A stretch of DNA of 35,050 bases from Microbacteriaceae bacterium. GTDB lineage: Bacteria > Actinomycetota > Actinomycetes > Actinomycetales > Microbacteriaceae. The stretch spans positions 1 through 35,050 of the forward strand of contig JAODMT010000012.1 of assembly GCA_025464975.1 (NCBI GenBank), in the 5' to 3' direction. Positions 1 to 35,050 of the stretch are shown here, one piece after another. The notes below the pieces were generated by a model. It saw only the letters and a list, made by a program, of their open reading frames with translations, ran no database searches and was not told the origin of the DNA. The translations under genes were made by a program, and so were the position numbers. How positions within the stretch are numbered: the stretch's first letter is position 1; the number at the start of each line of letters is the position of its first letter.

Positions 1-1002
1 GTGGCCGGGCCATCCATTATCAATTGCGCGATTCTGGCTGCCGAAGAGGTGTGCATGGCAACCGACACGGCCCTCGAACTCGTGCTCGTCGATGCAGGTG
101 GAGCACCGGATGATGTCGCGCGTGAGGTCGACCTTCAGGTGGGAGCCGGCCTTCTCGACGGACTCGTCGGGACGCATACGTCCAATGTTCGAGCGGCAGT
201 CGAGGCACGCCTTGCCGATCGAATTCCCTATGTATTCACCCCTCCACATGAGGTCAGCCGCAACACGCCAGGATCCGTGTTTCTCGGCAGCGATCCGGAG
301 GAGCAGCTGCGCCAACCGATCGCCTGGCTCGCCAGACATCGACGGGTGGAGCGATGGGCGCTGGTAGGCAATGACTATGTGTGGCCGCGACAGGTGCACG
401 CGGCCGCCACACGGGTGCTGTGCGATCTCGGGCAACGAGTCGTCATGGACCGGCTTGTGCCGATTGGTCACGTCGATGTCGCAGAACTTGTAGACGCAGC
501 CCGGAGAGCGCGCGCCGATGCTATCCTCGTCTCCCTGGTTGGCCGGGACGGCATCGAGTTTCATCGCGGCGTCACTGAGTTGGATGCAGGCGAGGAGTTC
601 GTAAGGCTCTGTGCGGCGCTCGATGAAAACTGCCTGGTCGCCGTCGGCGGCGATGGCAGCGGGGGACTCTATGCCGCAATGCCATCGTTCATCCTTCAAG
701 ATGACGAGCGGCATCAGCGACTGCTCGAGTCGTACAGTGCCCGTTTCGGGTTAATTGCGCCGCTTCCGGGCTCCTACGCCGAAGGATGCTATGACGGTGT
801 GCATCTGCTCGCTGCCCTGTGCGCGAGTGGTTTGCTGCAATCGCACTCTGCTGTCCGCGCTGTGGATCGACTGCTCTCGGGCGACACGGCATCAGCTCAC
901 ATTCCGACGCTGGTCGGGATGGGTGTTGCGCGCCGATCGACCAGGATGGCGCGCGCGATTGGAACCGATCTGGAGGTTGTGAGCACACTGCACTTAGTGT
1001 AA
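1..1002 (+). CDS. AmiC/UrtA-like amide or urea binding protein, 5' end cut by the window
   Basis: This is a periplasmic-binding-protein fold of the type-1 (Leu/Ile/Val, AmiC, UrtA) class. The N-terminal stretch GPSIINCAILAAEEV matches the helix that normally follows a 'GLL.PLTGP' first strand, and that strand is missing here. The visible GTG at base 1 is therefore probably internal, and the true start lies upstream of the window. The 333 visible residues compare with about 380 for AmiC proteins. GLVGTHTSNVRAAV and YVFTPPHE follow the family pattern for the ligand cleft, and GSYAEGCYDGVHLLA is the usual C-terminal helix region. No signal peptide is visible because the start is lost. The next genes are a permease and an amidase, so an amide or short-chain nitrogen compound is the likely ligand. 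It could be a cytoplasmic AmiC-type sensor or a lipoprotein for an ABC importer; no ABC subunits are seen downstream. Confidence 0.75.
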   Translation: MAGPSIINCAILAAEEVCMATDTALELVLVDAGGAPDDVAREVDLQVGAGLLDGLVGTHTSNVRAAVEARLADRIPYVFTPPHEVSRNTPGSVFLGSDPEEQLRQPIAWLARHRRVERWALVGNDYVWPRQVHAAATRVLCDLGQRVVMDRLVPIGHVDVAELVDAARRARADAILVSLVGRDGIEFHRGVTELDAGEEFVRLCAALDENCLVAVGGDGSGGLYAAMPSFILQDDERHQRLLESYSARFGLIAPLPGSYAEGCYDGVHLLAALCASGLLQSHSAVRAVDRLLSGDTASAHIPTLVGMGVARRSTRMARAIGTDLEVVSTLHLV

Positions 1003-1061
1003 GGTCATCAACATTTCCACGCGGAAATAAGATTTGTTCATTAACGAGGATTGGACACTGT

Positions 1062-2495
1062 GTGACCACCACGACAGGCAACCTGGAGACCGGGGATTCA
1101 GGCGTCGAGCAATTCGGTTACAAACAGGAACTAAAGAGAACGCTGAAATTCAGTGATCTCATGATTTACGGCTTGATTTTCATGGTCCCGATTGCGCCGT
1201 TTGCCATCTTCGGCGGTGTGTTCCAGTCCTCGGGCGGAATGGCTCCGCTCGCCTACATCGTCGCGTTGCTGGCGATGATGTGCTCTGCCAATTCGTACTC
1301 GCAAATGGCACAGGCCTTCCCCATGTCAGGCTCCGTCTTCACCTATGCGGGTCGCGGAATTGCACGTCCCGTCGGCTTCATCGCTGGCTGGATGATCCTG
1401 CTCGACTACATCCTCATTCCCGCCCTCCTGTATTTAGCGGCAGGCATCGCGATGAACGGGATCATTCCCGAGCTGCCGGTGTGGATGTGGCTGGTCGCGT
1501 TCGTTGTGCTGAACACGGTGATCAACTACTTGGGCATCCAGCTGACCGCGCTTGTCAACAAGTACATGCTCGCGCTTGAACTGTTGGTTCTTGCCATCTT
1601 CCTGGTCGTCGGGATTGTCGCCGTGGCGCAGGGAAAGGGACATGGCTTCAGCTTCGACGCGTTCTTCAACCCGGGCACCTTTTCCCTGCCATTGCTGTTC
1701 GGGGCCGCGTCGATTGCCACGCTGTCCTTCCTCGGTTTCGACGGAATCTCGACCCTGGCTGAGGAGAATAAGGGCACGAGCAAGTCTCTTGGCCGTTCAA
1801 TGATCGCCGCGCTGCTCATCGTTGGGGTGCTGTTCATCGTGCAGACCTGGGTCGCTTCCATGCTTGTGAGCGACCCTGCGGCCCTTATCAAGAACGGCGA
1901 TCCGACGGGTGTCGCGTTCTATCAGGCAGCTGAAAACGCAGGTGGACACTTCATGTTCATCCTGACGGCCGCGTCGACCGCAATCGCCTGGGGATTCGCA
2001 AACGCGCTCGTCGCACAAGCGGCCACCTCACGTCTGCTCTACGCGATGGCACGCGATCGCCAGCTGCCAAAATTCCTCGGTAAAGTCAGCGCGAAGCACA
2101 GTGTTCCAGTCAATGCGACATTCTTGGTCGCTGCAATTTCGCTCGCCCTTGGCGTCTACCTCACTTTGCTGCCTGACGGTCTTATTGCGATTTCAGCGCT
2201 CGTCAACTTCGGTGCACTGACGGCGTTCCTGCTACTCAATGTTGCGGTCGTATGGTGGTTCATCGTCAAGCAGAAGTCACGACGCTGGTTCGTTCACCTG
2301 GTGGTCCCTACACTCGGATTCCTGGTCCTGGTATTTGTGCTCTACAACGCGCGAGCGTCTGCACAGATCCTGGGCGTCGTGTGGCTGGTCGTCGGGATCG
2401 TCGTAGCAATCGTGCTGTACAAGACGGGCCGAATGAAGAACCCCGTCTCGCTGGTTTCGGCGGCAGAAGAGCCGGTCGCCAAGAAGGCAAAGTAG
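1062..2495 (+). CDS. APC-family amino acid/amine permease
   Basis: A 477-residue integral membrane protein of the amino acid-polyamine-organocation superfamily. About twelve hydrophobic segments are visible, beginning with FSDLMIYGLIFMVPIAPFAI near residue 28. The TM1 and TM3 regions (GSVFTYAGRGI, near residue 90) fit APC transporters, and the C-terminus is Lys-rich and cytoplasmic. The frame stays open far upstream into the previous gene. I chose the GTG at 1062 because AGGA at 1046-1049 precedes it and because family similarity begins shortly after it. It lies 59 bp after the binding-protein gene and 4 bp before the amidase gene, so the three probably form one operon. The likely job is import of an amide, amine or amino acid that the amidase then hydrolyses. 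The substrate itself cannot be read from the sequence. Confidence 0.85.
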   Translation: MTTTTGNLETGDSGVEQFGYKQELKRTLKFSDLMIYGLIFMVPIAPFAIFGGVFQSSGGMAPLAYIVALLAMMCSANSYSQMAQAFPMSGSVFTYAGRGIARPVGFIAGWMILLDYILIPALLYLAAGIAMNGIIPELPVWMWLVAFVVLNTVINYLGIQLTALVNKYMLALELLVLAIFLVVGIVAVAQGKGHGFSFDAFFNPGTFSLPLLFGAASIATLSFLGFDGISTLAEENKGTSKSLGRSMIAALLIVGVLFIVQTWVASMLVSDPAALIKNGDPTGVAFYQAAENAGGHFMFILTAASTAIAWGFANALVAQAATSRLLYAMARDRQLPKFLGKVSAKHSVPVNATFLVAAISLALGVYLTLLPDGLIAISALVNFGALTAFLLLNVAVVWWFIVKQKSRRWFVHLVVPTLGFLVLVFVLYNARASAQILGVVWLVVGIVVAIVLYKTGRMKNPVSLVSAAEEPVAKKAK

Positions 2496-2499
2496 CCCG

Positions 2500-3510
2500 A
2501 TGACCGTTCACTCGCTCGCCCCGAAGCCCGACCAGTATTCATATGTATTTGGCGGGCGAGAACCGTTGCTCAGCATTCGACCTGGCGACCTCGTGGAGGT
2601 GAGCACGGAAGACTGCTTCGGCGGACGGGTGATGTCGCCGAATGATCTGCCGAGCCACGTAGTGCCCTTCACCGAACTCAACCCGGTATCGGGTCCGATC
2701 GAGGTGCAGGGGGCGGAGCCCGGAGACATGCTCGCCGTGCATTTCGTCTCGATCGTTCCGGCTCGTCCGCACGCCATCTCATCCATGTTTCCGCACTTTG
2801 GTGCGCTTACCGCCACTCACGAGACGGCAATGCTGCACGAATCGCTTGAAGAACGTGTCTGGTTCTACGACATAGACCTGGACGCCTGGACTGCCACGTT
2901 CCAGGCAAAGAACTCTGACTATGCGTTGGCGCTACCGCTCGACCCCATGCATGGCACAGTCGGCGTTGCCCCAGTCGGCGGCGAGGTGCGACTGGTCGTG
3001 ACGCCGTCGACCCATGGCGGGAATATGGACACGCCAGAGGCACGAGCAGGGACCACGCTGTATCTCCCGATCAATGTCGCGGGAGCGATGCTTTCGCTGG
3101 GTGACGGCCACGCGCGGCAAGGCGAGGGAGAAGTATGCGGGACCGGCCTCGAGTCGGCGATGAACTCAGTGATTGCCGTCGACCTGATCAAGGGCGGCGC
3201 TACAGTTTGGCCTCGGCTCGAGAACGATGAATTCATCATGAGCACTGGATCGATTCGGCCGCTGGAGGATGCGTTCCGGATCAGCCAGAAGGATCTCGTG
3301 GACTGGACATCCGATCTAACCGGTCTCGACACATTGGACGCGTTTCAGCTGGTGAGCCAAATGGGACTTGCGCCGGCGGCAAACGTGTGTGACCCGAACT
3401 ACACAATGATGGCGAAACTGCCCAAGTGGACGCTGAAAGAGGCCAAGGCCTATGGCGGCGTTCACGCTCGACTGCGAGGGGTCGCCGCGGAATACCTCGC
3501 CTCCCACTGA
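2500..3510 (+). CDS. Acetamidase/formamidase (FmdA/AmdA family)
   Basis: A 336-residue cytoplasmic hydrolase that releases ammonia from formamide, acetamide or similar short amides. Family marks include the early pattern GGREPLLSIRPGDLVEV, the central THGGNMD near residue 170, GTTLYLPINVAGAMLSLGDGHA near residues 184-205 and the GEGEVCGTGLESA segment. These are the conserved metal and active-site regions of the FmdA_AmdA family. The ATG at 2500 is four bases after the permease stop, so the genes are probably translationally linked. The length is normal for the family (about 310-410). With the upstream binding protein and permease it makes a compact sense/import/hydrolyse unit for amide nitrogen. 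The exact substrate is inferred from family membership only. Confidence 0.9.
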   Translation: MTVHSLAPKPDQYSYVFGGREPLLSIRPGDLVEVSTEDCFGGRVMSPNDLPSHVVPFTELNPVSGPIEVQGAEPGDMLAVHFVSIVPARPHAISSMFPHFGALTATHETAMLHESLEERVWFYDIDLDAWTATFQAKNSDYALALPLDPMHGTVGVAPVGGEVRLVVTPSTHGGNMDTPEARAGTTLYLPINVAGAMLSLGDGHARQGEGEVCGTGLESAMNSVIAVDLIKGGATVWPRLENDEFIMSTGSIRPLEDAFRISQKDLVDWTSDLTGLDTLDAFQLVSQMGLAPAANVCDPNYTMMAKLPKWTLKEAKAYGGVHARLRGVAAEYLASH

Positions 3511-3944
3511 GATGTAGTGGGTTTTGGCAAGAGGGCAGTCTGAAGCGACGCCCGGCCACGACCGGACAAACCTCTCCGTAATCGTCGACCGAATATTCGA
3601 ATACCAACTAGGGCCCGCGGCGCATAATGTTGCCATGACGCGATATGGGATCGACGCCCTCACCGCGATCCGAACGATCTTGATCCGCCTTCGCCGCGAA
3701 TGACGATCTGGTCGTCCACCTCAGCCACCATCGCGGTTGGCTAGCGGTTGGCCGATGCTGCCGAAAGCGGCCTGAAACCCCAAAACAAAACGAGTCAACC
3801 GAATGGACAGCCGTCCCATTGATAAGCGATGTCCGGGAAGTGGAGCCGACCATTTTCGAGTGTGGTTACCGAGCACCGAGCGGAACTCGGTGAATAGGAT
3901 GGCGTCGTAAGAGTTGCGGACATTGGCGCGAGTGGCGGTGCCAC
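3511..3944 (+). other. Gene-poor stretch, possibly decayed coding DNA
   Basis: These 434 bases hold no ORF with recognisable similarity. A 22-codon frame from the ATG at 3635 begins MTRYGIDALTAIR, which resembles the opening of small actinobacterial PIN-domain toxins, but it stops at once. The next frame reads on with ANDDLVVHLSHHRG before drifting. This could be a disrupted PIN-like gene, but the similarity is short. No hairpin followed by a T-run was seen after the amidase. Confidence 0.3.
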
Positions 3945-4294
3945 ATGAAAGGCGCATGGTCCGTGATTAGTGCTCTCGGTCAAGCAATTCTGGCCTCTGG
4001 GGTGGACGATTGGGTGCCCTTGCTCGCGATCGACGGTCTTGCACGACAGCACGGCCTTGCCGACGAACGAATACGTCCAGACCAAATCATCGACGCTGTC
4101 GTGGAACTTGTGGAGGCTCGACTGGTCCTCATCGGGACCGTCACGAATGCCGGTTTCACGCCCTGGAATGGCCTGCTGGCGCTCCGGCTAAAACGCTGAA
4201 GCGAAAATATCGGGACCTTGATGTCCGGGACTGGGAGTTTTCGTTCTGGACGAAAAACACCGGCCTCGGAGACCAATTGGGACATTCTCGATAA
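3945..4294 (+). pseudogene. Small hypothetical gene with an apparent -1 frameshift
   Basis: The ATG at 3945 opens an 84-codon frame (to 4199) with a compact helical pattern, including DDWVPLLAIDGLARQ and GFTPWNG. It resembles short actinobacterial proteins of unknown function that continue past the PW(D/N)G motif into a C-terminal part carrying W-x-F/W-x-W-x-x-N-T. That missing part is present in the next frame (KTLKRKYRDLDVRDWEFSF, then WTKNTGLGDQLG, ending at 4294). Joining the frames near 4170 would restore a protein of about 116 residues, as if one base had been lost. It may be a true pseudogene, a sequencing error, or a genuinely short 84-residue protein. No function is known to me. The neighbouring bases also look decayed. 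Confidence 0.5.
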
Positions 4295-4447
4295 TGACAA
4301 TATAGATGGCACACTTGGGACCCGTGCCCGCTGGGCTGCTTGGCGTGTGCAGCTCTTGCTGCCGCACTCACTCAGGCCGCAGTCGCCACGGTTCTCGCAA
4401 CGGGGAGTGCCTCGATCCCGATACTCGCGCGTGAGTAGCATCAGGCT

Positions 4448-4984
4448 ATGAGACGGTATCTTCCTTGGATCGGCGCGCTCGTCATACTGATCGTCTTTAC
4501 GTTGATGACGTACGGTGTCATGCAACAGATTGAACGGCAGGGGGCGAACGACGGTCCCCTTCGCCTAGCGAGTGAGGTTTCGTCGGAGCTTGCCCGCGGT
4601 AGTGGCACCACGATCGACGCCATGCCACGGGTCGACCTCTCGAACAGTCTCGCTCCCTTCGTCGTCGTGTTCGGTGTCGACGGAAAACCGTCGTCGGGGA
4701 ATGGTTATCTGCACGGCGCTCTAGCTTCGCCTCCATCTGGGGTGATCAGCACAGCCCGCAAGGCCGGGCAGGGGAGTGTCACATGGCAGCCTTCGACTGG
4801 GTTGCGGTTTGCGACCGTGTCGATCAGATCAGGCGATCGTGTGGTGATGGCAGGCCAATCGCTTGCGCCATCTGAACATCGCACGGAGAGCATCGGAACG
4901 ATCATTGCTATGGGCGGGCTGGGTGCCGTGCTCATCCTTGTTCTCACTTTCGCGTCGTGGGAACTCTTTCGCCGTCGCGAGTAG
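4448..4984 (+). CDS. Two-TM membrane protein with an extracytoplasmic sensor-like domain
   Basis: A 178-residue protein of unknown function. Residues about 4-24 form a first membrane helix (LPWIGALVILIVFTLMTYGV). Residues 25-148 are exported and soluble. Residues about 150-171 form a second helix, followed by a short basic tail (ELFRRRE). The exported part, with FVVVFGVDGKPSSGNGYLHG, ISTARKAGQGSVTWQPSTG and LRFATVSIRSGDRVVMAGQSL, resembles the PAS/CACHE-like sensor region of histidine kinases, but no HAMP or kinase follows. There are no cysteines, so no c-type haem. It lies upstream of the cytochrome-b cluster on the same strand, separated by about 276 bp. Whether it belongs to that cluster is an inference from position. 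No strong Shine-Dalgarno is visible before the ATG. Confidence 0.7.
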   Translation: MRRYLPWIGALVILIVFTLMTYGVMQQIERQGANDGPLRLASEVSSELARGSGTTIDAMPRVDLSNSLAPFVVVFGVDGKPSSGNGYLHGALASPPSGVISTARKAGQGSVTWQPSTGLRFATVSIRSGDRVVMAGQSLAPSEHRTESIGTIIAMGGLGAVLILVLTFASWELFRRRE

Positions 4985-5260
4985 CCTGGCCAGGACACGG
5001 GGCGGCAGGACACGGGCGGCATCTGCTCGATCCCCGTGCCCGGTCTACTTGCTGTATGGGGGAATTGAGGTGCGTACAGCAATAGCGTGGGAGTGCGCGC
5101 CCGTTTGAAAGATATGCCATCGCACGACGCGAGTCTTGCTCACAAGAATTTGGCCGGAGATTTCGAAATTTCCCCTCGTAGCGGCGGAGCATCCGTACGC
5201 GTACGGTGTGCCGTGGGACGCCAAATCGCCGGAACATCCGGCACGAGTGCATTCATAGGG

Positions 5261-5443
5261 ATGCGGGGCAAACGCGTGTTCAGCACAGAGACATCACCAT
5301 TCACCGCAATCGACGGAGGAACCTATCTGGGCTGGGGAAATTTTCTCATCCAATTGGGCAACTTCATTGTCATCGTCGTAATGCTTGTGATCTTCGGTCT
5401 TGCGTTGGCGCTCCCGTTCCCGGGAACGAAGCGGTCAAAATGA
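5261..5443 (+). CDS. Small single-TM protein upstream of and overlapping cytochrome b
   Basis: A 60-residue protein if the ATG at 5261 is used. The GTG at 5276, preceded by GGGG at 5264-5267, is an alternative, and the frame is open back to 5087. The main visible element is one hydrophobic helix (GNFIVIVVMLVIFGLALALP), preceded by GGTYLGWGNFLIQL and followed by a basic tail. Its TGA at 5441-5443 overlaps the ATG of the cytochrome b gene (5440) by four bases, so translation of the two is probably coupled. That points to a small accessory subunit of the cytochrome b complex, like the single-helix subunits of other quinol-oxidising complexes. It is not recognisable as any named subunit. Confidence 0.6.
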   Translation: MRGKRVFSTETSPFTAIDGGTYLGWGNFLIQLGNFIVIVVMLVIFGLALALPFPGTKRSK

Positions 5444-6147
5444 CCTCCCGCGGCTCAGGCCGCGAGCCTCAGGAGAGCGGGGCTGGCCTCAGTTGGACCG
5501 GACGTTCTCGGCGCTGGTTATTGAAGCGCCTGCCACCGGAGAAGCTGCTGCCCGAGGGGCAACCCAGCTACGTCGCGTCCTGGATCTACGTGTTCGGTAT
5601 CGGTGCGATTGCCTCCCTGATCTACGTCATCGCGTCCGGTATTCTCCTCAGCCTGAATGGGCCGGCGTGGTATCACGTGTCGGGTTTGGGCCGGTTCGTG
5701 AACAGTTCCCACCTGTGGAGTGTCGAGCTGTTCTTCATGACGATGGTTGTGCACCTGTGGGGCAAATATTGGATGGCCGCGTGGCGTGGTGGGCGGGTGC
5801 TCACCTGGGTCACCGGGGTGATTTCCTTCGCTGTGTCGATCGTCGCCGCATTCACGGGATACCTGTTGCAAACGAACTTCGACTCGCAGTGGATCGCGTT
5901 CCAGGCAAAGGATGCGCTCAACGCGGTCGGAATCGGCGCCTGGTTCAACGTCGTCAACCTGGGCCAGATTTTCATGTGGCACATCGTGCTGCTTCCCCTC
6001 GCCGTCGGCGCCATCGCGGCCTTCCACGTGCTGCTCGTCAGAGTTCACGGAGTCGTACCGCCCCTGGAAGCGGCCGAGAGCGACGCCCAACTGCAACTTA
6101 CGGATCGCGAGCGCTCCGACACGAAGTCCCAGGGTGGAGGACTATGA
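5440..6147 (+). CDS. Cytochrome b (b6-like, N-terminal dihaem domain only)
   Basis: A 235-residue membrane protein corresponding to the N-terminal four-helix dihaem domain of cytochrome b/b6. The haem-ligand pairs are visible: H91 and H105 (14 apart, in SSHLWSVELFFMTMVVHLWG), and H181 and H196 (15 apart, in MWHIVLLPLAVGAIAAFHVL). The 14/15 spacing is that of cytochrome b6 and menaquinol-type b; mitochondrial-type cytochrome b has 14/14. Gly and Arg residues typical of the haem pockets are nearby (GLGRFVNSS). No C-terminal domain (PEWY-type quinol site) is fused, and none is encoded next door in recognisable form. No Rieske or cytochrome c gene is in the window. ATGA overlaps at both ends (5440 and 6144) link it tightly to its neighbours. 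Transmembrane electron transfer is the expected role; donor and acceptor are unknown. Confidence 0.85.
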   Translation: MTSRGSGREPQESGAGLSWTGRSRRWLLKRLPPEKLLPEGQPSYVASWIYVFGIGAIASLIYVIASGILLSLNGPAWYHVSGLGRFVNSSHLWSVELFFMTMVVHLWGKYWMAAWRGGRVLTWVTGVISFAVSIVAAFTGYLLQTNFDSQWIAFQAKDALNAVGIGAWFNVVNLGQIFMWHIVLLPLAVGAIAAFHVLLVRVHGVVPPLEAAESDAQLQLTDRERSDTKSQGGGL

Positions 6148-7097
6148 CCAAAATTCGACCCTCCGTCTCATGGCGGCGCGGAAATGACATAGCGAGCCGC
6201 CCCTGGACCGGTGCCACCCGCAAGTACGACCTGCTGAAGGAACTGACCGTCGGGACGATCGTCATCGGCCTCATCGTCGTCGCCCTGTCTCTGATACTCG
6301 GTTCGCCTGACGAACCCAGTATCACCTTGAAATCGTGGGCGACTAACGCACCAGCGGACTTCGTCGCGACAGCGACCGCGGAGCTCGGCGGCACCAGCGA
6401 CACCGCCGGATACGGGCCGCCCTATAACACAACCGCCGACGCCACTCAGACGCTCGGGCCGATCGATCTCCAGAGCCTGTCGGGCGTGCGAATCCCCATC
6501 GACACCGCGACCGCGTTCGTGACCGGACCCCTCAGTCTGCAGACCACGCCGCCCCGCTCGCTCGCAGTCTGGTCCGCAGCCACCACAGCCCAGCGAACTG
6601 CGTGGACCTCCGCGTACGCGGACGCCTTGGCAAAAGCTCCCGCGAACGATCCGGCCCGCGTTGCGCACGGTTCTTTCGGCCCGGTTCCGGCTCTGACGTC
6701 CTCGCTGCTCGCCATGGCGAAACGAGGCGCTCTCGACGGGGCGATCCAGGGCGAGGGCGGCTTCTTCAACCTCGACTACACACGCAGCATCCTCTTCCTC
6801 GGCGACGGCACCTACTTCGTCGGCATAGCAAACAATGCCCACCTCACCGGCGACCAATGGGGCATGATGAACGAAACCGGCAATTATCCGGGCCAATCCT
6901 GGCTGTGGCTCTTCTCCTTCTGGTATCAGATCCCCGCGATCGGCGGCGCGGCGAACGCCGACGTCCTCGTCGTCGGGATCATGCTCATCCTCACCTTGCT
7001 CCTCACGCTGGTGCCCTTCATCCCCGGCCTGCGGATGCTGCCCCGATTGATCCCGGTCCACCGCCTGGTCTGGAGGGACTACTACAAACGACGCTGA
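6144..7097 (+). CDS. Unrecognised membrane partner of the cytochrome b
   Basis: A 317-residue protein starting at an ATG that overlaps the cytochrome b stop by four bases, with GGAGG at 6136-6140. Residues 1-32 are basic and cytoplasmic, about 35-53 form one helix (LTVGTIVIGLIVVALSLIL), about 56-270 are exported, and about 273-295 form a second helix before a basic C-terminal tail. The exported domain has no cysteines, so no c-haem or Fe-S cluster is evident. It is rich in aromatic and Gly residues near its end (GEGGFFNLDYTRSILFLGDG, then QSWLWLFSFWYQIPAIGG). I do not recognise the family. By position it would be the second large subunit of a b6-like complex, perhaps covering the outer face of the cytochrome. 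The long minus-strand frame over it looks like a codon-bias shadow. Confidence 0.75.
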   Translation: MTKIRPSVSWRRGNDIASRPWTGATRKYDLLKELTVGTIVIGLIVVALSLILGSPDEPSITLKSWATNAPADFVATATAELGGTSDTAGYGPPYNTTADATQTLGPIDLQSLSGVRIPIDTATAFVTGPLSLQTTPPRSLAVWSAATTAQRTAWTSAYADALAKAPANDPARVAHGSFGPVPALTSSLLAMAKRGALDGAIQGEGGFFNLDYTRSILFLGDGTYFVGIANNAHLTGDQWGMMNETGNYPGQSWLWLFSFWYQIPAIGGAANADVLVVGIMLILTLLLTLVPFIPGLRMLPRLIPVHRLVWRDYYKRR

Positions 7098-7673
7098 GCC
7101 TCACCACGCATCAGACGTTGACGAACGCAGCGGCCGCCCCTCCGCCGAAGCCGGAAGTAGACGCGGGAGCATGAGCCAGATCACGGGGCGGCGGAATCCA
7201 GCTCGGGTTCTTCCCGCGGGCCGGACCCGGAAGCTGACGGTTTAACCGGGCGAGCGTCGAGATGCGGTTTGTTCTCAGTGAGTAGTGAGCGCGACCTTTT
7301 CATGATTCGAGGGCTCAAGTAACGGTGCGTTGGGAGTACATCCCTGCCGTGTAGTAGTGGCCGGCGATATTGCCAATGAGTTCGGCGCCGCGACCGTCAC
7401 CGCGATCGACCGAGCGATCAACCTCGACCAGAACGGACATGGGCTGGTTAGCTTGGGACTCCCGGCTACCCGACAGCTTCTGGCAATCAACCACCCCAAC
7501 CGGCACGACCGACGATCTAGACCCCCCGGATAGACTCCCGCGTCCCAACCGACTTTTACACCCGCAAGACCCGAACAATCCGGCGTGCCTGAAAATCATC
7601 AGGCACGCCGGATTTGCAGGTAACCCACCCGCATCGCCGTTCGATCCGCAGATAATGACCGAATTCGGGCACG
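7098..7673 (+). other. Gene-poor region between the cytochrome cluster and tRNA-Leu
   Basis: About 570 bases without a convincing gene. A 67-codon plus-strand frame at 7330-7533 and overlapping minus-strand frames are present, but none has a good ribosome-binding site or similarity I recognise. The notable element is the 38-nt hairpin at 7577-7614. The region borders a tRNA, so old insertion and decay is possible but not shown. Confidence 0.5.
7577..7614. repeat. Perfect 16-bp inverted repeat (hairpin)
   Basis: The arm at 7577-7592 (AATCCGGCGTGCCTGA) is perfectly complementary to the arm at 7599-7614, with a 6-nt loop (AAATCA). No T-run follows on either strand, so it is not a classical intrinsic terminator. 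It could still stop transcription from the cytochrome cluster about 480 bp upstream, or be a REP-like element. Confidence 0.7.
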
Positions 7674-7702
7674 AAAAAAGGCCAGCCGACCGCTAAGCGA
7701 TC
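7674..7702 (-). terminator. Likely terminator of tRNA-Leu
   Basis: Read on the minus strand, a 6-bp stem (7702-7697 with 7693-7688, one G-T pair, loop TTA) is followed eight bases later by six Ts (7679-7674). It lies about 55 bp past the 3' end of the tRNA-Leu gene. Confidence 0.5.
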
Positions 7703-7755
7703 CTGCCGACCTATCTTCCGAACCAGTACCGAGCAATTGCCCGAACCACCCACTG

Positions 7756-7840
7756 TGCGCGAAGGGGGACTTGAACCCCCACGCCCTATACGGGCACCAG
7801 CACCTCAAGCTGGCGCGTCTACCATTTCCGCCATCCGCGC
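7756..7840 (-). tRNA. tRNA-Leu (anticodon GAG)
   Basis: On the minus strand the cloverleaf folds fully. The acceptor arm GCGCGGA pairs with TTCGCGC (one G-T pair). The D arm contains TGGCGGAAATGGTAGACGC, typical of leucine. The anticodon stem CCAGC/GCTGG encloses TTGAGGT, giving anticodon GAG. A long class-II variable arm follows (GTGCCCGTATAGGGC), then the T arm GGGGGTTCAAGTCCCCC. The discriminator is A and no CCA is encoded. Length is 85 nt. Confidence 0.95.
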
Positions 7841-7942
7841 ATTCGGTTCTTCGTGTTTCAGAAGCACCGAGGTACGACAATAGCACGCGCAAGAGGGGTC
7901 GTTTGAACACCAGCCACAGACCGGGGACGATACGTTTGACCC

Positions 7943-9256
7943 ATGCCATCGAACACCTCCGAAAACGACCTTGACGACACAGCACGGGTCGCGCGGGACC
8001 TGATCCGATTCGACACCACGAACTATGGCGGGGGCCGCTCCAACGGCGAAACGGATGCCGCGGAATACGTCGCGGCCCGCCTCGCGGCACTCGGGCTGAA
8101 GCCGCAAATGTTCGAATCGGAGCCGGGACGGGTAAGCGTGGTGGCGCGGGTCGAGGGGTCCGATCACAGTAAGCCGGCACTCGTCGTGCACGGCCACACG
8201 GATGTCGTGCCGGCTCAGCCGGACAACTGGTCGGTCGACCCGTTCGGCGGTGTGATCAAAGACGGACTGCTGTGGGGCCGCGGAGCCGTGGACATGAAGA
8301 ACATGGACGCCATGATGCTCACCGCGCTTGGCGACATTCTCGGCGCCGGCAACCAGCCCTCACGAGACCTCGTCATCGCGTTCTTCGCCGACGAGGAGGC
8401 CGGCGGGGTGCTCGGTTCCGGATACCTGGTCAAGAATCATCCGGAGCTGTTCGAGGGCGCGACGGAGGCCATCAGCGAGGTGGGCGGCTACTCGATCACG
8501 CTCAACGGCACCCGCGCCTACCTGTTGCAGACCGGCGAGAAGGCTCTGGTCTGGGTCAAGCTCATCGCCCGCGGTACCGCCGCTCACGGCTCTCACGTGA
8601 TGAAAGACAACGCAGTCACCAAACTCGCCGAGGCGGTGGCGACGGTGGGCCGACGGGAATGGCCGATCCGGCTCACCGACACGACCACCGAATTGCTCTC
8701 CGAACTGGCGCGGCTGCTCGAGGTCGACCCGCAGAAGGTGGGGCCAGACGAGCTCGCTCTCGCCACTGGCACGGCCAGCCGCTTCATCCAGGCCTCGCTT
8801 CGCACGACGGCGAACCCGACGATGCTCACCGCGGGCTACAAGCACAACGTGATTCCGGACACGGCGGAGGCCCTGATCGACATTCGCACGCTGCCGGGGG
8901 AGGAGGATGCCGTGCTGGCCGAGCTCGCGGACCTCGTCGGGCCCGAGATCGAGATTGTGGTCATGCACCGGGACATCGGACTCGAGACCGAGTTCGGCGG
9001 TCCACTCGTCGAGGCGATGACTTCCGCGCTGCACACCCACGACCCGGGAGCCCCGGTGTTGCCGTATCTGCTCTCCGGTGGGACCGACAACAAGGCGCTG
9101 TCCACGATCGGAATCAAGGGATACGGATTCGCCCCGCTCAAGCTGCCGCCCGAGCTCGATTTTCCGGCGATGTTCCATGGCGTTGACGAGCGTGTGCCGC
9201 TCGACGCACTAGTCTTTGGCAGGCGCGTATTGGGGGATCTCCTGCTCCGCTACTAA
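7943..9256 (+). CDS. M20-family zinc metallopeptidase / deacylase
   Basis: A 437-residue cytoplasmic hydrolase of the M20 (ArgE/DapE/carboxypeptidase) family, close to the actinobacterial group that includes Rv2141c. The metal site is clear: HGHTDVVP with H83, H85 and D87, then GRGAVDMKN with the bridging Asp, then the catalytic DEEAGG. The lid or dimerisation domain is inserted in the middle (ARGTAAHGSHV), and LSGGTDNKAL near residue 375 carries late active-site residues. The final metal His is probably in AMFHGVDERVP. The ATG at 7943 is preceded at 7931-7936 by TACGTT, seven bases away, which fits a leaderless start. The substrate (an N-acyl amino acid or dipeptide) cannot be specified. The neighbour uppP is also its neighbour in mycobacteria. 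Confidence 0.9.
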   Translation: MPSNTSENDLDDTARVARDLIRFDTTNYGGGRSNGETDAAEYVAARLAALGLKPQMFESEPGRVSVVARVEGSDHSKPALVVHGHTDVVPAQPDNWSVDPFGGVIKDGLLWGRGAVDMKNMDAMMLTALGDILGAGNQPSRDLVIAFFADEEAGGVLGSGYLVKNHPELFEGATEAISEVGGYSITLNGTRAYLLQTGEKALVWVKLIARGTAAHGSHVMKDNAVTKLAEAVATVGRREWPIRLTDTTTELLSELARLLEVDPQKVGPDELALATGTASRFIQASLRTTANPTMLTAGYKHNVIPDTAEALIDIRTLPGEEDAVLAELADLVGPEIEIVVMHRDIGLETEFGGPLVEAMTSALHTHDPGAPVLPYLLSGGTDNKALSTIGIKGYGFAPLKLPPELDFPAMFHGVDERVPLDALVFGRRVLGDLLLRY

Positions 9257-9292
9257 CGCCATCTCACATTCGCTTCAGTAGGACGGACTCCC

Positions 9293-10126
9293 GTGGGTTT
9301 TCTCGATGCCATCATTTTGGGCCTGGTACAGGGTCTCACCGAGTTCCTCCCGGTCTCTTCGAGCGCCCACTTGCGCATCGTCGGCCTCCTGCTCGGCACC
9401 GGCGCAGACCCCGGGGCGGCATTCACCGCGATCATCCAACTCGGCACCGAGGCGGCCGTTGTGCTGTACTTCGCCCGCGACCTGGGGCGCATTATTTCCC
9501 GATGGTTCCTGTCGCTAACCAAGCGAGTCCCGCGCAACGACCCCGACGCCAAAATGGGTTGGTTCATCATCCTCGGCTCGATTCCCATCGTCGTGCTCGG
9601 CGTGCTCTTCCAGACGGCGATTGAGTCAACACTTCGCTCGCTGTGGGTGATCGCATTCACCCTCATCGTGTTCGGCATCCTGCTCGGGATCGCTGACTAC
9701 GTCGGCGCTAAGAGGCGACGACTCAAGGACCTCACTCCGGCGCACGCGACGATCTTCGGCTTCGCACAATCCCTCGCCCTCATCCCGGGCGTCTCCCGTT
9801 CCGGCGGAACCATCACCGCCGGCCTTTTCATGGGCTACGAACGTCGTGCCGCTGCTCGCTACTCCTTTCTGCTCGCCATCCCGGCCGTGATCGGCAGCGG
9901 GCTTTTCGAGCTCTACAAGGTGATCAAGAATCCGGGTATCGAGGTGTTCAACGCCGCCGAAACCGCCGCCGCAACCGTGGTCGCCTTTGGGGTCGGACTT
10001 CTCGTCATCGTCTTCTTCATGAGCTACATCTCGAGGAGGTCGTTCCTGCCCTTCGTGATCTATCGGATCGCGCTGGGAGTTGTGCTCATCGTGCTGCTGA
10101 CCACGGGAGTACTCCGACCGGTGTGA
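9293..10126 (+). CDS. uppP: Undecaprenyl-diphosphatase UppP (BacA)
   Basis: A 277-residue membrane enzyme that dephosphorylates undecaprenyl diphosphate so that the lipid carrier is recycled for peptidoglycan and other envelope polymers; overproduction is known to give bacitracin tolerance. The two family signatures are present: [15 protein letters not shown] (residues 13-27, including E17 and the Ser run) and PGVSRSGGT with the catalytic Arg at R169. About eight hydrophobic helices are visible and the length is typical. The GTG at 9293 begins [10 protein letters not shown], the standard N-terminus, with TAGGAC at 9279-9284 as a possible -10. Weak GC dyads follow the stop (10127-10147), but there is no T-run. 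Confidence 0.95.
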
Positions 10127-10249
10127 CCGGCGCACCTGCGCCCGGGGAGCGCACCGGAGTAAACTGTTTCACGCGAACTCGCAACACCTTCCGTAGGGTG
10201 GCGATGATCGAGATTGAGGGGCATTGATGTTCCGGTTCCGTACGTTCCG

Positions 10250-10969
10250 ATGACACAGCAACAGACCTTCGATGAGGCCAAGAGAGCGATTTCGTTCGCG
10301 TTCGAAAACAGAAGCAGTCTGTGCGAGCCGTTCCTCTCCGTGATTCCCGTCTCTGGGGCTTCCGTCTCATTTCTCGGCAGCACCACCGCGCAATCGACCA
10401 TCTGCGCGAGCGATCAGACGGCGGCTATGCTCGACGAGTTTCAGTTCGACCTGGGGGAGGGGCCGTGCTGGCAGGCCATGCACACCCGTCGACCGGCGCT
10501 TCATCCGAACATCCAGAGCGAGGCTAATCCGGCCTGGCCCGAGTTCTCGAGCGCCATCCGCGGTGGCGGCGTTTGCGCAATGTTCGCTTTCCCGCTTCAC
10601 GTCAACTCGCTCGAGATCGGGGCGGTGGACCTGTACAGCTCAAGCCCCGGCCCGCTGACGGCGATTCAGGTTGCTCAGGCTTCGGCCCTCGCCGACATTA
10701 CCGCGTGGCAGGTGCTGCGTAGGGTGTTGGCCGAGCGGGACGACGGGCCGGAAGTCCGCGCCTACTCGCGTCGTGAGGTTCACCAGGCGACAGGAATGGT
10801 GATCGCCCAGCTAAATGTGACGGCGCAGGATGCCAGCCTTGTGCTGCGCGCGCACGCGTTCTCGACCGGACGTTCGGTCCGCGAAATAGCGCACGACATC
10901 GTCGAGCGGAAACTGAATCTTTCCGGCGAAGAGACCGAGAGTCCGGACTCTTCACGAGCGATAGGATGA
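10250..10969 (+). CDS. GAF-ANTAR regulator, first of a tandem pair
   Basis: A protein of about 239 residues if the ATG at 10250 is used; an in-frame TTG at 10214 would add 12 residues, and neither start has a clear ribosome-binding site. Residues about 20-150 form a GAF-like ligand or redox sensor domain, with LGEGPCWQAMHTRRPALHPNI and MFAFPLHVNSLEIGAVDLYSS. The C-terminal part, YSRREVHQATGMVIAQLNVT through GRSVREIAHDIVERKL, is an ANTAR RNA-binding domain. ANTAR proteins generally act as antiterminators by binding paired hexaloop stem-loops in mRNA leaders. Two cysteines sit in the GAF domain (GPCWQ and GGGVCAMF), so redox sensing is possible. The second GAF-ANTAR gene starts four bases after the stop. 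A -10-like TAAACT lies at 10160-10165. Confidence 0.85.
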   Translation: MTQQQTFDEAKRAISFAFENRSSLCEPFLSVIPVSGASVSFLGSTTAQSTICASDQTAAMLDEFQFDLGEGPCWQAMHTRRPALHPNIQSEANPAWPEFSSAIRGGGVCAMFAFPLHVNSLEIGAVDLYSSSPGPLTAIQVAQASALADITAWQVLRRVLAERDDGPEVRAYSRREVHQATGMVIAQLNVTAQDASLVLRAHAFSTGRSVREIAHDIVERKLNLSGEETESPDSSRAIG

Positions 10970-10973
10970 CGCG

Positions 10974-11687
10974 ATGACGGCCGAAACTCGTGAAGACCGG
11001 CTTGTGGAAACACTCGTTACGTTGGCCGACACTTTAGTGGTCGGTTATGACGTCGTGGATCTGTTGCAAACCCTTGTCGAGGCATGCGCCGATCTGCTTG
11101 AGGCATCCGCGGCGGGACTCTTGCTTGCCGACGAGAACGGGGAACTCGCGGTTGTCGCGTCGACGAGCGAGAAAAGCCGTCTCGTCGAACTCATGCAACT
11201 CAGTTCCGGCGAAGGCCCGTGCGTCAAGGCCTACACGGCCGGTGAAGACGTCGCGATCGAGGACATCGCGTCCATCGCCGCCGTCTGGCCCCAGTTCTAC
11301 CGGGAGGCGCTGGAGCAGGGATTCGCCGCCGTGCATGCGGTGCCGCTTCGGCTGCGCGGAACCGTGCTCGGCACACTCAACCTCTTTCTTACCAGCCCGG
11401 GACGGTTGAGCGACCAGGACCGGATGGTGGCTCGCGGCCTCGCGGATGTCGCTACCATCGGCATCCTGCACGAACGAGCCGTCCGGGAGAACGAGATCGC
11501 CAAGGAGCAGTTGCAGCTTGCGCTGGACAGTCGTGTGGTCATCGAGCAGGCAAAGGGCGTCATCGCCCAGACCTCAGGGGTCGACATGGACTCGGCGTTC
11601 ACCACGCTGCGCCAATACGCGCGCGGTCACAACCTCAATCTGAGGGACGTGGCTGACCAGGTTGTCACCAGGTCGCTCACTCTTTAA
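10974..11687 (+). CDS. GAF-ANTAR regulator, second of a tandem pair
   Basis: A 237-residue cytoplasmic protein. The GAF domain spans about residues 25-155 (DLLEASAAGLLLADENGELAV, SGEGPCVKAYTAGEDVAIED, VHAVPLRLRGTVLGTLNLF). A linker with IAKEQLQLALDSRVVIEQAKG leads into the ANTAR domain (GVIAQTSGVDMDSAFTTLRQ to RDVADQVVTRSL). It starts four bases after the first GAF-ANTAR stop, so the two are almost surely co-transcribed. They could form a heterodimer, with each GAF sensing a different ligand. The Cys of EGPCVK is shared with the first protein. The target RNA is unknown; no dual-hexaloop leader was recognised in the window. Confidence 0.9.
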   Translation: MTAETREDRLVETLVTLADTLVVGYDVVDLLQTLVEACADLLEASAAGLLLADENGELAVVASTSEKSRLVELMQLSSGEGPCVKAYTAGEDVAIEDIASIAAVWPQFYREALEQGFAAVHAVPLRLRGTVLGTLNLFLTSPGRLSDQDRMVARGLADVATIGILHERAVRENEIAKEQLQLALDSRVVIEQAKGVIAQTSGVDMDSAFTTLRQYARGHNLNLRDVADQVVTRSLTL

Positions 11688-11711
11688 CCTTTTTCGGCGC
11701 GTAGGACTAAC

Positions 11712-11942
11712 GTGGGCGCAATCACCGACGCCGTGGTCTATCCCACGGTTCCCGACACGTTAAGTGAGCCCATGATCAACCAATCAGCTGACAGCGATCA
11801 TTCCCCCTCGGGGGCTGAACTCGTCGACGGCGCCGACCTCGCGGCACCCCCGCTAACGACGAGGGAAGTCCACGGCGGGGCGTTCAGTTCGCAAGACATC
11901 TCCGACTACGACGAGTGGGCTTTGAGCCAAGATTTCGGCTGA
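11712..11942 (+). CDS. Small acidic hypothetical protein
   Basis: A possible 76-residue protein from a GTG, or 56 residues from the in-frame ATG at 11772. It is acidic, low in hydrophobic residues and ends SDYDEWALSQDFG. A TAGGAC hexamer sits just before the GTG (11702-11707), similar to other -10 elements in this window but only five bases from the start. I know no similar protein. It fills the gap between the GAF-ANTAR pair and mshC and could be a small regulator or a chance frame. Confidence 0.4.
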   Translation: MGAITDAVVYPTVPDTLSEPMINQSADSDHSPSGAELVDGADLAAPPLTTREVHGGAFSSQDISDYDEWALSQDFG

Positions 11943-11956
11943 ACGCCCTCCGCGCC

Positions 11957-11962
11957 TAAGCT
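11957..11962 (+). promoter_or_regulatory. -10 element of mshC (leaderless)
   Basis: TAAGCT fits the actinobacterial TANNNT -10 and ends seven bases before the GTG of mshC, so transcription would begin at or near the start codon. Confidence 0.5.
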
Positions 11963-11968
11963 GAGGCA

Positions 11969-13246
11969 GTGCATGCGTGGAATCGACCGCTTCTGCCGCG
12001 TCTGCCAGGCGACGGCGTCCTCCCACTACTCTTCGACACGGTGTCGCAGGCGCTGGTCGAGGCTCGGCCAGACCCGGCTCATCCCGGCGTCGCGAGTATT
12101 TACGTCTGCGGCATAACGCCGTACGACGCGACACATCTGGGGCATGCCTCTACCTATCTCGCCTTTGACAGCCTGATCCGACTATGGATCGACGCCGGGT
12201 TCGAAGTCCGGTATGTGCAAAACGTCACCGACGTCGATGATCCGCTTCTCGAGCGCGCCGCCCGCGATGGAGTCGACTGGCGGCAACTTGCCGCCGAACA
12301 GGTGCAGCTGTTCCGCTCCGACATGGAACGGCTGAGGATCGTGCCGCCCGATGAATACGTCGCCGTAACCGAGGTTGTTCCGGCGGTCGGTGACGCCGTC
12401 GGGCGACTCGAGTCCTCCGGCGCCGCCTACCGGGTGGAGAGTGCGGATGCCGAGCCGGACGTCTACTTCGACAGCACGCTGTCCCTGCCAGCGTGGTCGC
12501 TCGGAGACGAGAGCCGGCTCGATGCCGCAACGATGCTTGCGCTGAGCGCCGAACGCGGTGGAGACCCGGACCGTGCCGGCAAGCGACACCCGCTCGATCC
12601 GCTGCTCTGGCGCTCCGAACGCCCCGGGGAGCCGGCGTGGGAGTCCGCCGTCGGTCGGGGTCGGCCCGGCTGGCACATCGAGTGCTCGGTCATCGCCCTC
12701 GAGCACCTTCCGATGCCGCTGACCGTCAACGGCGGCGGGTCAGACCTGATCTTCCCCCACCACGAATTCAGCGCGGGTCACGCGGCGGCCCTCACCGGGC
12801 ACGCCCTCTCGGACATCTATTCGCACAGCGGAATGGTGGCCTATCAGGGCGAGAAAATGAGCAAGTCGCTCGGCAACCTGGTTCTCGTGTCGAGGCTCGC
12901 CGCCGCAGGTGTCGATCCCCGTGCCATCCGCCTCGCCCTGCTCTCCGAGCACTACCGGAGCGACTGGGAGTGGTTTGATTCGCACCTCGACGCGGCGCGC
13001 GAACGTCTCGATTCCTGGAGGGCCTGGGCGGGCGGCGCGTCGTTGTGTTCCCTGTCATCCGGCACACCGTCGTCGGATCACTCGGATTCGGCCTTCGTCG
13101 ACGGGCTCCGGTCGATCCTCGCCAACGACCTCGATACCCCCGGTGCGCTGGCCGCGATCGACTCCCGCATAGTGGATGGGCCACCGGCCACCCCTCTTCT
13201 CATCGACGCGATCGACGCCCTGCTCGGCATCTCACTCGTCGACTAG
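11969..13246 (+). CDS. mshC: Mycothiol cysteine ligase MshC
   Basis: A 425-residue ATP-dependent ligase that joins L-cysteine to glucosaminyl-inositol in mycothiol synthesis, the main low-molecular-weight thiol of actinobacteria. It is a cysteinyl-tRNA-synthetase homologue. The Zn-binding C47 opens CGITPYDATHLGHA, whose THLGHA is the HIGH-type ATP motif. WHIECSVIAL and FPHHEFSAGHAAAL supply further Zn and substrate residues, and KMSKS (residues 296-300) is the second ATP motif. The short C-terminus without an anticodon-binding domain separates it from CysRS. LWRSERPGEPAWESAVGRGRPGWH is typical of MshC. The GTG at 11969 is preceded by TAAGCT. The convergent PAC2 gene ends 27 bp beyond, the same neighbour as in many actinobacteria. 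Confidence 0.95.
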   Translation: MHAWNRPLLPRLPGDGVLPLLFDTVSQALVEARPDPAHPGVASIYVCGITPYDATHLGHASTYLAFDSLIRLWIDAGFEVRYVQNVTDVDDPLLERAARDGVDWRQLAAEQVQLFRSDMERLRIVPPDEYVAVTEVVPAVGDAVGRLESSGAAYRVESADAEPDVYFDSTLSLPAWSLGDESRLDAATMLALSAERGGDPDRAGKRHPLDPLLWRSERPGEPAWESAVGRGRPGWHIECSVIALEHLPMPLTVNGGGSDLIFPHHEFSAGHAAALTGHALSDIYSHSGMVAYQGEKMSKSLGNLVLVSRLAAAGVDPRAIRLALLSEHYRSDWEWFDSHLDAARERLDSWRAWAGGASLCSLSSGTPSSDHSDSAFVDGLRSILANDLDTPGALAAIDSRIVDGPPATPLLIDAIDALLGISLVD

Positions 13247-13273
13247 AACTGCCTCGTCGACCGGGAGTAGCGC

Positions 13274-14236
13274 CTAGGGTCGGCGATCGTCGGGGCCGGG
13301 CGGGCCCTGAGGCGATCCTCCGGGACCGCCGCGCCCATCCGCCCTGCCGTCCCGGCGTCGGAGATACTTCTCAAACTCCTTGGCGATCGCCTCGCCGCTT
13401 GCCTCCGGGGAATCGACCGTATCGCGGGCCTGCTCGAGGCCGGCGATGTAGCTGGCCATTTCCTCGTCCTCACTCGCGAGCGCGTCGATGCCGGTCTCCC
13501 AGGCGGCCGACTCGTCCACGAGCTCACCGCGGGGAATCACGATGTCGATGATCTCCTCGAGCTTGTCGATGATCGCAAGCGTCGCCTTCGGCGAGGGCGC
13601 GTTGTGCACGTAGTGCGGAACGGATGCCCAGATCGCCACCGTCGGAATCCCCGCCTGCTCAGCGGCTTCACCAAGAACGGAGAGGATGCCAACCGGCCCC
13701 TCGTACGAACTCTTGTCAATTCCCAGCTCGCGCCGCACCTCGGGGTTCTCGCTGCTCACGAAGACCGAAATCGGCCGAGTGTGCGGAACATCTGCGAGCA
13801 TCGCGCCGAGGAAGACCACCCCGGCGATTTCGTTTTCCGTGATCGTCGCCATGATTTCGGCGGTGAAGCTCTTCCAGTTGCGGGACGGCTCGGTGCCGAG
13901 CAACAGGTACACGTTCGCCGTGTTGTCCCCACTCACATCCAGCTCGGCATCCACCGCGAGCCCAAGCGGATTCATACGCTGAGCGAGTACGGAAGTCGGC
14001 CCGTACGTCACGACGCTCGGCCAGACGAGCAGGCGATTCCCCTCGTCGTCCTGAGTGACGGTTGGCCGGTTGAACTGATAGTCGAAGTACCGCTCGGCGT
14101 CGATCTCCGCGATCGGGTACATATCGAGCAGGTCTTTGAGTGTTGAAACCGCGCCGCTTGCCGCTTCGCCCGCGTCGTTCCACCCCTCGAAAGCAACGAC
14201 GAGTAGCCGTCCCTTGAGAATTCCTGCGTCTGACAC
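13274..14236 (-). CDS. PAC2-family protein
   Basis: A 320-residue cytoplasmic protein of the PAC2 (proteasome assembly chaperone 2-like) superfamily. The start MSDAGILKGRLLVVAFEGWNDAGEAASGAV, with its FEGWNDAG signature, is diagnostic. FLGAMLADVPHTRPISVFVSS and the PVGILSVLGEAAEQAGIPTVAIW segment follow the usual core. The C-terminal 50 residues are polar and Gly/Pro-rich, probably disordered. Its function in bacteria is not established. It lies between mshC and a HAD gene, as in other actinobacteria (Rv2125 region). No proteasome genes occur in this window, so any role here need not involve a 20S core. The start ATG at 14236 is divergent from the HAD gene, 85 bp away. Confidence 0.9.
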   Translation of the reverse strand: MSDAGILKGRLLVVAFEGWNDAGEAASGAVSTLKDLLDMYPIAEIDAERYFDYQFNRPTVTQDDEGNRLLVWPSVVTYGPTSVLAQRMNPLGLAVDAELDVSGDNTANVYLLLGTEPSRNWKSFTAEIMATITENEIAGVVFLGAMLADVPHTRPISVFVSSENPEVRRELGIDKSSYEGPVGILSVLGEAAEQAGIPTVAIWASVPHYVHNAPSPKATLAIIDKLEEIIDIVIPRGELVDESAAWETGIDALASEDEEMASYIAGLEQARDTVDSPEASGEAIAKEFEKYLRRRDGRADGRGGPGGSPQGPPGPDDRRP

Positions 14237-14303
14237 TGGTCACCTTCTGCTGTGGCGCCCCGACGGCGTCCACATTCCTTCAGTCAAGGATAGAACCCTC
14301 GTC

Positions 14304-14319
14304 GGCCTAAACTTAGGCC
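14304..14319. promoter_or_regulatory. Palindrome overlapping the -10 of the HAD gene
   Basis: GGCCTAA and TTAGGCC form a perfect 7-bp inverted repeat with a two-base spacer. TAAACT (14308-14313), the likely -10 of the HAD gene whose GTG is at 14322, lies inside it, so a bound protein would block the promoter. It could be chance. Confidence 0.4.
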
Positions 14320-14321
14320 CC

Positions 14322-14996
14322 GTGACCGAACAACTTCCCGCCGCCGTCCTCTGGGACATGGATGGCACCCTTGTCGATACCGAGCCGTACTGGCTCGAAG
14401 CGGAGGAAGAGCTCGTCGGCTCCTTCGGCGGAACCTGGACTCACGAGGACGGGCTGACCCTCGTCGGTTCCGGGTTGACGGACTCCGCGGCGATCCTGCA
14501 GGGCAGGGGAGTCGCTATGCCGGTCGATGAGATTGTCAATTGGCTCACCGACAGGGTGATGGAGCGCATCGCGGAGAGGGTTAGCTGGCGTCCCGGAGCG
14601 CTCGAACTGCTGGCGGAAATCCGGGATGCCGGAATCCCGACTGCCCTCGTCACCATGTCGCTCACCCGCATGGCCGAGGTCGTCGTCGCGCACATACCGT
14701 TCCCCGCCTTCGACTTCATCGTCGGCGGTGATCAGGTCGAACACAACAAGCCCCACCCCGATCCGTACCTGCGGGCAGCCAACCTGCTCGGCGTGGACGT
14801 TACCTGCGCGGTTGCCATCGAGGATTCGGCGACAGGTCTGGCCTCAGCGGTCGCCTCCGGTGCCGCCTCCGTCGGCGTGCCGCTGCACGTTCCTCTCGGC
14901 GCCGGACGCGGTTATGAGATCTGGCCGTCTCTCGCAGGGAAGACCCTGGCCGACCTTTCCGGGTTGCTCGGCGCCGCACGATCGAGCGCGGCATGA
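14322..14996 (+). CDS. HAD-superfamily phosphatase (beta-phosphoglucomutase-like)
   Basis: A 224-residue cytoplasmic hydrolase. The nucleophile motif is LWDMDGTLVDTEPYW with D12 and D14. Motif II is ALVTMSLT (Thr or Ser). Motif III is the Lys in EHNKPHPDPYL, and motif IV is AIEDSATGLASAV. The helical cap inserted after motif I (residues about 20-85) marks subfamily I, close to the GPH/YcjU/GS1-type phosphatases; the sugar-phosphate or other substrate is not evident. The frame is open further upstream (to 14136), but I chose the GTG at 14322 because similarity begins there and TAAACT lies nine bases before it. The last four bases overlap the start of trmI, so the two are translationally coupled. 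Confidence 0.9.
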   Translation: MTEQLPAAVLWDMDGTLVDTEPYWLEAEEELVGSFGGTWTHEDGLTLVGSGLTDSAAILQGRGVAMPVDEIVNWLTDRVMERIAERVSWRPGALELLAEIRDAGIPTALVTMSLTRMAEVVVAHIPFPAFDFIVGGDQVEHNKPHPDPYLRAANLLGVDVTCAVAIEDSATGLASAVASGAASVGVPLHVPLGAGRGYEIWPSLAGKTLADLSGLLGAARSSAA

Positions 14997-16012
14997 GCGC
15001 TGAACGCCGCCAGAGCGGCCCGTTCCGAGCTGGCGACCGAGTTCAGCTGACCGGGCCGAAGGGTCGGCTCAACACGATCACCCTCGAGACCGGAAAGGTC
15101 TTTCATACCCATCGCGGCATGATCGAACACGACACGCTCATCGGGCGTCCGGATGCCTCGGTCGTTCCCGCATCAAACGGCGACGAATACCTCGCGCTCC
15201 GCCCGCTGCTGACCGACTTCGTCATGTCGATGCCGCGGGGCGCTGCGATCATCTACCCCAAGGACGCGGCGCAGATCCTGAGCATCGGCGATATCTTCCC
15301 TGGAGCAAAGGTGGTCGAGGCGGGCGTCGGGTCTGGCGCGTTGAGCCTCTGGCTACTTCGAGGCATCGGGCCGACCGGTACCCTCACCTCGTTCGAACGA
15401 CGGCAGGAGTTTGCCGACGTGGCGCGCGGCAACGTGGTCAGCTTCCTCGGCGCGGAGCCGAGCAACTGGACGGTCGCCGTCGGCGACCTCGTCGAATCGC
15501 TGCCATCCACCGCCCCGAACGGGACCGTCGACCGAGTCGTGCTCGACATGCTTGCCCCGTGGGAGTGCCTCGGGGTAGTGGCCGACGCGCTTACCCCCGG
15601 CGGAGTATTGCTCTGCTACATCGCGACCGTTACCCAGCTTTCCCGGGTGGCAGAGGCGATCCGCGGCACGGGGCTCTTCACCGAGCCCGACTCATCGGAG
15701 ACGATGATTCGCGGTTGGCATGTCGAGGGCCTCGCGGTGCGCCCCGACCACCGAATGGTCGCCCACACCGGATTCCTTCTCACCGCTCGACGTCTCGCGC
15801 CGAACACGGTCTTGCCTCAGCTCAAACGCCGGCTTTCCAAGTCCGACTACACGGACGACGATGTGGAGGCCTGGACGCCCGGAGCGCTCGGTGAACGATC
15901 GGTGACCGATAAGCGCCTGCGCAAGACGGCGCGCGCCGCTCAGACAACCGCCGGGCACGCAGTCTCCGCGGCGGAGGCCGCCACGGACTCGGCGACTCCT
16001 GACGCACCCTAG
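14993..16012 (+). CDS. trmI: tRNA (adenine-58-N1)-methyltransferase TrmI
   Basis: A 339-residue SAM-dependent enzyme that makes m1A58 in the T loop of tRNAs. The small N-terminal beta domain (FRAGDRVQLTGPKGRLNTITLE) is followed by the Rossmann fold. The SAM motif I is VVEAGVGSGALSLWLLRGIG, the Asp at the core is in VVLDMLAPWE, and GGVLLCYIATVTQLSR is a family signature. The tail from about residue 295 is charged and Ala-rich, probably disordered and longer than in Rv2118c. The ATG at 14993 overlaps the HAD stop by four bases. In mycobacteria the Mpa/Dop/Pup block comes next; here the next gene is an FKBP lipoprotein. Confidence 0.95.
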   Translation: MSAERRQSGPFRAGDRVQLTGPKGRLNTITLETGKVFHTHRGMIEHDTLIGRPDASVVPASNGDEYLALRPLLTDFVMSMPRGAAIIYPKDAAQILSIGDIFPGAKVVEAGVGSGALSLWLLRGIGPTGTLTSFERRQEFADVARGNVVSFLGAEPSNWTVAVGDLVESLPSTAPNGTVDRVVLDMLAPWECLGVVADALTPGGVLLCYIATVTQLSRVAEAIRGTGLFTEPDSSETMIRGWHVEGLAVRPDHRMVAHTGFLLTARRLAPNTVLPQLKRRLSKSDYTDDDVEAWTPGALGERSVTDKRLRKTARAAQTTAGHAVSAAEAATDSATPDAP

Positions 16013-16050
16013 AATTGTCCCATCCCTGAGCTCGACCGAAATGAGAATTT

Positions 16051-16998
16051 GTGCGCAAGATCACAGCGCTGATAGCTGGAATCGCCCTTCTTGGCAGCCT
16101 CACGGCGTGTGCCGGGGGTTCTAGCGTCAACGGCTGCACCCCTGTGGTTTCCTCGGGTCAGGCCTCCTCGGTCGTCTCTGCAACCGGAAAACTCGGCACC
16201 GCCCCCAAGGTGTCGTTCCCTACCCCGCTCTACTCGAAGACGACGCAGAAGTCGGTGTTGATCGCCGGCCACGGGCAGCCGATCCAGAACGGCCAGCCGG
16301 TCGTGGTTGACGCCACCATCCTCAACGCGACGAGCGGCGCCGTGCTGCAGCAGACGACATACACCGCGACCGGCGGAAGCCTGCTCACCGCCGGCCCGTC
16401 CAGTTTCCCCGCCGTGAGCGAGGGATTGCGCTGCGCAACGGTTGGCTCACGGCTCGCCATCATCGGGTCGCCCAAGGACAGCCACCAGGGACAGGCCGAC
16501 CCGACGAACGGCGTCAAGAAGAACGACTCGTTCATCTACGTGATCGACGTCAAAAAGGCCTTCCTTGCCAAGGCGAACGGGGCCGACCAGGTGCCGCAGA
16601 ACGGAATGCCTGCCGTCGTCACGACCGCCAATGGCACTCCCGGGATCACCGTCCCGCACACAACTCCGCCGAAGACCGCTCAGGTTGAGCTGTTGAAGCA
16701 GGGCAGCGGAGCCAAGCTGACGAACGGGCACTTCGCGGTGGTGCAATACACCGGGGTTTCCTGGACGGACAACACCGTGTTCGACTCGACCTGGTCAACC
16801 CATCAGGCCGCCGTCGTGCAGATCGGATCACAGAGCCTGTCGGCCGGACTCTCCAAGGCGCTCCTCGGGAAGCGGGTCGGGTCGCAGGTGCTCGCCGTTC
16901 TTCCGGCAAAGGACGCGACCGTGGCCGATGGTTCCGGCAAGGCTCCAGCCGGCGCGACGGTAATCTACGTCGTGGATATTCTGGGCGTCGCGCAATAG
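16051..16998 (+). CDS. FKBP-type peptidyl-prolyl isomerase lipoprotein, tandem FKBP-like domains
   Basis: A 315-residue exported lipoprotein. The signal peptide MRKITALIAGIALLGSLTAC ends in the lipobox LTAC with C20 as the lipidated residue. The C-terminal 105 residues form an FKBP domain (GHFAVVQYTGVSWTDNTVFD, then GLSKALLGKRVGSQVLAVLP). The first half seems to hold a second, degenerate FKBP-like domain (GQPVVVDATILNATSGAVLQ, GLRCATVGSRLAIIGSP, FIYVIDVKKAF). Several residues that line the proline pocket of active FKBPs are not obvious in it. The expected role is folding of secreted proteins at the outer face of the membrane. The GTG at 16051 is downstream of TAGAAT (16011-16016). The gene occupies the place where the proteasome block stands in other actinobacteria. 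Lnt, encoded downstream, could N-acylate it. Confidence 0.85.
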   Translation: MRKITALIAGIALLGSLTACAGGSSVNGCTPVVSSGQASSVVSATGKLGTAPKVSFPTPLYSKTTQKSVLIAGHGQPIQNGQPVVVDATILNATSGAVLQQTTYTATGGSLLTAGPSSFPAVSEGLRCATVGSRLAIIGSPKDSHQGQADPTNGVKKNDSFIYVIDVKKAFLAKANGADQVPQNGMPAVVTTANGTPGITVPHTTPPKTAQVELLKQGSGAKLTNGHFAVVQYTGVSWTDNTVFDSTWSTHQAAVVQIGSQSLSAGLSKALLGKRVGSQVLAVLPAKDATVADGSGKAPAGATVIYVVDILGVAQ

Positions 16999-17050
16999 AA
17001 TCCTCCCGATCACAGACACAGGCCGAGTGTCTTCCGAGTTCACACCAAAC

Positions 17051-17056
17051 TAGGAT
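17051..17056 (+). promoter_or_regulatory. -10 element of pafB (leaderless)
   Basis: TAGGAT ends eight bases before the GTG of pafB; no Shine-Dalgarno lies between. Confidence 0.5.
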
Positions 17057-17063
17057 TTCCCCC

Positions 17064-18095
17064 GTGTCAGCAGCCAGCACAGCCAAGATTCCGGTGGAGG
17101 AGAGACTCTTCAGTCTCGTCCTCGCCCTGCTCGCGACCGAAAACGGGCTGACCAAGAACGAGGTGCTCTCCACCGTTCAGGGCTACCGGCAGCGGTTCAA
17201 GCCCGGCGGGGACAACGCCAACCTCGAGCGACAGTTCGAGCGCGACAAGGACGACATTCGCGATCTCGGCGTTCCGCTCGAGACCATCGAGTCTCCCGGG
17301 CAGGCCGGGAACAACCAGACGCTTCGCTACCGGATACCTCGCGGCGCCTACGAGCTTCCGGGCGACATCACCTTCTCCGCCGAGGAGACCACGCTCCTGA
17401 ACCTCGCGGCGATGGTCTGGCGTGAGGGATCGCTCTCCGGCGAGTCCCGCCGCGCCGTCATGAAACTCAAGGGACTCGGGCTCGTTTCCGACGAACCGGT
17501 ACTCGGATACGCCCCCCGGCTTCGAGTGCGGGACGCCGCGTTCGAGCCGCTGCGCGCCGCACTCGAGAAGCACTCGATAGTCCGGTTCGCCTACCTCAAA
17601 CCGGGGGAGGCCGAGGCCCGAGTGCGTCAGGTGGCCCCGCTGGCTCTGGTTCAACACCAGGGCCGATGGCACCTGAATGCCGAGGAGCCCGACACCGGGA
17701 TCACCAAGACCTTCCTCCTCCGGCGCATTGTCAGCCCGATTTCGTTGATCGGCAAGACGTTTCCCGCACCGACCGGGGACCAGACCGCTCGGGCCCTCGC
17801 CGAACTCGAGGAGGTGTGGGACTCACACACCGCCGAGGTTGAGGTGGTCGCCGAATCGGACGCGGCCGCCCGACTGCACAAGCGCCGAGGAACGGTCACG
17901 CTGCCATCCGGAGCGTTGCGGTTGCACTACTCCGATGCCAACATCTTCGCCGACGAACTCGCCGGCTATGGTCCGGAGGTTCTCGTGCTCTCACCTCCGG
18001 AGCTGCGATCCGCCGTGCGGGACAGACTGCTTCGCACCGTCCAGCAGCACACGGCCGAGCAGCGCGCCGCGGCGACCGAGGTCTCCAATGGCTGA
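17064..18095 (+). CDS. pafB: WYL-domain transcription regulator PafB
   Basis: A 343-residue DNA-binding protein. The N-terminus holds a winged helix-turn-helix (EERLFSLVLALLATENGLTK through DKDDIRDLGVPLETIES). The middle and C-terminal parts hold the WYL domain (IVRFAYLKPGEAEARVRQVA, with GRWHLNAEE in place of the exact W-Y-L) and the WCX extension. PafB and PafC form the PafBC activator of the LexA-independent DNA-damage response in mycobacteria. The GTG at 17064 is the probable leaderless start. The last 8 bp overlap pafC, fitting a fixed 1:1 pair. The gene is named for association with pafA, but no pafA is present upstream here. Confidence 0.9.
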   Translation: MSAASTAKIPVEERLFSLVLALLATENGLTKNEVLSTVQGYRQRFKPGGDNANLERQFERDKDDIRDLGVPLETIESPGQAGNNQTLRYRIPRGAYELPGDITFSAEETTLLNLAAMVWREGSLSGESRRAVMKLKGLGLVSDEPVLGYAPRLRVRDAAFEPLRAALEKHSIVRFAYLKPGEAEARVRQVAPLALVQHQGRWHLNAEEPDTGITKTFLLRRIVSPISLIGKTFPAPTGDQTARALAELEEVWDSHTAEVEVVAESDAAARLHKRRGTVTLPSGALRLHYSDANIFADELAGYGPEVLVLSPPELRSAVRDRLLRTVQQHTAEQRAAATEVSNG

Positions 18096-19068
18096 GCGAC
18101 GCGCCCCGCAGCAGGCGCAGGACAAGCTCGCCTTTCTGCTCTCCCTCGTGCCATTCCTCATGGAGCACGAGCGCATCAGCGTCCAGGATGCCGCCCACCA
18201 TTTCGGGGTGAGCAAGCAACAGGTGCGCGAAGCGGTCGAGCTGATCGCGGTCTCCGGCATCCCCGGCGAAACCGGGCAGTACCAGCACGGGGACCTGTTC
18301 GACCTTGCCTGGGATGACTTCGAGGAGAACGACCAGATCGTTCTCACCAACCTCGTCGCCATCGACGACGCGCCCCGGTTCTCCGGTCGCGAGGCGGCCG
18401 CGCTCATCGCCGGCCTGCAGTATCTGTCGGCGCTGCCCGAAAATGCGGACCGGATGGCGATCGCCTCGCTCATGACCAAACTGTCTCGAGGCGCCTCTGC
18501 GCCGCCGAGTCAATTCGCCGTCGAGGGTTCGGAATCGGACGAGACCCTCGCGCTGATCCGCGAGTCGGTCTCCAGCGGCGTACAACTGGAGTTTGACTAC
18601 GTCAACGCGCGCGGCGAGCACGAGAGCCGCCGGGTCGACCCGCTTCGAATCGAATCGATGGACGCGGACTGGTACCTCCGCGGCTGGTGTCACCTTCGCC
18701 AGGCCGTGCGCACCTTCCGGCTCGATCGCATCGGGAACCCCCGCATCACCGCGGAACCGATCACCACCCACGTCGGCGACGTGCACCTTCCCGACGCGCT
18801 GTTCGAGGGCTCATCCGACGACCTGATTGTGACTATCGACGTCGCGCCGGCGGCGGCGGCGCTCATAGCCGACTACATTCCGGATGGCGCGGTGAGCACC
18901 GATATCGGAGGGCTGAAACGCACCTCCATTCGCGTCTCCCACTACCACGGGCTCAAGCGACTCATCGCCGGCCTTCCGGGGATTGTCACCGTGATCGACC
19001 CGCCGGAGGCGCGTCGCGCCGTGGCCGATTGGGCGCGCGCCGGTGCCGCCCGCTACGGGGAGAACTGA
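18088..19068 (+). CDS. pafC: WYL-domain transcription regulator PafC
   Basis: A 326-residue partner of PafB. It starts MAERRAPQQAQDKLAFLLSL at the ATG at 18088, inside the end of pafB, although the frame is open upstream. The helix-turn-helix is near residues 25-60 (ERISVQDAAHHFGVSKQQVR). The WYL domain carries the canonical DWYLRGWCHLRQAVRTFRLD, with the ligand-binding basic residues expected of the family (single-stranded nucleic acid has been proposed as the signal). A WCX-type domain ends the protein. The stop shares one base with the start of the next membrane-protein gene (TGATG), so pafB, pafC and that gene are probably one transcript. Confidence 0.9.
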   Translation: MAERRAPQQAQDKLAFLLSLVPFLMEHERISVQDAAHHFGVSKQQVREAVELIAVSGIPGETGQYQHGDLFDLAWDDFEENDQIVLTNLVAIDDAPRFSGREAAALIAGLQYLSALPENADRMAIASLMTKLSRGASAPPSQFAVEGSESDETLALIRESVSSGVQLEFDYVNARGEHESRRVDPLRIESMDADWYLRGWCHLRQAVRTFRLDRIGNPRITAEPITTHVGDVHLPDALFEGSSDDLIVTIDVAPAAAALIADYIPDGAVSTDIGGLKRTSIRVSHYHGLKRLIAGLPGIVTVIDPPEARRAVADWARAGAARYGEN

Positions 19069-19406
19069 TGGCCTGGTGGGGGTGGCTCCTGATCTGGGGC
19101 GTGCTGGTTCTTGCGTTGCTCGGGATGCTTGCGCTGTTCGCCGTGCGACTTTTTCGAAAGGTCGTGGGAGTGTTCAACAGCCTCGGCGATCTCGCCAGCA
19201 CGGCCGACGTGCTCGACACCGCCGACGACGGGCACGGGGCGGAAGCCGCACCGATCGCCCTGTTGCAGAAGCGGTCGGTAGTGGTGGCGCGCCGCGATCT
19301 CGAACGGGAGCGGTTCGAAGATCGACGGGCGGCTCGACATTCGCGCAGAATAGATCGAGCGCGCACCCTAATCGGAGTGGATGCCAACTCCCGCAAGTGG
19401 TTTTGA
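19068..19406 (+). CDS. Small membrane protein between pafC and tatA
   Basis: A 112-residue protein with one strong N-terminal helix (residues about 5-29, WLLIWGVLVLALLGMLALFA) and a long cytoplasmic part rich in Arg and Glu (VVARRDLERERFEDRRAARH), probably helical. It follows pafC with a one-base overlap and precedes tatA by about 77 bp. The function is not known to me. Its position may mean co-regulation with PafBC only. It is not a TatB: the Gly-Pro hinge after the helix is missing. Confidence 0.75.
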   Translation: MAWWGWLLIWGVLVLALLGMLALFAVRLFRKVVGVFNSLGDLASTADVLDTADDGHGAEAAPIALLQKRSVVVARRDLERERFEDRRAARHSRRIDRARTLIGVDANSRKWF

Positions 19407-19437
19407 AAGGCATGGCCAACGTTTTCCGCTAGGGCGG

Positions 19438-19477
19438 TAAACTGGGGCAGACGGCATCAATCGAAGCGCGAAGGAAG
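19438..19477 (+). promoter_or_regulatory. -10 and ribosome-binding site of tatA
   Basis: TAAACT at 19438-19443 is a good -10, and AAGGAAG at 19471-19477 is a Shine-Dalgarno six bases before the tatA ATG (19484). tatA-tatC-helY thus probably has its own promoter. Confidence 0.5.
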
Positions 19478-19483
19478 TTCTCC

Positions 19484-19723
19484 ATGGGTGGTCTCACCGG
19501 TTGGCATGCACTGATCCTGCTGGTCATCATCGTGCTGATCTTCGGCGCGGCAAAGTTGCCCGGACTCGCCAAGGCAGTCGGGCAGTCGATGAGAATCTTC
19601 AAGAACGAGATTAAGTCGCCGGAGGATGAGGGGAAGCGTCCCGCAGACGGGCCGCAGCTGAACGAGACCTCGCCCGAGGTTCGCGCGCAGACGGACTCGA
19701 CGAAGTCCAACCCACAGCCATAA
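19484..19723 (+). CDS. tatA: Twin-arginine translocase subunit TatA
   Basis: A 79-residue membrane protein, the pore-forming subunit of the Tat pathway that exports folded proteins. The N-terminal helix (WHALILLVIIVLIFGAAKLP) is followed by the hinge and the amphipathic helix GLAKAVGQSMRIFKNEIK. The acidic, Pro-containing tail is normal. FGAAKLPGLAKAVGQSMR matches the actinobacterial TatA signature. tatC follows after 20 bp. No tatB is next to them; in actinobacteria tatB is usually elsewhere. Confidence 0.95.
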   Translation: MGGLTGWHALILLVIIVLIFGAAKLPGLAKAVGQSMRIFKNEIKSPEDEGKRPADGPQLNETSPEVRAQTDSTKSNPQP

Positions 19724-19743
19724 TCGCTCAAGAACCTGCAACT

Positions 19744-20541
19744 ATGTCCGCGCGCAGCAAGCGGGGCGCGAAAAGCGACGGCCGCATGTCTCTCGGCCAG
19801 CACCTCCTCGAACTCCGCAGACGCCTCTTCATTTCGGCCATCGCCATCGTGGTCTTCTCGATCGGCGGATGGTTCCTATACGACCCGATCTTCACGGCCA
19901 TTCAGGAACCGGTGCGTCAGATGGCTAAGGCGCACACCGCGTCGATCAATTTCGCCGGAATAGGAACGGCCTTCGACATCCAGCTGCAGATCGCGGTCAC
20001 GGTCGGCGCCGTTGTGTCGAGCCCGGTGTGGCTGTACCAGATCTTCGCCTTTATCGTTCCCGGTCTCACCCGCCGCGAAAGACGGTTCACGTTCGGATTC
20101 TTCTTCTCCGCCGTTCCCTTGTTCCTGCTCGGCTGCGCCGCGGGATGGTACGTGTTCCCGCACATCGTCGGCGTTCTCGGCTCATTCGTGCCGCAGGGCG
20201 GTGTCAGCCTCATCGAGGCAAGGGACTACCTGAGCTTCGTGCTCAAGCTCGTGCTCGCGGTCGGCATCGCCTTCGTGCTCCCCGTGTTTCTCGTGCTGCT
20301 GAACTTCCTCGGCGTGGTGTCCGCCAAGAGCATCATCAAGAGTTGGCGCTGGGCGATCCTGTTGATTTTCGTGTTTTGCGCCCTCGCGACTCCTTCGGCC
20401 GACGTCGGATCGATGTTCCTGCTCGCCATCCCGATGATCGTGCTCTACCTCGCCGCCGCCGGGGTCGCGGGCTGGCACGACCGGGTCCTGCGCAAGCGGT
20501 CCGCGGCGCTTACGACCGACCTTGATGGTGCCGCCGCATGA
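19744..20541 (+). CDS. tatC: Twin-arginine translocase subunit TatC
   Basis: A 265-residue protein with six membrane helices, the receptor for twin-arginine signal peptides. Typical features are MSLGQHLLELRRRLFISAIA (residues about 16-35, including the HLxELRxRL signature), the periplasmic loop with ARDYLSFVLKLVLAVGIAFVLPV, and ATPSADVGSMFLLAIPMIVLY near the end. The Ala/Arg-rich tail is short. The TGA overlaps the ATG of helY by four bases, coupling the two genes, as in mycobacteria. Confidence 0.95.
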   Translation: MSARSKRGAKSDGRMSLGQHLLELRRRLFISAIAIVVFSIGGWFLYDPIFTAIQEPVRQMAKAHTASINFAGIGTAFDIQLQIAVTVGAVVSSPVWLYQIFAFIVPGLTRRERRFTFGFFFSAVPLFLLGCAAGWYVFPHIVGVLGSFVPQGGVSLIEARDYLSFVLKLVLAVGIAFVLPVFLVLLNFLGVVSAKSIIKSWRWAILLIFVFCALATPSADVGSMFLLAIPMIVLYLAAAGVAGWHDRVLRKRSAALTTDLDGAAA

Positions 20542-22997
20542 CGGACCAGCTAACGCCCGCGGAACGGTTCGCCGCTTCCCGGGTGCGACAGGGTTCGCCC
20601 CAGCTCGAACGCTTCCGCAGTATTCAGACCTTCGACCTCGACCCGTTCCAGATAGCCGCCGGCATCGCCCTCGAGCGCGGTGACAGCGTGCTTGTCGCCG
20701 CTCCGACCGGGGCCGGCAAGACGATCGTGGCCGAATTTGCGGTGTTTCTCGCCATGCAGCGGGCGAACGCCAAGGTGTTCTACACGGCGCCGATGAAGGC
20801 GCTGAGCAACCAAAAATTCCAGGAGTTCGTCGCGGCGTACGGGCCCGACGAGGTGGGGCTGCTCACCGGCGACACCAACATCAATTCCGGCGCACGGATC
20901 GTGGTCATGACCACCGAGGTCTTGCGCAACATGCTTTACGCCGACTCGGATCTGCTCCGCGATCTTTCCTTCGTGGTGATGGACGAGGTGCACTACCTCG
21001 CCGACCGGTTCAGAGGAGCCGTCTGGGAAGAGGTCATCATCCACCTCCCGCAAGACGTGCGGCTCGTGTCGCTCAGCGCAACCGTCTCCAACGCCGAGGA
21101 ATTCGGCGACTGGTTGCAGGCCGTGCGCGGCGAGACCGCCGTGATCGTCTCGGAGGAGCGGCCCGTTCCGCTCGACCAGCACATTCTCATGCGCACCAAG
21201 CTCATCGACCTGTTCGACACGGCGACCGGGGTGAGCGGCATCGCCCTCGGCTCGGCCGCCACGCACCGGGTGAATCCGGAGCTCGTGCAGATGGCCCGCT
21301 ACGGCGGCCGCACCATCAGTTCGCGCCAGATGCAGGATGTCGGGCGACGACATTCCCGCGGTGGGCGCCCGGACGAGCTCAAGATGAATCGCGCCGCGGT
21401 CGTCAAGATGCTCGACGAGCGCAATCTGCTTCCGGCGATCTTCTTCATCTTCAGCCGCGTCGGCTGCGACCAGGCCGTCAAGCAGGTGCTCCGGGCGGGT
21501 GTGCGACTCACGACGCAGCAGGAGCGCGACGAGATCGGCGCGATCGTTGAGGAACGCTGCCGCACCATCCTGGACGAGGATCTGGCGGTGCTCGGCTACT
21601 GGGAGTGGCTCGACGGCCTGCAGCGCGGTGTGGCAGCACACCACGCCGGAATGTTGCCCGCCTTCAAAGAGGTGGTCGAGGAACTCTTCCAGAAGAAGCT
21701 GGTCAAGGCCGTTTTCGCCACCGAGACCCTCGCGCTCGGAATCAACATGCCGGCCAGGACTGTCGTGCTTGAGAAGCTGGAGAAATTCAACGGCGAGGCA
21801 CGCGTGCCGATCACGCCGGGGGAGTACACCCAGCTCACCGGACGCGCCGGTCGCCGCGGCATCGACGTCGAGGGTCATTCGGTCATTCAGTGGCAGGAGG
21901 GACTCGACCCACAGGCCGTCGCCTCCCTCGCCTCCCGCCGTACCTACCCGCTCAATTCGAGCTTCTCGCCGACGTACAACATGGCCGTGAACCTGATCGA
22001 GCAGTTCAGCCGCGAGCGCGCCCGCGACATCCTCGAATCGTCGTTCGCCCAGTTCCAGGCCGACCGGGCCGTCGTGGACCTCGCCCGCAAGGTACGGACC
22101 CAGGAGGAGTCCCTCCGAGGCTACGAGCAGGCCATGACCTGTCATCTCGGTGACTTCAAGGAATACTCCGGCATCCGGCGTGAGCTGAGCGACCTCGAGC
22201 GCAAGGGCGCCGTGCGCGCCGATCTGCAGAGCCGCGCGGAGCGGGACAAGCGCCAAAACCAGCTTGCCGCGCTGCGCAAACGGCTCAAGCAGCATCCCTG
22301 TCACACCTGTAAGGACCGGGAGTCGCACGCGCGTTGGGCGGAGCGCTGGTGGAAGCTCAAGAAGCAGACGGATGACCTGACCCGGCAGATCCGCACCAGG
22401 ACCGGTGCCGTCGCCCGCATCTTCGACCGCGTGACCGACGTGCTGCTCGAGCTCGGGTACCTCGTCCGCGCCGAGGGTGGAGAGGTCGTCGCCTCGGTGC
22501 ACGGCCGCACCCTTCGGCGAATCTACGGCGAGCGTGACCTCCTCGTGGCGGAGTGCCTGCGGCGCGGGGTCTGGAAAGAGCTCGACCCGGCCGGCCTCGC
22601 CGCGATGGCAGCGGCGCTCGTCTACGAGCCGCGACGGGATGAGGGGCAGTCGTCGGATCGGTACCTGCCAAAGGGTGCATTCCGGCCGGCGTTCGACAAG
22701 ACGACGGATCTGTGGGCCACGCTCGACGACATCGAGCGCGATCACAAGCTCCCGGGGAGCAACCCGCTGTCAACAGGGTTGTCGCTCGCCATGAACCGGT
22801 GGGCGCAGGGAGTTCCCCTCGACGCCGTGCTCATGGAGGCCGACCTCGCGGCCGGAGACTTCGTTCGAATGACCAAACAAACGATCGACCTTCTCGATCA
22901 GCTCTCGGTTGTCGCGGAGGGCAACGTCGGCCGCACCGCCCGGAAGGCGCTCGACGCCATCCGCCGCGGCATCGTCGCCTACTCCTCGGTGGGCTGA
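20538..22997 (+). CDS. helY: DEAD/DEAH-box RNA helicase HelY (Ski2/Mtr4-like)
   Basis: An 819-residue superfamily-2 helicase. Walker A is APTGAGKT (residues 55-62), motif II is DEVH (D149-H152), motif III is LSATVSNAEEFGDWL, and motif VI is TGRAGRRGID. The region HHAGMLPAFKEVVEELFQKK and ATETLALGINMPARTVVLEK are hallmarks of the Ski2-like group. The C-terminal part has a coiled stretch with a Cys pair (HPCHTCKD), then the DSHCT-like domain. The role is presumed RNA unwinding and turnover. The length is slightly shorter than Rv2092c (906). A minus-strand open frame of 731 codons covers this gene and is a codon-bias shadow. Confidence 0.9.
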   Translation: MTDQLTPAERFAASRVRQGSPQLERFRSIQTFDLDPFQIAAGIALERGDSVLVAAPTGAGKTIVAEFAVFLAMQRANAKVFYTAPMKALSNQKFQEFVAAYGPDEVGLLTGDTNINSGARIVVMTTEVLRNMLYADSDLLRDLSFVVMDEVHYLADRFRGAVWEEVIIHLPQDVRLVSLSATVSNAEEFGDWLQAVRGETAVIVSEERPVPLDQHILMRTKLIDLFDTATGVSGIALGSAATHRVNPELVQMARYGGRTISSRQMQDVGRRHSRGGRPDELKMNRAAVVKMLDERNLLPAIFFIFSRVGCDQAVKQVLRAGVRLTTQQERDEIGAIVEERCRTILDEDLAVLGYWEWLDGLQRGVAAHHAGMLPAFKEVVEELFQKKLVKAVFATETLALGINMPARTVVLEKLEKFNGEARVPITPGEYTQLTGRAGRRGIDVEGHSVIQWQEGLDPQAVASLASRRTYPLNSSFSPTYNMAVNLIEQFSRERARDILESSFAQFQADRAVVDLARKVRTQEESLRGYEQAMTCHLGDFKEYSGIRRELSDLERKGAVRADLQSRAERDKRQNQLAALRKRLKQHPCHTCKDRESHARWAERWWKLKKQTDDLTRQIRTRTGAVARIFDRVTDVLLELGYLVRAEGGEVVASVHGRTLRRIYGERDLLVAECLRRGVWKELDPAGLAAMAAALVYEPRRDEGQSSDRYLPKGAFRPAFDKTTDLWATLDDIERDHKLPGSNPLSTGLSLAMNRWAQGVPLDAVLMEADLAAGDFVRMTKQTIDLLDQLSVVAEGNVGRTARKALDAIRRGIVAYSSVG

Positions 22998-23034
22998 CCG
23001 GCGCCGCCCTGCACTCTTCCCAGTTTTCGCCGCT

Positions 23035-23040
23035 TAGGCT
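23035..23040 (+). promoter_or_regulatory. -10 element of lnt (leaderless)
   Basis: TAGGCT ends seven bases before the GTG at 23047. No ribosome-binding site is visible between, so a leaderless transcript is likely. Confidence 0.5.
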
Positions 23041-23046
23041 TTACGA

Positions 23047-24615
23047 GTGCTACTCAGCCCTCCGCCCCGCCGGGCATCCGCCCGAGCGTGGCTTGGGCGC
23101 CCATTGCCACTCGCCGCGGCCGTGCTCCTCGCCGCGATTTCCGGCTTCACCAACGCCGCGGCCTTCCCGGGTCTCGGTTGGTGGCCGCTGATCTTCGTCG
23201 GCACCGCCCTCATGCTCTGGTCGCTCGTCGGCCGACGGGTCTGGCCCTCCCTTCTCGTCGGGTTTGTCGGGGGCTTCGCCTTCTTCGGCAATCACATCCT
23301 GTGGCTCACGGTGTATCTCGGCCCTGTGCCGTGGCTCGCACTCGCCGGCCTCGAATCCATCTTCTTCGCCATTGGCTGCGCACTCATGGCTCTCGCCTGG
23401 CGGTTCGTGCCACTGGTGTGGCCCGGTGTCACCGGTCGACTCATCGGACTTCCCGCTGTGCTCTCCGGCCTGTGGGTGCTCCGCGAGGCGATCACGAGCG
23501 TCTGGCCCTATGGCGGGTTCTCCTGGGGTCGTCTCGCCTTCTCCCAGTCCGACAGCACCTTCGCGCCGCTTATCGCCTGGCTCGGCGTCTCGGGACTGAG
23601 CTTCGTCATCGCATTCCTGAGCGCCGCGCTGCTGCAGGCGGTGCGCACGGTGCAGGTCCGCGTGACGACCCGTGGCATCGTCGCGACCGCCGCGTTCCTC
23701 GTGGCCGCCGCCATCCCGGCATGGCCGGTCTCCACCGCGGGATCGGTGCGCGTGGCCGCCGTCCAGGGCAACTCCAACTCCGGCCTCTTCGCGCAGGCGC
23801 AGCCGGGGGATTCGCTCGACGAGCACCTACAGGCCACCGTTCCGATCTTTGGCAAGAAGGTGGATGTCGTGGTCTGGCCGGAGAACGCGTCCGACATCGA
23901 CCCGTTGGAGAACATTCAGGCGGCTCAGACCCTCGACTACGTGTCCAAGCAGATGCATGCGCCGCTCGTGACCGGAACTATCACCCAGAACAACAGGGGC
24001 CAGACCTTCAACAGCCTCTTGCTCTGGGAGAACGGTAAGGGAGCGGTCGCGCAGTACGACAAGATCCACCCTGTGCCGTTTGCCGAGTACCTGCCCGATC
24101 GAAGTTTCTGGTACCCACTCGCCCCCGGCCTGTTCGATCTGGTTCCGCGAGACTTCTCGTTCGGCAAACGGTCCAATGTTTTCGACATCAACGGGGCGAT
24201 GGCGGGGGTCGCCATTTGCTTCGACATCGTGGATGATTCACTCATCCACCAAATGGTGGACGGTGGGGCGCAGTTCATCATCGCGCCGACCAACAATGCC
24301 GACTTTGGGCACACTGATGAGAGCGAACAGCAGCTCGCGATCGCCAGACTGCGCGCGATCGAAACGGGGCGAAGCGTTGTGAACGATTCGACGGTCGGCG
24401 TGAGCGCCATGTTCGGTCCGGATGGGCAGGTCATCGCCAAGCTCCCCACCTTTACCCGGGGGGCCCTCGTCGACACCGTGCCGCTCAGTACCACCGTGAC
24501 CCCCGCGATGTTCGCCGGGCGGCAGATCGAATGGCTCGTGTCCGGATTCGGACTCGCAGGGCTCGCCCTTGGACTGCTGATGCGTCCGCGGCGGAGAAAA
24601 GCCCGCGATGGCTGA
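23047..24615 (+). CDS. lnt: Apolipoprotein N-acyltransferase Lnt
   Basis: A 522-residue membrane enzyme that adds the third acyl chain to the N-terminal Cys of lipoproteins. The first 230 residues hold about seven hydrophobic helices, and residues about 235-490 form the exported nitrilase-type domain. The triad is E279 (VVWPENASD), K339 (YDKIHPVPFAEYLP) and C391 (GVAICFDIVDDS). A final helix and a basic tail follow. It starts at a GTG with a -10 hexamer just upstream, and its last 8 bp overlap the Ppm gene. In M. tuberculosis the two activities are fused in one protein (Rv2051c); here they are separate but coupled. Confidence 0.9.
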   Translation: MLLSPPPRRASARAWLGRPLPLAAAVLLAAISGFTNAAAFPGLGWWPLIFVGTALMLWSLVGRRVWPSLLVGFVGGFAFFGNHILWLTVYLGPVPWLALAGLESIFFAIGCALMALAWRFVPLVWPGVTGRLIGLPAVLSGLWVLREAITSVWPYGGFSWGRLAFSQSDSTFAPLIAWLGVSGLSFVIAFLSAALLQAVRTVQVRVTTRGIVATAAFLVAAAIPAWPVSTAGSVRVAAVQGNSNSGLFAQAQPGDSLDEHLQATVPIFGKKVDVVVWPENASDIDPLENIQAAQTLDYVSKQMHAPLVTGTITQNNRGQTFNSLLLWENGKGAVAQYDKIHPVPFAEYLPDRSFWYPLAPGLFDLVPRDFSFGKRSNVFDINGAMAGVAICFDIVDDSLIHQMVDGGAQFIIAPTNNADFGHTDESEQQLAIARLRAIETGRSVVNDSTVGVSAMFGPDGQVIAKLPTFTRGALVDTVPLSTTVTPAMFAGRQIEWLVSGFGLAGLALGLLMRPRRRKARDG

Positions 24616-25315
24616 AACCCTTGTCGTCCTTCCCACCTACAACGAGATCGAGAGCCTGCAAAACGTCCTCGGCCGCATCCGGCAATCCGTTCCGCAGGCC
24701 GACGTGCTCATCGTCGATGACTCGAGCCCCGACGGCACGGGAGAGCTGGCCGATCGTCTCGCGGTGGGAGACGTGGGAATCTCCGTTCTGCACCGGGCGA
24801 AGAAAGAGGGCCTTGGCCGCGCGTACCTCGCCGGCTTCGCCCACGCGCTGCAGCACGGCTACCGATTCGTCGTCGAGATCGACGCGGACGGCTCGCACGA
24901 CCCCGCGGACCTTCCCGCGATGCTGCTTCAAGCGGCCCACGCCGACCTCGTGATCGGGTCACGCTGGGTAACCGGCGGGTCCGTCCGCAACTGGCCGTGG
25001 ATGCGCCAGGCCATCTCACGTTCCGGAAACGCCTACGCGAGGGCCATGCTTCGCTCACGCATTTGTGACATCACCGCCGGTTACCGGGTTTACCGCGCCG
25101 AAGCCCTTCGATCCCTGAACCTCGACTCCGTGTCATCCGACGGCTACTGCTTTCAGGTGGAACTCGCGTTCCGATTGGAGAAGGCAGGAAAACGGGTCGA
25201 GGAGTATCCCATCACGTTCATTGAACGCGCGGCCGGCCGATCGAAGATGCACCCCGGAATCGTCGCCGAGGCACTGTACCGGGTGACCGTGTGGGGACTG
25301 TTCGGCCTGAAGTGA
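24608..25315 (+). CDS. Polyprenol-phosphate mannosyltransferase (Ppm, DPM1-like GT2)
   Basis: A 235-residue family-2 glycosyltransferase that makes polyprenyl-phosphate-mannose from GDP-mannose, the donor for lipomannan, lipoarabinomannan-like glycolipids and protein mannosylation. It opens MAETLVVLPTYNEIESLQNV, then IVDDSSPDGTGELAD, and has the metal-binding DADGSHDP near residue 95-102 and the acceptor-site segment YCFQVELAFRLEKAGKRVEEYPITF. No membrane helix is present, so it acts at the inner face. Translation is coupled to lnt by an 8-bp overlap. A bidirectional terminator follows. Confidence 0.9.
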   Translation: MAETLVVLPTYNEIESLQNVLGRIRQSVPQADVLIVDDSSPDGTGELADRLAVGDVGISVLHRAKKEGLGRAYLAGFAHALQHGYRFVVEIDADGSHDPADLPAMLLQAAHADLVIGSRWVTGGSVRNWPWMRQAISRSGNAYARAMLRSRICDITAGYRVYRAEALRSLNLDSVSSDGYCFQVELAFRLEKAGKRVEEYPITFIERAAGRSKMHPGIVAEALYRVTVWGLFGLK

Positions 25316-25336
25316 GCCGACGACCGGCTGAACGCA

Positions 25337-25372
25337 GAAAAATGGCCGGCACCGCTCGAGCGGTGCCGGCCA
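25337..25372. terminator. Terminator between ppm and rbpA (T-run on the rbpA side)
   Basis: A perfect 30-base palindrome at 25343-25372 (arm TGGCCGGCACCGCTC) can form a 13-14-bp hairpin on either strand. Read from rbpA on the minus strand, TTTTT follows directly, giving an intrinsic terminator; on the plus strand it may stop the lnt-ppm transcript less efficiently. Confidence 0.85.
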
Positions 25373-25392
25373 GGATTCGTCGGTGTTCGGGC

Positions 25393-25758
25393 CTACGCGC
25401 CGATCTTGTGTTGTCCCTTGCGCGCTCGAAGAAAATCGAGTCGCTCCTGAAGAAGTTCCTCGAGCTCCGCACGGGTGCGACGCTCGAGAAGCATGTCCCA
25501 GTGCGTGCGCGGGATCTTGGCGTCGGATGGCTCCGGCTCAACCTGAAGACCATCCTCACCGAGCAGGCGCCCCTCCTGCCCGCTCTTGGGGGACTCCCAC
25601 ACGGTGGGAATCTCGGCGTCCGAGGAAAAGGTCACCTCGAAGGTAGAGCCGTCAGCGGCCTGATATGTGCTCTTCTTTCGCGGGGAGAAGGTAACGCCTT
25701 CTTCACTTTGGAGACTCTGGGATCCGAGTCTCATTCCGCGCAAACTGCGATCCGCCAT
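25393..25758 (-). CDS. rbpA: RNA polymerase-binding protein RbpA
   Basis: A 121-residue actinobacterial transcription factor that binds the group-1 sigma factor and the RNA polymerase core and stabilises the open complex. It begins MADRSLRGMRLGSQSLQSEE. The basic linker and core (FSPRKKSTYQAADGSTFEV, then SSDAEIPTVWESPKSGQEGR) lead into the sigma-interacting C-terminus (THWDMLLERRTRAELEELLQ). The zinc-type cysteines found in some RbpA proteins are absent. GAGAGAGGA before the ATG is a good Shine-Dalgarno. The convergent arrangement with ppm is the same as Rv2051c/Rv2050. Confidence 0.95.
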   Translation of the reverse strand: MADRSLRGMRLGSQSLQSEEGVTFSPRKKSTYQAADGSTFEVTFSSDAEIPTVWESPKSGQEGRLLGEDGLQVEPEPSDAKIPRTHWDMLLERRTRAELEELLQERLDFLRARKGQHKIGA

Positions 25759-25789
25759 TGTGTGGTCCTCTCTCGCGATGCAATCACTA

Positions 25790-25822
25790 GTTATAAACCC
25801 ACAAGCTGGGCGTATCCTTTCC
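25790..25822 (-). promoter_or_regulatory. Candidate SigR/SigH-type promoter of rbpA
   Basis: On the minus strand GGAAA (25822-25818) and GTTT (25798-25795) are separated by 19 bases, matching the GGAAT-N18/19-GTT pattern of thiol-oxidative-stress sigma factors. A TATAAC hexamer (25795-25790) overlaps as a possible housekeeping -10. rbpA belongs to the sigma-R regulon in Streptomyces coelicolor. Confidence 0.5.
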
Positions 25823-25852
25823 TCGGAGCGCGGTTTCCAGCTGGTTCACAGC

Positions 25853-26638
25853 TTACTCGTGGAGTGGGCCGCGTCGGCTGAGCAGTTTCATGGCGAGGTC
25901 GACTCGATCGGTGACCAGACCGTCGACGCCCCAATCCAGCAGTCGAGTCATGTCCGCCGGGTCGTTCACCGTCCACACGTGAACCTCCACCCCGGCCTTG
26001 TGCAGTGCCTTGACCAGCCGGGGAGTGATGACCCGAATGCCGCGGTATTGCTCGGGAAGTTGCAGAGCGTGGATGTCCTTCAGAATCCGTCGGCACGCAG
26101 AGGCGAGTCCGATACTCGCGGTGAGCAACGCGGCAGCCGAGATTCGCGCCGACGCCGAGGTCGCCACGCCGGGAAGCATCCGCACGGCAGCCGACCGGCG
26201 GCGATCACTGAAGGAAGTGACGAGCACCCTGTCGCGCGCTCCCGTGTCACGGATCGCATCGACTGCCGAGACAACCGCTCGCTCGGCTTTCACGTCGATG
26301 TTGAATAGAGCCTCGGGGAACGCGGCAAGCGCGTCGGCGAGCGTGCAATAGGTTTGCCCGGCACCGAGGTCCACCTTTTGCAGCTCGACCAGGGCGAGGG
26401 AGTCGACCCGGTCGGCTCGTCCGGCGCTGCGGAGCAGGTCCGCGTCGTGACTGATCACCGCGACACCGTCGGCAGTGGCGTGAACGTCGGTCTCGAGATA
26501 ATGCGCTCCGGCGGCAAGCGCCATCGCGAAGGCAAGCAGAGTGTTTTCCGGTGCGTCGACGGCGAGACCGCGGTGAGCGAAGATCCGTGGGGGAGCGCCA
26601 TCGAAGTACCGGGTGGCTGACCCCTTGGCGTTAAACAC
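25853..26638 (-). CDS. Glycerophosphodiester phosphodiesterase
   Basis: A 261-residue GDPD-family enzyme (UgpQ-like) that hydrolyses glycerophosphodiesters to glycerol-3-phosphate and an alcohol. The active-site HRG lies in RIFAHRGLAVDAPENTLLAF, the metal-binding residues are in HYLETDVHATADGVAVISHD, and the C-terminal GVEVHVWTVNDPADMTRLLDWGVDGLVTDRVD strand is typical. No signal peptide is present, so it is cytoplasmic. The only plausible start is the GTG at 26638, which lies in the foot of the terminator hairpin for the upstream SPFH gene. AAGGGG inside the coding region is too late to serve it. The initiation arrangement is odd: it may depend on read-through from the SPFH gene. Confidence 0.85.
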   Translation of the reverse strand: MFNAKGSATRYFDGAPPRIFAHRGLAVDAPENTLLAFAMALAAGAHYLETDVHATADGVAVISHDADLLRSAGRADRVDSLALVELQKVDLGAGQTYCTLADALAAFPEALFNIDVKAERAVVSAVDAIRDTGARDRVLVTSFSDRRRSAAVRMLPGVATSASARISAAALLTASIGLASACRRILKDIHALQLPEQYRGIRVITPRLVKALHKAGVEVHVWTVNDPADMTRLLDWGVDGLVTDRVDLAMKLLSRRGPLHE

Positions 26639-26671
26639 CGCGGGCCGACCTCGGAAGAGGCCGACCCGCGG
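26638..26671 (-). terminator. Terminator of the nfeD-SPFH pair
   Basis: On the minus strand two 15-base arms (26671-26657 and 26652-26638) pair fully with two G-U pairs and a 4-base loop, followed by TGTTT. The two mismatches on the plus strand become wobble pairs only on the minus strand, which fits minus-strand use. Confidence 0.75.
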
Positions 26672-26679
26672 TGGAACGC

Positions 26680-27600
26680 CTACGCGGTCGGCGGGGCCGC
26701 ATTTCGGTTTCCGCCGAACCCGGCAGTGATGCTCTTGATCGCCTCGGTGAGTTCCGACGGGATGATCCAGAGTTTGTTCGAGTCGCCCGAGGCGATCTTC
26801 GGCAGCATCTGCAGGTACTGGTAAGCGAGCAACTTGCTGTCCGGGTCGCCGTCGTGGATCGCCTGGAAGACGGTGGTGATGGCCTTCGCCTCACCCTCGG
26901 CGCGAAGAACCTGGGCCTTCGCGGCGCCCTCGGCCTCGAGGATGCTGGCCTGCCTGGAACCCTCGGCCTGCAGAATGGCGGCCTGCTTGGTTCCCTCGGC
27001 GCGAAGGATCTGCGCGCGACGGTCTCGCTCGGCGCGCATCTGTTGCTCCATCGAGTCCTGAATCGAGGCCGGCGGGTCGATCGCCTTGAGCTCGACGCGC
27101 CCGACCCGGATTCCCCACTTGCCGGTGGCCTCGTCGAGCACCACGCGCAACTGACCGTTGATGTTGTCCCGAGAGGTGAGCGCCTCCTCGAGGTTGAGCC
27201 CGCCGACGACGTTTCGCAGCGTCGTGGTCGTGAGCTGTTCGACGGCGCCGAGGTAGTTTGCGATCTCGTACGTCGCCGCGCGAGCATCCGTCACCTGGAA
27301 GTAGACAACCGTGTCAATCGAGACAACGAGGTTGTCCTCGGTGATCACGGGCTGGGGCGGAAACGAGACTACCTGTTCGCGCATGTCTAGAAGCGGACGA
27401 ACCCGGTCGATGAACGGCACGAGCACGTTCAGGCCGGGCTGCAGGGTCTTGTGGTACTTGCCGAGCCGTTCAACGACTCCGGCAGTGGCCTGCGGGATGA
27501 TTCGAATCGACCGGAACAGGGTCACCACCACGAAGATGATGACGATCAGCGCGAGGATTACCAGGATGATCTGGCCGAATATTGTGCCCGAAACGGTCAC
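26680..27600 (-). CDS. SPFH/stomatin-like membrane scaffold protein
   Basis: A 306-residue protein with one N-terminal helix (residues about 7-28, IFGQIILVILALIVIIFVVV) and the SPFH/band-7 domain (IIPQATAGVVERLGKYHKTL, GLNVLVPFIDRVRPLLDMRE, YFQVTDARAATYEIANYLGA). Residues about 195-245 form a coiled coil made of 11-residue repeats ending in AEG (ILRAEGTKQAA, ILQAEGSRQAS, ILEAEGAAKAQ, VLRAEGEAKAI). Such proteins organise membrane microdomains or assist proteases and usually act with NfeD. The GTG start overlaps the nfeD stop by four bases (GTGA). The tail is short. Confidence 0.9.
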   Translation of the reverse strand: MTVSGTIFGQIILVILALIVIIFVVVTLFRSIRIIPQATAGVVERLGKYHKTLQPGLNVLVPFIDRVRPLLDMREQVVSFPPQPVITEDNLVVSIDTVVYFQVTDARAATYEIANYLGAVEQLTTTTLRNVVGGLNLEEALTSRDNINGQLRVVLDEATGKWGIRVGRVELKAIDPPASIQDSMEQQMRAERDRRAQILRAEGTKQAAILQAEGSRQASILEAEGAAKAQVLRAEGEAKAITTVFQAIHDGDPDSKLLAYQYLQMLPKIASGDSNKLWIIPSELTEAIKSITAGFGGNRNAAPPTA

Positions 27601-28073
27601 GATGCTGTCCTTTCAGCGGGAATGACCACAGCGGTCGCCCCCTCGATTGCCGTTACTACGACTCGTTCACCGGTATCGACCGGTCGCTCTGTTGTGGCCT
27701 GCGACAACCGCGCGGTCCACGTCTCACCGTTGGCGAGTTTGACGTGGCCACGGCCGCCGACAAAGTCATCCATGACTGTCCCGCTCTGCCCGAGGAGGGC
27801 CGCGACGTTGCTCGGCGTCTGGTCGCCGCCCCTGCTCAGGGCGCGCCGAAGGGCGGGTCGAACGGCAAACAGGAGAACGAGGGAGATGACGCCCGCGACG
27901 AGGATCTGCAGCCACCACGGTCCGCCGAACAGCCCGGTGATAAGACCTCCGAGGCTGCCAACCGCAAGCATGAGGAACGTGAAGTCAACGGTGGAGACCT
28001 CCACGATGGTGAAAAGCAGAATCAGCGCCAGCCACACGATCCAGGCATACGTGATGAGAATATCTGCGATCAT
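27597..28073 (-). CDS. NfeD-family membrane protein
   Basis: A 158-residue short-form NfeD. About three hydrophobic helices in the first 75 residues (WIVWLALILLFTIVEVSTVD, LMLAVGSLGGLITGLFGG, LQILVAGVISLVLLFAVRPA) are followed by an OB-fold domain (ALLGQSGTVMDDFVGGRGHV to TAIEGATAVV). It lacks the ClpP-like protease domain of the long form. Next to an SPFH gene it most likely forms the standard stomatin-NfeD partnership, here coupled by a four-base overlap. The two are transcribed divergently from the SDR gene; the 126-bp gap should hold both promoters. Confidence 0.9.
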   Translation of the reverse strand: MIADILITYAWIVWLALILLFTIVEVSTVDFTFLMLAVGSLGGLITGLFGGPWWLQILVAGVISLVLLFAVRPALRRALSRGGDQTPSNVAALLGQSGTVMDDFVGGRGHVKLANGETWTARLSQATTERPVDTGERVVVTAIEGATAVVIPAERTAS

Positions 28074-28143
28074 CCAGCCGCGCCCCTTGTGCCTAGTTGT
28101 TCTGAAACTAGCACCACGTCAGACCGACCGCGCGTGTTGTTGA

Positions 28144-28192
28144 TATTCTCTGAGCCGAGACGGCACGTATGGCCGTCCCTTGACCCCAGGAG
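28144..28192 (+). promoter_or_regulatory. -10 and ribosome-binding site of the SDR gene
   Basis: TATTCT (28144-28149) is a candidate -10. AGGAG (28188-28192) lies seven bases before the GTG at 28200. Confidence 0.45.
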
Positions 28193-28199
28193 CTCTCCC

Positions 28200-28964
28200 G
28201 TGACCAACCCCCTCCCAGCCGGATCTCTCGACGGCCTCCGCGCCCTTGTCACCGGGTCCTCCCGAGGCATCGGTGCGGATACCGCCACCTTCTTTGCCGA
28301 GGCCGGGGCAAGTGTCGCGATCAACTACCGCAACAAGGAGGCACGGGCCACGAAGCTCGTTGACAAGATAGTCGCGGCCGGCGGGTCGGCCATTGCGATC
28401 GGGGCAGACCTCACCAACGCGGACTCCGTCGCTCAGATGTTCCAACGGCTCGAGAGCGAGTGGGGCGGCCTGGACATTCTCGTGCTCAACGCCTCCGGCG
28501 GCATGGAGTCCGGCATGGCGGAGGACTACGCCATGCAACTCAATCGCGACGCCCAGGTCAGCGTCCTGAACGCGGCCCTTCCGCTGCTTGCACCGGGATC
28601 GCGTGTGTTGTTTGTCACGAGTCACCAGGCTCATTTCATCCGCACGACGCCCACCATGCCTGAGTACCTCCCTGTGGCGTTGAGCAAGCGAGCGGGGGAG
28701 GATGCCCTGCTTGAGATGATCCCGGTCCTCGAGGCGGCAGGCATCGGCTTCGTCATCGTGTCGGGGGACATGATCGAGGGAACCATCACGGCGACGCTGC
28801 TCGAACGAAGCAATCCGGGCGCCATCACCGCCCGAAAGAATTCCGCTGGCAAGCTGTACAACGTGAACGAGTTTGCGGCGGAGATCGCAGCGTCCGCGAT
28901 TGAGCCGATCCCCGCGGACCACACGCGCCTCGTCGGCGATGTGAGCGAGTTCAAGACCGCCTGA
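28200..28964 (+). CDS. Short-chain dehydrogenase/reductase with Y-x6-K active site
   Basis: A 254-residue NAD(P)-binding oxidoreductase. The frame is open far upstream, but AGGAG before the GTG at 28200 and the usual N-terminus fix the start. The cofactor motif is TGSSRGIG (residues 18-25), NYRN after beta-2 suggests NADP preference, and NASGG (N97) replaces NNAGG. The active site has S141, Y156 and K163. The spacing Y-x6-K is the one seen in enoyl-ACP reductases of the FabI 'divergent' SDR class; the classical Y-x3-K is absent, with Val at the classical Tyr position. The substrate is unknown. The neighbours (NfeD/SPFH, S9 peptidase) give no metabolic clue. Confidence 0.85.
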   Translation: MTNPLPAGSLDGLRALVTGSSRGIGADTATFFAEAGASVAINYRNKEARATKLVDKIVAAGGSAIAIGADLTNADSVAQMFQRLESEWGGLDILVLNASGGMESGMAEDYAMQLNRDAQVSVLNAALPLLAPGSRVLFVTSHQAHFIRTTPTMPEYLPVALSKRAGEDALLEMIPVLEAAGIGFVIVSGDMIEGTITATLLERSNPGAITARKNSAGKLYNVNEFAAEIAASAIEPIPADHTRLVGDVSEFKTA

Positions 28965-29034
28965 GGTACGAGAGCCAACCCGGCACGGTGCACCATTCGG
29001 CGGCACCGTGCGGGAAGACCCCCGACGAGGTCAC

Positions 29035-29040
29035 TAGGGT
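29035..29040 (+). promoter_or_regulatory. -10 element of the S9 peptidase gene
   Basis: TAGGGT ends nine bases before the ATG at 29049; only a weak GAAGAG lies between, so the transcript may be leaderless or nearly so. Confidence 0.4.
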
Positions 29041-29048
29041 GAAGAGCG

Positions 29049-31064
29049 ATGAAAGCCACCGATCTTCCCCTGCTGTCCAGTGTCTCCCGACCAACGCTGC
29101 ACCCGGACGGTTCTCGCGTCGTCGTGGCCGTCAGCCGCCCCGATCTCGCCGCCGACCGAATCGTCGGTCAGTTGTGGAGCGTGACATTCGACGGGTCGGC
29201 GCCCAGCCGAATCTCCCGCGGCCTTAACGACTCGAATCCACTATTTTCGCCGGACGGCACGCTGCTCGCCTTCGTACGGTCGACAGCCGACTCCCCGGGG
29301 CAGCTCCACGTGATGTCCGCCTCCGGAGGGGAGCCCATTGCCCTGACTGACACGAAACTGGGCGTTGGCACGTTCTGCTGGTCTCCGGATTCGACGGGGA
29401 TTGCGTTCACGGCAGCAGTACCGGAACAGGGGCGGTACGGCACAGTCACGGGTCTCGGTTCTGACTCCGAGCCTCCGCGCCGGGTCACCACTCTCAAATA
29501 CCAGTCGAACGGATTCGGCTACACAGTCGACCGACGGCGTCACGTCTTCCTTCTCAGTGTTCCTCCGATCGACGCGGAACCGGTGTATTCGACCGCGCCG
29601 TCCGCCGAGGAGCCAGCGCCCGAAGCGACCCCCGCGGTTCCGTTCGCCAGGCAGCTCACGTTCGGCGACTTCGACCACGGGCCGCTCGAGTTTTCCGCGG
29701 ACGGCACGACTCTCGCCGTCGTCTCCGCTCGGCACCCCGAGCGAGATGTCGATCTCGCGAACAACATCTATCTACTGACCATCGCGGAGGAGGTTCCGGA
29801 GCCGGTTCAGATCACCGGCCGACACCGCAACTACAGCGTCTCCGCGCTCGCCTACGGGGCGAACGGTGAGCTGTACTTCACGGCGAGTGAATTGGGAGAC
29901 ACCGGGCTCGACTTCATCGGCCGTGGGGATCAGTTGTATGTGCGGGACGGGTCGGGAAATGCGGCGCAGCGGCTGACCGATCCGGACACAACCGACCTCG
30001 GCGACTCCGGCGGTGTGCTCACCGTCACGTCGGCCGGGGTTCTCGTGCAAAACCGCCGTCGCGGCCGGGTGGAATTGCTGCGGGTCACCCGAGACGGGGT
30101 GACGACGGGGCTGGTCACCGACGACGTTGAAATCGTCGGCCGCGACGCCATCGGCGACACGATCGTGGTGAGCTTCGGCTCGGCCGGCTCGATGGGTGCG
30201 GTTGGAGTGGTGGATGACACCGGTCTCCGCGAAATTGCCGACTTCTCCGATGCCCTGAGGGCCAGCGGCCTGGTCCGGCCGGAAGAGGTGACGATGACGG
30301 GCCGCGACGGGTATCCGATTCACGGCTGGGTGCTGACCCCGGCGGGGGAGGGGCCGCACCCGGTGCTCCTCAACATCCACGGCGGTCCGTTTGCCCAATA
30401 CGGCGTTTCGGTGTTTGACGAGGCGCAGGTCTATGCGGATGCCGGCTACGCCGTGGTCATGTGCAACCCCCGCGGGGCGGCCGGCTACGGCGAGGCGCAC
30501 GCGCGCGCCATCCGGCAACGATTGGGCACGGTGGATTTCGCAGACGTCATCGACTTCCTTGACGGGGCGTTAGCGCACCATCCGGACTTCGACGCGGCAC
30601 GGGTCGGAATCATGGGCGGATCGTATGGCGGCTATCTGACCGCGTGGACGATCGCGCACGATCACCGCTTCGCCGGCGCCATCGTAGAACGCGGTTTCCT
30701 GGATCCGGAGTATTTCGTCGGCACCTCAGACATCGGCTCATTTTTTAGCGACGAATACGTCGGCACGGATCTGGAGCTGGTTCGGGCGCAAAGCGCACAG
30801 GCGGTCGTCGATCGGGTCAGCACCCCAACTCTGGTCATTCACTCGGCCAACGACCTGCGCTGTCCGCTCGGGCAAGGCGAGCGGTACTTCGCCGCACTCA
30901 AGCGCAACGGCGTTCCGACGGAAATGCTGATCTTCCCGGGGGAGAACCACGAGCTGAGTCGCGGCGGACGGCCGCGGCACCGGCTGCAGCGTTTCGAAGC
31001 CGTGCTCGAGTGGTGGTCGCGACACCTTCCCTCCGCCGCGAATCCGGGTCGAGCGGTGGTGTAG
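29049..31064 (+). CDS. S9-family serine peptidase (acylaminoacyl-peptidase-like)
   Basis: A 671-residue cytoplasmic peptidase with no signal peptide. The first 400 residues form a beta-propeller (repeats such as SRGLNDSNPLFSPDGTLLAF and TFCWSPDSTGIAFTA) that gates access. The C-terminal 260 residues form the alpha/beta-hydrolase domain with HGGPFAQYG, the nucleophile S525 in GGSYGGYLTAW, D602 (SANDLRCP) and H634 (GENHELSR). Such enzymes cleave N-acylated or short peptides. The stop is immediately followed by the NUDIX start codon, so they are co-transcribed. Possible roles are peptide recycling or detoxification. Confidence 0.9.
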   Translation: MKATDLPLLSSVSRPTLHPDGSRVVVAVSRPDLAADRIVGQLWSVTFDGSAPSRISRGLNDSNPLFSPDGTLLAFVRSTADSPGQLHVMSASGGEPIALTDTKLGVGTFCWSPDSTGIAFTAAVPEQGRYGTVTGLGSDSEPPRRVTTLKYQSNGFGYTVDRRRHVFLLSVPPIDAEPVYSTAPSAEEPAPEATPAVPFARQLTFGDFDHGPLEFSADGTTLAVVSARHPERDVDLANNIYLLTIAEEVPEPVQITGRHRNYSVSALAYGANGELYFTASELGDTGLDFIGRGDQLYVRDGSGNAAQRLTDPDTTDLGDSGGVLTVTSAGVLVQNRRRGRVELLRVTRDGVTTGLVTDDVEIVGRDAIGDTIVVSFGSAGSMGAVGVVDDTGLREIADFSDALRASGLVRPEEVTMTGRDGYPIHGWVLTPAGEGPHPVLLNIHGGPFAQYGVSVFDEAQVYADAGYAVVMCNPRGAAGYGEAHARAIRQRLGTVDFADVIDFLDGALAHHPDFDAARVGIMGGSYGGYLTAWTIAHDHRFAGAIVERGFLDPEYFVGTSDIGSFFSDEYVGTDLELVRAQSAQAVVDRVSTPTLVIHSANDLRCPLGQGERYFAALKRNGVPTEMLIFPGENHELSRGGRPRHRLQRFEAVLEWWSRHLPSAANPGRAVV

Positions 31065-31517
31065 ATGCAGAACAGGCATCGACGAACCTCCCGGATCCTC
31101 GTGCTGGACGAGCGTGATCGCATCCTGCTCTACCTCACGAAGGGGTCAGTGCCGGCCGAACCGACGCGGTGGATCACCCCCGGCGGGGGAGTTGACGACG
31201 GGGAGACGCACGCGGATGGCGCCAGGCGCGAGTTATTCGAGGAGACCGGTCTCGATATCGCGGATCTCGGGGAACCGGTGTGGGCGCACGACTTCCTGCC
31301 CGACTACGTCGGCGGCGATCATGACACCGGACATGCCGAGTATTACCTCCTGCGCACCCGAAATTTCGAGCCGTCGCACGATAACTGGACGCCGGGTGAA
31401 CTCGTGGACGTGCTGGAAACCCGCTGGTGGACGCTCGACGACCTCGAGCGCTCGACCGAGCCGTTCCGTCCGCCCGAACTGATCGACCTCGTTCGGAAGC
31501 AACTCAATTCCCGCTGA
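31065..31517 (+). CDS. NUDIX hydrolase
   Basis: A 150-residue protein with a complete Nudix box: GGGVDDGETHADGARRELFE then ETGL, carrying the RExxEE metal ligands. It follows the S9 peptidase with no gap (TAG then ATG). The N-terminus SRILVLDERDRILLYLTK and the C-terminal WWTLDDLERS are usual for the family. It would hydrolyse a nucleoside diphosphate linked to another group (for example a damaged nucleotide or nucleotide sugar). The specific substrate is not visible. Confidence 0.9.
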   Translation: MQNRHRRTSRILVLDERDRILLYLTKGSVPAEPTRWITPGGGVDDGETHADGARRELFEETGLDIADLGEPVWAHDFLPDYVGGDHDTGHAEYYLLRTRNFEPSHDNWTPGELVDVLETRWWTLDDLERSTEPFRPPELIDLVRKQLNSR

Positions 31518-31568
31518 GTCGACGGGGAACGGCGTCCGGGCCGCGAAGCCCCGATCACGCCCGTCGAC
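31518..31568. terminator. Stem-loop between converging genes
   Basis: GTCGACGGG (31518-31526) pairs with CCCGTCGAC (31560-31568), with a smaller GGGC/GCCC hairpin inside. It sits between the NUDIX gene and the convergent 46-residue membrane gene, so a two-way terminator is plausible, although no T-run follows. Confidence 0.4.
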
Positions 31569-31579
31569 GAGTCTGCGCG

Positions 31580-31590
31580 TTATGTCAAGA
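31580..31590 (+). repeat. Second copy of the dif XerD arm (10 of 11 bases)
   Basis: TTATGTCAAGA differs from the XerD arm of dif (TTATGTCAAGT at 31794-31804) in the last base only, in the same orientation 214 bp away. No XerC arm or central region accompanies it. Confidence 0.5.
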
Positions 31591-31599
31591 AAAGGCGAG

Positions 31600-31740
31600 T
31601 CAGCTCGCGAATAGCCCCGGGATGAAGTTCGGCTGTAGCGCCACGATGACGGAGATTATCGTCGCGATGATCAGCACAAGGGCCATGAAGATGAGAACGG
31701 CAATGCCCAGGTACTTCACCAGCGAGAAGAAATTCGTCAT
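31600..31740 (-). CDS. Small single-TM membrane protein
   Basis: A 46-residue protein from the ATG at 31740 (MTNFFSLVKYLGIAVLIFMA, then LVLIIATIISVIVALQPNFI). It is almost entirely one long hydrophobic helix with a short polar tail. A longer frame exists upstream to 31851, but it would run through the dif site, so the shorter start is preferred. The function is unknown. It lies between a XerD half-site copy (31580) and dif (31777-31804). Confidence 0.6.
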   Translation of the reverse strand: MTNFFSLVKYLGIAVLIFMALVLIIATIISVIVALQPNFIPGLFAS

Positions 31741-31776
31741 GATCCCAGTATCGCCCCTCTCCGCCGGCCTCCGTGG

Positions 31777-31804
31777 CGCGCCGATAATGTACATTATGTC
31801 AAGT
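31777..31804 (+). other. dif: Chromosome dimer resolution site dif
   Basis: The 28 bases divide into a XerC arm (CGCGCCGATAA), a six-base centre (TGTACA) and a XerD arm (TTATGTCAAGT). The part from CCGATAAT to the end follows the actinobacterial dif pattern as I recall it (CCGATAATnnACATTATGTCAAGT), and the overall layout is that of E. coli dif. The inner 14 bases are a perfect palindrome. XerC/XerD recombine here to resolve chromosome dimers at the terminus. Genes to the left are mostly on the plus strand, as expected for a fork arriving from that side. Confidence 0.85.
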
Positions 31805-31805
31805 A

Positions 31806-32021
31806 GTGGACATTCGAGTCGCAGAACTGCCAGAGAGGAAGACGTCGACACGGTGCTGGTCTCCGCCGACGGAGATCTATCCCGGCACGGTTATCAAGGG
31901 CGGGTTCACCATCCTCGAGCTGCCAAGCCGCAAGGCTGCTGAGGAGTGGGCCCGCAAGATCGCGGCCGCCTGCCGCTGCTCACAGGAACTGCGGGAGTTC
32001 ATGTTCGACCCGCAAAGCTAG
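31806..32021 (+). pseudogene. Truncated YCII-domain protein next to dif
   Basis: From about 31870 the frame encodes GTVIKGGFTILELPSRKAAE and EWARKIAAACRCSQELREFM, the C-terminal half of a YCII-related (YciI, DGPF) protein. The N-terminal half with its MKYML-type start is missing. The bases back to 31806 belong to an unrelated frame, and another frame contains DTVLVSADGDL, perhaps a further remnant. The frame begins at the edge of dif. This looks like a gene cut off at or near the recombination site. The stop lies inside the end of the convergent patatin gene (23-bp overlap). An intact short protein from a GTG cannot be excluded. Confidence 0.55.
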
Positions 32022-32967
32022 AGCTCGGTCGCCAGAACTCGGCGAGCTGCCCGGCGAGGGCTCGGCCTTGGTCGTAGCCTCCCCGCGCGGCCGGCAGACG
32101 CGTCGACGGATCCAACGCATTGGCGTTGAACACGTCACCCGCGCCGCCATCCGGAAAGACGGTCTCGACCCTGCTGCCCCCTGCGCGCAGTTCGCCGACC
32201 TGGGTTGCGAGATCCATTCCCCAGTCCAGCGGCGTCCGCGACCTGCCGCCGAATGGTTCCAGCACCAAGACTCGCCCGTATCCAGCCGCCAGGTCGGCGT
32301 TCGAGCTGCGTCGATAGGCGCCGTTGATGTATCGGTTCGCGCCGATGCGGTACGGACCACGGAAGCCGTTGCTCGTGCTGGCGGCGACGGCGTCCACCAG
32401 GTCGATTCCGCTGTGGCGGTCGAACACGACCGGTTCCCCGGTATGCGCATCGACCGCCGTGATCAGCACGGGCTGTTGCGGCCAGTGGTGGCTGGGAAGC
32501 CGAGCCGCGACGATGTCGCGCCAGCGGTTCTGACCCGATCCGTCGGACGCGTCCATTTCGAGTGCCGCGGCGCCCATCCTGCGGCGCATATCGGACGCAT
32601 CCTCGGCAGAACCGATGATCTCGTTCGACCACTCCATGTAGCTCGGCCCCGAAAGATGACCGCGTCCCCTGTCCGACCCGAGTTCTGCGCCCTGTGGCCG
32701 GGGCACTTCGGCGAGGATGGCGGCATACAGTTCGGCAGGCCGTGTCCCGCTGGTGATCTGGGCGGCCACCGTGGATCCTGCCGACGTCCCGATGATGAGA
32801 TCGGCGTCGGTGACATCGACGCCGGCGTCGGACAGGCCGGCGATGAGACCGAGCTCCCACGCATTGCCTGCAGCTCCGGCACCGGCGAGAACCAAGGCTG
32901 TGCACGAGTGGTGTTCCGAGACGTTGTGAGAAGTCGTCTCCGAGTCGAACTGAAGTGAATGATTCAT
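31999..32967 (-). CDS. Patatin-like phospholipase family protein, catalytic Asp replaced
   Basis: A 322-residue protein of the patatin/RssA family. The oxyanion loop is GAGAAGNAW (about residues 29-37), the nucleophile elbow is GTSAG with S62, and the late motif that should read DGG/DGA is YINGAYRRSSNADLA, with N215 where the catalytic Asp of the Ser-Asp dyad is expected. If the alignment is right, lipase activity may be reduced or lost, or another residue may serve. No signal peptide. It is read on the minus strand toward dif. A structured leader with a 17-codon ORF precedes it (33016-33069). AGAAAG is a weak ribosome-binding site before the ATG. Confidence 0.85.
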   Translation of the reverse strand: MNHSLQFDSETTSHNVSEHHSCTALVLAGAGAAGNAWELGLIAGLSDAGVDVTDADLIIGTSAGSTVAAQITSGTRPAELYAAILAEVPRPQGAELGSDRGRGHLSGPSYMEWSNEIIGSAEDASDMRRRMGAAALEMDASDGSGQNRWRDIVAARLPSHHWPQQPVLITAVDAHTGEPVVFDRHSGIDLVDAVAASTSNGFRGPYRIGANRYINGAYRRSSNADLAAGYGRVLVLEPFGGRSRTPLDWGMDLATQVGELRAGGSRVETVFPDGGAGDVFNANALDPSTRLPAARGGYDQGRALAGQLAEFWRPSSSFAGRT

Positions 32968-32993
32968 AGTCGTAGCTTTCTGAGAGTGCGTAC

Positions 32994-33048
32994 GGCGCTC
33001 CCCGCGACGGCTACGTCAGTCGCGCGATCGTGAACTCGAAGGAGCGCC
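32994..33048 (-). promoter_or_regulatory. Nested hairpins in the leader of the patatin gene
   Basis: GGCGCTCC (32994-33001) pairs with GGAGCGCC (33041-33048), enclosing CGCGAC (33003-33008) with GTCGCG (33019-33024). The outer arm overlaps the 17-codon ORF, so a translating ribosome would decide which hairpin forms. Confidence 0.4.
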
Positions 33049-33069
33049 CAGAGTGGACAGTGTGTGCAT
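33016..33069 (-). CDS. Possible 17-residue leader peptide
   Basis: A short ORF (MHTLSTLGAPSSSRSRD) on the minus strand with the best Shine-Dalgarno in the window, AGGAGGT at 33083-33077, seven bases before its ATG. A TAGAGT hexamer (33113-33108), overlapping the stop codon of the upstream RibD-type gene, may be its -10. It ends about 50 bases before the patatin start, and its coding region forms part of a hairpin. A regulatory uORF is the simplest reading; no amino acid run points to a specific attenuation signal. Confidence 0.4.
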   Translation of the reverse strand: MHTLSTLGAPSSSRSRD

Positions 33070-33110
33070 CGGGCTCACCTCCTCGAATCGTGTCACGTTC
33101 GCTGAGAACT

Positions 33111-33707
33111 CTACCGGTTTGGGCTCGGCGAGCGAAGCGACGAGTTCGGGATTTCGTAGCGCAGAAGAGCCACGCCGTTTTCGAACGAGGTGGCCTCGAG
33201 CAGCTTCAGGTCCTGCCGATCCTCGAAAATGCGCGTTCCCGTGCCGCGTGACGCCGGGCAGACCAGCATCCGAACTTCGTCGACCACGCCGGCGCCCAGC
33301 AGGAAGTGCATGAGCTTCAGACTCCCCCACAGCCAGATGTCCTTGCCGCTCTGCTCCTTGAGCTCCCGGATAGTGGCGGCAGGGTCGCGCGTCACGGTCG
33401 CGGCGGAAAAGTTGCCCCAGGGGGCGTCATCCAGCTTCGACGAGGCGACGAACTTAGTGAGGTTGTTGAGCTTGTCGCCGTACTCGCCCTGCTCCTCGGC
33501 GTACGGCCAGTAGCCCTTGGACTGGGCGTAGGTATTCGCGCCGAGAATCATCGTGTCGACCGAGCCGATGAACGCCATCACGCTCGCCTTGAACGCGCTG
33601 TTGTCGTCCTCGGAGAAGGGCTCCCCTGACACGAAGCTGAGTCCGCCGTCCTCCTCGGAGGCGATGTTGTCGACGGTGACCCACTGCTGGGCTATGAGCT
33701 TTCGCAT
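33111..33707 (-). CDS. Dihydrofolate-reductase-family protein (RibD C-terminal type)
   Basis: A 198-residue NADPH-dependent reductase-like protein. The start MRKLIAQQWVTVDNIASEED corresponds to the first strand and loop of the family. DTMILGANTYAQSKGYWP, the TKFVASSKLDD strand, IRELKEQSGKDIWLWGSLKL and RMLVCPASRGTGTRIFEDRQ follow the RibD_C pattern. I chose the ATG at 33707 rather than an upstream one because TACAGT (33720-33715, minus strand) is a -10 eight bases before it. Such genes are common in actinobacterial accessory regions. The substrate is unknown; true folate reductase activity is unlikely. Confidence 0.85.
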   Translation of the reverse strand: MRKLIAQQWVTVDNIASEEDGGLSFVSGEPFSEDDNSAFKASVMAFIGSVDTMILGANTYAQSKGYWPYAEEQGEYGDKLNNLTKFVASSKLDDAPWGNFSAATVTRDPAATIRELKEQSGKDIWLWGSLKLMHFLLGAGVVDEVRMLVCPASRGTGTRIFEDRQDLKLLEATSFENGVALLRYEIPNSSLRSPSPNR

Positions 33708-33885
33708 GGCGCCAACTGTAGCCCGCTCGCGCACGGAGGGATCCCGGCGAGGCGTTGTGGGGTCGAGGGTGTGGGAGGAAAATGGCCGCAAAGGCCGACA
33801 CGCCGCACAGGATCAACCTCTCACTCGCTCGGGACGCGACAGCAATTCCTCCGATGAGGTCAGGATCGGCCGGGACGGAGTGGTC

Positions 33886-34668
33886 ATGGCCAGCCGGATG
33901 GACATTGACGGGCACCCAACGTGGATCGATGACCGGGGCGGTCCCGGCGCGCCCCTCCTGCTGCTGCACGGCGGCCTGAGCAACAGTGACGAGCTGCTCA
34001 ATAGCATCGGGACGGGACTTGCGGAGCGTTTCCGCGTCGTTGCGTTCGATCGCCGCGGCCATGGCTATACAGCGGACACCGATGCCGATTTCCACTATGC
34101 GGACATGGCGACCGAGACCATTCGAGTGCTCGAGCAGGTAGTCGGCGGCCCGGCCCACCTCGTGGGGTGGAGTGACGGCGGGATCGTTGCGCTCACCGTT
34201 GCGCTTAAGCGACCCGATCTCGTGAACAAGCTGGTTGTCATTGGCGCCAACTACCACTACGACGGGGTATTGCCCGTTGAGATGGACCCTGAATCTTCGC
34301 TCGCGCAGGAACTGAGCAAGGCGTACATCGAACGATCGCCCGACGGCGCCGAGCACTTGGAATTGGTCTTCAGCAAGAGCTTCAGGATGTTCGGCACGGA
34401 GCCAACGCTCACGACCGCCGACATCGCCCAAATCGCCCGACCTGTGCTCGTCGTTGTCGGTGACGACGACCTCGTCGCATTGCCCCACACGGTCTCGCTG
34501 TACGAAGCCCTGCCCGAAGACCAGCTCGCCGTCGTTCCCCGGGCATCCCACGCGCTTCCAGTGGAACATCCCGATGTCGTCACCGGCCTCATTCTCGATT
34601 TCTTGGCCGCAGCCGAGCCTCCCCACACGCTCATTCCCATACGTCGCGCACGGCCCACCAGCGGTTAG
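33886..34668 (+). CDS. Alpha/beta-hydrolase fold enzyme
   Basis: A 260-residue cytoplasmic hydrolase. LLLLHGGLSNS carries the oxyanion hole, GWSDGG holds the nucleophile S96, VVGDDDLVA the acid (about D194) and RASHALPVEHP the His (H222). GGAG at 33877-33880 lies five bases before the ATG at 33886. The frame is open back to 33553, but that part overlaps the divergent reductase gene and looks non-coding. The fold is shared by esterases, haloperoxidases and lactonases, so the substrate cannot be assigned. Confidence 0.85.
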   Translation: MASRMDIDGHPTWIDDRGGPGAPLLLLHGGLSNSDELLNSIGTGLAERFRVVAFDRRGHGYTADTDADFHYADMATETIRVLEQVVGGPAHLVGWSDGGIVALTVALKRPDLVNKLVVIGANYHYDGVLPVEMDPESSLAQELSKAYIERSPDGAEHLELVFSKSFRMFGTEPTLTTADIAQIARPVLVVVGDDDLVALPHTVSLYEALPEDQLAVVPRASHALPVEHPDVVTGLILDFLAAAEPPHTLIPIRRARPTSG

Positions 34669-34866
34669 AGCCTGTCGCCCGTTCGTGCTCCCGACGCGGA
34701 CACCCGGGGTGAATCACCGGTATGACCTCACCGGCGCACCGACTGTTGCCGTGGCCTCCACCGACGAAGGAGAATCAGACGTACTGCTCGAAGCTGGTCT
34801 GATTGAATCAGGCGACGACGACGAGGGAGGCCGCGACGGCGGGCCCGCCCAATGGACGGAGACACG
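34669..34866 (+). promoter_or_regulatory. Upstream region of the UvrA-like gene with an inverted repeat
   Basis: AATCAGAC (34773-34780) and GTCTGATT (34797-34804) form a perfect 8-bp inverted repeat with a 16-base spacer, and GAATCAG occurs again at 34805-34811. It could be an operator or an mRNA hairpin. An acidic 53-codon frame (GTG at 34709) ends in an ATGA overlap with the UvrA-like start, but it lacks a ribosome-binding site, so I do not count it as a gene. Confidence 0.4.
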
Positions 34867-35050
34867 ATGAGCATAGCCACGAGCACGGACACGCAGTCGC
34901 CTGCGCTGCATAGTGCCGACAGTCACGATCTGATCCGCGTGCAGGGTGCGCGCGTGAACAACCTCAAGGACGTCAGCGTCGAGATCCCGAAACGCCGGCT
35001 GACGGTGTTCACCGGCGTCTCTGGCTCGGGCAAGAGTTCGCTGGTGTTCG
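34867..35050 (+). CDS. UvrA-like ABC ATPase, 3' end cut by the window
   Basis: The first 61 codons of a UvrA-family protein. After a variable N-terminus, [20 protein letters not shown] and the Walker A segment [14 protein letters not shown] are plain. The sequence ARVNNLKDV is typical of the actinobacterial UvrA-like (UvrA2, drug-resistance-linked) group more than of housekeeping UvrA, whose usual opening is 'GAREHNLKNV'. GGAG sits seven bases before the ATG. The rest lies beyond the window, so zinc-finger and second ATPase domains cannot be checked. Confidence 0.85.

Follow-up and report, generated by a model that had tools for sequence, protein, structure and literature searches.

A conserved three-gene cytochrome b6-type module without an encoded Rieske protein, probably quinone-linked and apparently part of a dormancy regulon in many relatives

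In the cytochrome b6f architecture, cytochrome b is split into cytochrome b6 and subunit IV, the pair is accompanied by one-helix Pet subunits, and the histidines of b6 are spaced H-x13-H and H-x14-H. It is an open question how dormant, oxygen-starved actinobacteria maintain their membrane potential and redox balance, and here a widely conserved complex with a cytochrome b6 core and no Rieske protein would be a direct, testable candidate. The DevR/DosR-OsdR regulon of Mycobacterium and Streptomyces has been documented with an OsdR consensus, AGGGCCGATCGGCCCT, and a table of sites and genes (PMC5069765); the word "cytochrome" is absent from its main text, and the table of predicted sites holds no operon or cytochrome complex like the one described here. 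The cytochrome b family of the core protein is known. The gene set, the partner protein and the link to a dormancy box appear to be new, and literature searches covering titles and abstract openings returned no description of the three-gene set.

The window, that is, the whole stretch of 35,050 nucleotides that was analysed, is an entire contig (C12), and the neighbourhood of its copy of the module is bounded by that contig. The features concerned are the following.

4448..4984, + strand: P0001, a two-TM protein outside the module, with no match in 80 module loci
5228..5242, no strand assigned: short palindrome GCCGG-aacat-CCGGC just 5´ of P0002, read from the sequence and not a DevR-type box
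5261..5443, + strand: P0002, gene 1, a single-TM subunit of 60 aa with a homologue in 78 of 80 loci
5440..6147, + strand: P0003, gene 2, a cytochrome b6-type N-domain of 235 aa, with Pfam, NCBIfam and PDB profile matches and four His
6144..7097, + strand: P0004, gene 3, 317 aa, arranged as TM, exported helical domain (~57-270) and TM, with the motif QWG..NETG..PGQ.W

Both junctions within the module (5261-7097), P0002/P0003 and P0003/P0004, are ATGA overlaps, just as a preliminary description of this DNA had read them, and none of the three proteins contains a single cysteine. One scan of genome contigs gave 219 stretches encoding P0004 relatives, and in the best 80 of these 219 loci homologues of P0003 and P0004 occur together without exception (80/80). 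This bears out, for these loci, the proposed check of whether the 317-residue protein is always found with the cytochrome b, and speaks against the genes being scattered in relatives. A P0002 homologue is missing from two of the 80, L034 and L097, whose contigs begin inside the P0003 gene, and four module copies (L031, L059, L069 and L108) are split by frame breaks. Comparison of the window with L030 indicates purifying selection on the module genes (dN 0.15-0.29, pS 0.68-0.70, with synonymous sites near saturation). In P0002, N34 and the PFP at 52-54, at the end of the helix, are conserved. The three genes almost certainly encode a real, conserved complex.

The two-TM, sensor-like protein P0001 had been counted as part of the cluster, and here the evidence points the other way. 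With a homologue in 0 of the 80 loci, it is ruled out as a module member. Its relatives among 60 genomes (G001, G002, G007 and G009, with a weak match in G059) lie apart from the module: in G007 the two are on different contigs, and G001, G002 and G009, all drafts, have the P0001 homologue and no P0004 match.

P0003 can be assigned to the cytochrome b N-terminal domain family by profile score (PF13631 with 52.8 bits, cut-off 27; PF00033 with 27.4 bits, cut-off 27.2) together with four histidines, on helices B and D, that are predicted to ligate haem. The pairs H91/H105, with 13 residues between, and H181/H196, with 14, have the b6-type spacing, so the earlier reading of a dihaem N-domain holds. 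All four histidines are invariant in 117 aligned rows, as are the glycine pairs G53/G67 and G126/G140, each 14 apart, and P0003 is expected to carry two b haems, bound by H91/H181 and H105/H196. Searched against the PDB, the family profile finds cytochrome b6 chains at the top (1q90_B at 1.5e-12). The module thus resembles b6f and the split cytochrome b of Firmicutes in its b6 part with H-x13-H / H-x14-H spacing, its separate second subunit and its small one-helix subunit. It differs from b6f in having no Rieske protein, no cytochrome f or c and no PEWY, and in a second subunit that bears an exported domain of ~220 residues. Since the module proteins have no cysteine, they would carry no covalent haem ci, unlike b6f. 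In addition, an Asn (N88, at least 97%) stands where cytochrome b6 has an Arg, three residues ahead of its first bL ligand, and the quinone chemistry may therefore differ.

Other described cytochromes of this superfamily are further away. The best NCBIfam model for P0003 is ExtP (NF040969), known from selenite and tellurite reduction operons; the match covers nearly the whole model at 51 bits (1.6e-13), far below the equivalog threshold of 290 bits, and, in a further difference, CXXCH occurs in only 1 of 1339 genes near the module. Actinobacterial QcrB, the cytochrome b of the bcc complex, shares the N-domain superfamily and is found in one genome with P0003, but the module is a separate gene set and P0003 scores 25.4 bits against the QcrB model, whose cut-off is 500.

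In P0004, helices at 34-52 and 275-293 flank an acidic exported stretch of ~220 residues, and the tail is basic, in keeping with the earlier account of a membrane protein with a large cysteine-free exported domain. That account would have fallen had the protein proved to be a known family, and P0004 is in no Pfam or NCBIfam family. The single sequence has no match in Pfam, NCBIfam or the PDB sequences, and the family profile has no PDB match up to E 10. When 48 aligned members were compared with Pfam, the matches were weak and of many kinds (best E 0.0017, to SafA; 18 members at E<=1). Residues invariant in 120 rows, the distant variant L021 included, include among others Q238, W239, G240, E244, P249, W253 and P294. 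The structure model is middling (mean pLDDT 72.7, pTM 0.57) and is weakest at the most conserved motif.

Natural gene fusions, which the preliminary description did not include, indicate where P0004 belongs. We checked 30 further loci, 10 from a search of the phylum and the best 20 from a search of the relatives of genome G508. P0003 and P0004 form one ORF in 19 of the 30 (1/10 and 18/20, respectively), all 19 belonging to a single actinobacterial family, f54; P0002 and P0003 form one ORF in 1 of the 30 (L118/L130). In the P0003-P0004 fusion proteins, one of them 536 aa long, the P0004 part comes after helix D of cytochrome b, and P0004 accordingly sits in the place of the C-terminal half of cytochrome b. 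In the usual lettering of cytochrome b helices (D, E, F), the two TM helices of P0004 would match helices E and F by position, with the exported domain between them in the place of the outer ef loop, and the QWGxxxE motif, with E244, probably lines the outer quinone pocket instead of PEWY. The likeness to the C-terminal half is one of position and topology, with homology undemonstrated at the level of sequence: against 29 PEWY-type cytochrome b C-terminal domains, hhalign gave a probability of 8%, with 32 columns aligned at the first helix. The earlier remark that no PEWY domain is present therefore stands for the sequence and gives way for the architecture, where P0004 occupies that half's position.

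The 1339 genes predicted in the window and the 80 loci were searched for the other customary parts of a bc complex. The gene set includes no Rieske protein, and a Rieske-like motif was found in 2 of the 81 loci, each time in a different protein; a partner encoded elsewhere in the genome is possible. Neither does it include a c-haem subunit, and the one CXXCH gene among the 1339 is an alcohol dehydrogenase. Pfam, PDB profiles and hhalign detected no PEWY domain or subunit IV in P0004. Because all three parts failed to appear, the module is best described as a variant cytochrome b complex that is a member of neither the bc nor the b6f group. All 34 genomes tested, of which 33 have the module and one (G012) lacks it, also carry a canonical-type cytochrome b (PF00033, E<=1e-25), so the module is an extra complex and no replacement for complex III.

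The same observation would suit an isoform module that borrows QcrA (Rieske) and QcrC (c-haem) from the bcc complex and acts as an alternative complex III under stress, and the retained haem ligands and haem-packing glycines agree with such borrowing. We nevertheless consider it quite unlikely: the PEWY half is unrecognisable, the exported domain of ~220 residues would probably crowd the side on which Rieske docks, the bL-side Arg is Asn, and genes with Rieske-like or CXXCH motifs are almost absent around the module.

The most likely reading, which we favour with a little better than even confidence, is a complex that is linked to menaquinone, lacks a Rieske protein and works at low oxygen or in dormancy, with a presumed partner and a presumed direction of electron flow. 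In this model, the three genes would form one membrane complex in which P0004 and the one-helix P0002 accompany a dihaem cytochrome b6-type core, P0003. P0004 would replace the C-terminal half of cytochrome b, or subunit IV, its outer loop enlarged into an all-helical exported domain, and the module encodes no Rieske protein, c-haem or other cysteine-bound cofactor. Menaquinol (or menaquinone) would react at the haem b core, the two haems would pass electrons across the membrane, and exchange on the outer side would involve a putative acceptor or donor docking on the P0004 domain. Its task would be to keep redox balance, or to sustain a residual respiration, when oxygen is low or the cell is dormant.

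We regard it as probable that the complex is quinone-linked. The proposed electron path, between the menaquinone pool and an outer partner on the P0004 domain, is more tentative and falls somewhat short of an even chance. The earlier suggestion of an undescribed, probably quinone-linked membrane complex is thus well supported, except that the sensor-like protein upstream is no part of it. A bolder version seems doubtful to us: that the module represents an undescribed class of quinone-linked complexes, ancient in Actinomycetota, in which the quinol-oxidising loop has been swapped for an exported domain without a match among solved folds, and which, as a core arm of dormancy respiration at low oxygen, oxidises quinol with neither Rieske nor bifurcation. 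A Rieske-less complex conserved this widely would itself mean that the cytochrome b chassis has been reused in a new way, with the PEWY loop exchanged for an exported domain.

Record titles among the module loci include Arthrobacter, Paenarthrobacter, Sinomonas, Cryobacterium, Leifsonia, Pedococcus, Amycolatopsis, Streptomyces, Kitasatospora, Actinoplanes and Chloroflexi MAGs; two loci titled Acidobacteria (L033 and L037) are probably mis-binned actinobacterial contigs. Most groups have the module in few genomes, and one family has it in nearly all. Counting the window's own genome, P0004 was found in 11 of 60 relatives (G005 and G014 weak, G011 a distant variant), in 10 of 396 genomes of the order (G014 weak, G076 a fragment) and in 11 of 396 genomes of the phylum. 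It was found in 51 of 98 relatives of G508, among them 39 of 42 genomes of f54, the family of G508. This family, which we suspect to be the group of the iron oxidiser Acidimicrobium, brings up the possibility of an electron-input device, in which an outer donor would reduce the haems and these in turn menaquinone on the inner side. That the module is so regular in f54 favours the idea, but many of the carriers named in record titles are actinobacteria of soil, generally considered heterotrophic, and the dormancy box and neighbours of the module suggest a shortage of acceptor, not of donor. We therefore judge electron input rather unlikely.

The physiological part of the low-oxygen reading draws on the upstream regions, a link that also goes beyond the preliminary description. 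The exact sequence GGGNCNNNNGNCCC occurs upstream of P0002 in 25 of 78 loci, with 0.041 expected in each and ~3 in all. Most of these sites lie 40-120 bases ahead of the matched stretch, and some seven of the 25, all from Arthrobacter, are nearly identical. A leave-one-out box profile gave local p<0.05 in 43 of 79 loci, the window included. With identical sites removed from training, the profile reached a score of at least 12 in 27 of 78 module upstreams versus 35 of 964 control upstreams, which belong to other genes of these loci. In this part of the relatives, then, a DevR/OsdR-type box is present by either count. Among 39 further scored loci, 27 are from deeper lineages; none of these entered the training of the profile, and 9 of the 27, a set with no matched control, score at least 12 (for example L122 at -98 and L127 at -67; L175 and L176 share one site). 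The module box and that regulon share one palindrome of 16 nt, which matches the OsdR consensus and the tabulated sites, and they also share the gene types found alongside: Usp, PNPOx-like, nitroreductase, PPDK and Zn-ADH (PMC5069765).

What the box accompanies elsewhere in these loci fits a dormancy regulon. The 26 control sites listed with scores of at least 15, some of which share one divergent promoter, lie mostly before stress or dormancy genes, namely those for phosphoketolase, P-type ATPase, Usp, Pyridox_ox_2, nitroreductase, acetate kinase, HSP20 and a GAF-GAF-HisKA_3 kinase (typed by Pfam in L036, L041, L079 and L088, and by similarity or eye in the remainder). L079 runs from Pyridox_ox_2 through a DevS-like kinase, a nitroreductase and a NarL-type regulator on the opposite strand to the module, with boxes falling between the regulator gene and the module. 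Within ~10 kb in the 80 loci, recurrent neighbours include Pyridox_ox_2 (15), cation P-type ATPase (15), Usp (14), NarL-type response regulators (11), phosphoketolase (10) and a ferric-reductase-like + FMN_bind pair (8), counted by similarity to ten Pfam-typed representatives, with Arthrobacter loci overrepresented. Genes for nitroreductase and devRS-like proteins are also often close by. Usp lies near the module (<25 kb) in 28 of the 150 matches listed, versus 1.14 expected, and in 9 of 21 whole genomes. From box and neighbours, the operon very probably belongs to a DevR/OsdR-type dormancy regulon in many relatives, and since it would be under such a regulator, the role proposed above, at low oxygen or in dormancy, is the most likely one for the complex.

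A DevR-type box in a stress-gene setting, with no redox partner gene nearby, could also belong to a haem protein that acts on gases or ROS: a dihaem b in the membrane, covered by the exported domain, which would sense or detoxify NO, superoxide or O2. Dihaem b561 proteins are known for quinone-linked superoxide oxidation. The family here is of the b/b6 type and not the b561 type, and the four histidines expected as axial haem ligands are invariant, which would leave no open haem site; such a function is accordingly unlikely.

Two neighbourhood observations have no bearing on dormancy. The commonest neighbour overall is an ABC ATPase (25 loci), and flagellar-looking genes occur in Cryobacterium loci (8); both were named by eye.

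Not every copy carries the box. Upstream of the window's own module no recognisable box was found, the best site being the palindrome at 5228..5242, which is non-significant (p=0.18). All nine Cryobacterium loci score <4, with L047 at a local p of 0.03 and the others non-significant, and 6 of 7 scorable Chloroflexi-labelled loci are non-significant. Regulation of the module by the dormancy regulator in the window's own organism is something that we infer; its genome contains two full-length DevS-like kinases. One is found together with pntAB, a Pyridox_ox_2 gene and a response regulator, close to box-like sites, and a box lies upstream of the other. Within the genus, a DevS-like kinase (E<=1e-110) is present in 6 of 6 genomes with the module versus 1 of 4 without (G001, G002, G009 and G012, leaving aside the module-less G010 as well as G005 and G011), a comparison in which kinase absence is soft, several of these genomes being incomplete drafts. 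The module-less genome that also has the kinase is G012. In G508, which has both module and box, the DevS-like match is partial (6.7e-37).

The genome from which the window comes has a probable DevR-type regulon of its own on contig C10 (L221 3147-11296, G000:C10). A site resembling the DevR/OsdR-type dormancy palindrome lies there at 7263, and the genes running away from it encode Pyridox_ox_2, a small DoxX-looking protein for which a Pfam search returned no match, and pntAB; kinase and regulator genes are accompanied by a second box-like site at 8803.

Genes around the module, and a distant version of it
L079 11690-12919, (-): DoxD/DoxX-Rieske fusion protein, 409 aa, adjoining the module
L018 2072-7191 (G008), near the module: NuoF-like flavoprotein, ferric-reductase-like protein, ApbE and a two-component pair
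L021 444-2173 (G011:C5): two-gene version, cytochrome b N-domain and P0004-like protein
Window 7755-7840, (-): tRNA-Leu (gag), immediately 3´ of the module
Window 10214-11687: two GAF-ANTAR proteins in tandem

The Rieske-bearing neighbour belongs to a Frankiaceae MAG locus in which devRS-like genes are also present, and the fusion was found in no other sequence searched. A ferric-reductase-like gene paired with FMN_bind occurs at 8 of the 80 module loci (the best 80 of 219 stretches encoding P0004 relatives). In three genomes of family f69 (L124, L125 and L126), the module lies near genes that, judged by eye, resemble ctaA, ctaB and the gene of a Sco1-type protein, functions of haem A and oxidase assembly.

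The two-gene version retains the conserved QWG motif in its P0004-like protein, is overlapped by an additional gene for a small membrane protein, and could represent another lineage, a second one, within this protein family.
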